Assembly (NCBI GenBank): GCA_016744115.1
Contig: JADGEZ010000001.1
Location: 80,877-144,876 of the forward strand
Direction: 5' to 3'
Source: Sulfurimonas sp.
GTDB taxonomy: Bacteria > Campylobacterota > Campylobacteria > Campylobacterales > Sulfurimonadaceae
DNA: 64,000 nt
The notes below the pieces were generated by a model. The model was given only the letters and a program-made list of their open reading frames with translations. It was not told where the DNA came from and searched no databases. The number at the start of each line of letters is the position of its first letter. Within the stretch, counting starts at the first letter, position 1. Both the position numbers and the translations under genes were made by a program. This document shows positions 1 through 64,000 of the stretch, in pieces.

Positions 1-435
1 TCCTTGATGAGCAAGATCAGGCAAAACCAATTCTTGAAAAAGAAACACAAAAACTTGACTTAGAGGATACACTTGAACTATCCTTCCTTGATGAGCAAGA
101 TCAGGTAAAACCAATTCTTGAAAAAGAAACACAAAAACTTGACTTAGAGGATACACTTGAACTATCCTTCCTTGATGAGCAAGATCAGGTAAAACCAATT
201 CTTGAAAAAGAAACACAAAAACTTGACTTAGAGGATACACTTGAACTATCCTTCCTTGATGAGCAAGATCAGGCAAAACCAATTCTTGAAAAAGAAACAC
301 AAAAACTTGACTTAGAGGATACACTTGAACTATCCTTCCTTGATGAGCAAGATCAGGCAAAACCAATTCTTGAAAAAGAAACACAAAAACTTGACTTAGA
401 GGATACACTTGAACTATCCTTCCTTGATGAGCAAG
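1..435 (+). repeat. 84-bp in-frame tandem repeat, 5 copies plus a 15-base partial copy
   Basis: The unit starts at bases 1, 85, 169, 253, 337 and 421, a constant period of 84 (28 codons). The final copy covers only tccttgatgagcaag. The copies differ at one base, gca or gta (Ala/Val), in the order A, V, V, A, A. Near-identity at the DNA level points to recent expansion or ongoing homogenisation. The array may extend left of the window. Confidence 0.97.
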
Positions 436-755
436 TAGAATCAAAAGAATATGATAAAGATAAAATCGCAGCTGAAATCGGTTTAGATAGAGCTAGTTTC
501 GATGAGCTTTTTGAAGAATATATTCAAGAATCTCAAGAGCTTACAAGATCCATCGCAAATGCTATAGAAATTAGCGATGGAGATAGTTGGAGAAGTCAAG
601 CACTCACACTCAAAGGAATGAGTGATCATATTATGGTATCTAGTTTCACAAAAGAGTTAGAAATTCTTTCTCAAACACAAGATTCCACAGAAGCAAAAAA
701 TACAAATACAAACATTGTAAAACAGCTTATACATATTTCACATACAAAGGTCTAA
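1..755 (+). CDS. C-terminal part of repeat protein with Hpt-like tail (5' end outside window)
   Basis: Open from the left edge to TAA at 753-755 in the frame beginning at base 3. It is absent from the ORF track because its start is not in the window. It opens with five near-identical 28-residue acidic repeats (LDEQDQ[A/V]KPILEKETQK and so on), then a helical tail of about 110 residues. The tail motif QALTLKGMSDHIMVSS, followed by KELEIL, matches the core of histidine phosphotransfer (Hpt) domains, normally A-H-T-L-K-G. Here the phospho-accepting His is Leu, so by family knowledge it should not carry phosphate. It ends 4 bases before the hybrid kinase, so the two are probably co-transcribed and may interact. 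Full length, N-terminal domains and true function are not visible. Confidence 0.75.
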   Translation, partial: LDEQDQAKPILEKETQKLDLEDTLELSFLDEQDQVKPILEKETQKLDLEDTLELSFLDEQDQVKPILEKETQKLDLEDTLELSFLDEQDQAKPILEKETQKLDLEDTLELSFLDEQDQAKPILEKETQKLDLEDTLELSFLDEQVESKEYDKDKIAAEIGLDRASFDELFEEYIQESQELTRSIANAIEISDGDSWRSQALTLKGMSDHIMVSSFTKELEILSQTQDSTEAKNTNTNIVKQLIHISHTKV

Positions 756-759
756 TACA

Positions 760-3700
760 ATGTCATTTGGATTAAAAAATCGACTTAGACTTATAAGTTT
801 ACTCCCTATTCTTATTCTTTTTTCCTTAACAGGTTATTTTGCTTATGAATCTTTTGTTGAGTATCAAGCTGCACAAACTCTTCAAGATAAACTTTCTAAA
901 AATCGCCAACTTAATGAACTTCTTGAAAATATATCTAAAGAAAGGGGTATGACTGTAATGCACTTAGCAAATGCATCTACTTATACACTAACACCTTTGC
1001 TTAAACAAAGAAAAGTACTTGATGCGGTGAGTGATAAGCTTCTTTTGGACACAAAAGACAATACCCTCATTCCTGAGCATAAAAATGCAGTAGAAAAATC
1101 AATGAAAGAGATAAAAAAAAATCGTTTACTTGTTGATAAAAAAGAAGCAAACTTTAGATCTGTTTATTATAGAGTCTATGGAAAAGCTCAAAATAGAGTT
1201 ATAGTTCAACTTGAAAATATAATTGAAAACCAAAATGACACCGAGATTAAAGAACTCTCAAGCATCTATATCTCTCTTGTGCGTTCTAAGAAATTTACAT
1301 CATCTGAAAGAGATTTAATATCTTATACTCTATCTCGTTCTAAAAAACTAAGTACGAATGAACTTAGCTTATGGATTTCTCTCATAGCTAAATCGGAAAT
1401 ACCTAGTTATGATACACTCCATAATCAAGTAATTATTCAAGAACTCAACACTCTTTTTCAAGCAAAAAAGACTCTTAAACTTCTTGTAAACATAAACCTT
1501 CAAAGAAGTAATATCATCTCACTCTCTACAAGTGGTCAGTATAATTCAAGTCCTGCTCTTTGGTCAGAAATGCTCTTTGAAAAAACAAACATTGTTTCTC
1601 AAGCTCAAGAAAAAATATTAAATGCCTTAGATGATAGAGCAAACCAAGTGCAAGACAATGCTTTGCAACTTCTTATAATTTCTTTACTAGTTTGGATTAT
1701 CTCTATTATTATTGCGATTTTAGGCTTATTACTCTCTAATGAAATATCAAATAATACAAAAAATCTTGAAAATATTCTCAATGATATTGCGGCAGATACA
1801 AAAAATTCTCTTAACTATGGCAATGACATTGACCTGCAAACAACCTTTGGTATGTCTCAAGCCTATCAACTTCTTCAAACAATAATCCAAGATACTACTA
1901 ATGATAAGATTTTTGCACAAGAAGCTAGTGAAGCAAAGTCTCTTTTTCTAGCGAATATGTCGCATGAGATTAGAACTCCGTTAAATGGTATTGTCGGATT
2001 TACAGAACTGCTTAAAGATTCTGGTCTTGAAGATGAACAGGGTGAATTTGTTGATATAATTGAAAAGTCTTCTGAAAACCTTCTTGAAATCATCAACAAC
2101 ATTCTTGATCTTTCTAAAATTGAAAGCAATAAACTTGAAATTGAAGATATTATTTTCAACCCTATAGAAGAGTTTGAAAGTGCTGTTGAAATTTATGCTG
2201 TGCGTGCGAGTGAAAAACATATAGACTTAGGCTGTTTTATTGATCCCGAGTTACATCAAGCAATCAAGGGTGATCCTACTAAAATTAAAGAGGTAATTAT
2301 TAACCTTTTATCTAATGCTGTTAAGTTTACAAATAATTCAGGTGCTATTAATATTAATATAAGAAAAATGCACTCCAAAAATATTGGAAAAACAAGAATA
2401 AGGTTTGAGGTTCAAGATAGCGGTATTGGTGTTACAGATGAGCAAAAATCACGAATATTTGAAGCATTTTCACAAGCTGATACATCCATTACTCGTAAAT
2501 ATGGGGGTACTGGTCTAGGTCTTACCATATCTAGTAAGTTTGTTCAACTCATGGGTGGTAAACTAGATTTACATAGTGAATCTACTCAAGGAAGCACCTT
2601 CTTCTTTACCATAGATTTTGAAAAAGTGGAAACTTTAAATGAATCCAGTCAAAACAATTTTTCTAGTATTAATGCTCTCATACTAGAAGATTCAAATAAA
2701 CAAAAAAAACAAGATACTTATTTGCGTGAATATCTTGACTTCTTTGGTGTTGCTTACACCGTATTTAAAGACACAGAACAACTCCAAGATCTTCAATCCA
2801 AAAATCACTATGATTTGTTGTTAGTAGATTTTGATTATTGTAGTCAAGCCAACTTAAAGCACTATTCAAGACAATCACATGGTTTTGTTGTAATGACAAA
2901 AGCTACTTATATGAAAAATCTTGACTCACTCGATATTAATGTGTTTAAAACTATCTATGAACCACTCAATAATACCAAGATAAAAGCAATTTTAGAAAAC
3001 TTTCATACTCAAAAATTTCAAGTAAGCAAAAGTAAAAAAGCCACTCGTAAAAAGTTCAATGCCAATACATCTAAATTTGATGCTAAAATTTTAATCGCTG
3101 AAGATAATATAATCAATCAAAAACTCATTAAAAGAACACTAGAGAGCATTGGCTTAAACATAACAATAGCTAGTAATGGTCTTGAAGCTTTTCAAAAAAG
3201 AAAAGATGGGGATTATGACTTAATCTTTATGGATATTCAAATGCCTTATCTCAACGGTATCGAATCTACTAAAGAAATTTTAGAGTATGAAAAAGAATAC
3301 AACAAAGAACATATTCCAATAATCGCACTTACAGCAAATGCCCTCAAAGGAGATAGAGAGAAATTCTTAGCTGAGGGACTAGATGAATATACTACTAAAC
3401 CTCTAGTACGAAGTGAAATTATCTCTCTTTTAAATCATTTTTTATCTGATCATATTGTTGAGAGTGATGAGCTAGAAGCACAGCTTATTCCACAAGAAAT
3501 AGAAAAAATCATCCCTGAACCTGAAAAAATTCCAGTAATTCCAGTAATTCCAGTAATTCAAGAGCTTCAAAAAGAGGATATAGCTGTAGATACTACAGTC
3601 TTAAGTACTGATTATACAGCAGATATTCTTTTAGCTAAAAAGAGTTCTTTTGAGGCTAAACTCTTTGGGCGTCTTTTAGATTCTCTTCACTATACTTACG

Positions 3701-3975
3701 ATGTAGCTCATTCACAAAAAGAACTAGATGACTTTGTTAAAGACAATACTTATAAAGTGATTTTTTTAGACAAGGAAAATAAAGATCTTACTCTTTCAAC
3801 ATTTTCTAAAAGTATTCAAGCTTCAAATAATATAAGTACTTTAAAAACAAATATCATTCTTATAGCAGATGCTCGAACTGTCCTAGATAAAGATGATAAC
3901 TTATATGTTCAAGAAATAATTCAAAATGTAGTAAACAAAGATTTACTCAAATCTATATTAGAAAAATTTATTTAA
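760..3975 (+). CDS. Hybrid sensor histidine kinase with NIT-like sensor and three receiver-like domains
   Basis: Inner-membrane hybrid kinase of 1071 residues. A membrane segment (about 11-30) leads into a helical periplasmic region whose ISKERGMTVMHLA resembles the nitrate/nitrite-sensing NIT family, then a second membrane helix (about 304-325). The HisKA motif ANMSHEIRTPLNG has its phospho-His near 402. The ATPase shows INLLSNAVKFTN, DSGIGV and GTGLGLTIS. A first receiver-like domain (ALILEDSN, LLVDFD) lacks the usual KP lysine. A canonical receiver follows (ILIAEDN, LIFMDIQMP with Asp about 825, TTKPL). After a VIPVIPVIQ linker there is a third, degenerate receiver (LLAKKSS replaces the acidic pair). 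It lies between the Hpt-like protein and a single-domain regulator, so phosphorelay is likely. The nitrate ligand is only a family-based guess. Confidence 0.85.
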   Translation: MSFGLKNRLRLISLLPILILFSLTGYFAYESFVEYQAAQTLQDKLSKNRQLNELLENISKERGMTVMHLANASTYTLTPLLKQRKVLDAVSDKLLLDTKDNTLIPEHKNAVEKSMKEIKKNRLLVDKKEANFRSVYYRVYGKAQNRVIVQLENIIENQNDTEIKELSSIYISLVRSKKFTSSERDLISYTLSRSKKLSTNELSLWISLIAKSEIPSYDTLHNQVIIQELNTLFQAKKTLKLLVNINLQRSNIISLSTSGQYNSSPALWSEMLFEKTNIVSQAQEKILNALDDRANQVQDNALQLLIISLLVWIISIIIAILGLLLSNEISNNTKNLENILNDIAADTKNSLNYGNDIDLQTTFGMSQAYQLLQTIIQDTTNDKIFAQEASEAKSLFLANMSHEIRTPLNGIVGFTELLKDSGLEDEQGEFVDIIEKSSENLLEIINNILDLSKIESNKLEIEDIIFNPIEEFESAVEIYAVRASEKHIDLGCFIDPELHQAIKGDPTKIKEVIINLLSNAVKFTNNSGAININIRKMHSKNIGKTRIRFEVQDSGIGVTDEQKSRIFEAFSQADTSITRKYGGTGLGLTISSKFVQLMGGKLDLHSESTQGSTFFFTIDFEKVETLNESSQNNFSSINALILEDSNKQKKQDTYLREYLDFFGVAYTVFKDTEQLQDLQSKNHYDLLLVDFDYCSQANLKHYSRQSHGFVVMTKATYMKNLDSLDINVFKTIYEPLNNTKIKAILENFHTQKFQVSKSKKATRKKFNANTSKFDAKILIAEDNIINQKLIKRTLESIGLNITIASNGLEAFQKRKDGDYDLIFMDIQMPYLNGIESTKEILEYEKEYNKEHIPIIALTANALKGDREKFLAEGLDEYTTKPLVRSEIISLLNHFLSDHIVESDELEAQLIPQEIEKIIPEPEKIPVIPVIPVIQELQKEDIAVDTTVLSTDYTADILLAKKSSFEAKLFGRLLDSLHYTYDVAHSQKELDDFVKDNTYKVIFLDKENKDLTLSTFSKSIQASNNISTLKTNIILIADARTVLDKDDNLYVQEIIQNVVNKDLLKSILEKFI
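3532..3558 (+). repeat. 9-bp triplicate microrepeat in the kinase linker
   Basis: Three perfect tandem copies of ccagtaatt encode the repeated Pro-Val-Ile of the linker between the canonical and the C-terminal degenerate receiver domains. Copy-number change would alter linker length without breaking the frame. Confidence 0.9.
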
Positions 3976-3984
3976 GGATTGTAT

Positions 3985-4362
3985 ATGAGTGATCAATTAA
4001 CTATTTTAGCTGTAGATGACGATATGATAAACTTAAAATTGCTCAAGTCTGTCTTACTTAAAAGCGTAAGTGTACAAGAGGTTATAGAGGCAAAAAATGG
4101 TTCAGATGCTATCGGTGTACTCAAGAGTAGAAATGACATAGACTTGGTTCTACTAGATATAATCATGCCTATTATGAATGGTCTTGAAGTTTTAAAAGTT
4201 GTTCGTGCAGATGATAACCTTCGTCAAGTTCCTATTATTGTTTTAACGACAGATGAAACAAAGAAAAGTGAAGCCCTAGAGTTAGGTGCAAATGGTTTTT
4301 TAATGAAACCTATTAGAAAGACTGAACTCATAAGTAAAATCTCGACTGTTTTAGTATTGTAA
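3985..4362 (+). CDS. Single-domain response regulator (CheY-like)
   Basis: A stand-alone receiver of about 125 residues without an output domain. The acidic pocket (ILAVDDD), phospho-acceptor Asp (LVLLDIIMP), conserved Thr (IIVLTTD) and Lys (FLMKPI) are all present, so it should be competent for phosphorylation. The track starts it at a TTG (3979). The ATG at 3985 is preferred because AAGGA at 3974-3978 lies 6 bases upstream. It follows the hybrid kinase by 9 bases and is its likely phosphate acceptor or diffusible partner. It could act on the flagellar switch like CheY or on another partner, and the sequence does not decide. Confidence 0.85.
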   Translation: MSDQLTILAVDDDMINLKLLKSVLLKSVSVQEVIEAKNGSDAIGVLKSRNDIDLVLLDIIMPIMNGLEVLKVVRADDNLRQVPIIVLTTDETKKSEALELGANGFLMKPIRKTELISKISTVLVL

Positions 4363-4390
4363 AACAAGTTCTTATATAAGAACTTGTTTT
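4361..4390. terminator. Bidirectional terminator palindrome between response regulator and lon
   Basis: A perfect 30-base palindrome (half-site AAAACAAGTTCTTAT) covers the last bases of both convergent genes. The regulator stop (4360-4362) and the lon stop (4372-4374) both lie in it. A-tracts on one arm give U-tracts on the other, so it can terminate in both directions. Confidence 0.85.
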
Positions 4391-6789
4391 ACAACCTCTT
4401 CAATCCTAGTCATACCAAGAATTTCTAAGGAGTCTTTTACCTCTTTAGGAATATCTTCTAAATCTCTTTCATAATTTTTTTGAGGAATTAAAATTTTAGA
4501 CATTCCAGCCTTATGTGCGGCTATGAGCTTTTCTTTAAGCCCACCAATAGGCAAAACATCACCACTTAAAGATAACTCTCCTGTCATAGCAATTTCAGAG
4601 CGTATTTTTTTTGAGCTTAGTATAGAAGAGATTACTGACGCCATAGCAATACCAGCTGAGGGTCCATCTTTTGGAGTAGCACCATCTGGAACATGTAGAT
4701 GAATATCATAACGCTTATACACCTCACTAAAATCAACTTCAAGTTTTTCATTTTCTTCTTTAAGCGTTAAAGGAATATTTTTAGAATCAATTTTTAGCCT
4801 TTTGGTGTCTATCAAAGTTTTAACCACGCTCAATGCTATTCTAGCGGACTCTTTCATAACATCGCCTAGGCTACCAGTAAGCTCTAAGTTCCCTTTTCCT
4901 TTAATACGGATAGTTTCTATCTTTAAGACATCTCCACCAACAGCCGTCCAAGCAAGACCATTGACTACTCCCACTACAGGGATTTTATCTGTTTTTTCTA
5001 TCTCAAATACAGACTTATCAAAAAAGTCTTTTAAGTTTTTCAAACTCACAGAAACCTTTGCTAGCTTTGAATCTTCAAGAATTTGTTTAGCAACTCTACG
5101 ACTCATATCAGCTATTCGGCGGCGAAGATTACGGACACCTGCTTCACGAGTGTAAGAGTGGATTAACTCTTTAAGTGCTGGTTTAGAGATAGCCAGTTCA
5201 GAACTTTTGAGTCCATGCTTTTTAAGTTCTTGAGGGATAAGATACCTTTTTGCTATTTCAAATTTCTCTTGAGGTGTATATGAACTCACTTGAATAAACT
5301 CCATTCTATCTCGAAGTGCAGTTGGAATTTGCCCAACATCATTAGCAGTAGCGATAAAAATCACATCACTCAAATCAATGTTAAAGTTAAGATAATAATC
5401 TCGAAATTCAGAATTTTGTTCAGGATCTAAAATCTCTAAAAGAGCAGCCGTAGGGTCTCCACGCTGTGAGCGTGACACCTTGTCTATCTCATCTAAAACG
5501 ATAACAGGGTTCATCTTCTTAGCATCTATAAGCCCTTGAGTTATACGCCCTGGCATTGCTCCTACATAAGTTCTTCTATGTCCTCTAAGCTCATTCACAT
5601 CTTCAAGCCCACCAAGAGCTATACGAATGAGCGGACGCTTTAGTGCTGTAGCTATTGAGTTAGCAAGAGAGGTTTTACCAACACCTGGAGGACCCGAAAA
5701 ACATAAAATCGCTCCTGCTGAGTTTTCATGCCCCACACCACGAAGTTCTAAAAGTTCTTTGACAGCAAAGTATTCAACTATGCGTTTTTTAGGTTTTTCA
5801 AGTGAAAAATGATCTTTATCTAACTGAACTTCTACATCATTTATCTTAAGTGCTTGTCTTGCCTCATCACCAAAAGGAATCTCTAAAACCCAATCAAGAT
5901 AGGTTTGTGTCATAGAAGCGTCAGAAGAATCTGGATGCATTCGTGAAAATCTTTCTATCTGTTTGCTTATCTCTTTGTAAGCATCTTCACCCATTTTAGA
6001 TTTTTTTGCTTCACATTTTCTTCTGTACTCTTCTATCTCTTCATCTCTAGAGGTATCAGTTCCTAACTCTTTTTGAATCTGTTTGAGTTGTTCTTTTAAA
6101 AAGTACTCTTTATTTACTTTTTCAATTTTCGTATGAACCTTACTTTTAATCTCTTTTTGCAGTCTATTTGCTTCTATCTCTTCTATAAGATGATCAATAA
6201 GAAGCATAAATCTCTCTTGTGTATCTACCTCAACAAAAATCTTATACGCCTGATTTTTTTTAAGTCTTACTGATGAGCAAATCAAATCAATGATACGATT
6301 ATGATCATGATCTTCCTCTATGGTTTTGAGTAAATCAGGAGGAAAGTAAGTACTCACACTTGATAATGTTCTTACCTTTTCTCGTACTATCTCAAGTATA
6401 GCATCAATCTTTAATGAGTTTACAACAGTTCCCTCCAAAATATCGACATTTGCGATAAGAGGCTTTTCTTCTACGGCTGAGAGTACTTTAGCACGAGCTA
6501 AACCTTGAAAAAGTACTTTTACTCTTCCATCTGGAAGGGCAACTTTTCTCATGATAGAACCTACAACTCCAGTATCATATAAGGCGTCAAAACTTCTCTC
6601 ACCCTCTCTTGATTCTTTAGAAGAACACACTATCACTAAAGAGTTCTCTTCTATGGCTTTACTTGCCGCATTGATATTGTTCTCATCACTTAAAAAAAGT
6701 GGTGAAATCATAAATGGATATAAAAAGAGTTCATCCTCCGCTATCACTGGTATAGTTGCAGGGAACTCCCCATAATTACTTAATTTCAT
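4372..6789 (-). CDS. lon: ATP-dependent protease Lon
   Basis: Cytoplasmic AAA+ serine protease that degrades misfolded and regulatory proteins. The 805 residues have the full bacterial LonA order: N-terminal substrate-binding domain, coiled-coil linker (about 200-260), AAA+ module with Walker A GPPGVGKT and Walker B VIVLDEID, and C-terminal protease domain. The catalytic dyad is visible as Ser about 711 in KDGPSAGIAM and Lys about 754 in GGLKEKLIAAH, with the spacing known from E. coli Lon. The bamD-like gene lies 29 bases upstream on the same strand, an arrangement I recall from Campylobacter. No heat-shock operator was recognised upstream. Confidence 0.97.
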   Translation of the reverse strand: MKLSNYGEFPATIPVIAEDELFLYPFMISPLFLSDENNINAASKAIEENSLVIVCSSKESREGERSFDALYDTGVVGSIMRKVALPDGRVKVLFQGLARAKVLSAVEEKPLIANVDILEGTVVNSLKIDAILEIVREKVRTLSSVSTYFPPDLLKTIEEDHDHNRIIDLICSSVRLKKNQAYKIFVEVDTQERFMLLIDHLIEEIEANRLQKEIKSKVHTKIEKVNKEYFLKEQLKQIQKELGTDTSRDEEIEEYRRKCEAKKSKMGEDAYKEISKQIERFSRMHPDSSDASMTQTYLDWVLEIPFGDEARQALKINDVEVQLDKDHFSLEKPKKRIVEYFAVKELLELRGVGHENSAGAILCFSGPPGVGKTSLANSIATALKRPLIRIALGGLEDVNELRGHRRTYVGAMPGRITQGLIDAKKMNPVIVLDEIDKVSRSQRGDPTAALLEILDPEQNSEFRDYYLNFNIDLSDVIFIATANDVGQIPTALRDRMEFIQVSSYTPQEKFEIAKRYLIPQELKKHGLKSSELAISKPALKELIHSYTREAGVRNLRRRIADMSRRVAKQILEDSKLAKVSVSLKNLKDFFDKSVFEIEKTDKIPVVGVVNGLAWTAVGGDVLKIETIRIKGKGNLELTGSLGDVMKESARIALSVVKTLIDTKRLKIDSKNIPLTLKEENEKLEVDFSEVYKRYDIHLHVPDGATPKDGPSAGIAMASVISSILSSKKIRSEIAMTGELSLSGDVLPIGGLKEKLIAAHKAGMSKILIPQKNYERDLEDIPKEVKDSLEILGMTRIEEVVKQVLI

Positions 6790-6818
6790 ATTTTAATTTC
6801 CTAATATTTCTTTTTTAA

Positions 6819-7748
6819 CTATCTATATTGAGACTCTTGATAATAAGATCCATACTCAGCCCCTAGTATATCTTTTCTTGCTTGTCTATACTCTTGTTTA
6901 TTTAATTGTCCTTGGCTATAAAGTTTTTCTACTTTAGTTAATTCTAAAACTTGCTTTTTTTGCCTTTGTTTAAAATCATCATTTTTATTTGTCAAACTCT
7001 TTGTTTGAGGAGTGGGGATATACTCTTCTTTTATAGTGTTCCTTGAAACAACACTTTGAGTGTTTGGGATTATAAAACCATACCAACTCCCTGTACCATC
7101 TCCTTCAAACCAAGCTCTATACCAAGGAGTATTTGCCCTTTGTATCTCACCCCAATTTATCCAAGCCTGTGGTCTAATGTTTCTATAATACTCAGCACTG
7201 CGTGGTTTGTCTAGTCTCTCATATAAATCTGCGATAGATTCATTTAAAAGTGCTTCTGCCATTCTAAGGTTCGTCATCATAGTATCTACTATGGGATAAT
7301 ACATAGAGCGAGGATAAGTAAGCTTAAAGACCCCACCCTCTCGTAAAGCATCTCGAATTAAAACCTGATCTCTTCTTGGATTTTCTAGTGCCATGTACTT
7401 TGCTTTTATCTTCATATACTCAGCAAACTCTTTTTCATTTATATTTGCATATCGTTTAATATATTCGTTTGAAAAATGCTCACTTAAAAGGTACTCTTTG
7501 TGATACATATGAGCGATAGAGAGGATCAAAGTAGCCTCTGGTAAAAGAGGTGAGCCGATATGTTCTCCTTGAAGAGAACTATAATAACTGTCTGCTTCTT
7601 CAAGATTAGCATCAACGATTGCATCAATGATTTTAGCATACCAATAAACGGCTGGTTTGTTATACTCTTCTATAACATTGTTTGAACATCCTACAAAAAG
7701 AAAGCTCATAACAAGGGCAAGCAAACTAAAGTTTATTTTTCGTTTCAT
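6819..7748 (-). CDS. bamD: BamD-like outer-membrane assembly lipoprotein with extended C-terminus
   Basis: The N-terminus MKRKINFSLLALVMSFLFVGCSNN is a lipoprotein signal with the lipobox Cys at residue 21. The following helical repeats (GSPLLPEATLILSIAHMYHK, SEHFSNEYIKRYANINEKEF) fit the TPR-rich BamD/YfiO family, the Bam complex component that helps insert beta-barrel proteins. At 309 residues it is longer than a usual BamD. Extra features are an unusual aromatic segment (WYRAWFEGDGTGSWYGF) and a C-terminal piece (VEKLYSQGQLNKQEY) that resembles a SHOCT oligomerisation motif. Position before lon supports the assignment from remembered Campylobacter synteny. A different TPR lipoprotein remains possible. 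Confidence 0.6.
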   Translation of the reverse strand: MKRKINFSLLALVMSFLFVGCSNNVIEEYNKPAVYWYAKIIDAIVDANLEEADSYYSSLQGEHIGSPLLPEATLILSIAHMYHKEYLLSEHFSNEYIKRYANINEKEFAEYMKIKAKYMALENPRRDQVLIRDALREGGVFKLTYPRSMYYPIVDTMMTNLRMAEALLNESIADLYERLDKPRSAEYYRNIRPQAWINWGEIQRANTPWYRAWFEGDGTGSWYGFIIPNTQSVVSRNTIKEEYIPTPQTKSLTNKNDDFKQRQKKQVLELTKVEKLYSQGQLNKQEYRQARKDILGAEYGSYYQESQYR

Positions 7749-7781
7749 ACTTTAAATATCCTTAAAATCAATTATATATTT

Positions 7782-7849
7782 GCTATTTTAGCCAAAAGAG
7801 CTAACTCTATGTTTAAAATAGCTTTATTTTATCTTTTAAGTGCTAAAAT
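7782..7849 (+). promoter_or_regulatory. Divergent bamD/fliW intergenic region: inverted repeat and fliW promoter
   Basis: GCTATTTTA (7782-7790) and its exact reverse complement TAAAATAGC (7814-7822) flank a 23-base spacer between divergent genes, a layout suited to a dimeric regulator or a weak stem. TGCTAAAAT at 7841-7849 is an extended -10 for fliW. It places transcription start near 7856, before the ATG at 7878. Confidence 0.45.
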
Positions 7850-7877
7850 AGAGTAAAAAATGGACAAAAGGTTTTTT

Positions 7878-8258
7878 ATGAAATTTGATATTATTGTGCC
7901 ACTTCTTGGCTTTGAAGATCTAAAACAAGTTGAACTAGAAAAAATAGACGATATATTTATGAAGATGCAATCAACTAGGGATGAGCATCTTTCTTTTACC
8001 CTTATAGACCCTTTTGTCTTAAGAGAATATGATTTTGACTTAGAACAAAATATTCAAGACCTACTTGAGGTAAATGATCATTCAAATCTTTTAGTCTTAA
8101 ACATTGTCTTAATCCAAAGCCCTATAAAGGACTCCATAGTAAATTTCATAGGGCCTATCATCTTCAACACAGACAAGAACTTAGCCGCTCAATGTATCCT
8201 CTCAAACTCCCAAAAATACGGTGTATCTGAAAAAATTTCTACTTTTTTAAAAACCTAG
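7878..8258 (+). CDS. fliW: Flagellar assembly factor FliW
   Basis: A cytoplasmic protein of 126 residues recognised by IVPLLGFEDLKQVELEKID, a proline-containing middle FTLIDPF, and LLVLNIVLIQSPIKDSIVNFIGPIIFNTD, all typical of FliW. In the family it binds CsrA allosterically and flagellin, releasing CsrA repression of flagellin translation when flagellin is exported. The ATG at 7878 is preferred over the upstream 7860 ATG because AAAGG is 6 bases before it and the likely transcript begins about 7856. It is divergent from bamD and lon, as I recall for Cj1075. No csrA is visible in this window. Confidence 0.9.
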   Translation: MKFDIIVPLLGFEDLKQVELEKIDDIFMKMQSTRDEHLSFTLIDPFVLREYDFDLEQNIQDLLEVNDHSNLLVLNIVLIQSPIKDSIVNFIGPIIFNTDKNLAAQCILSNSQKYGVSEKISTFLKT

Positions 8259-8282
8259 TTTTCAAATTCAGAGTATCTAATC

Positions 8283-8369
8283 TTTTGCTTTCAGCTAAAT
8301 AAAAGCAAATAAGATGGATAATGTAGTAGCAAATGATTGCTACACACCATATGTTTGGTGCAATTTTTT
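8283..8369 (+). other. Three stem-loops between fliW and the adhesin gene (terminator and/or attenuating leader)
   Basis: In order: TTTGCTTT (8284-8291) pairs with AAAGCAAA (8302-8309); GTAGCAA (8326-8332) pairs with TTGCTAC (8337-8343) around a 4-base loop; CACCA (8345-8349) pairs with TGGTG (8356-8360), followed after CAA by six T (8364-8369). The last has the form of a rho-independent terminator and ends only about 23 bases before the adhesin ATG. It may be fliW termination in tandem or a 5' leader that attenuates the adhesin operon. Confidence 0.5.
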
Positions 8370-8392
8370 ACTTCATATTCAAGGAGTTTGTT

Positions 8393-11300
8393 ATGCAAAT
8401 TTTACTTACATTTTTTAAAATTATTTTCTTTTATCTTATTTTATTTAGTTTTTTTACATCTTTAAATGCAAAAACTGAGGAGTTTAGGTGTGCAAAGCCA
8501 AGAGAGTTTTCAATGGTCAAAACATTTAACATCAAAGGGCGAATTGATATTATAGGAAATACTGTCTTATGTAAACCAGTTGGAGGGATATGTGGTGACC
8601 CAAATAGCGATCAGTATATAAATAATAACGATATTGACATGATGTATATTAATGTTGATGGTGATAATGCAACTATAAACCATTCATCAGCCTACCTCGA
8701 TATCCCAACTGGTGCGGAGTTAGTATGGGCTGGATTGTATTGGCAAGGGATATTTGAAGATCCGAGTGAGTCTCAACAAGATTTGAGTAGAAAAGTTAAG
8801 TTTAAAGTAAAAGACGGCACTTATGTGGATGTTGAATCTAACTCAACTAAGCATAATTGGATTTACCTTGATACAGGTAGAGATAGATGGTATTATCAAG
8901 GGGCTAAAGATATTACAGATTTGATAATCGATAAAAAAAATCCTCATTGGTATAGTGTTGCAAATATTCAAACAACAGAGGGAACACCTGGCGGTGGTAG
9001 TTATGGTGCTTGGTCTATTGTGGCTATTTATAAAGATGATAATGAGCCACTTCAAAATCTAGTCGTTTATGATGGTTATCAAGGAGTATTTAATGGTAAC
9101 GATTCAACTACTTGTGCTGGTCAAGAAAACAATCCAAAAGATGCTTGTAATTATGCATCAAGGAATACTTGTCCCTCCTCACTAGCATCCACAGGTGCTG
9201 CAAATCCTATAAAGGTTACTCTTGATGGATTTTTAACACCCGTAACTGGTGAAATATTCTCATCCTTTGCTTTATTCTCAGGTGAAGGGGACATAGCGAT
9301 GGATGGAGACACATTAACTTTAACAAGTTTTGAAAGTAACACTCATACACCTATGCCTGTTGGTGGTTCATCTGGATCAATAAATCCTGCAGATAATTTA
9401 CAAAATTCTAGCATCACTAAAAATGGTCTTGCAGTAAAAGACTTAGAACCTCAAAAGACTATGTCGTTTAATAGTTCTGGGCTTAATGAAGCATGGCCTA
9501 ACTCACTTGGTATAGATATTGATTTTTTTAATACAAGCGATATAATAAAAAATAAACAAAAATCTACGGAAGTTACTTTAGCAACAACAAATGACGGATA
9601 CCTTCCTGGAGTTTTTGCCTTTTCTACTAACCTTTATGAACCACGAGTTTGTTATAAACAAGAGTTATTTGATGAAAATGACAATGAACTAAAGGCTTCA
9701 AATCCAGCAAGTGTTGGAGATACCATTACAATAAAAACTTGGATTTCAAATATGAACAAAGATGGAGATTACGGTGATTTAGAGGATGCTTTTAAGGTAG
9801 AAGTTAGCATGGAACTAGATACGGTTAATCTTCAATATGAAGAAGATAGCTTTGAGATGAAAAAATTTGGTAAACCTACAGAGGATTATGAAGATTATAC
9901 TGATGATAAAGACAGTGATAAAATAGATTGGGATAATAGTACTAAGACAGCAAAATGGAGAGTAGGTCAAGGTGCTAATCGCAATAATGGGGGAAGATTA
10001 GCCGCAAATTTTACAAACGCTAGTGGTAAAAAAATTAGTCAAGATTTAATCCAATTTATACAGTTTGAAGCCGAAGTAATAGAAGCAGGTAATATTGTAG
10101 TAGATAATGTTTATAAAGTTTCCTATAGAGATGACCTCCTAGATACTAATTTTAAAGGCTTACCTATGGAGATTTGTGCTGATATTGATGCTGCTTTTGT
10201 TTCAAATAATCCAGCAAAATTTAATGTCGTCAATGCTACAGGTGGAAATGGTGACTATACTGATCCAAAAAGCGTGCAAACTTACTTGCCAACACAAGTT
10301 GCAAAGAGAATCTTTAATGTTAAAATCATATCACTCAACGATGCTAAAACAGCTAAAAAAAGCTACAACGGTGCCGTTAGTCTTTCTTTGGTAGATGGCA
10401 CTAATCTTTCATCTGCTGTAAGTGATGCAAATAAAAAAGTAGCCTGTGATGGTGCAGATTCTCTCATAGATTATGGTGCAGCAATAAGCTTTAAGGATAC
10501 AGAGTCGGAAAGTAAACAAGTCGTCTTTGATGAAGCCATAGAGAATGCTTACTTCAAAGTTACTTATCCTGGTGGTTCTTCATGTTCACTTGATAACTTT
10601 GCTGTTCGCCCTAAAGAGTTTGATGTTTTAATAGATGAAGTCGATCCAACTACACCAGCAATAAAAGCAGAAAATGTAACAATCACATACAATGCAAATG
10701 ATGACCTTGGTGATGCTACAAGCAAGTATGACTTTGCTTTAGCGGACTTAGAAATCACTAAAGACATAGTCCCTGCCTCAAAAACTTGTAATGGAGAACT
10801 GAGCTTAGAAACAACAGCTTCTTTTAGAGATGGTACAGTCGATCAAGCTCAACTCTTAAATGAAGTCGGCGTATTTAACATTAAGATAGAAGAAAAAGAT
10901 TCTGATCTATTTGCTAAAGTAGATTTGCTTGACCCTGTTACATCAAAGATAAAAATAGAGAAGTATGATGAGGAAATAACTATCTACCCAGATCATTTCG
11001 CCATTGGTGAGATTGGTAATATTAATCAAAACGATGCCACTTTTACCTATCTAGCTGAGGGTGAGGAGTTAGACAATATGGCTCTAAACTTTGACTTTAG
11101 CGTAAGGGCTCAAAATGAGGATGATGAGACTACTAAAAACTACTCTGATACCTGTTACTCTAATGATACAAATATAGTTATGAATTATACTAATGTCTCC
11201 CCAGGTGCTAATTTTCCCACAGACATCCTATATAAAGAGGCAGATACAGTTTTAGCAGCTGGTACACATTTTGAAGAAAATACCGCAGATGATAATAACC

Positions 11301-12019
11301 TCACCACTAGCACTATAAAAAGTAAATTTATAGATGGTCTAGCAGACTATCAAATTCGTGTAAACTTTACAAGAGTGATAAATATCGCTACAAACCCTTT
11401 TAAAGTTAATTTTAATAGTTTAAATGTTTCAGATAAGGATCACCCAGATGCTGATACACAAATAACTTTTACCGATACAACTGGTGGCAGTACCATAGAC
11501 AGAGATGCTACCATGTACTACGGACGGACAAATTCTCCAAGATCAAGGTTTGCAGGGGACACAGCTCAAAGAGCCTTTATATACTATGAAGTGTTTTGTG
11601 GTGCTGGATGTAATAGGGCACTTCTTCCTGCTAATCCAAGATATACAAATGACCCTAGATGGTTTGTGAACCCAGAACATAATAATACAACTTTTGGTAG
11701 TCCTGGTGTAGTAAGTCAAAAAACTCCTCCTCCAGCAGGTGAATTAGTAACTCTAAATACAGGCGACCCAAGCCTTCTTGGAGATTTTTTTAGCCTAGAC
11801 TATAATGCTACAACTAGAGGTTACCCATATAAAACAACTATGGAGAACAATGCTTCTAGTTGGTTACTACACAATCAATTTATTAGTAATGATACAAATA
11901 ATGAATTTGAAGTGGAGTTTGAAGGAAATGCTACTGCTTGGGCAGGTGAAAAGGAAACATCTACCACAACAAATACAGATAACACAGCAAATAGAGTAAA
12001 CAGGAGAAGCATGTGGTAA
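8393..12019 (+). CDS. Large exported MshQ-like (DUF6701-type) surface adhesin
   Basis: A protein of 1208 residues with signal peptide MQILLTFFKIIFFYLILFSF ending near LNA. The start at 8393 is chosen because AAGGAG precedes it by 7 bases, whereas the 8333 start adds 20 poorly supported residues. The N-terminal third has a beta-rich domain (YLDIPTGAELVWAGLYWQG ... NLVVYDGYQGVF). The centre and C-terminal half resemble MshQ/DUF6701 (CSLDNFAVRPKEFD, YPDHFAIGEIG), with many Asp, Asn and Thr and paired Cys suggesting beta-sandwich repeats. It heads an operon with three pseudopilin genes, overlapping the first by 7 bases. I infer a pilus-associated, cell-surface protein. The ligand is unknown, and no membrane anchor or sorting signal is evident. 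Confidence 0.7.
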   Translation: MQILLTFFKIIFFYLILFSFFTSLNAKTEEFRCAKPREFSMVKTFNIKGRIDIIGNTVLCKPVGGICGDPNSDQYINNNDIDMMYINVDGDNATINHSSAYLDIPTGAELVWAGLYWQGIFEDPSESQQDLSRKVKFKVKDGTYVDVESNSTKHNWIYLDTGRDRWYYQGAKDITDLIIDKKNPHWYSVANIQTTEGTPGGGSYGAWSIVAIYKDDNEPLQNLVVYDGYQGVFNGNDSTTCAGQENNPKDACNYASRNTCPSSLASTGAANPIKVTLDGFLTPVTGEIFSSFALFSGEGDIAMDGDTLTLTSFESNTHTPMPVGGSSGSINPADNLQNSSITKNGLAVKDLEPQKTMSFNSSGLNEAWPNSLGIDIDFFNTSDIIKNKQKSTEVTLATTNDGYLPGVFAFSTNLYEPRVCYKQELFDENDNELKASNPASVGDTITIKTWISNMNKDGDYGDLEDAFKVEVSMELDTVNLQYEEDSFEMKKFGKPTEDYEDYTDDKDSDKIDWDNSTKTAKWRVGQGANRNNGGRLAANFTNASGKKISQDLIQFIQFEAEVIEAGNIVVDNVYKVSYRDDLLDTNFKGLPMEICADIDAAFVSNNPAKFNVVNATGGNGDYTDPKSVQTYLPTQVAKRIFNVKIISLNDAKTAKKSYNGAVSLSLVDGTNLSSAVSDANKKVACDGADSLIDYGAAISFKDTESESKQVVFDEAIENAYFKVTYPGGSSCSLDNFAVRPKEFDVLIDEVDPTTPAIKAENVTITYNANDDLGDATSKYDFALADLEITKDIVPASKTCNGELSLETTASFRDGTVDQAQLLNEVGVFNIKIEEKDSDLFAKVDLLDPVTSKIKIEKYDEEITIYPDHFAIGEIGNINQNDATFTYLAEGEELDNMALNFDFSVRAQNEDDETTKNYSDTCYSNDTNIVMNYTNVSPGANFPTDILYKEADTVLAAGTHFEENTADDNNLTTSTIKSKFIDGLADYQIRVNFTRVINIATNPFKVNFNSLNVSDKDHPDADTQITFTDTTGGSTIDRDATMYYGRTNSPRSRFAGDTAQRAFIYYEVFCGAGCNRALLPANPRYTNDPRWFVNPEHNNTTFGSPGVVSQKTPPPAGELVTLNTGDPSLLGDFFSLDYNATTRGYPYKTTMENNASSWLLHNQFISNDTNNEFEVEFEGNATAWAGEKETSTTTNTDNTANRVNRRSMW

Positions 12020-12636
12020 AACATCTTGCCTTTACTATGATAGAGCTTATTTTTGCTATCGTAATTATCGCCTTTGCTGTTTTGTCTTTACCTATAATAA
12101 ATAATGTACTCTCAAAAAATATAGAGGGAAGTATGACACAAGAAGCTATCTTTGCAGCGTCCGCGGAGTTAAACCAAGTTCTTACTTTGTATTGGGATTC
12201 GAACTCCATGGAGGATAATGCTACTCTCTCTCGTGTAGTTTGGGAAAATAACGCAGACTGTAGTACAACAACTCAAAGAAGACCAGGGCATATAGATCAA
12301 CCCTTACATAGAAGATGTAGAGATAATAATGTTAGCAGACCTAGTATTCCCCTTGAAGCTAGTATTGGCAATGTAAATCCAAGAAATCTTAATGATGTAA
12401 ATTTAACGGCTCATAATATTTTTATAGACACTTCAAAGTCAGCAAGTGGATATAAAAAAATATATAACTCAGATATTGATATAATATTTGCAAGTATTGA
12501 TAAAGATTATACTACTGGAAATAATATGAAAAAAATAACAGTAACTATAACTGATGAAAATGGTGATGTAGTAACACTCCTTCGTACTTTTAGTGCAAAT
12601 ATCGGCGAGATTGACTACCATAAAAGGAGTTATTGA
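12013..12636 (+). CDS. Type IV pilin-like minor pseudopilin (first of three)
   Basis: The N-terminus MVKHLAFTMIELIFAIVIIA is a class III prepilin leader: short positive leader, then Phe-Thr-x-Ile-Glu with the conserved Glu5 and a hydrophobic helix. It should be cut and N-methylated by a prepilin peptidase. The globular part (about 170 residues) has a Cys pair (NADCSTTTQRR, HRRCRDN) and no recognised subfamily, though MshD or PilV-like minor pilins are the nearest idea. The start is GTG at 12013 with AGGAGA upstream, overlapping the adhesin stop. It ends in TGATG shared with the next gene, so the genes are translationally coupled. Confidence 0.75.
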   Translation: MVKHLAFTMIELIFAIVIIAFAVLSLPIINNVLSKNIEGSMTQEAIFAASAELNQVLTLYWDSNSMEDNATLSRVVWENNADCSTTTQRRPGHIDQPLHRRCRDNNVSRPSIPLEASIGNVNPRNLNDVNLTAHNIFIDTSKSASGYKKIYNSDIDIIFASIDKDYTTGNNMKKITVTITDENGDVVTLLRTFSANIGEIDYHKRSY

Positions 12637-13571
12637 TGAAACTTCGTCCTGCTTTTACTATGATAGAACTTGTTTTTGTAATCGTTATTATGGGGATTAT
12701 TGGAAAGTTTGGGATTGAGTTTATCTCTAATGCTTATAGAAGCTTTATCTACACAAAAATAAATAACAATCTCCAATCAAACAGTGCAATGGCAGTAGAA
12801 GTGATAGCCTCAAGGTTGCAGTACCGTATCAAAGATTCTATTATCGCTAGGGAAACTTCAACAAGTGGATTTACAGCGCTTAGAAATGCAAGTGGAGATA
12901 ACTTTACTGTACTTGAATGGATAGGAAGCGACATAGATGGCTTTCGTGGACCAAACGCTAACCCTAGTTGGAGTGGGATTAATGATATCAGTGTTGGTAA
13001 TGCTACGAATATACACTCACCTAAGTCAAAGAGTGTTGTAGCTAATGGAATTATTAAAAATTTATCAAATAATAATTCAAGATTTCGTGACGCCGCCTTA
13101 TATTTTGTAGGTTCAGACAATGACATTTTAACTGATTTTGGGTGGGATGCTAATTCCGCTAATGAAACTTATATTGACAATCAACTTGGGGCAATGCACC
13201 CTATAAAACGAATTACAAGGAATAATAAAAAATTTGCACCTTTGCTGTCATCATCCTCATTTTCAGAAGTATTTGAATACTATAAATTATCATGGACAGC
13301 GTATGCTGTAGCATTGGAAAATGTTAGTACTACAACTAATATGGGAGATTTATTTCTTTATTATGATTATCAACCTTGGCATGGTGACAAATATACTGAC
13401 TCAGGTAGAAAAAAAGCTTTACTTATGGAAAATGTCGATACCTTTCAGTTTATAGCGATGGGTTCCGTCGTTAAAATCCAAGTATGTGTAAAAAGTCCTA
13501 TTATTGATGGAAGTTCAAATCAAGCTGCTGGTGGAGGGTATTCGATATGCAAAGAAAAAACTATTTACTAA
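12636..13571 (+). CDS. Type IV pilin-like minor pseudopilin, MshO-like position
   Basis: The prepilin-type N-terminus MKLRPAFTMIELVFVIVIMG has Glu5 after the Ala/Phe cleavage site, followed by a hydrophobic helix and a globular domain of about 270 residues. The larger size and place in the set suggest an MshO, PilW or GspJ-like minor pilin. The track begins at a TTG (12633). The ATG at 12636 is better because AAAGGAG lies at 12623-12629 and the ATG overlaps the upstream TGA by one base. It overlaps the next gene by 25 bases. The C-terminal Cys pair (IQVCVKS, YSICKEK) could form a disulphide. Confidence 0.75.
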   Translation: MKLRPAFTMIELVFVIVIMGIIGKFGIEFISNAYRSFIYTKINNNLQSNSAMAVEVIASRLQYRIKDSIIARETSTSGFTALRNASGDNFTVLEWIGSDIDGFRGPNANPSWSGINDISVGNATNIHSPKSKSVVANGIIKNLSNNNSRFRDAALYFVGSDNDILTDFGWDANSANETYIDNQLGAMHPIKRITRNNKKFAPLLSSSSFSEVFEYYKLSWTAYAVALENVSTTTNMGDLFLYYDYQPWHGDKYTDSGRKKALLMENVDTFQFIAMGSVVKIQVCVKSPIIDGSSNQAAGGGYSICKEKTIY

Positions 13572-14056
13572 AAAGAAACTCGCATAGAACTCATAGAAGT
13601 GCTATGGCTATGATTATGGCTATTGGTGTTATCGTTATCATAGCTAGTATATTAACATTTGCCTTATCACTTGCTACACAAACAAGTAAAAAAACTATAG
13701 ACTTATATGCTTATGAACAGGCTATTTTACTCTCAAAAAGTGCCGCTGAGTATGCCTTACTTAGAATCTCTTTAGATAATACTGCCGCAAATCCATGCAA
13801 TGTAACCGCTCTAAATTTTAGACCTGATATGGATAGTGATGGTAGTATTGATGATGATTATTATGACATAGAAATAAATATAAAATACTCATATGTAAAC
13901 CCACCAAGTAGCTGTGATGGTAAAATATATGCAACTGTTCTAACCGCTGCACAAAGTGGAAGTGTCCTCATGGATATAACAGTAAGTGTCCCTATCAGTA
14001 AAAATGTTACCCTCGAACCTATTCGATACTTTAGAAGAAGTATTCAAAAACTTTAA
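13547..14056 (+). CDS. MshP/PilX-like minor pilus component
   Basis: A positively charged N-terminus is followed by one hydrophobic helix, SAMAMIMAIGVIVIIASILT, without the canonical Phe-Thr-x-Ile-Glu. Then comes YEQAILLSKSAAEYALLRIS, a pattern typical of MshP, PilX and GspK-type proteins, which often lack Glu5 and sit at the pilus tip. The start at 13547 has GGAGGG at 13533-13538. It is the last gene of the adhesin-pseudopilin operon. No pilus ATPase, platform protein, secretin or prepilin peptidase is in the window, so assembly must rely on genes elsewhere. Confidence 0.65.
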   Translation: MQRKNYLLKRNSHRTHRSAMAMIMAIGVIVIIASILTFALSLATQTSKKTIDLYAYEQAILLSKSAAEYALLRISLDNTAANPCNVTALNFRPDMDSDGSIDDDYYDIEINIKYSYVNPPSSCDGKIYATVLTAAQSGSVLMDITVSVPISKNVTLEPIRYFRRSIQKL

Positions 14057-14074
14057 CTAGTGTAAACCTTTTCA

Positions 14075-14083
14075 TGTTATAAT
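14075..14083 (+). promoter_or_regulatory. hpf promoter, extended -10
   Basis: TGTTATAAT, a perfect -10 hexamer (14078-14083) with the upstream TG, lies 32 bases before the hpf ATG. AAAAGGA follows at the right distance for translation. Confidence 0.7.
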
Positions 14084-14115
14084 AATTATATATCAAGAAT
14101 AAAAGGATTTCATAG

Positions 14116-14649
14116 ATGAATATTTCTCTAACAGGAAGACATTTAGAATTAACCGATGCTATTAAAGCTCATATGAACACTTCCATCGAAACGCTTAACA
14201 AGTTTAACATGGATATTATCTCTATAAATGTTGTAGCTCAGGCACAAACTAAAAAAGGCAAAGAGCATTGTGTTGTTGAGTTTGTTATCAACCTTGCACA
14301 TAAAAACTCTATCATCATCAAACAAAATGATGACGATTTATATGTGGCCATAGACATAGCAACCGCAAGAGCTCAAAAAGCAATGAGAAGAATCCACGAC
14401 AAGGCTTCAGGTCACTACAAAGTAGGACTCAACGAAGTCAAATTTGCCGACGCAGATGTAAAATCAGCGACCCTAGAGATGGAAGATGAAATCGTTCCAG
14501 TAGAACTAGCCCTCTATAAACCAAGAGAAGTTGAAGATGTCTTAAACAACTTAAAAGAGTCTGATAAATTATTTGAAATTTTCATAGACTATGAAGATAA
14601 AACTCGTGTTCTATATAAAAGAGATGATGGTAAGTTTGCTTTGTATTAA
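14116..14649 (+). CDS. hpf: Long-form ribosome hibernation promoting factor
   Basis: 177 residues with the two parts of long HPF. The N-terminal S30AE domain (MNISLTGRHLELTDAIKAHM ... AIDIATARAQKAMRRIHDK) binds the 30S decoding centre. A short linker leads to a C-terminal dimerisation domain (PVELALYKPREVEDVLNNL ... VLYKRDDGKFALY) that lets long HPF form inactive 100S ribosomes. It sits alone behind its own consensus promoter, convergent with the recD2-like helicase across an unusually structured intergenic region. Confidence 0.92.
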   Translation: MNISLTGRHLELTDAIKAHMNTSIETLNKFNMDIISINVVAQAQTKKGKEHCVVEFVINLAHKNSIIIKQNDDDLYVAIDIATARAQKAMRRIHDKASGHYKVGLNEVKFADADVKSATLEMEDEIVPVELALYKPREVEDVLNNLKESDKLFEIFIDYEDKTRVLYKRDDGKFALY

Positions 14650-14663
14650 AATAAATACTTTTA

Positions 14664-14893
14664 TGCTATACTTTGCATAAGAGAGAGGAAAATTTCCCTC
14701 TCCGTGTTTTAATTATTTCTGAGATACAAAAATATCTCATAAACAACTTTAAGAATTAATTCGATAATTCTTAACATGTAAATCACTATCCTTTACGGTT
14801 TAGGATTTACTAAAACTATATGCGCAGTTGTAGCTGTTGCATATAGCTACAGTAGAACCGCACTTGTATTATATCAAGCGATACTTAAATCGC
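14664..14893 (+). ncRNA. Candidate structured RNA or terminator cluster downstream of hpf
   Basis: A gene-free stretch with six local inverted repeats: GAGAGG/CCTCTC (14683-14702); TGAGATA/TATCTCA (14720-14739); TTAAGAATTA/TAATTCTTAA (14749-14774); GTAAATC/GATTTAC (14778-14810); CTATATGC/GCATATAG (14816-14846); GCGAT/ATCGC (14878-14893). A possible extended -10, TGCTATACT at 14664-14672, precedes them. The first may end hpf and the last the helicase transcript. The four between them exceed what termination needs. It does not match tmRNA, RNase P, SRP or any riboswitch I know. Existence and strand of a transcript are inference. Confidence 0.35.
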
Positions 14894-14896
14894 AAT

Positions 14897-17134
14897 TTAT
14901 AATTCTAGCAAAACAGTATCACGCCGTGTTACCTCAAACTTTTTACATCCACTCTCAAAAGCAGCACCCTCGCCTACTAGGATACATTTATGTTTAGCCC
15001 TTGTAATCGCTGTATAAATAAGCTTAGTATTGTGCATAATAAAGTGAGAAAAAGTGATAGGGATAACTACTATGTCATACTCCATACCTTGCACCTTATG
15101 TATCGTTAAAGCATAAGAGAGCATCAAGTATTGTTTTAACTCTGCGTACTCATACACAACGACTACATCTTCATTTGGATAAAAAACATAGACAAGTTCT
15201 TCTTCCTCTTCTATCTTAAAAAGAAGTCCACTCATACCGTTAAAAATCCGCCTTTGATTTGAGTTTTCACCCAACTTAAAAGCATCCCCACTCCATGAAG
15301 TCATGTTCTCATTTTTGATATGCACTACCTTATCCATAAGTCTAAACTCAACTCCAGCTTTTTTAACACACTTTTTTGGATTAGGGTTAAAGTACTCTTG
15401 TAAAACCTTGTTAAGATTTGTAGCACCTAAAGTCCCCCCTTTCATAGGTGTTATCACTTGAAAATAGTTAAGATACTCTTTGATTTGTTTATTGTTGAGT
15501 CTGTACCTTGCTTTTTCTAAAGACTCTAAAACTCTATGTAATATCTCTGAGATAATATTTTGAGAATTTTCTTCTCGTTTTTCTTGAAGCTCACTTGCAC
15601 TAAGCATGTTTTTCATAGCATAAGAGTTTTGCATACTTATCTCAACAAACTCAAAATCCTCATACTTCTCTGTATATTGAGGTACTTCGCCCTTGCGTAT
15701 ATCATTTGCTATAAGAGTAATGGCTTGATCTTCACTTTGACGATAAATCTTTGTAAGTTTAACTATGGGAGCTAAGTCAAGTGTTAAAACATCGCTCAAA
15801 ACATTTCCAGCGCCAATAGGAGGTAACTGTGCATCATCTCCTACGATAATTAGTATCGCATTTTTTTTAACTTTTCTCAAAAACCTAGCAAACAAAGAGG
15901 AGTTAATCATAGAAGCCTCATCTATTAAAACAACTAGATAAGGAAAGCTATCACTCTTATCATACTTGAGTATCAAAGATTGGATTGTTGCACTCTCATA
16001 ACCTGTTGTATCGGCTATCCTTTGTGAGGCTATACCGCTTAAGGCACAAGTCATTATCTCTTTTGTATCAAAACGAGTGTTGAGCAAGTTGAGGATAGTA
16101 CGACTTGTTGTACTTTTTCCTGTTCCTGCATAACCCACAAGAAACAAGATTGAAACTCCCTTGTTGATTTTTACAACAGCTTCTTTTTGTTGCTCTCCTA
16201 ACTCTAAGTCTGCCTCTTTTAAAAACTTGTCGATATCTTTTACAAATCCACCACTATCTCTTTTAGCACGAGCCTTAAAAGTATCATATAAAAACTTCTC
16301 TGCCTCATAAAGTCTTGCAGGGGAGAGTCTGTCATTTTTCATTATCACTATATTTTTTTCGGCTATTCGCTCAACTAAAATAGACTCATAAATATTTTCT
16401 TTATCCTTAAACATAAGAAGCTCATCAAGTTCATGAAAAAGTATCTCTTTAGCTACACAAGAGTTTCCTTGTTGCTCACAATAATTTAGAAGTACATAAT
16501 CCATAGCCGAAGCTATACGATTTTCATCTGTTTTTTGTACCCCCATCTTAAGAGCGAGTTCATCAGCTCGTCTAAAACCAATAGAATTAATAGAGGTCAA
16601 TACATAAGGGTTATTTTTGATTTTAGTACAGGGTTCTTCTACATTTTTCATAGCTGTTGCTATGGTAGTTAAAAGAGTAGCAGATACATCAAAAGGGCTT
16701 AAAAATTCGCCAAGCTTACGCATAGATCGAAACTTTTTCCAAGAATCTTGAATCTTTTGGAGGCGTTTTTCTTTGATACCCTTAAACTCTAAAAGACGCT
16801 CAATGTCATTGTCTAAAATATCTACTAACTCATCTGAACCAAACTTTTCTATAAGCTGCGATGAGAGTTTTTTTGTAAAACCTTTGACTATTTTGTTTAA
16901 AAAGAAGAACAGTTGATTTTGATTTACCTTGATAGAGGTAAATTTAAAAGTTTTACCATACTTCTTATGCTCTTGCCAAATTCCATCAAGGGTAATAGCT
17001 GAACCTTTGATATGTTCAATATCACTCTCAAAATAGCTCCCAGATATTTTTTCTCCAGTTTTTAAAACTGCGATAAAAAAGCTCTCTTCTTCAAAAAGAA
17101 TTTTTTCTATTTCACCTATGAGAGTTGTACTCAA
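14897..17134 (-). CDS. RecD2/TraA-type ATP-dependent DNA helicase
   Basis: 745 residues of the RecD-like superfamily 1B family (5'-3' helicase acting without RecBC). The N-terminal OB-like and helix-hairpin-helix region includes LLEFKGIKEKRLQKIQ and LTSINSIGFRRADELALKMG, typical of RecD2. The motor has Walker A GYAGTGKST, DEASMINSS (motif II), GDDAQLPPIGAG (motif III) and the UvrD_C2 box LSYALTIHKVQGMEYD. The role is presumably DNA repair or replication restart. It lies 11 bases upstream of nothing else in this direction and follows glyQ closely (11-base gap), so read-through from glyQ is likely. Confidence 0.85.
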   Translation of the reverse strand: MSTTLIGEIEKILFEEESFFIAVLKTGEKISGSYFESDIEHIKGSAITLDGIWQEHKKYGKTFKFTSIKVNQNQLFFFLNKIVKGFTKKLSSQLIEKFGSDELVDILDNDIERLLEFKGIKEKRLQKIQDSWKKFRSMRKLGEFLSPFDVSATLLTTIATAMKNVEEPCTKIKNNPYVLTSINSIGFRRADELALKMGVQKTDENRIASAMDYVLLNYCEQQGNSCVAKEILFHELDELLMFKDKENIYESILVERIAEKNIVIMKNDRLSPARLYEAEKFLYDTFKARAKRDSGGFVKDIDKFLKEADLELGEQQKEAVVKINKGVSILFLVGYAGTGKSTTSRTILNLLNTRFDTKEIMTCALSGIASQRIADTTGYESATIQSLILKYDKSDSFPYLVVLIDEASMINSSLFARFLRKVKKNAILIIVGDDAQLPPIGAGNVLSDVLTLDLAPIVKLTKIYRQSEDQAITLIANDIRKGEVPQYTEKYEDFEFVEISMQNSYAMKNMLSASELQEKREENSQNIISEILHRVLESLEKARYRLNNKQIKEYLNYFQVITPMKGGTLGATNLNKVLQEYFNPNPKKCVKKAGVEFRLMDKVVHIKNENMTSWSGDAFKLGENSNQRRIFNGMSGLLFKIEEEEELVYVFYPNEDVVVVYEYAELKQYLMLSYALTIHKVQGMEYDIVVIPITFSHFIMHNTKLIYTAITRAKHKCILVGEGAAFESGCKKFEVTRRDTVLLEL

Positions 17135-17145
17135 AAGATTCTCCT

Positions 17146-18027
17146 CTAAGCTTTTACTCTTTGTAGTCTATCTGTTTCTTGTGATTTATATAACTCAGCA
17201 CAGCCTTTTGAGAGTTCACGGATTTGGAGCATATAGTCTTGTCTTTGCGTTTGAGAGATTGCTTTTCTCGCATCAAGGATATTAAAGGTGTTTGATGCCA
17301 TCATACATAAATCATAAGCAGGAAGAGGAAGTTCTGCCTCAAGAACCCTCTTACACTCTTTGCATTTAGCATGAAACTCAAGAAAAAGTGCCTCAACATC
17401 TGCAACTTCAAAATTATACTTTGAAAACTCTATCTCACTCTCTTTGTGTATATCTCTATAATAAGTTTTACCATGCTCATTTTCACCCCAAAGTATGTCA
17501 AAAATGCTATCAACACCTTGAAGATACATAGCAAGTCTCTCCGTTCCGTAAGTTATCTCAACTGCTACAGGATTACACTCTATACCGCCCACTTGTTGAA
17601 AATAAGTAAACTGAGTTACTTCCATGCCATTAAGCCAAACTTCCCAGCCTAGTCCCCAAGCCCCAAGTGTTGGTGATTCCCAGTTATCTTCTACAAATCT
17701 AATATCGTGCTGTGAAACATCAAGTCCTAGGTATTCTAGCGATTTTAAATAAAGTTCTTGAATATTATCAGGTGATGGTTTGATGAGTGCTTGAAACTGG
17801 TAGTAAGAACCTAGTCTATTTGGATTTTCTCCATATCTTCCATCTGTTGGACGACGAGATGGAGCTACATAAGCAGTAGCCCAAGGAGTAGAATCAAGAC
17901 AACGAAGAAAAGTCGCAGGGTGGAATGTCCCAGCTCCTGAAGATATATCATAAGGCTGTACAATATTACAGCCCTGCTTAATCCAAAACTCTTGTAATTT
18001 GAGTAACATCTCGCTAAAAGTTATCAT
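17146..18027 (-). CDS. glyQ: Glycyl-tRNA synthetase alpha subunit
   Basis: 293 residues of the bacterial two-subunit glycine-tRNA ligase (alpha2beta2). This subunit activates glycine and recognises ATP. Typical blocks are visible: [71 protein letters not shown] and [10 protein letters not shown]. The partner glyS is not in the window. It is preceded by its own -10 box and AAGAGGG. The nearby leftward block (DUF3972, purE, U32 protein, cheZ) matches the remembered Campylobacter neighbourhood of glyQ, here with two extra genes inserted. Confidence 0.97.
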
Positions 18028-18054
18028 ATAAACCCTCTTAAATTAATTGATAGG

Positions 18055-18060
18055 ATTATA
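18055..18060 (-). promoter_or_regulatory. glyQ promoter -10 box
   Basis: TATAAT on the minus strand, 27 bases upstream of the glyQ ATG, with AAGAGGG between them. The -35 region (about 18078-18083, TAAACA) is poor, as is common in Campylobacterota. Confidence 0.55.
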
Positions 18061-18090
18061 TCTTTTATAGGCTTTTATGTTTATAAACTT

Positions 18091-19347
18091 CTACCAGCGA
18101 GATAAAATTGCAATATTTAGTTTTGCATACTGTGGATACGAAGTTCCATTGACTGTTTGTGATTGACCTGACATTTGTCCAGATATATCAATTTGAAACC
18201 ATTGTAAACCAAGACCTAATCCAAGAGTATAAATCATTTTTGCCTTATCATTTGAATCCATATTTTCCATCAAACCAGCACGAATTGAAAACCAAGAACT
18301 AGGATGATAGTTAATACCGCCACCTAGCATTTGACTATCAACTCCTGGTATAAATGTTTTGTTACTTGTTAAGTCCATATCTAAGGCAACTTCAAGTGAA
18401 TCAAAAATCTCATAAGCAACACCAGCTCTTAGCATTGGATCTATTTTTACATCAGGCTTATTATAAACACTAAACTCTGGTGCATTGATATTTTTAGCTA
18501 CTAAGGCAAGTGTTAAGTTATCTATATCCTTAGGCTCATATGCTAAACCAAAATCTAAACCAAAGTTACTACTAATCTCTTCTTCAGTCTTAGCAAAACT
18601 TTGATCATCATCTATACTCATCTTTTCTTGATATGTAACAGCTTGCATATATTTTAATGAAGCACCAACATATAAGTTACCCTCAGAGAGTTCAAACTTA
18701 TGCCCATAAGCAATAGGTACTTCAAAAACTCCAATTGCATTCACAAGAGCGTGTGTATCTCCCTTGTTAATTGCATACTCCATAGAAGTGTTTTGATATT
18801 CGTTGCTATTGCTTAAAGTACCATTCAAATTAAAATACTTTCCATCATTTTCAAATATAAGTTGAACATGAGTTTGTGATACATTTGCAAGAGCAACTAA
18901 ATCAGAAGTTCCAAATACACCAAATCCATAACCATAAACCTGTCCTGCAAGGTAGAGTTGTGGAGCAACTTGAGCAGAATTTCCATCCATTTTTAAAATA
19001 ACATCTTTGCCATTTCTAAGAGTTGTAATGTCATCTGGTTTTAAAGTGGCCAAATCATCCGAAGCCCTATCTAAAAGATCCATAAAACCAGTATCCTCTA
19101 AGGATTGCATTGAAGCACCTGCACCATGGTCATAAGTTGAAGCTCCTGCTCCAAGTGATACTTCTACATCATACTTAGCCTTAGCTAAAAGTGCTGGATT
19201 GTTATAAGTAGCTAGTGAACTCGATGAGTTTGCAACACCTGCTCCACCCATAGAGATTGATTTGTAGCCAATAGTTTGAAACTGCATAGCCTCTGCAAGT
19301 GTAGTTAGTAGCAACAAAGATGCCACTAAAGAAGTTTTTAAACTCAT
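18091..19347 (-). CDS. TraF-like outer-membrane beta-barrel protein (TraF_2 family)
   Basis: The signal peptide MSLKTSLVASLLLLTTLAEA is followed by FQTIGYKSISMGGAGVANSS and ATYNNPALLAKAKYD, the N-terminal signature of the TraF_2/FadL-like barrel group. Alternating hydrophobic strands and a terminal strand ending KLNIAILSRW suit a beta-barrel. 418 residues is the usual size. The name comes from plasmid TraF, but chromosomal members are not conjugation proteins and the function is unknown. GGAT precedes the ATG. It stands between glyQ and the ARMT1-like gene and probably has its own transcript. Confidence 0.65.
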   Translation of the reverse strand: MSLKTSLVASLLLLTTLAEAMQFQTIGYKSISMGGAGVANSSSSLATYNNPALLAKAKYDVEVSLGAGASTYDHGAGASMQSLEDTGFMDLLDRASDDLATLKPDDITTLRNGKDVILKMDGNSAQVAPQLYLAGQVYGYGFGVFGTSDLVALANVSQTHVQLIFENDGKYFNLNGTLSNSNEYQNTSMEYAINKGDTHALVNAIGVFEVPIAYGHKFELSEGNLYVGASLKYMQAVTYQEKMSIDDDQSFAKTEEEISSNFGLDFGLAYEPKDIDNLTLALVAKNINAPEFSVYNKPDVKIDPMLRAGVAYEIFDSLEVALDMDLTSNKTFIPGVDSQMLGGGINYHPSSWFSIRAGLMENMDSNDKAKMIYTLGLGLGLQWFQIDISGQMSGQSQTVNGTSYPQYAKLNIAILSRW

Positions 19348-19485
19348 AAATATCCTTTTTATTTAAAATAAATTTAGTATATCCAAAAAAAAATAAATGT
19401 GAGATAAATCTAAGTCCTTTTACACGGCTAATTCATACAAGCTTATTTAGCTCTTTTATCACCCTGATATTAACTTTGATTTACC

Positions 19486-20343
19486 CTAAGTCATTTTACA
19501 GATAATATCCCCTATATTTTTACCTAAAGAAGAGGCAACTACTCCACACTTAACCTTGAGTATGAAACAAATATTTTTTCTATGAGAGGGAGTTAAGCAT
19601 TCATAATTTCCCATCCCCTTTGAAATAACTAAATCCGCATTATCAAATAGCTTTTGTGCTTCTTTTGTAGCCCTATCATATACAAAACCAGGAGTATTCA
19701 CGCCACTATCTACTAAGTTGCATAACTTGTCAAATCCACACTCTTTAGCTTCTTTGATCGTTACATCATTGATTATAGGAACACCACGAACCATATAAGT
19801 GTATCTAGCCTTAGGAAATAGCTCTTTTAAAACTTCAATAAACATATAATCAAATATATGTTCACCAACATTATCACCTAAAATAACAACTTCCTTTGCT
19901 AAGAAAAGTGCTTTTTGTAGTTTTGCAAAATTATCATGTGAAAAATCAGTATCAAAAACCTTTGTCAATTCCTCTTCTAAATCAAACTCCATCTCAGTTG
20001 CTAAATCTATCACATTTCCAGCAACAGCAATTTTTGTCGCAGTTAAGAGTTTTCTCTTTGAATTAGCTAATCTTTGTTTTAAAAAAGGTACAAAGGAGAG
20101 GGCTTTTTTTGTTGAGAGCTTTTTTTGTTTATCATACAAGTCTTCTTTATTCGCGATTTGTGCGATTTGTGCATATATATAAGATGCTATTTGAGGGGGA
20201 TTATCTTTAAAAGAAAAATCTTTACTTAAATTCTCAACTCTACTTGTAATTTTCTTTGACAACTCTATATCAGCATCTATAGCAGAAGCAACTTTATGAC
20301 CTTGATTTATTATACATCCTATACAGGCTTCATCTATATTCAT
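19486..20343 (-). CDS. DUF89/ARMT1-like metal-dependent phosphatase family protein
   Basis: 285 residues. It begins with a Cys pair (DEACIGCIINQGHKVA), then helices, then the DUF89 core LGDNVGEHIFDYMFIEVL, RGVPIINDVTIKEAKECG and ADLVISKGMGNYECL. The Asp-Asn-Glu and Asn-Asp residues match the metal-binding set of the family, whose characterised members are metabolite damage-control phosphatases. The human ARMT1 label (carboxyl methyltransferase) should not be transferred. It starts 14 bases after the DUF3972 gene, so the two are probably co-transcribed. The substrate is unknown. Confidence 0.7.
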   Translation of the reverse strand: MNIDEACIGCIINQGHKVASAIDADIELSKKITSRVENLSKDFSFKDNPPQIASYIYAQIAQIANKEDLYDKQKKLSTKKALSFVPFLKQRLANSKRKLLTATKIAVAGNVIDLATEMEFDLEEELTKVFDTDFSHDNFAKLQKALFLAKEVVILGDNVGEHIFDYMFIEVLKELFPKARYTYMVRGVPIINDVTIKEAKECGFDKLCNLVDSGVNTPGFVYDRATKEAQKLFDNADLVISKGMGNYECLTPSHRKNICFILKVKCGVVASSLGKNIGDIICKMT

Positions 20344-20357
20344 CTTTTTGACTTAAC

Positions 20358-20837
20358 TTATTTATCTGCGTGTTCTGCTATGGTTTTATTCCACATAAGT
20401 TTATATTTTCTTCTCATAAACTCTACTTCATCTTGTGAAAGATTGAGTTGCTTTGTTAATGTGTCAATAGTATTTCTATCCTCTTCATAAAGTTCTTGAA
20501 GAGAATTTAAGGCTTCTTTTAAAAAATCATTTTCTACCTTTACGGCTTCAAGTGTTTCATCTTTTGCATCAATCACTTTTTCATGAAGATTTATAATAGT
20601 GCCTATAGTTTTTTCTATAAATTCAGGTTGAACAACTAATTCTTGTGTATTACTTAAAGAGAGTTCTGCAAGTTTTTGAGGGATAACAGTACTTATTGCA
20701 CCACGAGATGGATTTATCATTCTAACTCCATCTTGTACTCGTACTGTAAGCTTTTGAGCTTCAACCAAATCATCTAAGGATGACATACTTAAACCTGTTA
20801 ATTTACTATACGCTTCATCACTCATCCACTCCATCAT
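20358..20837 (-). CDS. DUF3972 family protein
   Basis: 159 residues. The N-terminal part (EWMSDEAYSKLTGLSMSSLD ... VRVQDGVRMINPS) resembles a helix-turn-helix or MerR-like DNA-binding start. It is followed by a long predicted coiled coil (KVIDAKDETLEAVKVENDF ... LTKQLNLSQDEVEFM). This matches the uncharacterised DUF3972 family that I recall between purE and glyQ in Campylobacter. AAGGGG precedes the ATG. Two further in-frame ATGs within five codons leave the exact start open. It lies 6 bases after the purE stop. Confidence 0.65.
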   Translation of the reverse strand: MMEWMSDEAYSKLTGLSMSSLDDLVEAQKLTVRVQDGVRMINPSRGAISTVIPQKLAELSLSNTQELVVQPEFIEKTIGTIINLHEKVIDAKDETLEAVKVENDFLKEALNSLQELYEEDRNTIDTLTKQLNLSQDEVEFMRRKYKLMWNKTIAEHADK

Positions 20838-20843
20838 ATCCCC

Positions 20844-21344
20844 TTATAAGCTTATAATCGTCTCAATCTCCGAAGAATCCATTTCAACTTTTTTTGCTTT
20901 TGCTATTCTATCTTCTTGTAGTTTTACGGCTAACTCTTCATTACTAAGAGCTAAAATTTGCATTGCTAGGTATGCTGAGTTAATCGCACCTGCTTTGCCT
21001 ATGGCTACTGTAGCAACTGGCATTCCAGCTGGCATTTGAACTGTTGAGAGAAGTGCATCTATCCCACCCAAAGCCGAAGCACTCATAGGCACACCGATGA
21101 TAGGTTTTACTGTTTTAGAAGAGAGTACTCCAGCTAAATGAGCCGCCATTCCTGCTGCTGCGATAAATACTTGTGCACCTTTTTTTTCTGCTTCTTTTAT
21201 ATATTGTGCAGTTCTCTCAGGTGAACGGTGAGCTGAGGAAATAATCATCTCATAATTAACTCCAAAGGCTTCAAATGTATCAGAACACGACTTCATCACC
21301 TCATAATCACTTTTAGATCCCATCACTATTGATACAAATTTCAT
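20844..21344 (-). CDS. purE: N5-carboxyaminoimidazole ribonucleotide mutase
   Basis: 166 residues, cytoplasmic. It converts N5-CAIR to CAIR in purine synthesis. MGSKSDYEVMKSC (phosphate and nucleotide-binding loop) and ISSAHRSPERT (catalytic His) are class I PurE hallmarks, as is GVPMSASALGGIDALLS. It is part of the leftward run cheZ, U32, purE, DUF3972. The purine gene purF is also in this window, about 11 kb away on the other strand. Confidence 0.95.
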   Translation of the reverse strand: MKFVSIVMGSKSDYEVMKSCSDTFEAFGVNYEMIISSAHRSPERTAQYIKEAEKKGAQVFIAAAGMAAHLAGVLSSKTVKPIIGVPMSASALGGIDALLSTVQMPAGMPVATVAIGKAGAINSAYLAMQILALSNEELAVKLQEDRIAKAKKVEMDSSEIETIISL

Positions 21345-21384
21345 CTATTTTTTTCCTTATGTTTTTTTATTTTAAAATTATACA

Positions 21385-22677
21385 TTAATTTTGAGGATTT
21401 GTCCCCATCGCTTTATCAGATGCTACTCTCAAAAATGTATAAGAGGGCATCTTTGTAGGAAGCGTTATAGGGTTTGTATTGCCACTATGAACTGCTTGTA
21501 GTACTTTTTTATTTTCAGCAAGGAGTTGTTTTAACTGCATAAATAATTTTCCATCTCTAGTATATGTAGAACCAATCTCATTATCTACTATGGCTATATC
21601 TGAGCCTAATGGAGCAACAATTTCTATCTCGTCATTTGGAAATGTTTTATACTTGCATAAAAAATGAGTTCCCCTAACATTGACAACACCACTTACTTGA
21701 TGTGTTCCTAGTTGCATTGAAAAATTTAGGCTTTGAGTATCGTTTCTCTCAAATGGACGAGAAACTAAATAAGCATCCGTATATCCACGGTTTTGTAGTG
21801 ATTGGAGTTCATACTGGTATCTATCACTATTAAACTTATCTTCATAATAATCATCAATAGCCATTCTATAAGCTTTAGCCGTTGTTGCAGCATAATAAGC
21901 TGTTTTTGTACGCCCTTCTATTTTTACCGAATCCACTACACCAGCATCAAGTATCTCTTTCATATGTGAAGCAAGATTTAAATCTTTTGCATTCATAATA
22001 TAAGTTCCAACACCCTCCTCTTCTTCAAGCCTAAAAAGTGTTCCAGTATCTGGATTCGCAGCATACATCTCATACTCAAAACGGCAATCATTCGCACAAG
22101 AACCACGATTTGGAACACGACCACTCTGAAGTGTTGAGATTAAACAGCGTCCGCTATATGCAAAACACATTGAACCATGCACAAATACTTCAAGTTCAAG
22201 GTCTGGAAGTTCTTTTTTTATAGCTATCAAATCTTTTAAAGAAATTTCTCGTGCAGTAATGATACGAGTAGCCCCCATCTCATGATATATTTGTGCATCA
22301 AGAACATTCATAACATTTGCTTGAGTGGAGAGATGTAAAGGCATATTTGGAGCTAAATCATGGCAAAGTTTTAAAACACCAGGAGTAGCCACGATAAACG
22401 CATCTGGTTTTAATTCTGCCATTTTAATGATATGTTTTTTTAATAAAGAGAGCTGTGAATTAAAAGGAAAACCATTGATAGTTACATAAACTTTTTTTCC
22501 TCTCTCGTGAGCATAAGTTATACCCTCCGCAAAATCTTCCATTGAAAACTCTTTTCCTGAACGAATGCGAAGAGAAAAGTGTGAGACTCCACCATAAACT
22601 GCGTCAGCACCAAAATCAAAGGCGATTTTTAATTTTTCTAAAGTCCCTGCTGGAGAGAGTAACTCAACTTTTTGCAT
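21385..22677 (-). CDS. U32 family protein, TrhP/YegQ-like (tRNA uridine hydroxylation)
   Basis: 430 residues. The N-terminal barrel starts VELLSPAGTLEKLKIAFDFG. The U32 signature is visible as EVFVHGSMCFAYSGRCLIS and NRGSCANDCRFEYE, giving the conserved Cys set that in TrhP/RlhA relatives supports prephenate-dependent hydroxylation of RNA rather than proteolysis. TrhP in E. coli is needed for 5-hydroxyuridine at tRNA position 34. RlhA-type or protease labels are the alternatives. The ATG overlaps the cheZ stop by one base (TAATG), indicating translational coupling. Confidence 0.75.
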   Translation of the reverse strand: MQKVELLSPAGTLEKLKIAFDFGADAVYGGVSHFSLRIRSGKEFSMEDFAEGITYAHERGKKVYVTINGFPFNSQLSLLKKHIIKMAELKPDAFIVATPGVLKLCHDLAPNMPLHLSTQANVMNVLDAQIYHEMGATRIITAREISLKDLIAIKKELPDLELEVFVHGSMCFAYSGRCLISTLQSGRVPNRGSCANDCRFEYEMYAANPDTGTLFRLEEEEGVGTYIMNAKDLNLASHMKEILDAGVVDSVKIEGRTKTAYYAATTAKAYRMAIDDYYEDKFNSDRYQYELQSLQNRGYTDAYLVSRPFERNDTQSLNFSMQLGTHQVSGVVNVRGTHFLCKYKTFPNDEIEIVAPLGSDIAIVDNEIGSTYTRDGKLFMQLKQLLAENKKVLQAVHSGNTNPITLPTKMPSYTFLRVASDKAMGTNPQN

Positions 22678-23372
22678 TAGTTCCCAAACTGAGCTAACAG
22701 AGCTTCTATATCATCTGTTGAAGCAACATCACTATGAGTATCCCCTGCTATGTGCTGTGCAGATGAAACACGGTTCTCATCATCTATTTTACCCTCAAAA
22801 AGAGTATTCATATATTTTGATAATGCACGCATAACATTTATAACTCTTTCTATTTTTTGACGATGAATATCTTGATATTGCATAATATCCATAACACTCA
22901 TAATAGAATCGCCGCTAGTTTGAAGAGTTTGTATTGTTTCATTGGCATCCTCAAGTGCTTTTTCATTTTTTTCTAATTGAGTTACAAATGCTTTCACATC
23001 TGGGAATTTTTCACACAAGGTGTTAAAGAGTTCTATATTAGAATTTACAATTTCTATAATAGAACTTATATTTTCTTCTTTGCTCATTAAGTCATTGCTA
23101 ATATTTTCTATAATATCAAAAATTTCACTCGCTTTTTCTTCACTCTCTTTTGTAACATCGTCTAATTGATGTACCATTTTATTTTCATCAGTCGCGGGCA
23201 TTGGCCATTGATGAGCAGTGCCATCGTTATAACCTTGAGGACTTAAATTATCTACTGATTCTTCATCACTTTGAGCCACTTCTTCCGTATCTTCTTCTTG
23301 AGAAGCATCATCAAATGCATCAATATCATCTGTACTTCCAGCCATTAAAGCGTCTAATTCTTCTTGAGTCAT
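22677..23372 (-). CDS. cheZ: CheZ-like CheY-phosphate phosphatase
   Basis: 231 residues, mostly helical. MDIMQYQDIHRQKIERVINVM matches the active-site helix of the divergent epsilonproteobacterial CheZ (remembered homologues HP0170 and Cj0700), with Asp and Gln in place for dephosphorylating CheY-P. The C-terminal peptide TDDIEALLAQFGN resembles the CheY-P-docking tail of CheZ. The N-terminus MTQEELDALMAG resembles the CheY-binding peptide of FliM, so the protein has a similar short motif at both ends, joined by an acidic linker. It is first in the cheZ-U32-purE run, with GGAG before the ATG. Confidence 0.8.
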   Translation of the reverse strand: MTQEELDALMAGSTDDIDAFDDASQEEDTEEVAQSDEESVDNLSPQGYNDGTAHQWPMPATDENKMVHQLDDVTKESEEKASEIFDIIENISNDLMSKEENISSIIEIVNSNIELFNTLCEKFPDVKAFVTQLEKNEKALEDANETIQTLQTSGDSIMSVMDIMQYQDIHRQKIERVINVMRALSKYMNTLFEGKIDDENRVSSAQHIAGDTHSDVASTDDIEALLAQFGN

Positions 23373-23455
23373 ATAAAAATCTCCATTACTAAAATTATCT
23401 TAGAATTAATTATTTAACACTATAATATCATAAATAACTGAAATTGCGAGACAAA

Positions 23456-24235
23456 ATGATTGTAGACCTTCATAACCATACTGCTATGTGTAATCATGCT
23501 GATGGCACGATAGACGAGTATATATTTCAAGCTATAAAATCTGGCACTAAGGTATTTGGTTTTTCAGAACACGCCCCGATGGATTTTGATACAAAATATC
23601 GTTTAAGTTTTGAGCAAATGAAACAATATGAAAGCAATATCTTAGATGCGAAATTAAAATATAAAAATGATATAGAAATTTTGCTTGGATACGAGGTAGA
23701 TTATCTTCCAAATTATATGGATGAAAGAGTTTTAAATGCAAAAGTAGATTACCTCATCGGTTCTGTTCACTTTATAGATAAATGGGGATTTGATAATCCT
23801 GAATTTATTGGTAAATACAAGGATAAAAATATAGATGAAATTTGGCAAAAGTACTTTGATACAATAAATGAAATGGCACAAACTGGATTATTTGATATAG
23901 TAGGTCATTTTGATCTAATTAAAGTGTTTAAATTTATGCCAAAAAAAAATATTTCAGAACTAGCAAAAGATGCTTTAAGCGCTATTAAAAAAGCAGATAT
24001 GGTTTTAGAAATAAATATGGGTGGATATAGGAAACCAATTAAAGAGGCTTATCCCTCTTTGGAACTTTTAAAACTTGCTTATATGTTAGAGATACCTATA
24101 ACTTTTTCTTCTGATGCTCATGCTAAAAATCAAGTAAGCCTTTATGCTAAAGAGATAGTAGATATTGCAAAGAAAGTTGGCTACACCCAATGTGCTATAT
24201 TTAGAAAAAGAAAAAGGTTTATGATAAAATTTTAA
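23456..24235 (+). CDS. PHP-domain histidinol-phosphatase (HisJ/HisK type)
   Basis: About 259 residues with the PHP metal-binding order: DLHNHTAMCNHADGTI at the N-terminus, GFSEHAPM, LGYEVDY, IGSVHFI, VGHFDLI and FSSDAHAKN. These support a trinuclear-metal phosphatase, in this family converting L-histinol phosphate to histidinol. The substrate assignment is by family only. The track starts at TTG 23444. The ATG at 23456 gives the usual N-terminus but neither has a strong ribosome site. TATAAT at 23421-23426 is the likely -10. It is divergent from cheZ. Confidence 0.75.
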   Translation: MIVDLHNHTAMCNHADGTIDEYIFQAIKSGTKVFGFSEHAPMDFDTKYRLSFEQMKQYESNILDAKLKYKNDIEILLGYEVDYLPNYMDERVLNAKVDYLIGSVHFIDKWGFDNPEFIGKYKDKNIDEIWQKYFDTINEMAQTGLFDIVGHFDLIKVFKFMPKKNISELAKDALSAIKKADMVLEINMGGYRKPIKEAYPSLELLKLAYMLEIPITFSSDAHAKNQVSLYAKEIVDIAKKVGYTQCAIFRKRKRFMIKF

Positions 24236-24340
24236 GATAAACCACCATAATCATTAAATATAATTAAATTAAATAAAACTTATATCTATTTAAACTTATT
24301 TAGTATATAATTTCACTTAATACTACTAAACTTAAGGAAA

Positions 24341-24586
24341 ATGATGAAAACAATAATTTTAACTTTATTAAATGCTACTTTGCTTTTAGCTTCAGCTGCT
24401 GTTGTGATTGAAAAAAAAGAAAACTCACAAACTCATAGAAATGCTGGTATAACCGCTACTGTCGAAGCTTCAATAGCTAAAAAGAAAATACTAAGAGAAA
24501 AAAAGACACACTTAAGAGAAAAAAGGATTCAAGTAATTGATGATACTTTAAAAGAAAAAGCTAAGATAAGAGAAGGGGAAGCATAA
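24341..24586 (+). CDS. Small secreted, highly charged helical protein (paralogue 1)
   Basis: 81 residues. A signal peptide (MKTIILTLLNATLLLASAA) is followed by a very basic helix rich in Lys, Arg and Glu (IAKKKILREKKTHLREKRIQ) ending LKEKAKIREGEA. No family is recognised. AAGGA (24334-24338) supports ATG 24341 or 24344, and TATAAT at 24306-24311 is a plausible -10. It overlaps the next gene by one base (TAATG). The shared layout and ending show they are paralogues. Periplasmic location is inferred, function unknown. Confidence 0.65.
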   Translation: MMKTIILTLLNATLLLASAAVVIEKKENSQTHRNAGITATVEASIAKKKILREKKTHLREKRIQVIDDTLKEKAKIREGEA

Positions 24587-24819
24587 TGAAAAGTATTATT
24601 ATTCTGCTAAGTTCTCTAGTATTTTTATCTCATGCACAAGGGACAAATCAAGATGAAATAACTAAAGCACACACAGAAAAGATGCAAAAGAGACTGCTTA
24701 AGCTTAGTGTATTACTAGAAACTAAAGAACAAGAAAGAGAACAAAAATCAATGCTTAGAGATTTAAGACTTAGAAAACTTGATGCCTCCCTCAAAGAAAA
24801 AGCCAAAAAAAGAGGATAA
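24586..24819 (+). CDS. Small secreted, highly charged helical protein (paralogue 2)
   Basis: 77 residues. The signal peptide MKSIIILLSSLVFLSHAQG precedes a charged coiled-coil-like helix (KMQKRLLKLSVLLETKEQ, REQKSMLRDLRLRKLDAS) that ends LKEKAKKRG, nearly the same as LKEKAKIREG in the preceding protein. Translationally coupled to it through TAATG. A weak terminator overlaps its stop, so the two form a two-gene operon upstream of trxA. No family recognised. Confidence 0.65.
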   Translation: MKSIIILLSSLVFLSHAQGTNQDEITKAHTEKMQKRLLKLSVLLETKEQEREQKSMLRDLRLRKLDASLKEKAKKRG

Positions 24820-24829
24820 AGTCTCTTTT
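24808..24829 (+). terminator. Terminator after the small secreted pair
   Basis: AAAAGAG (24808-24814) pairs with CTCTTTT (24823-24829) around an 8-base loop, covering the stop codon of the second small gene. The stem is short and AU-rich, so efficiency is uncertain. Confidence 0.45.
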
Positions 24830-24881
24830 AAACCTAAAAAATGTATACTGCTCTTATATTAATTATTAAAGGAAATATAAA

Positions 24882-25202
24882 ATGAGTAAATATATAGAAT
24901 TAACTGCTGGTGATTTTGAAGCTACACTTGCTGAAGGTGTATCTCTCGTAGATTTTTGGGCTCCATGGTGTGGACCTTGTCGTATGATTGCACCAGTTAT
25001 CGAAGAACTAGCTGAAGACTTTGATGGAAAAGCGAAAATATGTAAAGTGAACACTGATGAAGAGCAAGATATTGCTGTGAAATTTGGTATTCGTTCTATT
25101 CCGACTATCATGTTTTTTAAAGATGGTGAGATGGTAGATCAAGTTGTTGGAGCTCAGTCTAAACAAGCTTTAGCTGATAAAATAAATGGTCTTTTAGCCT
25201 AA
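24882..25202 (+). CDS. trxA: Thioredoxin
   Basis: 106 residues, cytoplasmic disulphide reductase. The active site [12 protein letters not shown] is canonical, with cis-Pro in RSIPTIMFF and the C-terminal GLLA end. It has normal thioredoxin length with no export signal. AAAGGA precedes the ATG, and TATACT at 24844-24849 is a likely -10. Its reductase trxB lies 0.5 kb downstream, separated by one membrane-type gene and a terminator-like hairpin. Confidence 0.95.
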
Positions 25203-25233
25203 TCGACAAAGAAACGATAAAACCAAGGGAAAG

Positions 25234-25250
25234 AGGCAAGAGCCTTTTTT
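25234..25250 (+). terminator. Terminator-like hairpin after trxA
   Basis: AGGC (25234-25237), loop AAGA, GCCT (25242-25245) and then five further T. It could end the trxA transcript or limit read-through into the next gene. It lies within the possible upstream extension of that next reading frame. Confidence 0.5.
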
Positions 25251-25288
25251 CTCTTTCTACACTTCTAGCCTCTTTTTTTGGTGCTGCT

Positions 25289-25708
25289 ATGATAGCATCT
25301 GCCTTTGCTTACTTTAACTTCAAATTTTCAGAATATAAATTTATAAACTTTAAAGAGTGGTCTTTTTATGAAAAAAAAGCTATCTTTACTCCAACTCAAG
25401 ATAAATATATCGTTATTTTTTATTCATCAAAAACCAAAGGAACTATGAAAAAACTAGCAAGTATAGATTTAAACTTGCCTATACTAGCCATAGATTATTA
25501 TAATCAAGTTCGTCAAAATAGTGAACACACCACCTTTTTACGAAGTGGGACAAATAATTCTTTAAGATTTATTCAAAGATTTAACATTTATGAATCCCCA
25601 TCCATTTTTTTTATAAAAAAATCAAAAGATACATTATATAAACAAGATAGTATGATACGAAAACTTGATAATTTAGATGAATTATCCAAACATGTAAATC
25701 AATTATAG
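25289..25708 (+). CDS. Unrecognised protein between trxA and trxB, N-terminus uncertain
   Basis: The ATG-started frame gives 139 residues: a short hydrophobic start, then a soluble domain ([20 protein letters not shown] ... [15 protein letters not shown]) whose strand pattern and SPSIFFI (cis-Pro-like) suggest a thioredoxin fold without a CxxC. The same frame stays open upstream to 25181 and encodes KPRERGKSLFSLSTLLAS then [14 protein letters not shown], which would make a complete membrane anchor, but it contains no ATG, GTG or TTG. The ATG at 25289 lacks a ribosome site. Either a rare start codon is used or the anchor is truncated. It ends 8 bases before trxB. Confidence 0.5.
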
Positions 25709-25716
25709 GAATACAG

Positions 25717-26667
25717 ATGTCAAAAATTTTAGATTGTGCAATTATTGGTGGCGGTCCTGCTGGACTAACTGCTGGACTTTATACAACTCGTGGTGGTTTA
25801 GAAAATGTAACTATGTTTGAAAGAGGTATGCCCGGTGGGCAAATTATGAACTCTTCGGAGATTGAAAACTATCCAGGTGTTACTGGCGAGATAACTGGTA
25901 TGGACTTAATGACTCCATGGCCACAGCAATGCCAAAAATTTGGACTCAAACATGAAATGGTTAATGTTACTCGTGTGAGTAAGTCTGGCAATGTATTTAC
26001 AATTCATAAAGAAGATGGAACTGCTACTGATTCACATAGTGTTATCATAGGGACTGGTTCTTCCCCTCGCAGAGTTGGATTTAAAGGTGAGGATGAGCTT
26101 TTTGGCAAGGGTGTGAGTACCTGTGCTACTTGTGATGGATTTTTTTATAAAGCAAAAGAGGTTGCCGTTATCGGTGGTGGTGATACCGCCTTAGAAGAAG
26201 CTCTTTATCTTGCTAAAATCTGTTCTAAAGTGTATATTGTCCATCGCCGAGATACCTTTCGTTCAGCTCCAAATACCATCGCTAGAGTACAAAGAACTGA
26301 AAATATCGAACTTGTTTTAAACTCTACACCAGACGAGGTTTATGGTGATGCTATGGGTGTAACTGGTCTTAGGGTTAAAAATAAAGAGGGTGAAATCCGT
26401 GATATTATAGTTCCTGGTGTATTTACCTTTGTGGGCAATGATGTAAATAACGAAACACTTATTCAAGAAGATAAAAGCTTTTTATGTGACATGAACGATC
26501 AGGGACAAGTTATAGTAGATATTAGTATGAACACTTCCATAGCAGGGCTTTTTGCAACTGGTGATATGCGTATTGCTGCTCCAAAACAAGTAGTAAGTGC
26601 AGCAGGCGATGGTGCAGTAGCAGCTCTACAAGCCATATCTTATGTAGATGAGCTACTTAATGACTAA
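25717..26667 (+). CDS. trxB: Thioredoxin-disulphide reductase
   Basis: 316 residues, FAD and NADPH-dependent, reduces thioredoxin. FAD loop [20 protein letters not shown], redox centre [12 protein letters not shown] (CxxC), NADPH loop [15 protein letters not shown] and FAD-binding GLFATGDMR are all present. AGGA lies 7 bases before the ATG. Forms a thiol-redox unit with trxA upstream. It overlaps the start of the truncated haemoglobin gene, so these two are probably co-expressed. Confidence 0.95.
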
Positions 26668-27079
26668 AGCTAAAGAGAATATGCTCTTTGATACTGTAGA
26701 TAGAGAGTCCATAGCAAAAATGGTTCACCAATTTTACACGATAATTATCAAAGATGATTTAGTCGGGCCTTATTTTATCAAAGCCTTAGGTGATGATATA
26801 AAAAATTATAAATGGCATGAGCATCTTCATACCCTTCATAATTTTTGGCTTATGATGATGAATGGAGAAAAAAATTATTGGGGTGATCCCTTTCCCCCTC
26901 ATGCTTTTATAGGACAACTTTACCCTCAAACATTTGAGCGTTGGTTAAAACTTTTTAATGAGACCGTTCACCAATTTTTTATTCCAGAAATTGCTGATAA
27001 ATTTTATAAAAAAAGCGAAACACTCGCAAATAGGTTTATGGAGTACCTTGAAGTTGGTGAAGATGAAGTAAACGATTAA
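26648..27079 (+). CDS. Group III truncated haemoglobin
   Basis: About 140 residues with the group III pattern: [18 protein letters not shown] (B-helix Tyr), [20 protein letters not shown], and [16 protein letters not shown] with the proximal His. It resembles Campylobacter Ctb, whose roles include NO and O2 handling. The haem ligands are inferred from the family. It starts inside trxB, at ATG 26648 or, more likely, ATG 26660 (8-base overlap); neither has a strong Shine-Dalgarno, so coupling to trxB translation is likely. It ends 4 bases before the broken restriction gene on the other strand. Confidence 0.85.
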
Positions 27080-27082
27080 TAA

Positions 27083-28155
27083 TCAAAATCTTAACTGTAA
27101 ATTCAATTTGAAATAATTTTTTGTTTTATCTTGAATGATAGTTCCAAATTTATTCCGTGAAGACGAAGGAGTATCTAATTTAATATTTTCAAATAAATAA
27201 TCTCTTAAGCTTTCCATATCTATAATGTGGAAGCTTACTAAGTTAGCATTTTCTTTAACAACAATAGTTCCATAACTTTCATGTAATCCATTCCATTTTG
27301 TCCCAGCGAAAAAGCCTAATAATATATCAACTAAAAACTTTTTCAATTTATTTATTAACATAGCTTTATCATCAATATCTAATTCATTTAATATATCAGT
27401 CTTATCGCATAAATAATCAACAATATCAGATAGTTTTGAAATTCTATTACTGTAAAATGTCATTAATAGATAAGCAATAATCTTTGGTAATACACTATCA
27501 ACCGTCTTTAAATTATAGTTCATTGTATCTTTTTCAGCCTTTTGATAATTAAATACACCACCATTAGCCTTAATAGCTTCTATTCTATCTTTAAGTTTAG
27601 TTCCGGTAGAAATACTATTAATAGCAGCTACTTTACTACTATCTAAATTTGTGATTTCAAATATAAAATTTGTGTTACCTGAAGCATTTAATAAAGTCGG
27701 TTTACTGCCTAAGTAGGATTTTATTCCAAAACCTTCATTTTTTCTTACAAATGAACTATGTTCTATATCTAACACAATATCAGCTTTTTTAGAACTGGTT
27801 CCACCCTTTACAACTGTAAAACCTAATGTTGTTTGAATAAGCTCGAAATCTTCTATTTCAAAAGTTCCACTACCTTCTTTAATTTTATTAAGAATATTTT
27901 GTAATGTATCAGAATTAATTATTTTACTAATATCTATATCTAACTCTTCTTTAGTCTCTCTATTTATTGATTTAATTGTAAACTCATCTAGAGGAATAAA
28001 ATCTAATTTTAAATTTTTTGTAGTAACCTTACTAACTTAAAATAGTCTCCTGTTGGCTCTAAGTTTTTATCTGACAATAATAATTTTTGCTCCAACAGTA
28101 CTTTGATAAAAGTATATAATTCACTCCATTCACCTTTGTTATTAGTTTTCTTCAT
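27083..28155 (-). pseudogene. HpaII-like type II restriction endonuclease, frameshifted
   Basis: The reading frame begins at ATG 28153-28155 with NNKGEWSELYTFIKVLLEQK, the N-terminal signature I associate with the HpaII family. It runs to GDYFKLVRLLQK, then meets TAA at 28009. One base over, the protein continues without stop as NLKLDFIPLDEFTIKSI through IVLDIEHSSFVRKNEGFG to the stop at 27083. The break lies in a run of six A (28014-28019). Seven A would restore about 357 residues, the size I remember for HpaII enzymes. The track shows only the 230-residue tail, from a GTG. The target would be CCGG if it is a true HpaII homologue. Confidence 0.65.
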
Positions 28156-28159
28156 TTGT

Positions 28160-29053
28160 TTACCTTTTTTATCAAGATTTTTCATATATTCAATTAAATT
28201 ACTGCCTACTACTTTAACAGCATCAATAGCTACACTATTACCTAATTGTTTCATTGCCTGAGTAGCACAAACAGGAAAATGATAATCATCAGGGAAACCC
28301 TGAATTTTCTGAGCTTCTTTAAATGATAACCTTTTAACTACTCCATCAACTAAATAAGAATCCCAGTTTCTTCTATCGTCAATTTTTGAACCTCTACCAC
28401 CAACACGAACAGTAAAACCAATTTCTCTACTACAATTTCCACCCCAAACATCACTCATATTAAATTTTAACGGTATTTTAGGAGGAAAATTAAAACCTTT
28501 TAAAAATTCTTCGTCTCTAAAACCTATCATAAAAGTTCTCGGTCTTAATTGTGGTAATCCATAATCAGAAGCTTTTACAATTTGATGATAAAAAGAATAA
28601 CCTAACTCTTCTGTAAGTATATTTTGAATAGTTCTAAATGTATTTCCATTGTCATGATTAACTAAACCACGAACATTTTCTAAAAAAAATGCTTTTGGTC
28701 TTTTAACTTTTATTATTTCTGCTATATCAAAAAATAGATTTCCTCTTTCAGATTTATGATTATCGTCAAATCCATATTTTTTACCTGCTTGACTAAATGG
28801 CTGACAAGGAAAACCAGCACATAATAAATCAAAATCTGGAATTTCTTCAGGCATTATACTTTTGATGTCCTGATTAAATAAACCATTTTTAAATAAATTA
28901 GGAGAATGTTTACTAAAGTTGTGTTCGTAAGTTTTTCTAGCATTTAGATCAATTTCAGAAGCAAATACACATTCCCCCTCCTAAGTCCATTGATTGATGA
29001 AACCCGCCAATACCAGCAAATAAGTCTATAAATTTAAATCTTTTATTATCCAA
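28160..29053 (-). pseudogene. C5-cytosine DNA methyltransferase partner of the HpaII-like enzyme, frameshifted
   Basis: A DNA cytosine methyltransferase split into two frames. From TTG 29053 the first frame reads FKFIDLFAGIGGF (motif I) and stops at TGA after MDLGGGMCICF. The second continues CVFASEIDLNARKTYEHN and FDLLCAGFPCQPFSQAG (motif IV, catalytic Cys), ENVRG, QLRPRTFMIGF, SFKEAQKIQGFPDDY and KQLGNSVA (motif X). Removing one G from the GGGGG at 28974-28978 rejoins them as SMDLGGECVFASEID. At the 3' end, a six-A run (28165-28170) leaves it fused in frame to the endonuclease; seven A would end it at TAA 28160-28162. Confidence 0.75.
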
Positions 29054-29238
29054 GCTAGCCTATCTATGTTTTTTAAATGTATTTTACAATAAAATATATC
29101 ATATAACTTAAAATGTACTAATTTATTTTACGAAAAATTCTAAGAAATATAAAGTAAAAAAATAGTATAAGATATTAAATAATAGAATGAAAATCATAAT
29201 AGGTACTAACACAAGTGCTTAATTGACAAGGCTTAAAT

Positions 29239-30510
29239 ATTAAAATACACATAGACATAGATTGTTTTTTTGCTAGTGCTGCTAGAATAGTAGATCCTGC
29301 TTTAGAGAACAAAGCAATAGCTATTGGTGGAAGAAGTGATACTAAAATATTTACTAAGGATGCGAAAAAACAAACTATAAACTTTGAAAATTCTGGTTCT
29401 TTTGTTCCGACATTTTATAAAACTTATGAAAAATCTGATGATGATATTAATACTTTTAAAGATGCTGATGGGCGGATTCGTGGGATATTAACAACCTCCT
29501 CTTATGAAGCAAGAAAGTACGGTATCAAAACTGCCATGAGCATAAGAGAAGCCTTACAACTTTGTCCTCACTTGATAATAAAAGCACCAAATATGTCGCT
29601 ATATCAAAAACTCTCACACGAACTTCACAACTTTTTAGCAAAAAGAATCCCCCTCGTAGAACAAGCTAGCATAGATGAATTTTATGGTGATGTATCAGGT
29701 TGGGTAGAGGATGCTGATGTTCCAAAATTTATAGACAATCTTAAACATGAGATAAAAAAAAATTTACATCTTCCTGTATCTATAGGTGCTTCAAAAACAA
29801 GATACATCGCAAAACTTGCAACAACTTATGCTAAACCTTTTGGAACAAAAATTATTTATGAAGATAATTTTGATACCTTTGTAAATCCTATAAAGGTAGA
29901 AAAATTTGCAGGTATCGGCAAGGGAATGAGAACTCGACTTCATGCTGTACATATTCATACACTAGGCGAGTTAAGACAAAGACGAGGTACGTTTGAATCT
30001 TGGAGTCCTTATGCAAAAGAGTTATATAAACGAGTAAGTGGGCTTAGTGATGCTCCCATTAAAACAAGCCATAAAAGAAAATCTATAGGAATTTCACGAA
30101 CCTTTGACGCTCTTTATGATAGAGTCGAGTTAAAAAGAAGGGTACATGTCTTAGCAAGACACCTTAGTTTTGCTATCTTAAAACTTGAAGTTATTCCAAC
30201 TGTTTTTCATCTTAGCATCTCTTATGAGGGAAATATATCCTCTAATAAAAATATCTCTTTAGCAGAAATTTTTACAGATAAAAAGTTTGATTCTTTATGT
30301 ATAAAACTCTTTAATGAAGCCGATACTCAAAAAAGACTTCATCTTATCCGACTTAGTATCAACTGTTCTAGTTTTACACGAGATTCCAAAAAAGAGTTAT
30401 CTCTCATCGGTTTTGAAGAATCACAAAAGATGAAGAAACTTACTTCCGCCGTGCAAATTTTAAGACAAAGATATGGTATAGACACTCTTAAATGGGCGAG
30501 TGAACTGTAA
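29239..30510 (+). CDS. dinB: Y-family DNA polymerase IV (DinB-like), apparent ATT start
   Basis: A translesion DNA polymerase of about 423 residues. The track begins only at an internal ATG (29536), but the frame is open to 29227 and encodes the canonical N-terminus KIHIDIDCFFASAARIVDP with the first catalytic Asp, then GILTTSSYEARKYGIKTAMS. ASIDEFYGDVSG carries the catalytic Asp-Glu pair, and GIGKGMRTRLHAVHIHTLGE is the helix-hairpin-helix thumb. No ATG, GTG or TTG exists at the right place. ATT at 29239 fits the expected Met and has AAGG 7 bases upstream. It follows the broken HpaII-like locus. Confidence 0.8.
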   Translation: MKIHIDIDCFFASAARIVDPALENKAIAIGGRSDTKIFTKDAKKQTINFENSGSFVPTFYKTYEKSDDDINTFKDADGRIRGILTTSSYEARKYGIKTAMSIREALQLCPHLIIKAPNMSLYQKLSHELHNFLAKRIPLVEQASIDEFYGDVSGWVEDADVPKFIDNLKHEIKKNLHLPVSIGASKTRYIAKLATTYAKPFGTKIIYEDNFDTFVNPIKVEKFAGIGKGMRTRLHAVHIHTLGELRQRRGTFESWSPYAKELYKRVSGLSDAPIKTSHKRKSIGISRTFDALYDRVELKRRVHVLARHLSFAILKLEVIPTVFHLSISYEGNISSNKNISLAEIFTDKKFDSLCIKLFNEADTQKRLHLIRLSINCSSFTRDSKKELSLIGFEESQKMKKLTSAVQILRQRYGIDTLKWASEL

Positions 30511-30547
30511 AGTTAAAACTCCATTGCTCGCATTAGTAATTTTAATA

Positions 30548-30553
30548 TATAAT
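30548..30553 (+). promoter_or_regulatory. -10 box placed for a leaderless DUF234 mRNA
   Basis: TATAAT ends 6 bases before the ATG at 30560, and a weak -35 (TTGCTC, 30524-30529) lies 18 bases upstream. Transcription would start at or next to the A of ATG. No Shine-Dalgarno is present. Confidence 0.5.
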
Positions 30554-30559
30554 TAACCT

Positions 30560-31492
30560 ATGTCAAAACTACTCAATCAATTCCGCTCTTTTTATTTTAG
30601 AAATTATCCTGATGATATGGAAACGCATATTACTTATTTTTCTATTTTTGGTGGTCTTGGTTGGGATATTGATACAACTATCCCTTTAAATATTCTTGTA
30701 GAAAAACTAATCTTAGAAAACTTTTCTTCTTTAAATGAAAAGATTGAACAACTTACTCTTGAAGATGATAATAATAAAAAGCTTTTAAGGGCTTTGGCTA
30801 TCGGTGATAGACGAATATTTTCAGCATTTAAGCACGCAAATTTAAATACCGCTAAGGGTACTGCAGCACTCAATTATTTACAAGATAAATCTTTAGTAAG
30901 TATAGAATATTCCAGAGAAGAACCAATAAAAAATTCAAATCCTCACAATAAGCTAAAACGCTCCATCTCAAGGCATAGAATCTCACATAAAGTGCTTTTC
31001 ACTCAACCTTTTATAAGATTTTGGTTTTATTTTATAGCTCCATATTCTCATAATATTCTTAAAAAAAATTATGATGAATTTTTTAAAGATTTTAAAATTA
31101 AACAAAGTTCCTATACAAGTTTAATTTTTGAAGAATTGTCAGAAATTTTACTTAATTATCATATTCGAGATTCTCAAATTCTAAGCTCTGGTAGTTATTG
31201 GGATGCTAATATTGAGATTGATATACTAACAATTACTGATAAAGAAGAAATCTTTGTTGGCGAATGCAAATGGACTAACCATCAAATAAATATGAAAGAA
31301 CTACACAAACTTAATGAAAAATGTGAAAAACTAGATATTATTCCAACTCAAATTGCTTTATTTTCAAAGAGGGGCTTTTCAAAAGAACTTTTATCTAAAC
31401 AAGCAAGAGGTTTAGCACTTTACTCTTCTTGTGATTTTGATGCACTGCTTAAAAATATTCATAAAGAAGAACTCATAGAAGAGTTTCTTTAA
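30560..31492 (+). CDS. DUF234-type PD-(D/E)XK nuclease-like protein
   Basis: 310 residues, cytoplasmic. The N-terminal helical part (LGWDIDTTIPLNILVEKLI ... GDRRIFSAFKHANLNTAKG) looks like a winged-helix region. The C-terminal part has a PD-(D/E)XK-like core: IEIDILTITDK then IFVGECKWTNH, giving Asp and Glu-x-Lys. This matches DUF234, which in archaea is fused to a AAA ATPase that is absent here. Function unknown, and nuclease activity is a prediction. The start is preceded by a -10 box only. The stop shares TTAA with the convergent J-protein stop. Confidence 0.65.
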   Translation: MSKLLNQFRSFYFRNYPDDMETHITYFSIFGGLGWDIDTTIPLNILVEKLILENFSSLNEKIEQLTLEDDNNKKLLRALAIGDRRIFSAFKHANLNTAKGTAALNYLQDKSLVSIEYSREEPIKNSNPHNKLKRSISRHRISHKVLFTQPFIRFWFYFIAPYSHNILKKNYDEFFKDFKIKQSSYTSLIFEELSEILLNYHIRDSQILSSGSYWDANIEIDILTITDKEEIFVGECKWTNHQINMKELHKLNEKCEKLDIIPTQIALFSKRGFSKELLSKQARGLALYSSCDFDALLKNIHKEELIEEFL

Positions 31493-32292
31493 GAAACTAC
31501 TCTTAGTGCTGTATATGCCTCTTGCAAAAGTTGAAATTTTTGTGTGTAATGCTCAACCATACTAGGTGTTTCATGAAAGATTTTATCAGGATGATATACT
31601 TTTGTTAGTTTCTTATAGGATTTTTTCAAAGCATCTTGACTAGCACCTATAGGACACTCCAAAATTGTATAAAATTCAATATTTTCATCTTCTTCGCTAT
31701 CTTTACAAAGATCTCCAAAACTAAAATTTGCAAAATCAGAATATAACTTAGACATGAAATGCTTATCGTAAGTATATTGAATCTGATAATGTAAAATATG
31801 GCGTTTGTTTAATGCTCGTTCAAGCCTTGCCTTTGCTTTATACTCATTTACATCTATAACTAATGAAATATCCGTGCCTCTTTGTATATAAACTTCAAGT
31901 TGTGACCTAAGATAACTAATCACCCAAGAATTAGAGTTGTCAAGTGAGATTAGTACTGTAGATTGATTATAAGCATATAATTTTACCTTAACAACTTCTG
32001 GATTTTGTTGTTTACTGAGTTCTATTTTTATGGGTTGGTTTCCATACTTTAACATAGAACGGAGAAAAAATTCATGGGAAAAATCATTTTTCGAGGCATG
32101 GTATTCACTAAGTTGGTATAAAAAATCTTCACGAACATCTTTTAAAGATTCATTTCTAAATACAAGTACAGCCTTAGGTAAAAATAGCATACCACGAGAA
32201 TGATGGTTTAAAAACTCTTTCATCCACAATACATTTAAAGTTTCAAAATCTGTTGTAATTAGGATAAGATTATTGCGTAAAACAATGTTCAT
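31489..32292 (-). CDS. J-domain co-chaperone with C-terminal DnaJ domain
   Basis: 267 residues. The C-terminal 60 residues are a J domain (FYTILECPIGASQDALKKSY, KLTKVYHPDKIFH with the HPD tripeptide) that should stimulate a DnaK-type ATPase. The N-terminal 200 residues are not recognised, with strand-rich segments (MNIVLRNNLILITTDFETL) that may bind a client or partner. No membrane helix is evident. AAAGG lies 8 bases before the ATG. Such C-terminal J-domain proteins are common in Campylobacterota, and the client is unknown. Confidence 0.75.
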   Translation of the reverse strand: MNIVLRNNLILITTDFETLNVLWMKEFLNHHSRGMLFLPKAVLVFRNESLKDVREDFLYQLSEYHASKNDFSHEFFLRSMLKYGNQPIKIELSKQQNPEVVKVKLYAYNQSTVLISLDNSNSWVISYLRSQLEVYIQRGTDISLVIDVNEYKAKARLERALNKRHILHYQIQYTYDKHFMSKLYSDFANFSFGDLCKDSEEDENIEFYTILECPIGASQDALKKSYKKLTKVYHPDKIFHETPSMVEHYTQKFQLLQEAYTALRVVS

Positions 32293-32440
32293 AGATTCTA
32301 CCTTTATTAGATATTTTAAAAACTAAAGCATTTTTAGTTCCATTTATTAAAATCGTATGTCTTATAAATGTGACACTTCTATTATAGTCAGTATTTTATA
32401 ATATATCTCTCAAATTATTAACATAAAAGTATTATATGTG

Positions 32441-32446
32441 TATAAT
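32441..32446 (+). promoter_or_regulatory. purF promoter -10 box
   Basis: TATAAT lies inside the track's purF reading frame (starting ATG 32436), so that start cannot be on this transcript. Transcription would begin near 32453. Confidence 0.5.
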
Positions 32447-32474
32447 AGTATCAATAAAGATGAAGGATTTTTAC

Positions 32475-33830
32475 TTGAGTGAAGATATGAACGAAAAATG
32501 TGCAGTTGTAGGTATATTTGGTCATGAAGAAGCTTCTAAATTAGCTTACTTTTCTCTACATGCTATGCAACATCGTGGTCAAGAAGCAGCAGGAATTAGC
32601 TCTTCTGATGGCAAAGAACTCCATACTATTAAAAAGCGTGGTTTAGTTATGCGTGTATTTGATGAAGCAAAACTCAAAACTCTTAGTGGTGGGAGTGCTA
32701 TCGGACATACTCGCTACTCTACTGCTGGAGATGATTCTATACTTGATGCCCAGCCAGTCTTTGCTAGATATGATTTAGGTGAGATGGCGATTGTTCACAA
32801 TGGAAACCTTACCAATGCGGAAGAGGTTCGCAATAAACTTATTGAAAAAGGTGCTATTTTTCAAACTTTTATGGATACTGAAAATCTTATTCACCTTATT
32901 GCTACAAGTGAAAAGGACAAACTACTCGGTAGAATTGTCGATGCTGTTGAGAGGATTGAGGGTGCATTTTCACTTGTCTTTTTAAGTAGAAAAAAAATGT
33001 TTGCCATGCGTGATCGTCACGGATTTCGTCCTCTTAGTCTAGGTCGTTTACCAAATGGCGGATATATAGTCGCCTCAGAAACATGTGCATTTGATCTCGT
33101 TGGGGCTGAATTTATCCGTGATGTCCAACCAGGGGAACTACTCATCTTTGAAAAGGATAAAAAACCTAAAAGTATTCAAGTTTTTGAGCCAACTCCTAAG
33201 CATTGTATTTTTGAATATGTTTATTTTGCAAGACCAGATTCAAATGTTTTTGGTCAATCTGTTTATCAAACTAGAAAAAATATGGGCAAAGAATTAGCAA
33301 AGGTTCAACCCATAGAAGCGGATGTTGTTATTCCTGTTCCTGATGGAGGTGTTCCCTCTGCTATAGGCTATGCACAAGAGAGTGGGATACCTTATGAGAT
33401 GGGAATTATGAGAAACCATTATATAGGACGGACTTTTATTGAGCCTACTCAAGAGATGCGTGATTTAAAAGTAAAGATGAAACTCTCGCCAATGCCTGGA
33501 GTAATCGCTGGAAAAAGGGTCATCGTCATTGATGATTCTATTGTCCGTGGCACAACTTCAAGAAGAATAATAAGAATGTTAAAAGAAGCAGGTGCAAGTG
33601 AGGTTCACATGCGTGTATCTTCGCCTCCAACAACAGATCCCTGCTTTTATGGAGTTGATACCCCTGATAAAGAAAATCTTATCGCCGCAAATATGACAAC
33701 ACAAGAGATATGTGATTATATTGGTGCTGATTCTCTTGCTTATTTGTGTGAAGAATCTTTACTTAAAAGTGTAAACTCAACACAAGATCAATACTGCACA
33801 GCATGTTTTACTGGAAAGTATATAGTTTGA
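32475..33830 (+). CDS. purF: Amidophosphoribosyltransferase
   Basis: Catalyses the first committed step of purine synthesis, PRPP plus glutamine to phosphoribosylamine. The N-terminal nucleophile Cys is in NEKCAVVGIFGHEEASK, exposed after propeptide removal. Glutaminase residues follow (SLHAMQHRGQEAAGI, TRYSTAG, VHNGNLTN), then the PRPP loop VIVIDDSIVRGTTSRR. CFYGVDTP and the C-terminal Cys cluster (YLCEESLLKS, YCTACFTG) suggest an iron-sulphur type as in B. subtilis. TTG at 32475 is preferred because AAGGA is 7 bases upstream; ATG 32460 or 32487 are alternatives. It gives 451 residues. Confidence 0.93.
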   Translation: MSEDMNEKCAVVGIFGHEEASKLAYFSLHAMQHRGQEAAGISSSDGKELHTIKKRGLVMRVFDEAKLKTLSGGSAIGHTRYSTAGDDSILDAQPVFARYDLGEMAIVHNGNLTNAEEVRNKLIEKGAIFQTFMDTENLIHLIATSEKDKLLGRIVDAVERIEGAFSLVFLSRKKMFAMRDRHGFRPLSLGRLPNGGYIVASETCAFDLVGAEFIRDVQPGELLIFEKDKKPKSIQVFEPTPKHCIFEYVYFARPDSNVFGQSVYQTRKNMGKELAKVQPIEADVVIPVPDGGVPSAIGYAQESGIPYEMGIMRNHYIGRTFIEPTQEMRDLKVKMKLSPMPGVIAGKRVIVIDDSIVRGTTSRRIIRMLKEAGASEVHMRVSSPPTTDPCFYGVDTPDKENLIAANMTTQEICDYIGADSLAYLCEESLLKSVNSTQDQYCTACFTGKYIV

Positions 33831-34786
33831 AGCAGATATATACTTTTGGTAATTACTTAAAAAATAAATTTAACTCCAAAGTTTACAAGGTTGGTATCAA
33901 TATTTCGGGATTTACCTGTCCAAATATTGATGGTACAGTTGCTAAAGGTGGATGTACTTTTTGTCAAAATGACTCTTTTTCTGCAAGTACGAATGAAGTG
34001 CAAGAACTCAAAGGTTTTCACTTAAATTTAGATTCTAAAGAAAATCCTTTTTTAGAGAAACAACTTTTACAATTAGAACAACAATTTGTATCAATCTCTT
34101 CACGCCAAAAAAGAGAATACGGAGCAGAAAAATTTTTAGTATATTTTCAATCTTTTACAAATACTTATGCACCCTTTGAAACACTCAAAGCTCTTTATGA
34201 AAAAGCTCTTTCATTTGATAATGTTTTAGGTTTAAGTATTGGAACGCGTTCTGATAGTATCACTCAAGAAACACTCGATTATCTTAGTGAACTGAACAAA
34301 ACTAAAGAGATATGGATAGAATTTGGAATACAGTCTATCTACGATGAAACACTGGAAAAAATCAACCGCGGACATAATAGTGCTAATGTTAAAGAATGGA
34401 TTATTAAATCAAAAAAAGCTGGTTTAAATGTTTGCGGGCATCTTATCTTCGGTCTTCCTGATGAAAGTAAAGATATGATGATAGATACAGCTAAAGAAGC
34501 TTATAGGTGGGGTATAGACTCTGTCAAATACCATCCACTTTATGTTGTTAAAAGAACCGCTTTAGCAAATGAATTTATATCGGGTAAATTTACACCTATT
34601 AGCGAAGAGGAGTATCTTGATGTTTTAGTTCAGACAATCAAACTCAAACCTACCAATGTATCTGTACAAAGAGTAACAGCAGGAATTGATGATGACTCTT
34701 TACTCGCTCCAGAGTGGTGTAAAAATAAAAATATTCAAATCAAAAATATTAATAAGGCTTTAAAGCCTTTAGGACTTAAATACTAA
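33827..34786 (+). CDS. Radical SAM protein, TIGR01212/YhcC family
   Basis: About 319 residues. The radical SAM cluster motif is visible in GFTCPNIDGTVAKGGCTFCQ, where the wide spacing C-x8-C-x2-C region is typical of YhcC-type proteins. It also has YFQSFTNTYAP, IWIEFGIQSI and GLNVCGHLIFGLPDE. The catalytic role of the family is not established. The track start (ATG 33803) overlaps purF by 28 bases. TTG at 33827 is better because GGAAAG lies 7-8 bases upstream and TTGA overlaps the purF stop, giving translational coupling. The last codons contain the palindrome AAGGCTTTAAAGCCTT (34754-34769), a possible hairpin. Confidence 0.8.
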   Translation: MKQIYTFGNYLKNKFNSKVYKVGINISGFTCPNIDGTVAKGGCTFCQNDSFSASTNEVQELKGFHLNLDSKENPFLEKQLLQLEQQFVSISSRQKREYGAEKFLVYFQSFTNTYAPFETLKALYEKALSFDNVLGLSIGTRSDSITQETLDYLSELNKTKEIWIEFGIQSIYDETLEKINRGHNSANVKEWIIKSKKAGLNVCGHLIFGLPDESKDMMIDTAKEAYRWGIDSVKYHPLYVVKRTALANEFISGKFTPISEEEYLDVLVQTIKLKPTNVSVQRVTAGIDDDSLLAPEWCKNKNIQIKNINKALKPLGLKY

Positions 34787-34791
34787 ACTCT

Positions 34792-35340
34792 TTATTTACC
34801 ACTTACAGTTACAAAATGGGCTACACTTCTAAAATATCCAGGAAACTTAAAATACACTCTAAAAGGTTTTCCAGTACCTGATTTAAGATTTTTTGCTACA
34901 AGAAACTCTTTTACGATAGTTTGAGGTTTTGACTTTAAATCAGAACTGTTAAAACCAAAATAATCCATAAAGCCTCTTGGCTTATAAAAACTACCTGCTC
35001 TAACATTACCTGTTACATGCCCTTTGTTCACTAACTTAATCTCTAATATAACCTTGCCAATAGCATGATTACCTGTATTTTTAACAAAACCTGTATATAT
35101 GATTTGTTCTGTACTTAAAAGTCTTTTATTTTTAAGCTTAGATATTTCAACAATCTTAGTATATTTATCTACAACAAATATAGAAAAAACTGCTAAGAAA
35201 ATAGATATAACAGTAGTAGAGAGAATCATCGGAAGTATTAACTTCTTATCTTTTTGTTTTAATGCTGAAAATAATCCAGCAATGAATATAATTAATGCAA
35301 TTATTAAAAATATATAATGCCAATAGTTTAAGAGTGTCAT
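34792..35340 (-). CDS. DUF2393 family membrane protein (second of pair)
   Basis: About 182 residues. Two N-terminal membrane helices (YIFLIIALIIFIAGLFSAL and LPMILSTTVISIFLAVFSIF) precede a beta-rich external domain (YTGFVKNTGNHAIGKVILEI). DUF2393 is an uncharacterised Campylobacterota family. The ATG at 35340 overlaps the upstream paralogue's stop as ATGA, so it is preferred to the GTG at 35346. It ends the ilvE-SPFH-hisIE-DUF2393 run and is convergent with the radical SAM gene, 5 bases apart. Confidence 0.7.
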   Translation of the reverse strand: MTLLNYWHYIFLIIALIIFIAGLFSALKQKDKKLILPMILSTTVISIFLAVFSIFVVDKYTKIVEISKLKNKRLLSTEQIIYTGFVKNTGNHAIGKVILEIKLVNKGHVTGNVRAGSFYKPRGFMDYFGFNSSDLKSKPQTIVKEFLVAKNLKSGTGKPFRVYFKFPGYFRSVAHFVTVSGK

Positions 35341-35849
35341 TTGCACTTTGCTCCTATAGTAATGTTGTAATCTTTTGAATATGTAAAAGGCTCAATAATT
35401 ATTTTAAAATTTCTCGTCTTACCTTTAGATATATCTTTTTCTATTATCGACATTCTTTTAATTATTTTAAATTTTAAAATATAATTTTTATACTTATTTT
35501 TACTTACTTTATGAACCTTAGCAGTTATTTTACAGCTTTTAAAATTTCGTTTTGACTCATTTATTAAGTCTCCTCTTACAACAATAGCATCAGTAAATTG
35601 AAGTCTTTTTTGCTGAGTAAGGCTAGTGGTATTTTTAAAAAGATACTTATGCATTTGAGAATAACCTAGGCTAGGGACTAAAATGAGTATTAAAAAAGCT
35701 AAAATCACGAAGAAAATGGCTAATGCAACTTTTTTTCTAAGTATCAAGCCTAAAATAATAAACAATATAAAGAGAGTAAACGCACTAGAAAATAAGACAT
35801 AATCATAAGTGATAAGATTATCTAAAAAGGCAGTAACTTTAGCTTTCAT
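35337..35849 (-). CDS. DUF2393 family membrane protein (first of pair)
   Basis: 170 residues. Two membrane helices (LFSSAFTLFILFIILGLIL, ALAIFFVILAFLILILVPSL) are followed by an external domain with AIVVRGDLINESKRNFKSCK, parallel in layout to the next protein, so the two are diverged paralogues that may form a complex. The position beside hisIE, an SPFH protein and ilvE matches the remembered Cj0266c-Cj0269c order. No function is known. It starts 9 bases after hisIE. Confidence 0.7.
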   Translation of the reverse strand: MKAKVTAFLDNLITYDYVLFSSAFTLFILFIILGLILRKKVALAIFFVILAFLILILVPSLGYSQMHKYLFKNTTSLTQQKRLQFTDAIVVRGDLINESKRNFKSCKITAKVHKVSKNKYKNYILKFKIIKRMSIIEKDISKGKTRNFKIIIEPFTYSKDYNITIGAKCK

Positions 35850-35858
35850 TACAATAGC

Positions 35859-36539
35859 TTATTTTTCTCTTGCATTTTTTTCTGCGATACCGCTTATCTC
35901 AAATCTACGAGCTAGTTCTTGTTTGATTCTATCTGGGGATATATTTTTAACAGCAAGGGCAACTAAAACATGATAGGTTAAATCAGCTGCTTCATAAATC
36001 ATCTCGTGAGTATCATCATCTTTGTATGCAAATGAAAATTCACCCGCTTCTTCTACAATCTTTTTAAGGATTGTATTTTCACCCTTTTGGATTAACTTTG
36101 CTGTCCAAGATGTCTTAGGATCAGCATTTTTTCTCTTTTGTATAGTATGATATAGTGTATCTATCACTCCATACATAGCATCTGTATTTACCGTAATTTC
36201 GGAGTTAGCTTCACCAGATTCAAGTTGCGTAAAAAAACATGATCTGCGTCCTGTATGACAAGCAACACCTTTTTGTGTAACCTTGATGAGCAAAGTATCA
36301 TTGTCACAATCAAGAGAAAAAGAATGGATACTTTGTGTATGTCCACTACTCTCCCCTTTTTTCCAAATACGACCCTTAGAACGAGAAAAATAATGTGCAG
36401 TTTTTGTTGAGAGAGAAAGTTCAAGTGCTTCTTTGTTCATATAAGCCATCATAAGAACTTCATTGTTAGCATTATCTTGAACGACTACTGGCAGAAGTTC
36501 TACCTTCTCCCAATCTACTCTATCAATGGCTTTTTGCAT
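35859..36539 (-). CDS. hisIE: Bifunctional phosphoribosyl-AMP cyclohydrolase / phosphoribosyl-ATP pyrophosphatase
   Basis: 226 residues carrying steps two and three of histidine synthesis in one chain. The N-terminal HisI half shows WKKGESSGHTQSI, SLDCDNDTLLIKVTQ and ACHTGRRSCFF with the zinc and magnesium ligands. The C-terminal HisE half (about 120-226) has LYHTIQKRKNADP, TSWTAKLIQKG and VEEAGEFSFAYKDDD. It lies 2 bases after the SPFH gene. No other his biosynthesis genes are in the window, apart from the PHP phosphatase candidate 12 kb away. Confidence 0.95.
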   Translation of the reverse strand: MQKAIDRVDWEKVELLPVVVQDNANNEVLMMAYMNKEALELSLSTKTAHYFSRSKGRIWKKGESSGHTQSIHSFSLDCDNDTLLIKVTQKGVACHTGRRSCFFTQLESGEANSEITVNTDAMYGVIDTLYHTIQKRKNADPKTSWTAKLIQKGENTILKKIVEEAGEFSFAYKDDDTHEMIYEAADLTYHVLVALAVKNISPDRIKQELARRFEISGIAEKNAREK

Positions 36540-36541
36540 TC

Positions 36542-37630
36542 TTAGTTAGCCGTAGTTCTTTGTCTAATGTTTTTTGTATCGACCCAAATATTTGGAGTTG
36601 AACCACCAGGAGTTAAGAAAATTTTCGCATCTTTATTTACTCTAAGTGCCTCATTAAACTTTCCTTGAACTTTGATTTGTTCTAAGTCTAAAAGTTTTGC
36701 TGTTAAAGATTTTGAGATTAAATCATTTGCTTTTGCTTGAGCATCTGCTTGGATTCTTACAGCATCCGCTTTACCCTGTGCCTCAATTCTTGCTTTTTCA
36801 GCTACACCACGAGCCTCTTCTGCACGCTTAAAAGCATCTTGTTTTGCACGTTGCACTTCTTGTTCTGCACGCTGAACTTCTTGTTTAGCAACTTGAACAC
36901 GTTCAATCTGTTCTTTTACTTTTACTGGTAACCCAATCTCACGAAGCTGAACTGATTGTAAAATTGCTGGTGAATTTTCAAGACCACTTACATTTTTTCT
37001 AACAGCTACATCTATTTCTGTTGCAATAGTATTTCTTTTTTGAGGAAGTGATTCTGCATCGTATTTACCAACAACATTTCTTACAACATCTCGTACAACT
37101 GGATTAATGATTTTATCTTCCCATGAAAATCCCCAGTTTGAGATTGTTTGTGCTGCAAACTGAGAATTTAATCTATACTGAACAGTAAGTTCTATAGAAA
37201 CAGGAAGACCACGCTTATCAAGAACTGTTATCGCAGGTTTTGAACTAATTCCTGATGTGTTAGAGTTTGCTTCAATGCGTGAAGCATAATTGATAATACG
37301 AACCTTAGTATCTACCACATAAACCTTTTGAATAACAGGAATAATAAAGTGAAGACCTGGAAGTAAGGCTTGATCTTGATACTTACCATTTGTACTTAAA
37401 ATTCCACGTTGTCCCTCTTCGATGATTGTAAAAGGTTTTGCAAGAACCATCATCAACACCACTGCTATGATAAAATAAATTACTCCTGCTTTAGGAGTAT
37501 TCATGTTGAAGTTAATCTTTGGAAATTCTGGACCACCACCATTACCCCCACCTGAACCACCTGTGGTTTTTTTACCACCACCACTTTCACTCTTTTTTTT
37601 GTTAAAATAGTCATTCATATCTGATGCCAT
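36542..37630 (-). CDS. SPFH/band 7 (prohibitin, HflK/HflC-like) membrane protein
   Basis: About 362 residues. An N-terminal Gly-rich cytosolic segment (GGGKKTTGGSGGGNGGG) precedes one membrane helix (AGVIYFIIAVVLMMVLA) and the SPFH domain (TIIEEGQRGILSTNGKYQ ... VDTKVRIINY). A long Ala, Glu and Arg-rich coiled coil follows (KQEVQRAEQEVQRAKQDAFK). By family it forms ring or cage assemblies in the inner membrane, often tied to FtsH protease, but no partner is seen. ATG 37630 has AAGGA 6 bases upstream; ATG 37651 is a weaker alternative. Confidence 0.85.
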   Translation of the reverse strand: MASDMNDYFNKKKSESGGGKKTTGGSGGGNGGGPEFPKINFNMNTPKAGVIYFIIAVVLMMVLAKPFTIIEEGQRGILSTNGKYQDQALLPGLHFIIPVIQKVYVVDTKVRIINYASRIEANSNTSGISSKPAITVLDKRGLPVSIELTVQYRLNSQFAAQTISNWGFSWEDKIINPVVRDVVRNVVGKYDAESLPQKRNTIATEIDVAVRKNVSGLENSPAILQSVQLREIGLPVKVKEQIERVQVAKQEVQRAEQEVQRAKQDAFKRAEEARGVAEKARIEAQGKADAVRIQADAQAKANDLISKSLTAKLLDLEQIKVQGKFNEALRVNKDAKIFLTPGGSTPNIWVDTKNIRQRTTAN

Positions 37631-37668
37631 GTATATTCCTTTTTCTTTCATAATTTTTTTCCTTTTCT

Positions 37669-38589
37669 CTAATCTATATATGTTAAGTAATGCTCGTATT
37701 TTTTATTTCTTCCAAATACGATGTCAAAATATGTGCTTTGAATTTTTTCAGTTATTGTACCACGAGAACCACAACCTATTACTCTTGCATCAACATTTGC
37801 AACAGGAGTAATTTCCGCTGCTGTTCCTGTTAAAAATGCTTCGTCTGCAACATAGACTTCTTCTCTTGTAATACGCCTTCTTCTTACTTTCATCCCAAAA
37901 TCTTCTGCCATCTCTATAACCATTTTTTGAGTTATAGAAGCTAAAGAATTGTCATTTGGAGGAGTGATTAACTCTCCATTTTTTACCATAAAAAAACATG
38001 CACCTGATGCTTCCGCCACATAACCTTGATCGTCAAGTAAAAGTGCCTCATCATAACCACAATCAATAGCTTCATATTTTGCCATTTGAGAGTTGAGATA
38101 ATTTGCAGTTGCCTTTGCCTTGCCCATATTTGAGGTATTTGCAGGTCTTGTCATAGATGCAATTTTGAGTTTAATGCCATTTTTAAGAGCATCTTCACCG
38201 AGGTAAGCACCCCATTCCCAAGCAGACATTACAGTCTCAACAGGAGCATCTTTGTGATAAACTCCCATCACCCCGTAACCTAAAAAAGCAAAGGGGCGAA
38301 TATACACCGTATCAAGTGTAAACTTATTCATTCTAACTAAATCAATCTGTGCTTTATTCATCTCATAAACTGAATAAGGTATATCTATGAGAGTCATTTT
38401 TGCTGATTCTTTAAGTCTAGTTGTATGCTCATTTAAACGGAAAATAGCATAACCTTTTTTTGTTTTATACGCTTTTGTTCCTTCTATTACACCGTTTCCA
38501 TAATGCAATGTGTGTGACAATACATGTATTTTTGCATCGTCCCAATTTACAAATTTGCCATTCATCCAAATATATTTGGCTGCATCCAT
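37669..38589 (-). CDS. ilvE: Branched-chain amino acid aminotransferase
   Basis: 306 residues, PLP-dependent, making valine, leucine and isoleucine from their keto acids. Fold-type IV blocks are visible: HVLSHTLHYGNGVIEGTKAY, VYIRPFAFLGYG, KAKATANYLNSQMAKYEA (PLP Lys region), GYDEALLLDDQGYVAEASG and EAFLTGTAAEITPV. First gene of the leftward run. It is divergent from the desaturase gene across 130 AT-rich bases. leuA, another branched-chain gene, is also in this window. Confidence 0.95.
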   Translation of the reverse strand: MDAAKYIWMNGKFVNWDDAKIHVLSHTLHYGNGVIEGTKAYKTKKGYAIFRLNEHTTRLKESAKMTLIDIPYSVYEMNKAQIDLVRMNKFTLDTVYIRPFAFLGYGVMGVYHKDAPVETVMSAWEWGAYLGEDALKNGIKLKIASMTRPANTSNMGKAKATANYLNSQMAKYEAIDCGYDEALLLDDQGYVAEASGACFFMVKNGELITPPNDNSLASITQKMVIEMAEDFGMKVRRRRITREEVYVADEAFLTGTAAEITPVANVDARVIGCGSRGTITEKIQSTYFDIVFGRNKKYEHYLTYID

Positions 38590-38719
38590 TAAATCTCCAA
38601 TAATTATTCGTAATCTTTTTCTTATCTCTATGTTTAAAAGTTTTGTATTTTATCTAAATAGTATTAACATTAAGCTTTTTTATATATAATGTCAGCTTAA
38701 TATATTAATAAGGTTACCT

Positions 38720-39889
38720 ATGACAAATACTTATACTGACTATAGAGATGTAGATCAGAAACAATTACAAACAGATATAGATGAGATTAAAAATACTCTT
38801 GGTGCTACAACTGAGGAAGATTTTCAACATTTACTTAAACTAGAACGCTGGGGAAGAGCTTCTACTCTTAGTGGTTTTGCCCTCATTTTACTCATAACTT
38901 ACTTAAACTATACAAGTGCTCTTTCTTCGTACATCTTTTGGTCTCTTGGTTTTCTCGCAGCTTTTTTAATAGGTGTTGGCAATATTTCAAGATGGGCAAA
39001 TGTCACGCATCCTATCTTGCATGGTGCTTATGATAAAGTTCCAAATATTCCACATCGCTACACCAAAGATGGCTTTGCTCATGGTAAGAGAAGGTGGATA
39101 GACTGGATGGATTGGATAACTCCTGATGCTTGGGCTTATGAGCATAATATCATGCACCATTATCATTTAGGTGAAGTAGATGATCCAGACAATGTAGAAA
39201 AAAATCTTGTTTGGTTGCATGAAGCAAAAATCCCTAATTTTATAAAATATACAGTTGTTTATCTTTTTGCTTTTACTTGGAAATTTACATACTATGCACC
39301 AAATACTCTTAGAATTTTAGAAAATAAAGAACGCGCTAGAAGAAAAGAAGAGCCTACTCTTGATTATGAGATAAGCCCTTTTACAAAAAATGGTTTAGCC
39401 TTATGGAAAAGTTACTTATTGCCCTATGGTATTTTCCAATTTATTTTTCTCCCTTTTCTTTTCTTTCCATTAGGTGGATTTGACGCAGTTTTGAGTGCTT
39501 TTATTATCATACTAATGGGTGAAGCTTTTGCTAATTTACACTCATTTTTAGTGATTGTACCTAATCACTCAGCAGAAGATATTTACCAGTTTTCAACTCC
39601 GCATAAAACTCAAGGCGAATACTACCTAAGACAAATTATGGGAAGTGTAAACTATAACACGGGAACGGACCTAATCGACTTCGGTCATGGTTTTTTAAAC
39701 TACCAAATAGAACATCACCTATTTCCAAATATGCCCCATAGTTTTTATCAAAAAATGCAACCAATTGTAAAAGACATTTGTAAAAAACACAACTTAGAAT
39801 ACCGTCAAGATTCTGTATTTAAAAGAATTTTAATGACTATTGATTTAATGGTTGGTAAAACTAAACTGCGTACAATAGAGGGGATATAG
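38720..39889 (+). CDS. Membrane fatty acid desaturase (first of two)
   Basis: 389 residues with several membrane segments (FALILLITYLNYTSALSS, FIFLPFLFFPLGGFDAVL) and the di-iron histidine boxes of membrane desaturases: YEHNIMHHYHLGEVDDP, HSFLVIVPNH and YQIEHHLFPNMPH. It should introduce a double bond into acyl lipids using O2 and an electron donor that is not encoded nearby. AAGG is before the ATG and TATAAT lies upstream at about 38683. Regiospecificity cannot be read. A second, different desaturase lies 4.4 kb away on the other strand. Confidence 0.85.
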   Translation: MTNTYTDYRDVDQKQLQTDIDEIKNTLGATTEEDFQHLLKLERWGRASTLSGFALILLITYLNYTSALSSYIFWSLGFLAAFLIGVGNISRWANVTHPILHGAYDKVPNIPHRYTKDGFAHGKRRWIDWMDWITPDAWAYEHNIMHHYHLGEVDDPDNVEKNLVWLHEAKIPNFIKYTVVYLFAFTWKFTYYAPNTLRILENKERARRKEEPTLDYEISPFTKNGLALWKSYLLPYGIFQFIFLPFLFFPLGGFDAVLSAFIIILMGEAFANLHSFLVIVPNHSAEDIYQFSTPHKTQGEYYLRQIMGSVNYNTGTDLIDFGHGFLNYQIEHHLFPNMPHSFYQKMQPIVKDICKKHNLEYRQDSVFKRILMTIDLMVGKTKLRTIEGI

Positions 39890-39933
39890 TTCCCTGTATT
39901 TATAAATTCCTCTTCTAAAATTATGAAATAATT

Positions 39934-40012
39934 GTCATTTTGTGCTTAACATAGAATCTAAACTCTTAAATTTGAAATCCTCAACTAGATTCCCAGTCAA
40001 GCTGAGAATGAC
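39934..40012. repeat. REP-like 79-bp imperfect palindrome
   Basis: Arms gtcattttgtgcttaacata... (39934-39959) and ...agtcaagctgagaatgac (39987-40012) match as inverted repeats at 19 of 26 positions, with a 27-base loop. The right arm, read on the minus strand as gtcattctcagcttgactgg, resembles the widespread intergenic GTCATTC...GAATC REP-type palindromes mobilised by RAYT transposases. No RAYT gene is in the window. It sits between the desaturase and the AhpD-like gene. Confidence 0.5.
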
Positions 40013-40081
40013 ATTAGATTTAAGATAAAATAGATTATAATACTATCCAGTAGGTTACTTAAAGTTTAAAAGGATTAATAA

Positions 40082-40612
40082 ATGGCACATATATCACTAC
40101 CAGAATTTGAAGAGATGTCTCCCTCTATTCAAGACAAGGCAAGACCAATTTTAGAAAAAACAGGTCAATTAGGCGAAATATTTAAACTCATTGCAATTGA
40201 TGAAAAAATTTATAATGCGACAGACATGATGGTTCAATCATACCTCCTTGATGAGACAACATTATCTTATGAGATTAAAGAGGCAATAGCACTTCTCATT
40301 TCCAAAGAAAATGGCTGTAAAATGTGTGTTGATGTGCATAAAGGCATCGCTAAAATGTTAGGTCTTGAGGAAGAAAAGATAGAAGAAATTCTTAAAGGTG
40401 TTGAGTCTATGAATACAAGTGACGCACAAAAAGCACTTTTAAATTTTTGTATCAAAGCATCAAAAAAAGATAATTATAAAATTTTAAAAGAAGAGATTGA
40501 TGAACTTAAAAGCATGGGTTATTCTGATGTTCAAATCATAGAAGCGGTATCTATTACAGCTTATTTCAACTATATAAATACACTCTCTAATGTTTTTGGT
40601 TTAGGGCAGTAG
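40082..40612 (+). CDS. AhpD-like carboxymuconolactone decarboxylase family protein
   Basis: 176 residues, all-helical. The AhpD core is visible as ISKENGCKMCVDVHKGIAK, giving the catalytic CxxC-x3-His of alkyl-hydroperoxidase-type members, followed by the helix pair IIEAVSITAYFNYINTLSNV typical of the CMD fold. This supports thiol peroxidase activity rather than decarboxylation. AAAGGA is before the ATG. It is 5 bases upstream of a periplasmic thioredoxin-like gene, suggesting a redox operon. Confidence 0.8.
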   Translation: MAHISLPEFEEMSPSIQDKARPILEKTGQLGEIFKLIAIDEKIYNATDMMVQSYLLDETTLSYEIKEAIALLISKENGCKMCVDVHKGIAKMLGLEEEKIEEILKGVESMNTSDAQKALLNFCIKASKKDNYKILKEEIDELKSMGYSDVQIIEAVSITAYFNYINTLSNVFGLGQ

Positions 40613-40617
40613 CTCTT

Positions 40618-41049
40618 ATGAAAACATTATTTTTTTTACTCTTCTTTAGTCTTAGTATTTTCGCTGATAATATTGACAACTATGCTAAAGAGATGAATTT
40701 TCAAAGAGATTATAAGACGGCTCTCGCAAAAGCAAAAAAAGAGAACAAAATGCTTGTGATGATTTTAAGTTCTGATTATTGCCCATGGTGCCGTAAATTT
40801 GAGCGTAAAACTCTAAGTTCTTCACTTGTCAAATCAAGGCTAGATAAGCGAGTAATAACTTTACTTGTAGATAAAAAATATGATGCTCATTTATTTCCTA
40901 AAAAATTTAAAACGACATTAACACCTCTAGTTTTTTTTATAAATCCTAAAGATGAAAGTATCCTCTCTCAACATGCAGGATATGTGAAAAAAAGAGAATT
41001 TGTCTCTATCTTAGATAATGCACAAAAACTTTATAAGGCTAGCAAATGA
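40618..41049 (+). CDS. Secreted thioredoxin-fold protein (Thioredoxin_7/SoxW-like)
   Basis: 143 residues. Signal peptide MKTLFFLLFFSLSIFADN, then a thioredoxin fold with SSDYCPWCRKFERKTL (CPWC active site) and a cis-Pro in TTLTPLVFFINPKDES. By family it is a periplasmic thiol-disulphide oxidoreductase, with similarity to SoxW or DUF255-like proteins. It overlaps the next gene as ATGA, so the pair is translationally coupled. The electron donor (a DsbD or CcdA-like protein) is not visible here. Confidence 0.8.
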   Translation: MKTLFFLLFFSLSIFADNIDNYAKEMNFQRDYKTALAKAKKENKMLVMILSSDYCPWCRKFERKTLSSSLVKSRLDKRVITLLVDKKYDAHLFPKKFKTTLTPLVFFINPKDESILSQHAGYVKKREFVSILDNAQKLYKASK

Positions 41050-41492
41050 CACGATATATAGCACTCTTACTTCTTAGCTCACTCTATCTCAATGCTCTTG
41101 GATTTTGGACACTCACGGGTCTAACAAAGGCAAATATATATGTAGTTAATGAGATTCCTTTTCTTCAACAAGAAACGATACTAGATGCAAAAAAGAAGAT
41201 GACTGCAATGCTTCAAAAACAAGGTATCAAACTTAACTTAGCAGATAGTCCAACACTCATGCTAGAACTCCAAGAGATGGAAGATGATGAAGAACATTAT
41301 GTCTATATTAGGCTATCTCTTGGCGAAGAAGTACAAACATTTCGAGATGATAAAAGTGGAGCATTTGCACTAACATATCAAGTTACTGATTTTATTGAAG
41401 TTCATAGCGAAGACTTAGATAGTGAAGTCTTAGAAAGTTTAGACTTTTTACTCTCTAAATTTAGCGAACAATTTGAAGATGATAAAGAATAA
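41046..41492 (+). CDS. Secreted protein of unknown function
   Basis: 148 residues. Signal peptide MTRYIALLLLSSLYLNALG, then a small alpha-beta domain (LDAKKKMTAMLQKQGIKLN, SPTLMLELQEMEDDEEHYVY) and an acidic tail. No Cys outside the signal and no known family. It is coupled by ATGA to the preceding CPWC protein, so it may be a partner or substrate in the periplasm. The AhpD-like, thioredoxin-like and unknown genes form a three-gene unit, ending just before the convergent kinase gene. Confidence 0.6.
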   Translation: MTRYIALLLLSSLYLNALGFWTLTGLTKANIYVVNEIPFLQQETILDAKKKMTAMLQKQGIKLNLADSPTLMLELQEMEDDEEHYVYIRLSLGEEVQTFRDDKSGAFALTYQVTDFIEVHSEDLDSEVLESLDFLLSKFSEQFEDDKE

Positions 41493-41515
41493 ATCTCTTA
41501 GATTAAAATGAAACT

Positions 41516-43192
41516 TTATAATTCAAAATAAAAATTTTTAGATTTTTTGTCATACTCTTTTAGCATTGTATCTATCCCTTTTATATCAAAAGAATCTATT
41601 TTTGATAAGAGTTCTTTAGCAAACACTACCAAACTTTGTACCTTATGTACCAATGATAAATCATGTATCTTGTCTGCAAATTGACTAATAATATTTAAAT
41701 CATTTGTTGTCAAAGCTTTTTGAAGTAATTGGTTTATCTCTATTGGTTGATTTTCAAAAAAAGCTTTAGATTCTTCAATACTTGTTGTAAAACAAAGACC
41801 TTGATTGCTTTCTTGCTCTTGAATGACACCATCTGAGACAAAAATTTCTTGTGAATTTAGAACTTTCAAGGCTACTCTAAAGAGATCTATTTTTTTTAAA
41901 GGTTTTTTTAAATTTATCATTGGTTTTACTCCATCTTTATGAAAAGTAATATTGTTAAGTCTATCATCAACTAAACCAATAATCGGTGCTTTTGTTATTT
42001 TTTTAAGTACTTTAGCAACAGCATTATCATCTATTGATAATATATTTACATTGATAAGAATAAGATTAATTTCCTTACTTTTAATAGTATTTACAGCATC
42101 TCTAAGGGAACTATATGCAAAAACCTCAAGCTTAGTTTTTAAAAAACTCTCCAATACTAAATCTTGTGTATTACGAGAATCATCAATTACTATGATTGAA
42201 GAATCAGACTTTATCATAGAGAAATCTATTTTAGATTCTTCGACATCAAAGGTTTTACTCACTAAAACAACCTCAATACCCTGTAGTGTTAAGGTAAATA
42301 TTGATCCTACATTAAGTTTACTTTTTACTTCTAAGCTTCCATTCATTAATGAAGCTAACTTTTTATTAATGGACAAGGCTAAACCAGTTCCTTGATACTC
42401 TGTTTTGTTTTCTACTTGCTTACTTTCAAATATTTTAAATATATTTTCTTGATTTATTTTTGATATTCCTAAACCAGTATCTTCAACTTTAAATGAAATA
42501 TCAGCTTCATGTTTACTTGCATTAAAATCTTCTAATGAAATTGTAAGTTCAATTTTACCATCTGCAGTAAACTTCAAAGCATTATCTAGTAAGTTATCTA
42601 ATATTTCTTTAACTCTTCTCTCGTCAATCATAATGGACTCTGGCATATTCACATCTACTTCTACTGTAAATATTAAATCTTTTTTATTGGCTTCATACTG
42701 ATGTATTTCAATGATAGAATCAATAAAATTTTTAAAATCTACCGCACTTGTAACTATCTTAAATTTTCCAGAATCTATCTCTGACATTTCTATTATGTTG
42801 TTTAAGAGGTGTAATAAGTTATGCCCTGACTTTAAAATATTATTTGCGTAAGAACTAATCTCTTTATTAGAACTTTCTTTTTCTATTATCTCTGAAAAGA
42901 CTAAAATAGAATTCATTGGCGTTCGTATCTCGTGTCTAACATTAGTTAGAAAGTCACTTTTTATAAGGTTTGCCTCTTGAGCTATAACTTTCGTATCCTC
43001 AATCACCCCTTTGAGTTTAAATATTTCTGCCTTGAGTATTTCCTCTTCAAATATTTTTACAGGAGGCTCTTGTATAATTTCTTCTTTAGTGAAATCATCT
43101 TGAATTTTTTTGAATTTTTTTTTGTAAAAATAATGTTGTATATATAGCATTATAAGAAATAAGCCAAGGATTAACACAAGTTCTATATTCAT
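41516..43192 (-). CDS. Membrane-anchored sensor kinase with pseudo-receiver and Hpt-like end
   Basis: 558 residues. One N-terminal membrane helix (ELVLILGLFLIMLYIQHYF) without a periplasmic domain, then HisKA (SDFLTNVRHEIRTPMNS, phospho-His present) and an ATPase with DNLLDNALKFTADG, VEDTGLGIS and GTGLALSIN. The receiver-like domain IIVIDDSRNTQDL has Asn where the phospho-Asp belongs (LILINVNILS), so it should not accept phosphate. A C-terminal helical stretch (ADKIHDLSLVHKVQSLVVF) is reminiscent of Hpt and retains His. It follows the HD-GYP regulator gene by 5 bases, probably its partner. Confidence 0.75.
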   Translation of the reverse strand: MNIELVLILGLFLIMLYIQHYFYKKKFKKIQDDFTKEEIIQEPPVKIFEEEILKAEIFKLKGVIEDTKVIAQEANLIKSDFLTNVRHEIRTPMNSILVFSEIIEKESSNKEISSYANNILKSGHNLLHLLNNIIEMSEIDSGKFKIVTSAVDFKNFIDSIIEIHQYEANKKDLIFTVEVDVNMPESIMIDERRVKEILDNLLDNALKFTADGKIELTISLEDFNASKHEADISFKVEDTGLGISKINQENIFKIFESKQVENKTEYQGTGLALSINKKLASLMNGSLEVKSKLNVGSIFTLTLQGIEVVLVSKTFDVEESKIDFSMIKSDSSIIVIDDSRNTQDLVLESFLKTKLEVFAYSSLRDAVNTIKSKEINLILINVNILSIDDNAVAKVLKKITKAPIIGLVDDRLNNITFHKDGVKPMINLKKPLKKIDLFRVALKVLNSQEIFVSDGVIQEQESNQGLCFTTSIEESKAFFENQPIEINQLLQKALTTNDLNIISQFADKIHDLSLVHKVQSLVVFAKELLSKIDSFDIKGIDTMLKEYDKKSKNFYFEL

Positions 43193-43197
43193 ATAAA

Positions 43198-44247
43198 CTA
43201 AATTTCTGCAATAATTTTTTTAAAACTCTCTGCATTATCAGTAAAGGTCTTAATTAATCTTGGTTCAAACTTTATACCGCTATTTTCAACAATAAATTCA
43301 CTTGCTTTTTCAAAACTCCAAGCCTCTTTATATACTCTTTTATGCGTAAGAGCATCTAAGACATCTGCTATTGCAACTACACGCCCAAATAGACTAATAT
43401 CATCTCCCACTAATCCTTGTGGATAACCTGAACCATCATAATTTTCATGGTGTTCATATGCCACTAAAGCAGCAATTTTAATCAATTTTGTTTGTGATTT
43501 ATTTAAAATATTATTTGCGTAAACAGGATGTTGCTTCATAGCTAGAAACTCTTTATCGTTTAAAGGACCAGCCTTATGTAAAATATTATTATCTACTAAT
43601 ATTTTACCGATGTCATGAAGAGGAGAAACTAAAAATATAATTTTTAATTCTTCTTGATCCATTCTACCATCAAGTTGAGCTAAAAGTTTAGAGATATTTG
43701 CCACCCTTTTCACATGACTCGCAGTCTCACCACTTCTTGTTTCCATCAATTCTGTCAAGATATAGATTATCTCTTTTTGTGCTAATTCTAACTCTGTAAA
43801 ATGTAATTTATTATTACCCTCTATCTCAGCTAATAAATTTATATTATGCTTGTTAAGCTGTTTTTTTGCTCTATAGAGTTCTACATGATTTCTCACTCTA
43901 ACTTTTAGCTCTATAGGATGAAAAGGTTTTGTTACATAATCTACCGCCCCTAGAGAAAAACCTTTTTCTATAGAATCAATATCAACCTTGGCGGTTAAAA
44001 AAATTATTGGTGTTTCCTTAATTGCAGGGGTGTTTTTAATCAATTTACAGACTTGATAGCCATCAATACCTGGCATCATAATATCAAGAAGAACTAAATC
44101 AAATCTTTTCATTTTTAAAATTTCTATAGCCTCTTCACCATTAAGTGCATAGGAAAAATTATAATCATCATTTTTCAAAATATTTATTGCTACTTTTATA
44201 TTTTCACTAACATCATCTACGATTAAAATATTATAAGTAACTGTCAT
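43198..44247 (-). CDS. Response regulator with HD-GYP domain (c-di-GMP phosphodiesterase)
   Basis: 349 residues. An N-terminal receiver (NILIVDDVSEN, LVLLDIMMPGIDGY, VTKPF) precedes an HD-GYP domain (ETASHVKRVANISKLLAQL, SPLHDIGKILVDN, HHENYDGSGYPQGL, VVAIADVLDALTH). All family metal and signature residues appear intact, so it should degrade c-di-GMP when active. AAGGA lies 6 bases before the ATG. In an operon with the downstream kinase. A diguanylate cyclase regulator with the opposite activity is encoded at 59.4-60.3 kb. Confidence 0.9.
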   Translation of the reverse strand: MTVTYNILIVDDVSENIKVAINILKNDDYNFSYALNGEEAIEILKMKRFDLVLLDIMMPGIDGYQVCKLIKNTPAIKETPIIFLTAKVDIDSIEKGFSLGAVDYVTKPFHPIELKVRVRNHVELYRAKKQLNKHNINLLAEIEGNNKLHFTELELAQKEIIYILTELMETRSGETASHVKRVANISKLLAQLDGRMDQEELKIIFLVSPLHDIGKILVDNNILHKAGPLNDKEFLAMKQHPVYANNILNKSQTKLIKIAALVAYEHHENYDGSGYPQGLVGDDISLFGRVVAIADVLDALTHKRVYKEAWSFEKASEFIVENSGIKFEPRLIKTFTDNAESFKKIIAEI

Positions 44248-44307
44248 GCGATTCCTTTGTATACATTTATAATCAAATTATTATACTTAAATGTCTTTTA
44301 AATATAA

Positions 44308-45291
44308 CTAATATTTCTTTACTACTTCATTTATTTGAACATATGCTTCTAATGGCGTTGTTTCAAAGTAATCTAAATTATGCTTTTGAGCAAAACCTTT
44401 GGTCATCTTTTGTACTTTTAGTAGATTGAACCTTGGTGCTTTTGGAAATAAATGATGTTCTATCTGTGTGTTAAGTCCACCATAGAACCAATGAATAAAC
44501 ATTCCACCCTTTAAAGAGCGTGAGGTTCTCATTTGTAATTCCATCCATGAAAGATGCTTAGCATCTTCTTGTTCAATCACTTCACATCCTAAATGATTTG
44601 TGATAAAACCAAAAGCAAGCCATCCTGAGAGAACAATATTTAATGTGATAAAAACAGCTAAAAAATCAGCAATTGGCAAGAAGTAAAATATAGGTCCCCA
44701 GACGATAGGCCAATGAAGTAACATCAAAAATAGTTCTCCATATTTTTTTCTCTCAATAACAAAAGAGTAGGACTGAACTATAAAAGCAGGATACATTAAA
44801 AACATAGCACCCCAAAATACTAAATACTTTGTACTTCTTAACCAAGAAATATTTCCTTTGTTATTTGTAAAAGCTCCATCAAAGGCACAAATATCTTCAT
44901 CTTTTTGGGGAATATTACAGAATGTATGATGATTGATATTATGCTTAAAATCCCACCAGGACGAAGAATTACTTAGGATAAATGCAGAAAATGGGTACGA
45001 TATTTTAAAAGCAAATGATTTATCCTTAAAATATTGAGTATGGAGAATATCATGTGAAATAAATACAGCACGAGTAAAGATTATCGTCATAAATAAAGCT
45101 AGCACATACGAAGCCCACCAATAACCCTCTATCAAATTCCAGTTAAAGACAAGAGTATAAACTAATATCATCGAAAGTATTGTAGCTGCCATTTCAATAG
45201 ATCCTCGAACTGGAACGCGTTCTAGCAAACCTGCTTCACGAACTTCAAGTTTTAATTCATCAAAAATATCAGGGTATCTTGCAATAGACAT
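44308..45291 (-). CDS. Membrane fatty acid desaturase (second)
   Basis: About 327 residues, several membrane helices (MAATILSMILVYTLVFNW, FLAVFITLNIVLSGWLAFGF) and histidine boxes FISHDILHTQYF, KHNINHHTFCNIPQ and TQIEHHLFPKAPRFN. Its boxes differ from those of the 38.7-kb desaturase, so the two are not a recent duplication and may act on different positions or lipids. ATG 45291 has AAGG 8 bases upstream; the track's ATG 45297 is only 2 bases from it. Monocistronic by appearance. Confidence 0.85.
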   Translation of the reverse strand: MSIARYPDIFDELKLEVREAGLLERVPVRGSIEMAATILSMILVYTLVFNWNLIEGYWWASYVLALFMTIIFTRAVFISHDILHTQYFKDKSFAFKISYPFSAFILSNSSSWWDFKHNINHHTFCNIPQKDEDICAFDGAFTNNKGNISWLRSTKYLVFWGAMFLMYPAFIVQSYSFVIERKKYGELFLMLLHWPIVWGPIFYFLPIADFLAVFITLNIVLSGWLAFGFITNHLGCEVIEQEDAKHLSWMELQMRTSRSLKGGMFIHWFYGGLNTQIEHHLFPKAPRFNLLKVQKMTKGFAQKHNLDYFETTPLEAYVQINEVVKKY

Positions 45292-45412
45292 AATCATAAC
45301 CTTATAAGAAAAATCTGTATATTATAGCCATTATAGATTAAATTTATCTATAATTTATAAAAAATATAAGTAAACCCTTGCCCAAAGCTCCTCTTTAAAA
45401 GAGAAACTTCTC

Positions 45413-46603
45413 CTACCAATGAACCTCAGCCGTTAGCATTACTGAATTCCAGTCTTTATTATCTGTTTCTTTTATATCATAAGATTGACCTGAGAGCAAC
45501 CATTTGAAATTTTTGTTTTGTTGCCATGCTAGACCATAAATAAGATTTTCTTCACTTGAATCTATAAGACTAGTAAGAATATCTTCATTTTCCCATTTAT
45601 CATAACGAGCGATTATAGAATACTGTTTTTTTGTGCCAAAACGATATGTTCCATTTATAGAGTAACCTTTACCATTCCAGCTAGAATCGTCTGCTTTTTC
45701 TAAATTATTTTCAGAGCTAACATATTGAGCAGCGACAAGAAATGATGGCATGTTATATACTGCATGAAAACCGTACCAAACATAATCAGCCATTTTGCCA
45801 CTAGTATCAGCGTTACGAGAGTTATCCATATTGTACTGACCAAAGAAAGAAGCATCTAAATAAGACTCTTTTAAAGGTTTTCTTTTCTTTTCTCCATTTC
45901 CGAGAAAGGCTATAGTAGTTCTCCACTCAGCTGAAAGACCATCTCCTAGTTCTTCGTCATTATCTCCATGGTTATCATTTGTGCCATGATAACCCTCACC
46001 GTTAAAAATACCAAATTCTGATGTAAAATAAGGTGTCTTAGTTTTAAAAGTGACACCTAAGTCCGCAGAGTTTGTTAGGTGTGATGCTTCACCTGCTTCT
46101 ACAAAAACCTTAGCTAAAGAACGCATCCACCAACCTTGATGCTCTTCATAATCAATCCAAGGACGATGAACCATACCAAACTCCATACCCGTTGATGGAA
46201 GGATGTTATCTAAGTAAAGATAAGCATACTTAACATACACATCTGCATGACCTTCACCATCAGCTTGCTTATCGTTAGTATAAGTCGCATCAAGTGTTAC
46301 TCGAAAATAGGACTTAGGATCATCCAATACATAAGCTTTGACTTGGAAGTAATTACGACGCATTTCAAAGTTTGTTGTTCCATCACCTTCTTTCATATTT
46401 TTAGAGTTTATACCTATGTAATGCGTTCCATTAAACTTGAGCTTTGAAGCTTTTGAATAAACAGGAGTTGAGTTTTTAAGTTCCACTCTTCCCTCAGCAT
46501 TATTTGTAAATACTTGACCATTTTTATCTGTGTAAAATTTTACTCCAGCATTCGCACTTCCTAGTGCGAGGACTAAAGCCGTTGATATTATCATTTGTTT
46601 CAT
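45413..46603 (-). CDS. Outer-membrane porin-like protein
   Basis: 396 residues. Signal peptide MKQMIISTALVLALGSANAG, then VKFYTDKNGQVFTNN and many alternating amphipathic strands (YLDASFFGQYNMDNS, WYGFHAVYNMPSFLVAAQYV, YSINGTYRFGTKKQYSIIAR), ending in a strand with terminal Trp (SVMLTAEVHW). This fits a 14-18 strand porin of the phosphate-selective or general type. AAAGG is before the ATG. The solute is unknown. An AT-rich intergenic region with a weak CTCTTTTAAAGAG stem follows the stop. Confidence 0.75.
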   Translation of the reverse strand: MKQMIISTALVLALGSANAGVKFYTDKNGQVFTNNAEGRVELKNSTPVYSKASKLKFNGTHYIGINSKNMKEGDGTTNFEMRRNYFQVKAYVLDDPKSYFRVTLDATYTNDKQADGEGHADVYVKYAYLYLDNILPSTGMEFGMVHRPWIDYEEHQGWWMRSLAKVFVEAGEASHLTNSADLGVTFKTKTPYFTSEFGIFNGEGYHGTNDNHGDNDEELGDGLSAEWRTTIAFLGNGEKKRKPLKESYLDASFFGQYNMDNSRNADTSGKMADYVWYGFHAVYNMPSFLVAAQYVSSENNLEKADDSSWNGKGYSINGTYRFGTKKQYSIIARYDKWENEDILTSLIDSSEENLIYGLAWQQNKNFKWLLSGQSYDIKETDNKDWNSVMLTAEVHW

Positions 46604-46620
46604 ATTTTTCCTTTATTTTG

Positions 46621-48486
46621 TTACGCAGTTTTAAACTGACCTAATTGAGAATTAAGGTCTTCAGTTAAAGAAGATAAATATTCTGTAGTAACAGTTATCT
46701 CTTTTACACTTTTCGCATTAGAATTAGATAAAATATTTATCTCTTTGACATTCTCGACCATATCTATTATGCTCTTATTTGTCTTTAAAGTATATTGATA
46801 TGATTGTTTAACAATGTCTAGGGCAGTTAGCATATTGTCTTTACTAAGATTTACTTTAGTATTAACCTCTTCACTCATCCCTAACATATCTTCGATTATA
46901 TCTACATTATTGCTCATAGCATCAGCACTATCTATAATATTTTGAACTATTAAATTTACAGATGCTTGTATCTCTGTTAATGATTTTTGTGTTCTCTCTG
47001 CAAGTTTTCTTACCTCATCAGCAACAACAGCAAATCCACGCCCATGCTCACCAGCACGAGCAGCTTCGATTGCAGCATTAAGTGCGAGTAAATTTGTTTG
47101 ATCTGCAATATCACCGATAACAGTTAATATACTTTTAACCTGCTCTGCATCATTAGATAAAGATTTTAACTTATTTGCTAGTTCATGTTCCACTTCAGCA
47201 GAACTTCTTATCTGTGTAATCAATAATGTATATTTTTGAGATATTTCTGATATATCTTCTGACACTTCAGATATTCCAGTCATAACTTTTGTATTTAATT
47301 CCAAGCTTTCACTTAAATCATCTTGAATTACATGGGCTTCTACAGTAGCCGTATTTACTATTTCAGTAGATTTATTTATGTTGGTGTTAATGACACTAGC
47401 AGTGGCTGATAATTCAGTTGCTACGGATACATTTTCAAGACTTGAGGACTTAGAAGTCTCTACAGTTTTACCTAATCTACCCATAAACTCATTCAAAGAA
47501 TCAATCATAAGTTTTAACTCATCATTATAGTTATGCAGATATGCTTGCGTTAAATCATTCTTATTTGAAGTTATTTGAGCTGTGATTCGTCTAAGAGGGT
47601 TTATAATGCTCCTTGAAATGAAAAAGCCTACACTTGAAACAAGAATAAATAATAGGACTATGACAACATAATAAGTAAGCTCAATATTATAGATCATTGA
47701 GTGAATAGCATCCTCTAATTTTTTTGAAACAATTTTTAACATTTTTTCTGTTTTATACACACTTTGACGCATCTCATTTTGAATACCTAAATTTTCATTT
47801 AAGCCTAAAGTTATGTACGCTTGTGAAATTTCTTTAAAACTCACTTTATAATCATTAAGATTGACCATAAGCACCGACTTGTCTTCTATGGCTGAATTAT
47901 TTATATACTGTTCTAACTTAGAAGTGTTCTTAGCATGTTTATCTATATACTTAGCTTGATGTCTTAAAAAAAAGTCTTTTTCATTTCTTCTTAGTTGAAG
48001 TATCTGAGATTTGAGCGTGTCGTCTTCTAATATGAAAGCTAATTCTTCAACAAAATGTATTTTTTCTCTCAATATTCCCCGTAATCCATTTTTTTCATCA
48101 AGACCAATTATACTAATCTGTTTAGATAGTGCTAGAAAATTATTTTGATATGATTTGTATAAAGATTTTAAAGATTGAAGCTCAGAAACATGAATACCAA
48201 GTATATTCATATCTTCATTAATACGGTTGATTAAAGATGAAATCTTCATTATGTTAGCATTAAACTTATCTATATACTTAACTTTTTTTCTAAATATAAA
48301 ATCTTTTTCATATTTTCTTTCTTCAAGTGTCAAAATTGATAAACTTGATATATTTTCCCTCAGTTCTGTCAGCTTTAAAATTTTTGTGTCTTTATATATT
48401 GATATTGATATTATTAACATCAAGCCTAGGATTACTATCGCACTAAAAATATACAATCTTGTTGCAATTTTTGTATTTTTAAACAT
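46621..48486 (-). CDS. Methyl-accepting chemotaxis protein with HBM-type sensor domain
   Basis: About 621 residues. A membrane helix ([19 protein letters not shown]) precedes a large helical periplasmic domain with two related modules, [20 protein letters not shown] and [20 protein letters not shown]. This duplication is typical of helical bimodular (HBM) sensors such as McpS, which bind small organic acids. A second helix ([19 protein letters not shown]), HAMP, and the conserved signalling tip [20 protein letters not shown] follow. ATG 48486 is chosen because GGAG lies about 10 bases upstream. Ligand unknown. Confidence 0.85.
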
Positions 48487-48643
48487 TATATACACTCCAA
48501 ATGTAAGATTAAGAATAATGATACCATAAAAATTGAAATATTTTATTTTTAAAATTGATTATTTATTAAGCATATCTATTAACTTTATTCATTTAAATTA
48601 GATATACTAATTAAAATTAAATTTAAATTTCATGGAGAAATAA

Positions 48644-50074
48644 ATGGGTAAATTTGTTAAAAATACAGAAGAGTTTTTTAAATATTGTGAAGAAAATGAT
48701 GTTCAGTTTGTAGATTTTAGGTTTACAGATATTAAAGGAGCATGGCACCATATTAGTTATAAAATGAGTGCAATTAATGCCTCTCAGTTAGAAAATGGTC
48801 TCCCTTTTGATGGTTCTTCTATCGAAGCATGGCAACCGATTAATGAATCTGACATGTTGCTTAAAGTAGATATTGAGACTGCATTTTTAGATCCCTTTAC
48901 TGCTGATCCTACCATTATAGTATTTTGTGATGTTTATGACATTTACAAGGAACAAGCTTATGAAAGATGCCCTCGCTCAATTGCAAAAGCAGCCCTTAAA
49001 TATGCTGAAGCTACTGGTGTTGCTGACGCGGCTTACTTTGGCCCAGAAAATGAATTTTTTATGTTTGACTCCGTAACTTTCGTTGATAACATCAATGAAT
49101 CTGGTTTCAAGGTGGATACAGAAGAAGGTGAATGGAACTCAAACAATCCTTATCCCGAGATGTATAACACAGGTCATAGACCAGGAACTAAAGGGGGTTA
49201 CTTTCCAGTTGCACCAACAGATTCTGCTGTAGATATTCGTGCTGAGATGATGCAAGTTTTAGAGCAAGTTGGTCTCGAAGTTGTTTTAGGTCACCATGAA
49301 GTTGCACAAGCTCAACACGAGATAGGTATTGTCTATTCTGATATTATCGGTGCTGCTGATAATGTTCAAAAATACAAATATGTTATCAAAATGATTGCTC
49401 ATCTTAATGGTAAAACCGCTACATTTATGCCTAAACCACTCTTTGGTGATAATGGCAATGGTATGCATGTGCATCAATCTCTTTGGAAAGATGGTAAAAA
49501 CCTTTTCTATAAAGAAGGCAATTATGGCAATCTTTCTCAAATGGCTATCAACTATGTTGGTGGTATTTTTAAACATGCTGCAGCAGTTTCTGCATTTACG
49601 AACCCATCAACAAACTCGTATAAAAGATTGCTACCAGGTTTTGAAGCACCTTCAATCCTAACATATTCTGCGAAAAACCGTTCGGCAGCTTGCCGTATCC
49701 CTTATGGTGCTGGTGAGGGTGCTACTCGTATTGAAATGAGATTTCCAGATTCTTCTTCTTGTCCTTACCTTGCATTTGCAGTTATGATTATGGCAGGTCT
49801 TGATGGTATTTCTAATGCAACCGTGCCTGTTGGTCCAATGGATGAAGATCTATTTGAACTTTCTCTTGATGAAATTCGTGAAAAAAATATTCCTCAAATG
49901 CCACACACTTTGCGTGAAGCGATGGAAGGTCTTATTGGTGATTGTGACTTCCTTAAACCGGTATTTACCCAAGAGTTTATCAATGCTTACCAGCATTACC
50001 GTTTTGAGCGTGACATTTGGCCAGATGAAGGTCGTGCAACTGCTTATGAGTTTAAAACTACCTACCAGTGCTAA
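48644..50074 (+). CDS. glnA: Glutamine synthetase type I
   Basis: 476 residues, assembling as a dodecamer that makes glutamine from glutamate, ammonia and ATP. Blocks visible: [68 protein letters not shown] and [13 protein letters not shown]. The region that in E. coli carries the adenylylated Tyr (NLYDLPPE) reads DLFELSLDE here, so the target Tyr is Phe and adenylylation control should be absent, as I recall for Helicobacter. GGAG precedes the ATG. A strong terminator follows. Confidence 0.96.
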
Positions 50075-50080
50075 TATACT

Positions 50081-50102
50081 AAAATGGGCTTTCGCCCATT
50101 TT
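50081..50102 (+). terminator. glnA rho-independent terminator
   Basis: AAAATGGGC, loop TTTC, GCCCATTTT, a perfect 9-bp stem starting 6 bases after the glnA stop. The A/T arms allow function in either direction. Confidence 0.85.
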
Positions 50103-50145
50103 AACTTCTCTCTTAATATTTTTAAAAGTATATATAAACTTTTTC

Positions 50146-50154
50146 TGATATAAT
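50146..50154 (+). promoter_or_regulatory. Extended -10 placed for a leaderless kinase mRNA
   Basis: TGATATAAT (extended -10) ends 8 bases before the ATG at 50163, so the transcript should begin at or within two bases of the start codon. No Shine-Dalgarno can lie on such a message. Confidence 0.55.
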
Positions 50155-50162
50155 TCTTTTCA

Positions 50163-51065
50163 ATGAAAAACATTAATCAAGAACTCATTAACGACATTTT
50201 AGAACACTCTAAAATATCTGATAAAAAACTTTATGGAAAGATACAAGCTTTTTTAGATTTGTATGAAAAGCAAATTAAAATCAATAAAAAACTCAAAAAA
50301 GAAAATAGTTTTTTTTTAGAAAAGTGGGATAAACGAAATAATTCAGAACATGATAAAAAAGACAAAATAATAGAACAACAATCTCGTCTTGCCGCTATGG
50401 GAGAAATAATTGATGCGGTTGCACATCAATGGAAACAGCCTCTCAATGCTATAAGTATGTTAGTTGATATGCTCGAAGATGATTTTAAAGATGGTAGCAT
50501 AAACAATAGCTATATCACTGATTTGAGCTCAACAGTACACCTTCAAATTAATCATATGGTTACCACTCTTAATGAGTTTAGAAATTTCCTTAGACCCTCA
50601 ACGAAAAATGAAAACTTTCATGTAAATACTATTATTCAAAATGTACGAATTTTAATGAAAGATGAGCTTATAACACAAAACCTCTACATTGATCTTGATA
50701 TAGAAGAAGACATTGTAATATTTGGAAATGAAAATGAGCTTAAACACCTTTTTATAAATCTTATAAATAACTCTATTGACGCATTTAATGAACACGATAT
50801 TAGGGAAAGAAAACTTTCTATAAAATGTTTAAGAAAAAATAAACAAGTCATTATAGAAATATTAGATAATGCAGGTGGTATTTCCCCTAAAATAATTGAT
50901 CAAATTTTTAAATCAAATTTTACCACTAAAGCCAAGGGAAAAGGTACAGGTATCGGTCTTTATATGAGTTCAAAGATAGTTGCAAAAAACAATGGAAAGA
51001 TTAGTGTAAGAAATATTGATCAAGGTGCTTTGTTTACTATCTCATTACTAGAGTCAAATATTTAA
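50163..51065 (+). CDS. Soluble sensor histidine kinase
   Basis: 300 residues without membrane helices or a recognised sensor domain. A charged coiled coil (KAFLDLYEKQIKINKK-like, about 20-55) leads into HisKA, RLAAMGEIIDAVAHQWKQPL (phospho-His in AHQW), a form frequent in Campylobacterota. The ATPase shows INLINNSIDAFNEHD, ILDNAGGIS and GKGTGIGLYMSSKIV. It follows glnA but behind a strong terminator and its own extended -10, so a nitrogen role is not implied. No response regulator adjoins it. Translation probably begins on a leaderless mRNA. Confidence 0.85.
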   Translation: MKNINQELINDILEHSKISDKKLYGKIQAFLDLYEKQIKINKKLKKENSFFLEKWDKRNNSEHDKKDKIIEQQSRLAAMGEIIDAVAHQWKQPLNAISMLVDMLEDDFKDGSINNSYITDLSSTVHLQINHMVTTLNEFRNFLRPSTKNENFHVNTIIQNVRILMKDELITQNLYIDLDIEEDIVIFGNENELKHLFINLINNSIDAFNEHDIRERKLSIKCLRKNKQVIIEILDNAGGISPKIIDQIFKSNFTTKAKGKGTGIGLYMSSKIVAKNNGKISVRNIDQGALFTISLLESNI

Positions 51066-51067
51066 GT

Positions 51068-51073
51068 TATAAT
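51068..51073 (+). promoter_or_regulatory. leuA promoter -10 box
   Basis: TATAAT immediately after the kinase stop, about 70 bases before the leuA ATG. The resulting leader of about 60 bases shows no clear peptide or terminator. Confidence 0.5.
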
Positions 51074-51142
51074 TGCGAACTTAATAACAATTAAATTTCT
51101 AGTAAGAGTGTGTTATTAAAGTTCAAGTTTAAAGGATTCATT

Positions 51143-52804
51143 ATGAATCACATCAAAGAGGGAAAATACAAGCCCTACCCCCAAATAGATTTACCAAATA
51201 GAGTTTGGCCAACTAAAACAATTACTCATGCTCCTAAGTGGTGCAGTGTTGATTTACGAGATGGTAATCAAGCACTTATCAACCCTATGGATATGGACAA
51301 AAAACTTGAACTTTTCACACTCTTACTTAAACTCGGTTTTAAAGAAATTGAAGTTGGATTTCCATCTGCTTCAAAGATAGAGTTTGATTTTTTACGCCGA
51401 CTGGTTGATGATGAACTTATTCCAGATGATGTAACTATTCAGGTTTTAGTTCAAGCAAAAGAGAAACTAATCGCTAAAACATTTGAGTCACTAGAGGGTG
51501 TAAAAAAAGCGACTGTTCATCTTTATAACTCAACTTCTATAGCACAAAGAAAAATTGTTTTTTCTAAGACTGAAGATGAAATAATAGCCCTTGCCTTAAT
51601 TGGCATAGAACTAGTTAAAAAATATGAAAAAAAACATAGTCATAAGATTTTCTTAGAGTATTCTCCTGAGAGTTTTACTGGAACAGAACTAGAATTTTCG
51701 GCTCGTATTTGTAATGCTGTAACGAGTTGCTGGGGTATATCTAATACTCGTAAAGTAATTATCAACCTACCTGCAACTGTTGAGATGTCAACTCCAAATA
51801 TCTACGCTGATCAGATAGAATGGATGGCAAATCACCTTGAGAACCGTGAAAATGTTATTATCTCAACACATACGCATAATGATAGAGGAACTTCTATCGC
51901 TGCAACTGAGTTAGCCCTACTTGCATCAGCCGATAGGGTTGAGGGAACACTTTTAAGCAATGGCGAGAGAACTGGTAATGTAGATATTATAACTCTTGCC
52001 TTAAATATGACAACTCAAGGTCTTGATTCTAAACTAAATTTTTCAAATATAGGCGAAGTTTTAGACATAGTTGAGAGATGTACAGAGATGGATACTCATG
52101 CTCGTCATCCTTATGTTGGAGAACTTGTTTATACTGCCTTTTCTGGTTCGCATCAAGACGCAATAAACAAGGGTTTAGCGTATCAAAAAGCTAAAGAAGA
52201 AGAGTTTTGGGAAGTTCCTTATTTGCCTATTGACCCTGAGGATGTTGGGAGAAATTATGAGTCTATCATCCGTATAAATTCACAATCTGGAAAAGGTGGA
52301 GTAGCTTATATTTTAGAGAAAAACTTTGGCTATCAATTGCCAAAGGCTATGCACCCTGAGATCGGAAATATTATACAAGACTTGAGTGATAGCAAAGGAA
52401 TTGAGCTTAATCCAAATGAGATTTTAAAAATATTTGAAAAAACATATTTTCAAACAAAAAAGCATATAAGTTTAGTGGATTTTACCCATTCTTCAAGCTC
52501 TAAAAATTCCATGTGTGGGTTGAAATATACTTACAATGGAAAAGATATAGTCGCTCAAGGTGAGGGAAATGGTCCTATTGATGCTTGTAAAAAAGCTTTA
52601 ATGAAAAACTATAAAACTGAGTTTATAATAAAATCTTACTCTGAACATTCTTTTGGAGATAAAAGTTCTGCAAAAGCAATAGCCTACATAGAGATACAAA
52701 ACAAAGATGTGTTCTCATGCTTTGGAGTAGGAGCTGATAATGATATTGCCACGGCATCAATCAAAGCACTTTTTTCAGCGCTCAATCGTGCCTTTAAGCA
52801 GTAG
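51143..52804 (+). CDS. leuA: 2-isopropylmalate synthase
   Basis: About 553 residues. Condenses acetyl-CoA with 2-oxoisovalerate, the first step of leucine synthesis. The longer (type 2) form is shown by KYKPYPQIDLPNRVWPTKTI and a C-terminal allosteric domain (SSSKNSMCGLKYTYNGKD). Catalytic blocks are CSVDLRDGNQALINPM, GFKEIEVGFPSASK and ISTHTHNDRGTSIAA (metal-binding His-x-His). ATG 51143 has AAAGGA 7 bases upstream; the track's GTG at 51110 adds 11 residues without support. It ends before a long perfect hairpin. Confidence 0.93.
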   Translation: MNHIKEGKYKPYPQIDLPNRVWPTKTITHAPKWCSVDLRDGNQALINPMDMDKKLELFTLLLKLGFKEIEVGFPSASKIEFDFLRRLVDDELIPDDVTIQVLVQAKEKLIAKTFESLEGVKKATVHLYNSTSIAQRKIVFSKTEDEIIALALIGIELVKKYEKKHSHKIFLEYSPESFTGTELEFSARICNAVTSCWGISNTRKVIINLPATVEMSTPNIYADQIEWMANHLENRENVIISTHTHNDRGTSIAATELALLASADRVEGTLLSNGERTGNVDIITLALNMTTQGLDSKLNFSNIGEVLDIVERCTEMDTHARHPYVGELVYTAFSGSHQDAINKGLAYQKAKEEEFWEVPYLPIDPEDVGRNYESIIRINSQSGKGGVAYILEKNFGYQLPKAMHPEIGNIIQDLSDSKGIELNPNEILKIFEKTYFQTKKHISLVDFTHSSSSKNSMCGLKYTYNGKDIVAQGEGNGPIDACKKALMKNYKTEFIIKSYSEHSFGDKSSAKAIAYIEIQNKDVFSCFGVGADNDIATASIKALFSALNRAFKQ

Positions 52805-52812
52805 TATTTAGG

Positions 52813-52874
52813 CTCAATAATGATTTAAAGTTGCTATTATATAAGTGATTGATTCACTTATATAATAGATTGAG
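52813..52874. terminator. Long perfect hairpin after leuA
   Basis: CTATTATATAAGTGA (52834-52848), loop TTGAT, then its exact reverse complement (52854-52868). An outer pair CTCAAT (52813-52818) and ATTGAG (52869-52874) extends it across an internal bulge. It lies between convergent leuA and the small gene. There is no following T-run, so a role other than termination (mRNA end protection, protein binding) is possible. Confidence 0.6.
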
Positions 52875-52898
52875 ATAAGAATACTTTCAAGATCTAAT

Positions 52899-53105
52899 CT
52901 AAGTTCTCGTTTTCATATGAATTGTATAATTTCCAAATTGTTCACTCGAAAAAAATTCGTGTTTATGACAAAAATTTGAATTCATTTTTTGTATCATTTT
53001 TCCAGCTTCTTCTTGAGCCTCTGTTTGAGTTTCATACTCAAAAACTTTTGCCATCCCACTTTTTACAAAACAACTACATCTATTTTGTATCTTAACTTTA
53101 TACAT
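52899..53105 (-). CDS. Small Cys-containing protein of unknown function
   Basis: 68 residues: MYKVKIQNRCSCFVKSGMA, then FEYETQTEAQEEAGKMIQKM and HKHEFFSSEQF. The pattern of two strands, a helix and two strands is compact and plausible, with a C-x-C and a His pair that might bind metal or be redox-active. No signal peptide. AAGGA lies 6 bases before the ATG, supporting a real gene. It is located just upstream of a convergent leuA hairpin and downstream of the molybdate operon on the same strand. No family recognised. Confidence 0.55.
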   Translation of the reverse strand: MYKVKIQNRCSCFVKSGMAKVFEYETQTEAQEEAGKMIQKMNSNFCHKHEFFSSEQFGNYTIHMKTRT

Positions 53106-53176
53106 AAAAATCCTTTATAGTAATATTTGATTGTAACTATAAATAGTTTAATCAATTCTTGAAATATCTTATAATA

Positions 53177-54028
53177 TTAAATTGTGATTACTGGAGCAAA
53201 CGCTTTTGTACTCACGGTTATTTTTTGACCAGTTTTTAGATTTCTCACTTCGTCTAAGCTTACGACTACCTCAACTACCTGTTGTCCTATGGCGATGACA
53301 GCTATAAAGATTACATCGACTTTCACAATCTCCAAAAGCTCACCCTCAAAGGAAAACTTTTGCGAACCACTTTGTCGTAATAAAATATCTTTTGGTGTGC
53401 CATCATTGATAAGCTTGCCTTGATCTAAAATAACAACTCGTGATGCTAAACGATATATTTCACTAGGCTCATGTGAAACCATGATAGTTGTCATTTCAAA
53501 CTCTCTATGAAGTGCTAATATCTCCTGCTGTAGTTTTTTTCGTATTTGTGTATCAAGTGCTGAGAGTGGCTCATCCATCAGTAAGAGTTTGGGTTTTTGC
53601 ATCATGGCTCGGCATAAACTCACTCTTTGCTTTTGTCCACCACTGAGAGTATTTGGCATTTTGTCTTTGAGCTCACTTAGTTCTGTCATCTCTAAGAGTT
53701 TTGTGCATAGTTTTTTATCTCTTTTTACATATAAAAGATTATCTCTCACACTCATATTTTCAAACAGTGCATACTCTTGAAAAACAAAACCTATTTTTCT
53801 TTTTTGAGATACTAAAAAATTTGTTTCATCTTGCCAAATTTTATTAGAGAACTTAATCCTTCCCTTAGATTCTTCTAGTCCAGCTAAAATTCTCAAAAGT
53901 GTAGTTTTACCACTTCCACTTTTTCCACTCACAGCGAGAAATTCGCCCTCTTTTATCTCAAGATTAACATCTAGCTCCATATCTCCTTGACTGCCATGAA
54001 GCTTTTTATTTATGTTTATACTTAGCAT
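53177..54028 (-). CDS. modC: Molybdate ABC transporter ATP-binding protein
   Basis: 283 residues. Walker A AVSGKSGSGKTTLLR, Q-loop VFQEYALFENMSV, ABC signature NTLSGGQKQRVSL and Walker B LLLMDEPLSALD precede a C-terminal TOBE-like part (VIFIAVIAIGQQVVEVVV). It energises molybdate (or tungstate) import with ModB and ModA. The start abuts the modB stop (one base shared), so the genes are coupled. Last gene of the modA-TOBE-modB-modC operon. Confidence 0.88.
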   Translation of the reverse strand: MLSININKKLHGSQGDMELDVNLEIKEGEFLAVSGKSGSGKTTLLRILAGLEESKGRIKFSNKIWQDETNFLVSQKRKIGFVFQEYALFENMSVRDNLLYVKRDKKLCTKLLEMTELSELKDKMPNTLSGGQKQRVSLCRAMMQKPKLLLMDEPLSALDTQIRKKLQQEILALHREFEMTTIMVSHEPSEIYRLASRVVILDQGKLINDGTPKDILLRQSGSQKFSFEGELLEIVKVDVIFIAVIAIGQQVVEVVVSLDEVRNLKTGQKITVSTKAFAPVITI

Positions 54029-54720
54029 TAAGAAAATCCACCAATTTTTTTACTATGGTTAAATGTATAAACTGCTAAGAGAATAAAAAAACTTATAATG
54101 AGCATCAAAAAACTATAAATATGAGCACCTGTATAGTCCATCATCTCCACCATCTCATAGATTGCTACTGAGGCAACTTTTGTTTCATTTGGAATGCTTC
54201 CTCCAACCATGAGAACAACGCCAAATTCTCCAACAGTATGAGCAAAAGTGATGACAAAAGCCGTTAAAACTGCTGGCTTCATATTTGGCAAAGCAACACT
54301 TATAATTGTTCGTAACTTACTTTTTCCAGCGATATAAGAGGCTTCAAGCATATTTTTATTTATAGATTCAAAACCGCCTTGAAGAGGTTGTACCATAAAG
54401 GGAAGAGAGTAAAAACAACTCGCCACAACAAGCCCTGTAAAGTTAAATACTAACTTCACTCCAAAAACATCTTCAAAAAAAGCCCCAAGTAAAGAATTTT
54501 GAGACAAAGACACTAAGATATAAAAACCTAAAACTGATGGAGGCAAAACTATAGGTAAGGCGGTAAGAGCTTCTATAAATGGTTTATATTTAGAACGAGT
54601 TTGAGAGAGATACCATGCAAGAGGTAAGCTAAAGAAAAATAAGATTAAGGTCGTAATACTTGCTAATTTAAAAGAGAGTAAAAATGGTTCAAATTCTAAA
54701 GAACTTAAAGTTTGCATCAT
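54028..54720 (-). CDS. modB: Molybdate ABC transporter permease
   Basis: 230 residues with about five membrane helices (ASITTLILFFFSLPLAWYL, ALTALPIVLPPSVLGFYIL, FTGLVVASCFYSLPFMVQ). The EAA-type loop ASYIAGKSKLRTIISVALPN docks the ATPase, and GEFGVVLMVGGSIP is typical of ModB. It overlaps the TOBE gene by 4 bases upstream and modC by 1 base downstream. Confidence 0.9.
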   Translation of the reverse strand: MMQTLSSLEFEPFLLSFKLASITTLILFFFSLPLAWYLSQTRSKYKPFIEALTALPIVLPPSVLGFYILVSLSQNSLLGAFFEDVFGVKLVFNFTGLVVASCFYSLPFMVQPLQGGFESINKNMLEASYIAGKSKLRTIISVALPNMKPAVLTAFVITFAHTVGEFGVVLMVGGSIPNETKVASVAIYEMVEMMDYTGAHIYSFLMLIISFFILLAVYTFNHSKKIGGFS

Positions 54721-55115
54721 GATAAAACCTCACAAATTGATACATCGTTTGCTTTTATGAGGGCTGTTACTGTATCGCCTACTTTAAGGTTCATATTTTG
54801 AGCCGATAAAGCTGTGATGATAGATTCAAATTCCATTGAAGGTGATGTAAGTTCTATGTTACAAAGAAGTTCGCCTTTGTGTATTGATTGTATTTGAGCG
54901 ATTATTTGATTTGAGTAGCTTAATTCTCCACTTAAATTTTTTGCAATTGCTACTGAAATAGGTTTTATATTTAAAGATACTTTTGTTCCAATTATTATAC
55001 TCTCATCTAAATCAAGACTCATCATTTTTAAACTTACATCTCCTAAATCAAAACTCACTATATTTAGACACTCTAAAGTCTGTACACGGCTTAGTGTTGC
55101 TATTAATCTCTTCAT
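54717..55115 (-). CDS. Stand-alone TOBE/Mop-type protein in the mod operon
   Basis: 132 residues that look like two consecutive TOBE-like units: a weaker N-terminal one (ECLNIVSFDLGDVSLKMMS ... VSLNIKPISVAIAK) and a clear C-terminal Mop-type one (LSYSNQIIAQIQSIHKGEL ... LKVGDTVTALIKANDVSI). Such folds bind molybdate or tungstate oxyanions. No DNA-binding domain is present, so it is not a full ModE; storage, buffering or a transporter-regulatory role is inferred. It overlaps modA and modB by 4 bases each (ATGA type). Confidence 0.75.
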   Translation of the reverse strand: MKRLIATLSRVQTLECLNIVSFDLGDVSLKMMSLDLDESIIIGTKVSLNIKPISVAIAKNLSGELSYSNQIIAQIQSIHKGELLCNIELTSPSMEFESIITALSAQNMNLKVGDTVTALIKANDVSICEVLS

Positions 55116-55864
55116 AAACTTTTATATCCATAAGAAGAAAATATCTCTTTGGCTTTTTGGCTCAAAACAAACTCATAAAATTTCTTCGCAGCTGTGTTTA
55201 TCTTAGTCTGTTTTATAATCACTATCCCTTGTTGTATTGGCGTATATAAACTACTATCTACCTCAGCCCAATGCTCGTCCTCTTTATAATGTTTCATCTT
55301 TTGAGAGTAAAGTAAAGATTTAGCAACAAAACCTATATCTGTTGCTACCATGGTAAATGATAGCGTTTGAGAAATAGACTCTCCATATACAAATTTAGCC
55401 TGTACTTTTTCTAGTAAATTTGCATTTTTTAAAGCTTCAAAACTCGCATCGCCATAGGGTGCAGTTTTTGGGTTTGCTATTGCAATTTTTTTAATATTTT
55501 TATCGAGCAAAAGAGCTAAGCCTTTTGAGAAATTTTGTTTTTTACTACTTAAGTACGCTAAAGAACCCTCAGCATAAACTTTTACATCACCGAAAGTAAA
55601 TCCATCTTTGTGTAAAAGCCTTGGATACTTCATATTTGCAGACATGAAAATATCAAAAGGAGCTCCATTTTTGATCTGTGCTGTTAATTTACCGCTGCTG
55701 CCTAAAATAATCTTTACATTAATATCAGGATATATTTTAAGAAACTCTTTTTTTATATCCTCCACTGCATAAGAAACATTCGCTGCAACTGCTATATTTA
55801 TGCTTTGAGAGAGTAAAGAACTTGCAAACAATAAAGAAAATATTATATGTATGTAGGCTTTCAT
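55112..55864 (-). CDS. modA: Molybdate ABC transporter substrate-binding protein
   Basis: About 250 residues. Signal peptide MKAYIHIIFSLLFASSLLSQ, then the ModA pattern: INIAVAANVSYAVEDIKKEF, IILGSSGKLTAQIKNGAPFD, DIFMSANMKYP, IAIANPKTAPYGDASFEALK and VATDIGFVAKSLLYSQK. It captures molybdate in the periplasm for ModBC. The track start (ATG 55882) contains the probable -10 box, so ATG 55864 is preferred. That leaves only 7 bases between the -10 and ATG and no Shine-Dalgarno. Confidence 0.88.
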   Translation of the reverse strand: MKAYIHIIFSLLFASSLLSQSINIAVAANVSYAVEDIKKEFLKIYPDINVKIILGSSGKLTAQIKNGAPFDIFMSANMKYPRLLHKDGFTFGDVKVYAEGSLAYLSSKKQNFSKGLALLLDKNIKKIAIANPKTAPYGDASFEALKNANLLEKVQAKFVYGESISQTLSFTMVATDIGFVAKSLLYSQKMKHYKEDEHWAEVDSSLYTPIQQGIVIIKQTKINTAAKKFYEFVLSQKAKEIFSSYGYKSL

Positions 55865-55871
55865 GAAGTAA

Positions 55872-55877
55872 ATTATA
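55872..55877 (-). promoter_or_regulatory. -10 box placed for a leaderless modA mRNA
   Basis: TATAAT on the minus strand ends 7 bases before the modA ATG (55864). The sequence between, TTACTTC, is no ribosome-binding site. No ModE-type palindrome was recognised nearby. Confidence 0.45.
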
Positions 55878-55904
55878 CACATATTTTTTTAGTTTTCTCT
55901 TCTT

Positions 55905-55913
55905 TGATATAAT
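55905..55913 (+). promoter_or_regulatory. nhaA promoter, extended -10
   Basis: TGATATAAT, a perfect extended -10, lies 26 bases before the nhaA ATG; GAAGGA follows at 55928-55933. Confidence 0.6.
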
Positions 55914-55939
55914 TTAAAGATAAATATGAAGGAAATTCT

Positions 55940-57280
55940 ATGAAACTCTATGCCCCTTGGGAAAAAGCATTTAACAGAATATCCACCCCATTTGAGCATT
56001 TTATACATGCCCAAACCACTACTGGTATTATCTTAATGTTTATGACTATACTAGCACTTATTCTTGCAAATACCCCATTAACAGAGAGCTATGCTCACTT
56101 TTTTCATACAAAAGTCAATGTTAGCGTTGGATCTTGGTGTCTTGAATACACCATACATCATTGGATAAATGATGGACTTATGGTTATATTTTTTTTCATT
56201 ATTGGACTTGAGATAAAGCGTGAAATTTTAGTGGGCGAACTTTCAGATATAAAGGTTGCTATTTTACCAATTTTAGCGGCTATTGGAGGGATGATTCTCC
56301 CTGCTTTAATCTACTTAATTATAAACAATGGGGAAGATGGTGTTGCAGGTTGGGGAATACCAATGGCTACAGATATCGCTTTTGCTATATCCGCTTTAGT
56401 ACTTTTAGGAAAACGAGTTTCTCCTGCTTTAGTAACTTTTCTTGTTGCTTTGGCTATTGTAGATGATATTGGTGCTGTTATTGTAATTGCCACATTTTAC
56501 ACAGACCAAATTCAGTTTTTACCACTTATGTTAGCTGGAGTTTCTTTTTTAATTATGCTCCTTTTTAATCGTATAGGTATTCACATGATTTTGCCTTATT
56601 TTATCGCAGGCTTATTTATGTGGTTTTTTATGCTTGAATCTGGTGTGCATGCAACTATAGCTGGAGTTATTGCAGCACTCGCTATTCCTTCTAAACCAAG
56701 ACAAACACCTATAGACTTTACAAATCATACACGAAATTCACTCGATGAGTATGATAACTATCCTGTTGCAACGGACAATATGATGCATGAAAAACAAAAA
56801 GCAATTCTTCTCAACATAAAAGATAGGATTGATGCTGTGGGTACACCTGCGTCAAGATTAGAACATGATTTACACCTTCCTGTTTCTTTGATAGTTATAC
56901 CCCTTTTTGCACTTGCAAATGCTGGAGTTTCTATAGATTTTTCTTCTATAGGAGATACAATTATCACACCTGTTTCTTTAGGAATTATTTTTGGTCTCAT
57001 TGTGGGAAAAGTACTGGGTATAGCTGGAGTAGCATGGGTGGCAGTCAAAATGGGTATAGCAAAACTTCCCGAAAACAGTACGATGAGTCAAGTCTTTGGT
57101 GTCGCTTTTCTTGGTGGTATTGGTTTTACTATGTCTATTTTTGTAGCTGATTTAGCATTTGTAGGGGATGAAACACTTGTCTTTCAAGCAAAAGTTGGGA
57201 TTTTAGTCGCTTCACTATTTTCTGGATTATTTGGCTATTTTTGGCTTAAATATACTGCGAAGAACAATACTTTAAGATAA
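55940..57280 (+). CDS. nhaA: Na+/H+ antiporter NhaA
   Basis: 446 residues, about 11-12 membrane helices, exchanging two protons for one sodium ion to control pH and salt. The ion-binding residues are visible in GIPMATDIAFAISALVLLG and VALAIVDDIGAVIVIA (Asp pair of helix V). IIGLEIKREILVGELSD and FLGGIGFTMSIFVADLAF are other hallmarks. A hydrophilic insert between about residues 255 and 300 (RQTPIDFTNHTRNSLDEYDN) is longer than in E. coli NhaA. Monocistronic, with its own promoter, divergent from modA. Fits a marine or saline habitat. Confidence 0.95.
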   Translation: MKLYAPWEKAFNRISTPFEHFIHAQTTTGIILMFMTILALILANTPLTESYAHFFHTKVNVSVGSWCLEYTIHHWINDGLMVIFFFIIGLEIKREILVGELSDIKVAILPILAAIGGMILPALIYLIINNGEDGVAGWGIPMATDIAFAISALVLLGKRVSPALVTFLVALAIVDDIGAVIVIATFYTDQIQFLPLMLAGVSFLIMLLFNRIGIHMILPYFIAGLFMWFFMLESGVHATIAGVIAALAIPSKPRQTPIDFTNHTRNSLDEYDNYPVATDNMMHEKQKAILLNIKDRIDAVGTPASRLEHDLHLPVSLIVIPLFALANAGVSIDFSSIGDTIITPVSLGIIFGLIVGKVLGIAGVAWVAVKMGIAKLPENSTMSQVFGVAFLGGIGFTMSIFVADLAFVGDETLVFQAKVGILVASLFSGLFGYFWLKYTAKNNTLR

Positions 57281-57329
57281 AAACACTATAATCAAAAATA
57301 AATTTCTTATACAACCCCATACTAAATAA

Positions 57330-57355
57330 ATAAACTTCTTTAAAATAAAGTTTAT
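57330..57355 (+). terminator. Weak hairpin after nhaA
   Basis: ATAAACTT (57330-57337) pairs with AAGTTTAT (57348-57355) around a 10-base loop, 50 bases after the nhaA stop. AU-rich and without a clean T-run, so termination is tentative. Confidence 0.3.
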
Positions 57356-57405
57356 CATGGATTGTGTAAAAAGTCTAACACATTAAATTTATTCTACGAG
57401 ACACT

Positions 57406-57927
57406 ATGAAAATAAAACCTATTAATAATGAAAAAACATTTAATGAAAATGTTCTACTTGTTACAAAAACTGATTTAAAAGGTAATATAATTTACGCAAA
57501 TCGTGCATTCATGGATATAGTCCAAATGAATGAAAATATCCTCCTTGGAGCAAATCATAATATTATCCGTCATCCTGATATGCCTAAAATAATTTTTAAA
57601 TTTTTATGGGCTCATCTTCAACGTGGAGAAGAAATTCATGCTTATATTAAAAATATTTGTGCAGATGGCTCTTATTACTGGGTCTTAGCAAATGTCACTC
57701 CCTCTTATGGGATAAAACAAAAAGCTCAAAAAAAAGAGTTTGAAATTGTTGGATACCATTCTTCAAGACGACTTCCAAGTAAAAAAGCGACCGAGATTAT
57801 CAAACCCTTATATGAAAAACTACTCGATGCTGAGAGAAATGGTGGAATAAGTACAAGTGAAAAGATTATGTATGGAATTTTAGATGAAAAAGGAGTTGAA
57901 TATGAAGAGTTTATCCTCTCTCTCTAA
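57406..57927 (+). CDS. Aer/CetB-like PAS sensor protein
   Basis: 173 residues, a single Aer-type PAS domain: [19 protein letters not shown], the FAD-associated motif [15 protein letters not shown], and [13 protein letters not shown] with the conserved Trp. In Aer these Arg, His, Asp and Trp residues support FAD binding and redox or energy sensing. It has no membrane helix and no signalling domain. It overlaps by 26 bases the chemoreceptor gene that follows, matching the two-protein CetB/CetA energy-taxis receptor known in Campylobacter. C-terminal helices (about 120-173) may contact the partner's HAMP region. Confidence 0.8.
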
Positions 57928-59380
57928 ACTTCATTATGCCAATTATGCCCATTTAGCAGTCATTTCTATTGGCATCATCGTATCTTCGATATTTTTTGAA
58001 TTTAACATAACTATCTTTGTTTTTAATCTCTTAAACATAGCGATTGCAATTTTTGCCTATCAGCAGATTCACATAACAAAGATAAGTATTGCTAGAACTT
58101 CTAAGATTATTCAAACAGCTGCCTTAGAGGGAAATTTTGAAAATCGTCAGCACAGTATAAAAGGTGGAGGAGAACTTGAACTGCTTGCTTGGAATGTAAA
58201 TGATCTTTTTGATCAACTCGAATCAATTCTAAGAGAGATTAATACTTCTATAACTTATGTTTCTCACAACAAATATTACAGAAGAATCTCCAGTATTGGC
58301 TTAAATTTAAATTTTGTTAAAACTGCTCAGCTTATTAACCTTGCCCTTGATGCCATGGAAGAAGAAGCTGAAAAAAGAGAACAAGAAAAATTTTATACAA
58401 ATTTATCAAAAACAGGGAGTGGACTTTTAGCAAACTTTCAAAGTATCCAATCCCAAATCGTTGAGACAAATGAAACCTTAGTAGATTTATCAATAAAAGC
58501 TCAAGAATCTACATCACTCTCTAGATCAAATGCAATAGTTGTAGATACTCTGAATTCTAACTTTGAAAAACTTTCCCAAATTATCCAGCAAAATGATCAT
58601 TCTATTGATGGAGTAAGTACAAAAACAGCAGATATAACTTCTATCATTAACCTTATCAAAGATATTGCAGATCAAACAAACTTACTAGCGCTTAATGCTG
58701 CGATAGAAGCTGCTAGGGCTGGCGAACATGGTCGAGGTTTTGCCGTGGTTGCAGATGAGGTAAGAAAACTTGCAGAGAGAACACAAAAAGCAACAAGTGA
58801 AATTTCTATTTCCATCGCAACCCTGCAGCAAGAAGCATCAGGTATGCTTGAAAATTCAAAAGAACTCACCTCTATTGCAGATCAATCACTAGGAAGTGTA
58901 TCGATGCTTAATGATTCACTTTCCCAATTTACCAGCAGCTCAGAAGAAGTTCTAAGTTCTACAAGATACATGAAAAACAAAAACTTTATAATCCTTGCTA
59001 AGATAGATCATATTTTATTTAAAGCAGATGCCTTAACTCATATGGAGCATGCTAAGTTTAAAGAGTTTTCAGACCACAAATCTTGCCGTTTTGGTAAATG
59101 GTACACCTCTGAGGGCTTAAGTGATTTTGGAGGAGCTCCAAGTTATAAAAAGATTGATGCTCCTCATGCAATAGTGCATCAATCCGTACATAATTCATTT
59201 GCCCTTTTTGATTCTAAAGGCAAAATTTCTCCTACTAATAAAGAGATGATTTATAACTATTTCATTACTATGGAAAATGCTTCAGATGAACTTTTCAATA
59301 TTTTAGATGCTATGCTCTTAGAAGAATCTGCTTATCAAGATAAAAATGTTGGTTTAGGTGAAATGGAGCTATGGGATTAA
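57902..59380 (+). CDS. CetA-like chemoreceptor with C-terminal CZB zinc-binding domain
   Basis: About 492 residues. Two closely spaced N-terminal membrane helices form a hairpin with no periplasmic domain ([35 protein letters not shown]), then a HAMP-like region and the signalling tip [20 protein letters not shown]. The C-terminus is a CZB domain: [27 protein letters not shown] and [12 protein letters not shown] supply the His-Cys-His-His zinc set. ATG 57902 has AGGAG 6 bases upstream; the track's 57884 start would place this site inside the gene. It probably receives signals from the overlapping PAS protein. Confidence 0.82.
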
Positions 59381-59388
59381 AATGCTTC

Positions 59389-60276
59389 TTATCTAAAGAT
59401 AGCTTTATTTCTTCCTGTATCTTTAGCCTCATACATAGCTTTATCAGCTTTTTTAAGTAATAAGTCTAAGGTATTTGTATCTTTAGAAGACTTTGCCATA
59501 CCTCCACTAATGGTAAAGTTTATAGTGATTTTATTATCTATTTCAACCTTACACATCTCTACTGCTAATCTTATCTCTTCGAGATTTTTCACAATCTCTT
59601 CTTCATTAGACACATGGCAAAGCAAGGCAAATTCTTCACCTCCTATCCTACCAAGAATAGAACCCTCTATCATATTATTTTTTACAGTTTCAGTCATCAT
59701 TTTTATAACCTTATCCCCAACTGAATGCCCATAAGTATCGTTAACTTTTTTGAACTTATCAATATCAATCATTATTGCATAAAGATTGTTTTTTAATTTT
59801 TTAAAACTTTTTGTTGCTTCTTGAAAAAATTTTCTTCTGTTGTAAACGCCTGTCATCTCGTCATGAGAGGCTATATACTCTAAATTATCTACAAGGCATT
59901 TAAGTTTAATCTGAGTTTTTACTCGGGCTAAAAGTTCAAGAGACATAAACGGTTTAGTGATATAATCAATTGCCCCTACTTTAAATCCTTCTTCTATCGA
60001 CTCTTCATCTGATTTTGCACTAATAAATATAATAGGTATATCTCTAGTATTACTTTGAGACTTTAAAATACTGCATACTTCATAACCATTCATATCTGGC
60101 ATCATGATATCTAAAAGAATCAAATCAAGTGCTTGCTTTTTTGCTATTTCAATTGCATTTTTTCCATTTTCTGCTATCATAATATCGTATTTTTTACCTA
60201 GTAAATTTGAGAGTATCGTAATATTTGTATTATTATCATCAACAACTAAAATTGTATTTTTTATTCTTTGCTTCAT
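59389..60276 (-). CDS. Response regulator diguanylate cyclase (PleD-like, REC-GGDEF)
   Basis: About 295 residues. The receiver (ILVVDDNNTNI, LILLDIMMPDMNGY, ITKPF) precedes a GGDEF domain (ASHDEMTGVYNRRKFF, IDIDKFKKVNDTYGHSVGD, GRIGGEEFALLCH). GGEEF is an active-site variant, so c-di-GMP synthesis is expected when phosphorylated. No clear RxxD inhibitory site was seen four residues before GGEEF. ATG 60276 has GGAA upstream and is preferred to the TTG at 60288. Convergent with the CetA-like gene, 8 bases apart. No cognate kinase adjoins. Confidence 0.88.
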   Translation of the reverse strand: MKQRIKNTILVVDDNNTNITILSNLLGKKYDIMIAENGKNAIEIAKKQALDLILLDIMMPDMNGYEVCSILKSQSNTRDIPIIFISAKSDEESIEEGFKVGAIDYITKPFMSLELLARVKTQIKLKCLVDNLEYIASHDEMTGVYNRRKFFQEATKSFKKLKNNLYAIMIDIDKFKKVNDTYGHSVGDKVIKMMTETVKNNMIEGSILGRIGGEEFALLCHVSNEEEIVKNLEEIRLAVEMCKVEIDNKITINFTISGGMAKSSKDTNTLDLLLKKADKAMYEAKDTGRNKAIFR

Positions 60277-60351
60277 TTCAATTTCCAAAATTTCATACCT
60301 TCTATTGCTAGAACAAGCAATCTTTTTATTTTATCTAAAATGTCATTATAT

Positions 60352-61377
60352 TCACTTGTAAATTACAGTATTTCCAAAAAAACTAAACTCTAACTCATCT
60401 GATAATTCTTTATATAAGATAGGGCTATCAAGATCTATATATTTTATTACATCTTTATAAGCCATTGCTAAATGAAGAGCTGCATTTATGGAGTATGGAC
60501 CCTCAAGCATTGAACCTAACATACACTTGACATTTTGAGACGCAGCATAGTCTAATATCTCTATTGCCTTTGTTAATCCTCCGCACTTCATCAATTTAAT
60601 ATTTATCATATCGGCTGATTTTGATTCTATCACTTTTTTTGCATCTTCGAGTGAAAATACTGCTTCATCCGCTAAAATAGGTATATGAGAATACTCTCTT
60701 ATCTTTTTTAAAGCTTGAATATCTTTAGCAATGACTGGCTGTTCTATCAACTCTATCTTGATATCTTTCATTGCATCAATATATTTGAATGAATTTTCTA
60801 AACTCCAAGCTTGATTTGCATCAATAATTAACTTTGCTTGAGGAAATAAGCTTGAAATTGACTTTGTTGCATTAATAGCGTGTTGTATATCATCTCCTAG
60901 TTTTATTTTTAAAATATTCATATCATTAGCAATTGCAACTCGTGAGTCTTCTATCATTTCGTGAATTTTCTTATAGCTTATGGTAATGTCAGTTATTAAT
61001 AACTCTGGTTTTTTTAAACCAAAATACTCAAATAATTTTTGATTTTTTTCTTGTGCCAGAAGAGATACTATAGCCATATCAAGAGTAGCTTTAGCAGAAT
61101 TACCTATCTCGCAGTTTGAATGTACAATTAATAAAGCCTCTTCTAAAGTTTGATGTATTATATTATCTTCTATTTTCCATAGAGAATTCATAATATCATA
61201 AATATCTTCACCTGTAATAGCCTTTGTAGCAGGTGCTTCTCCAATACCAACTAAACCAATATCACTTCTTACTCTTACACGCACAAACTCAACATTTTCA
61301 ACTCGTCTAAGAGCTGTTATAAAGGGTGTTTTTAAAGGAATTAATTTGAGTTGTGTTTCTATACTTATTATTTTCAT
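60352..61377 (-). CDS. Dipeptide epimerase (L-Ala-D/L-Glu type, enolase superfamily)
   Basis: About 341 residues. The N-terminal capping domain (LIPLKTPFITALRRVENVEF) and barrel carry the muconate-lactonising subgroup residues: MNILKIKLGDD (K-x-K), KLIIDANQAWS (Asp), IELIEQPV (Glu), PILADEAVFS (Asp) and MINIKLMKCGG (second catalytic Lys). GSMLEGPYSINAALHLA is typical of L-Ala-D/L-Glu epimerases that recycle murein peptides. The exact dipeptide is not certain. ATG 61377 gives the usual N-terminus. It follows tex by 27 bases. Confidence 0.82.
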   Translation of the reverse strand: MKIISIETQLKLIPLKTPFITALRRVENVEFVRVRVRSDIGLVGIGEAPATKAITGEDIYDIMNSLWKIEDNIIHQTLEEALLIVHSNCEIGNSAKATLDMAIVSLLAQEKNQKLFEYFGLKKPELLITDITISYKKIHEMIEDSRVAIANDMNILKIKLGDDIQHAINATKSISSLFPQAKLIIDANQAWSLENSFKYIDAMKDIKIELIEQPVIAKDIQALKKIREYSHIPILADEAVFSLEDAKKVIESKSADMINIKLMKCGGLTKAIEILDYAASQNVKCMLGSMLEGPYSINAALHLAMAYKDVIKYIDLDSPILYKELSDELEFSFFGNTVIYK

Positions 61378-61404
61378 AAAAAAGTATAGCATAGAAAATA
61401 AGTT

Positions 61405-63495
61405 TTAAATTAAACTAAGTCCAACTTTTTCATTATCAATAATAAGTACCTCAATTTGAGGTAAATATTGATTTAGGGATAAAACTTCTAAAGGATGAGC
61501 AATTCTTTGAGCACTCATCTTTGATATATGAATCATCCCATCATTTTTAAGCCCTATATCTACAAAAGCTCCAAAATCTGTTATATTTCTTACAATTCCA
61601 GAAACAAAACTACCCTCTTTTAACATCTTTATATCAGTTAAACCCTCTTTAAAAGGGATGGCAGGCAAATCTTCCCTAGGATCAAAGCCTGGTTTTAAAA
61701 GTTCCTGCACTATATCTTTAAGAGTTTCTTCTCCTACTCCTAATTCTTGAGCCTTTTCTTTTATATTGATGGCTTTTAAATCATTCATAGCTAATTTATT
61801 GACAATACTATAAGTTTCAGGATGAATGCCTGTATTATCAAATTTATTTTTTGCATCTTTGATTCTTATAAATCCTGCCGCTTGTTCGTAAGCTTTTTTT
61901 CCTAAACCTTTGACTTTTAAAAGTTGGCTTTTGCTAGTAAAACTTCCATGCTGATCCCTATAAATTATAATGTTTTGTGCAATTTTAAGTCCTATTCCTG
62001 CGACATGTGAAAGTAAGCTTGCTGAGGCTGAATTAATATCTACTCCCACCCTATTTACAAGGTCCGATGTTACATCACCTAAGCGTTTATGAAGAAGTTT
62101 TTGATCTACATCATGTTGATATTGCCCAATTCCTAAACACTTAGGATCGATTTTAACAAGGGTAGCCATAGGATCACGAAGTCTTTGAGCTATAGAAATT
62201 GCACCTCGTATAGTTACATCTAAGTTTGGATATTCTTCAAGAGCAATCTTTGATGCAGAATATACTGATGCCCCTGCCTCTGATACAACGGTATAACTTA
62301 GATTTATTTTTTCTTCTTTATTAAGATGAGCAAAAAATTCTTGTGTTTCACGAGAACCTGTACCATTTCCAATTGCTACGCCATTAATGCTATATTTTTT
62401 TAGCAATTCTAAAACTTTTCTTTTAGCATTTTCATAATCTTTTCTAGGTGCTGTTGGATAAATTACAGCCGATTCTAAATAGTTTCCATTTATATCAATA
62501 ACTGCCAATTTACAACCACTTACAAAGGCAGGATCTACACCTAAAAGCACCCTATTTATTACAGGGGGAGTCATTAAAAGTTGAGAGAGGTTTTTGCCAA
62601 ATACAGAAACAGCCGCCTTATCCGCTTTTTCTTTTAAGTCATTTTGAACTTCTCTCTTTATAGAAGGTAACAACAATCTTTTTAAACCATCTTTATAAGC
62701 TTCAAAAAGCAAATCTTTGGAGCTTGAGGCATTGCGAGGAATTTTATAGTTCTTGATATTATCTTCAATTCTTTGTATATCTACACTTAGCTTTACTGAT
62801 AGTTCTTTTTCTTTGACCCCACGCATAATAGCAAGGTATCTATGAGATGCAATACTTGCAATTTTTTGTGATTGCCCTGCAAAGTTTTTAAAAACTCCGT
62901 TTTCTTTAAAAGATTTTGTTTTCTTAGTTTCAATCATTCCATAATGAAGCATAGAGTTTCTAATAGCTTCTCTCTCACGAGGAAATTCAGCATATTTTTC
63001 TGCTAAAATATCTTGAGCACCTTTAATGACATCATCAAGTGAATTAACAGATGAGTTCACAAATTTTTTAGCCTCAATTTTAAATTCACTTGTAGTTAAA
63101 TGTGCATTTTCTAAAGTCTGTGCAAGTGATTTTAAACCATTATTTACTGCAGTTTTTGCACGAGAAGATTTTTTTTCTTTAAAAGGTATATAAATATCTT
63201 CTAATTCTCGTAAAGTATCCGCCAAATCTATACTTTTTTTCAAGGAATCACTCAAAACTGCTCTTTCTTGTATAAGACGAGAAACTTCAAGCTTACGCTC
63301 TAAGAGTTTTTTTGAACTCATATATACTATTTCAAACTCACGAAGCACTTCATCATCAGCACCACCCGTCATCTCTTTACGATAACGAGCTATAAAAGGG
63401 ATAGTAGAACCCTCCTCTAAAAGTCGTAAAATATTTTGAATGTATTGTTTTTTAAGCGATGTTTTTTGGGAGAGTCTTTGTATTAAATCTTGCAT
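61405..63495 (-). CDS. tex: Tex-family RNA-binding transcription accessory protein
   Basis: 696 residues. The N-terminal helical region (TTIPFIARYRKEMTGGADDE) is diagnostic. A YqgF-like RNase H fold follows (VLLGVDPAFVSGCKLAVIDI, GVAIGNGTGSRETQEF), then helix-hairpin-helix units (LLSHVAGIGLKIAQNIIIYR, LLKVKGLGKKAYEQAAGFI) and a C-terminal S1 domain (GSFVSGIVRNITDFGAFVDI). It acts in the cytoplasm on RNA or transcription complexes. The S1 end is a little short (EVLIIDNEKVGLSLI) compared with Tex proteins that carry a basic tail. Lies 12 bases from the MotE-like gene. Confidence 0.93.
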   Translation of the reverse strand: MQDLIQRLSQKTSLKKQYIQNILRLLEEGSTIPFIARYRKEMTGGADDEVLREFEIVYMSSKKLLERKLEVSRLIQERAVLSDSLKKSIDLADTLRELEDIYIPFKEKKSSRAKTAVNNGLKSLAQTLENAHLTTSEFKIEAKKFVNSSVNSLDDVIKGAQDILAEKYAEFPREREAIRNSMLHYGMIETKKTKSFKENGVFKNFAGQSQKIASIASHRYLAIMRGVKEKELSVKLSVDIQRIEDNIKNYKIPRNASSSKDLLFEAYKDGLKRLLLPSIKREVQNDLKEKADKAAVSVFGKNLSQLLMTPPVINRVLLGVDPAFVSGCKLAVIDINGNYLESAVIYPTAPRKDYENAKRKVLELLKKYSINGVAIGNGTGSRETQEFFAHLNKEEKINLSYTVVSEAGASVYSASKIALEEYPNLDVTIRGAISIAQRLRDPMATLVKIDPKCLGIGQYQHDVDQKLLHKRLGDVTSDLVNRVGVDINSASASLLSHVAGIGLKIAQNIIIYRDQHGSFTSKSQLLKVKGLGKKAYEQAAGFIRIKDAKNKFDNTGIHPETYSIVNKLAMNDLKAINIKEKAQELGVGEETLKDIVQELLKPGFDPREDLPAIPFKEGLTDIKMLKEGSFVSGIVRNITDFGAFVDIGLKNDGMIHISKMSAQRIAHPLEVLSLNQYLPQIEVLIIDNEKVGLSLI

Positions 63496-63507
63496 ATAGT
63501 TTCTCTT

Positions 63508-64000
63508 TTAAAAATTAGATAAAATCAATGTTAGTTTTGATGCTTTTTTTGCATCCATTTTTGTTAAAATTTGTCCTACTGTTTTAGGTTTGAGAGATGT
63601 TAATATATCAGCGGCTTTTTGTGCATCCATATCGGATAAAATATTTGCAGCGGCACTTGCTTTCATTTTTGCAAAGGTTTGTGCAATTTTATCCATTTTA
63701 ATTTTTTTAACTTTTTCTAAAATAAGTTCATTTTTTTTGAGTATGTTTTGAGTATTCTCTTCTTTTTGAGTAATTTCTAATAGTTTACTCTCTATTAAGT
63801 CTTCTTTTTGCTCTAAGCGACTTTGCTTTTTTTTCAAAAGTTCTTCTGTTGCTAATTTTAAGGCATTTAATGCTTGTTTTTGTTCATCTATACGCTCTAG
63901 TTCAACTAAAAGTTCACTCTTTCTTTCTTTAAAAATCTCTGTACAATCAAAGAGTCTATCACTTGTTTGTAAAGCCATTAAAGATGATAAAACCAGTAAA
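63508..64000 (-). CDS. MotE/MgtE-N-like flagellar chaperone candidate (5' end outside window)
   Basis: The track starts it at ATG 63978, but the frame stays open to the right edge and encodes LLVLSSLMALQTSDRLFDC, the end of a signal or membrane-anchor segment, so the true start lies beyond the window. A long coiled coil follows (KQALNALKLATEELLKKKQS ... LEQKEDLIESKLLEITQ) and then an MgtE-N/FliG-like repeat domain (MKASAAANILSDMDAQKAAD, ILTSLKPKTVGQILTKMD). This is the layout of the periplasmic motility protein MotE. Some magnesium-transport N-domain proteins look similar. Followed by tex and the epimerase on the same strand. Confidence 0.65.
   Translation of the reverse strand, partial: LLVLSSLMALQTSDRLFDCTEIFKERKSELLVELERIDEQKQALNALKLATEELLKKKQSRLEQKEDLIESKLLEITQKEENTQNILKKNELILEKVKKIKMDKIAQTFAKMKASAAANILSDMDAQKAADILTSLKPKTVGQILTKMDAKKASKLTLILSNF

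Follow-up and report, generated by a model that had tools for sequence, protein, structure and literature searches.

What do six inverted repeats stand for when they follow one another between two convergent genes? In the window analysed here (the whole stretch of 64,000 nucleotides of Sulfurimonas DNA) they lie between hpf and recD2, in a region which an earlier reading of the letters had described as gene-free and as carrying a structured RNA of unknown class. According to the comparative evidence collected below, the locus is probably a type I toxin-antitoxin system, in which a TisB-like peptide would be encoded on an AapA/IsoA-like mRNA; the probability assigned to this interpretation is about 0.83.

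Location and folding of the hairpin region

All six stems claimed for the intergenic region were found in place, and the inverted repeats listed in Table 1 were confirmed in the sequence. The flanking genes are convergent, as had been proposed: hpf, on the plus strand, was recognized by its S30AE domains and recD2, on the minus strand, by HHH_RecD2. When the region was compared with its dinucleotide shuffles, folding z-scores of -6.84 (plus strand) and -7.93 (minus strand) were obtained, and on each strand none of 200 shuffles folded as well; the 201-nt minus-strand RNA alone gave a z-score of -6.9. No Rfam family matched the hairpin region at the gathering score, and relaxed thresholds produced chance matches only, far below gathering. 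Elsewhere in the window, positions 8333-14056 encode a 1228-aa protein with no Pfam match, followed by pilin-like proteins, probably a pilus-related operon; among the latter, 12013-12636 has a weak N-methylation motif.

Table 1. Features of the hairpin region in window coordinates; names referring to toxin and antitoxin denote candidate functions.
Feature	Position	Strand	Remarks
Conserved RNA unit (candidate toxin mRNA)	14662..14862	-	putative ends; 212 bits with model R1, 66.3 bits with model R2
Extended -10 of candidate antitoxin RNA, TGCTATACT	14664..14672	+	immediately past the 3' hairpin
Candidate antisense RNA (antitoxin) spanning the toxin ORF	14679..14777	+	putative start, placed from the -10; no clear terminator
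3' hairpin, inverted repeat GAGAGG/CCTCTC	14683..14702	both	helix 6; kept in both genera
Candidate toxin ORF, MLRIIELILKVVYEIFLYLRNN, 22 aa	14709..14777, stop included	-	missed in annotation
Long hairpin over second half of ORF	14711..14748	-	helix 5; 6 of 15 pairs changed on both sides
Inverted repeat TGAGATA/TATCTCA	about 14720-14740
10-bp hairpin inside ORF, inverted repeat TTAAGAATTA/TAATTCTTAA	14749..14774	-	helix 4; 6 of 10 pairs changed on both sides
Hairpin, inverted repeat GTAAATC/GATTTAC	14778..14810	-	Shine-Dalgarno in loop; ends beside start codon
Shine-Dalgarno AAAGGA	14789..14794	-	11 nt before ATG
5' leader hairpin GCTATATGC...GCATATAG, inverted repeat CTATATGC/GCATATAG	14816..14847	-	helix 1; 100% of cells paired
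Candidate toxin-mRNA promoter, TTGATATAAT	14868..14895	-	TTGCGA - 16 bp - TATAAT, TG before -10
Inverted repeat GCGAT/ATCGC	14878-14893		overlaps the minus-strand promoter

A dispersed unit within Sulfurimonas

A blastn search of the genome of origin with positions 14640-14910 identified two further copies, both on contig C51 (87% and 78% over about 204 bp). The element is a dispersed unit of about 205 bp, present three times in this genome. A covariance model, R1, was built from nine copies of the unit and run across 135 Sulfurimonas genomes. Matches were found in 11 of them, nine being clear (60 bits or more); apart from the genome of origin, clear copies are present in 8 of the other 134, and the two genomes with the weakest matches hold an element of another kind. 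The unit has no match in plasmid, phage and viral collections. A pattern match in Neobacillus (L070) was discarded as a chance match inside other sequence, and the weak blastn matches L049-L051 contain no recognisable copy.

Another explanation for such a region would be that it merely provides bidirectional terminators for hpf and recD2, which converge, or that it is a REP/MITE-like repeat, as its intergenic position, its dispersion and the score of one hairpin as a plus-strand terminator might indicate. However, the genes adjoining the copies differ, the other copies being found at unrelated loci, each with its own promoter, and the site downstream of hpf is devoid of the unit in the relatives examined; the unit is therefore an independent element, and not a pair of hpf/recD2 terminators. 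The conservation of an ORF and of promoters, described below, and the lack of terminal inverted repeats on inspection of the alignment also argue against this explanation, which is hardly credible.

Some copies occur in arrays. On contig C51 (L039:1-1480), the two units alternate with ORFs of 107 and 112 aa, which have both ends in common (MSRQYTDSSDELCPLGGK... and ...GSDVWYK), differ in their middles and have no Pfam match; the genome holds no further match to this ORF beyond the two. The tandem array, with a period of about 665 bp, runs off the contig start and looks like a cassette array with the candidate toxin units between cassettes. At G123:C179:19720-20225 (L052, L045), a tandem pair of diverged units, 303 bp apart, encodes different peptides.

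The minus strand as the folded strand

In the consensus structure, pairing cells contain G-U in 50 cases versus A-C in 9. The minus strand is therefore the one selected to fold, and a structured RNA on the plus strand, the choice of the sequence-only reading, was ruled out by this bias. Covariation among relatives, by which that reading had proposed to judge the stems, is evident in the Sulfurimonas alignment (A1): 15 pairs have changed on both sides, in a total of 31 such cells, a result reached by none of 500 shuffles, and slid controls scored far lower.

Along the minus strand the aligned copies show the same order: TATAAT promoter, leader, Shine-Dalgarno AAAGGA, ORF and 3' hairpin. The promoter in the window matches the consensus at 10 of 12 positions and has the TG, and every Sulfurimonas copy has a TATAAT-like -10 in the corresponding position. 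The sixth stem, GCGAT/ATCGC, is no part of the RNA: it falls inside this promoter and outside the conserved unit.

The predicted hairpin with the Shine-Dalgarno in its loop is paired in 97% of cells and includes one compensatory pair; its arms read GCAAATC/GATTTGC in G133. The AACCG of its loop also has complementarity to UGCGGUU (14862-14856), the 5' end of the RNA. The pairing between the 5' end and the sequence just before the Shine-Dalgarno reads UGCGGUU/AACCGUA in the window and CGCGGTT/AACCGCG in G140. In the predicted fold of the candidate toxin mRNA the ribosome-binding site would be hidden. In published type I systems the Shine-Dalgarno is concealed either in hairpins or because the two ends of the mRNA pair with each other, and the antisense RNA then brings about cleavage by RNase III (PMC6733600, PMC8322730).

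The leader hairpin has a 3' arm that is also complementary to the UAUGC of the RNA's 3' end, which suggests an alternative long-distance pairing. Sulfurimonas copies have 4-6 bp of this complementarity, which is not significant (permutation p 0.086); in a second genus, introduced below, a 7-bp pairing of leader and 3' end is present in nearly all of 17 copies, and is almost invariant, so that it is uninformative for covariation. The proposal that the RNA has alternative pairings was upheld. The 3' hairpin is a candidate 3' end for the toxin mRNA and, on the other strand, a candidate 5' end for an antisense RNA; no clear intrinsic terminator was found for either RNA.

The encoded peptide

The region is not gene-free: the minus strand contains a 22-codon ORF, shorter than the usual annotation limits. 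An ORF is present at the same place in 7 of 12 Sulfurimonas copies, and homologous amphipathic peptides of 20-24 aa (MLRIIQLILKVVYEILRYLRDN, MSKIVLAILEVIREILRYLNND, MFKIILAILKVVYEILKYLNEDN and similar) are encoded there in other copies. Length differences among intact ORFs amount to whole codons, and an SD-like sequence, with variants, accompanies the intact copies of both genera. The pN/pS ratio in Sulfurimonas is 0.51, a value as low being given by 8 of 200 shuffles (a weak test on 7 sequences). The peptides are hydrophobic, and most of them, including most from Sulfurimonas, have a strong helical moment; for the window peptide it is 0.53, equalled or exceeded by 27 of 2000 shuffles. A short, hydrophobic and probably membrane-bound peptide would be produced from a small mRNA, as expected of a type I toxin. 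In several Sulfurimonas copies the ORF is broken (by a frameshift in L046 and a change of ATG to ATT in L043, while L048 has no ORF), as is expected of toxin loci in decay.

The window peptide matches no Pfam family, and none of the scanned Sulfurimonas peptides matches the TisB_toxin profile. In relatives, similarity to the TisB family (PF13939 / TIGR04459) stays below the curated cut-off, the best score being 22.5 bits versus 25.

A second genus and wider relatives

A remote match of R1 was found in G440, a genome from another family of the same order. By blastn from this copy, the unit was located in 17 of 78 genomes of its genus, a few of them by weak short matches only, and often several times per genome. 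All 25 aligned copies, complete or nearly so, have an ORF of 20-21 aa in the corresponding position, such as MDLLILILTIIVAILRYFNN. Here pN/pS is 0.35, below all 200 column shuffles, and the covariation in the alignment (A3) was equalled in 0-1 of 500 shuffles. The two sets of copies find each other: R2, a covariance model built from second-genus copies only, matches the window copy (66.3 bits, E 4.4e-16), and R1 in turn finds second-genus copies. Pfam TisB_toxin matches, below the cut-off, were obtained for 8 of 18 aligned peptides (best E 2.7e-4), and for two peptides of a third family reached through R2, MEIIILVIKLLVALVELLRAFLELVI (E 1.4e-4) and MDLFIHIIKLLVALAELLRAFLELI (E 1.8e-3). Five other R2 matches (L125, L126, L128, L130, L131) were set aside, as they resemble coding sequence or the hairpins of unrelated terminators.

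These data bear on the original idea of a non-coding structured regulatory RNA, whose short ORF would be a by-product of the hairpins. The strong fold and the covariation agree with it, as does the absence of an intact ORF from some Sulfurimonas copies. It does not account for the presence of an SD-like sequence before 25 of 25 intact second-genus ORFs, for the constraint specific to codon position, or for an amphipathic peptide similar to the TisB family, and is considered very unlikely. What stands of the sequence-only reading is a conserved, covarying, structured RNA; rather than being non-coding, it appears to be the mRNA for a short hydrophobic peptide.

Other observations were made in these genomes. 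In most second-genus copies (L086-L109) the candidate toxin -10 is preceded, at a distance of about 30-40 bp, by a conserved box, TGTCAATTTGACA or TGACAATTTGACAT, and a similar box is found in some of the AapA-like loci described below (L063, L075, L077, L117); it is possibly a shared operator, and was not seen at the window copy. Four copies (L092, L097, L105, L110) carry a short palindromic insert (TACCCCAAGGGCATTTCC...GGGCA) in the 5' leader, with the ORF unbroken, as if a small repeat element inserted there. Short hydrophobic peptides with a strong SD and nearby hairpins (MDLFIHIIKLLVALAELLRAFLELI, MSKTMLIVALILVILVTKLY, MRFILIIVILLLLIIVTKAY) were also noticed in other genomes of the order (L123, L124, L127, L129).

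The antisense promoter

The extended -10 assigned to the structured RNA in the sequence-only reading does exist on the plus strand; it belongs, instead, to a candidate antisense transcript running the opposite way. It is located 36 bp beyond the stop codon of the candidate toxin ORF. In plus-strand sense, TGNTANNAT occurs at the same place in 26 of 26 second-genus copies, where each of the four bases occurs at N, and in Sulfurimonas TANNNT is present in 9 of 9 copies and TG in 7 of 9, counts that are not independent, the copies being related. That TG and TA..AT are invariant while a base among them is free is characteristic of an extended -10 rather than of RNA pairing. At the window copy the sequence is TATACT, which matches less well than the TATAAT found in most copies. 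The promoter faces the putative toxin ORF, and this is, as far as can be judged from sequence, the layout of a cis-antisense antitoxin.

Conservation of a peptide does not prove toxicity, and the antisense RNA is a candidate. A small gene for a non-toxic membrane peptide, such as one that regulates a membrane complex, controlled by its own leader and having no antitoxin, is thus another explanation. It is improbable, given that the antisense extended -10 is kept in both genera, that the distribution of the unit is multicopy, patchy and decaying, as is typical of toxin-antitoxin loci, and that the peptide resembles TisB.

Proposed mechanism

A promoter, a leader structure, a Shine-Dalgarno, an ORF, a 3' hairpin and an antisense -10 are conserved by sequence. 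In the type I toxin-antitoxin interpretation, the minus-strand promoter would direct the synthesis of an mRNA of about 200 nt, encoding the 22-aa amphipathic, TisB-like membrane peptide. Folding of the 5' leader would place the Shine-Dalgarno in a hairpin, and alternative pairings that involve the leader and both ends of the RNA may keep the full-length mRNA untranslated; the exact switch in the mRNA is inferred. From the plus-strand extended -10 promoter, an antisense RNA would be transcribed and pair with the toxin mRNA, presumably blocking it or exposing it to RNase III. Should the antisense RNA fall, the peptide could be made and inserted into the inner membrane, with collapse of the proton-motive force and growth arrest, by analogy with TisB, a pore-forming peptide that dissipates the proton-motive force (PMC8309996).

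Another Sulfurimonas family that shares the 3' module

A second family, B, was observed in about 20 Sulfurimonas genomes (L063:1480-1700, L075-L085, L111-L115), and is called AapA-like on the basis of general resemblance and layout. It is found in the same genus, has a similar size, and shares with the window unit the 3' hairpin and an antisense TGNTATAAT-like module. Unlike the window unit, it encodes a peptide of the MKKFHLKLTFIVWRLKVNFELKRV type and its 5' and 3' parts are clearly complementary, as in CCAACAT/ATGTTGG. That two families have this 3' module in common suggests a shared chassis. Tentatively, and at somewhat less than even odds, these loci would make up a previously undescribed multicopy type I family of free-living Campylobacterota, with toxins of the TisB-like and the AapA-like kind carried on one RNA chassis that has a 3' antisense promoter module, the toxins being exchanged within it.

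No Rfam family, curated Pfam match or paper describing the unit was found. Searches of the available literature combining type I toxin-antitoxin with Sulfurimonas, Sulfurovum or Campylobacterota, or TisB with Epsilonproteobacteria, returned nothing, which is no proof of novelty; in the papers found, the type I toxins reported for the phylum come from Helicobacter. Should they be confirmed, the loci would extend TisB-like toxins outside enterobacteria, to Sulfurimonas and its relatives, and offer a natural comparison of different toxins silenced by the same RNA architecture, and the covariance models could serve to annotate such loci.

Comparison with known systems

With tisB/istR-1 of E. coli (PF13939), the unit shares a structured 5' leader and a short peptide, both amphipathic and hydrophobic, in which the N-terminal residue is polar or charged and basic residues lie close to the C-terminus; relatives also give sub-threshold profile matches. 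It differs in the length of the peptides (20-24 aa, against 29 aa for TisB), in the lack of a profile match among the scanned Sulfurimonas peptides, and in the antitoxin: IstR-1 acts in trans on the standby site, and tisB is LexA-controlled (PMC8309996), whereas here the candidate antitoxin promoter is cis-antisense, at the 3' end. Since the curated cut-off is not reached and the antitoxin layout is different, the unit was not filed as TisB.

A further known system is aapA/IsoA of Helicobacter pylori, a member of the Campylobacterota. Common features are a cis-antisense antitoxin (a candidate here), a short membrane peptide, several copies per genome, and an mRNA with metastable pairings that hide the SD and, possibly, 5'-3' pairings (PMC6733600, PMC8322730). 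However, the -10 of IsoA3 lies inside the aapA3 ORF (PMC6733600), while the antisense -10 of the unit lies past both the stop codon and the 3' hairpin, and its peptide appears TisB-like rather than AapA-like, as judged by inspection and by the Pfam matches of relatives. Because the antisense promoter is outside the ORF and the peptide appears to be different, the unit was not filed as aapA/IsoA either.
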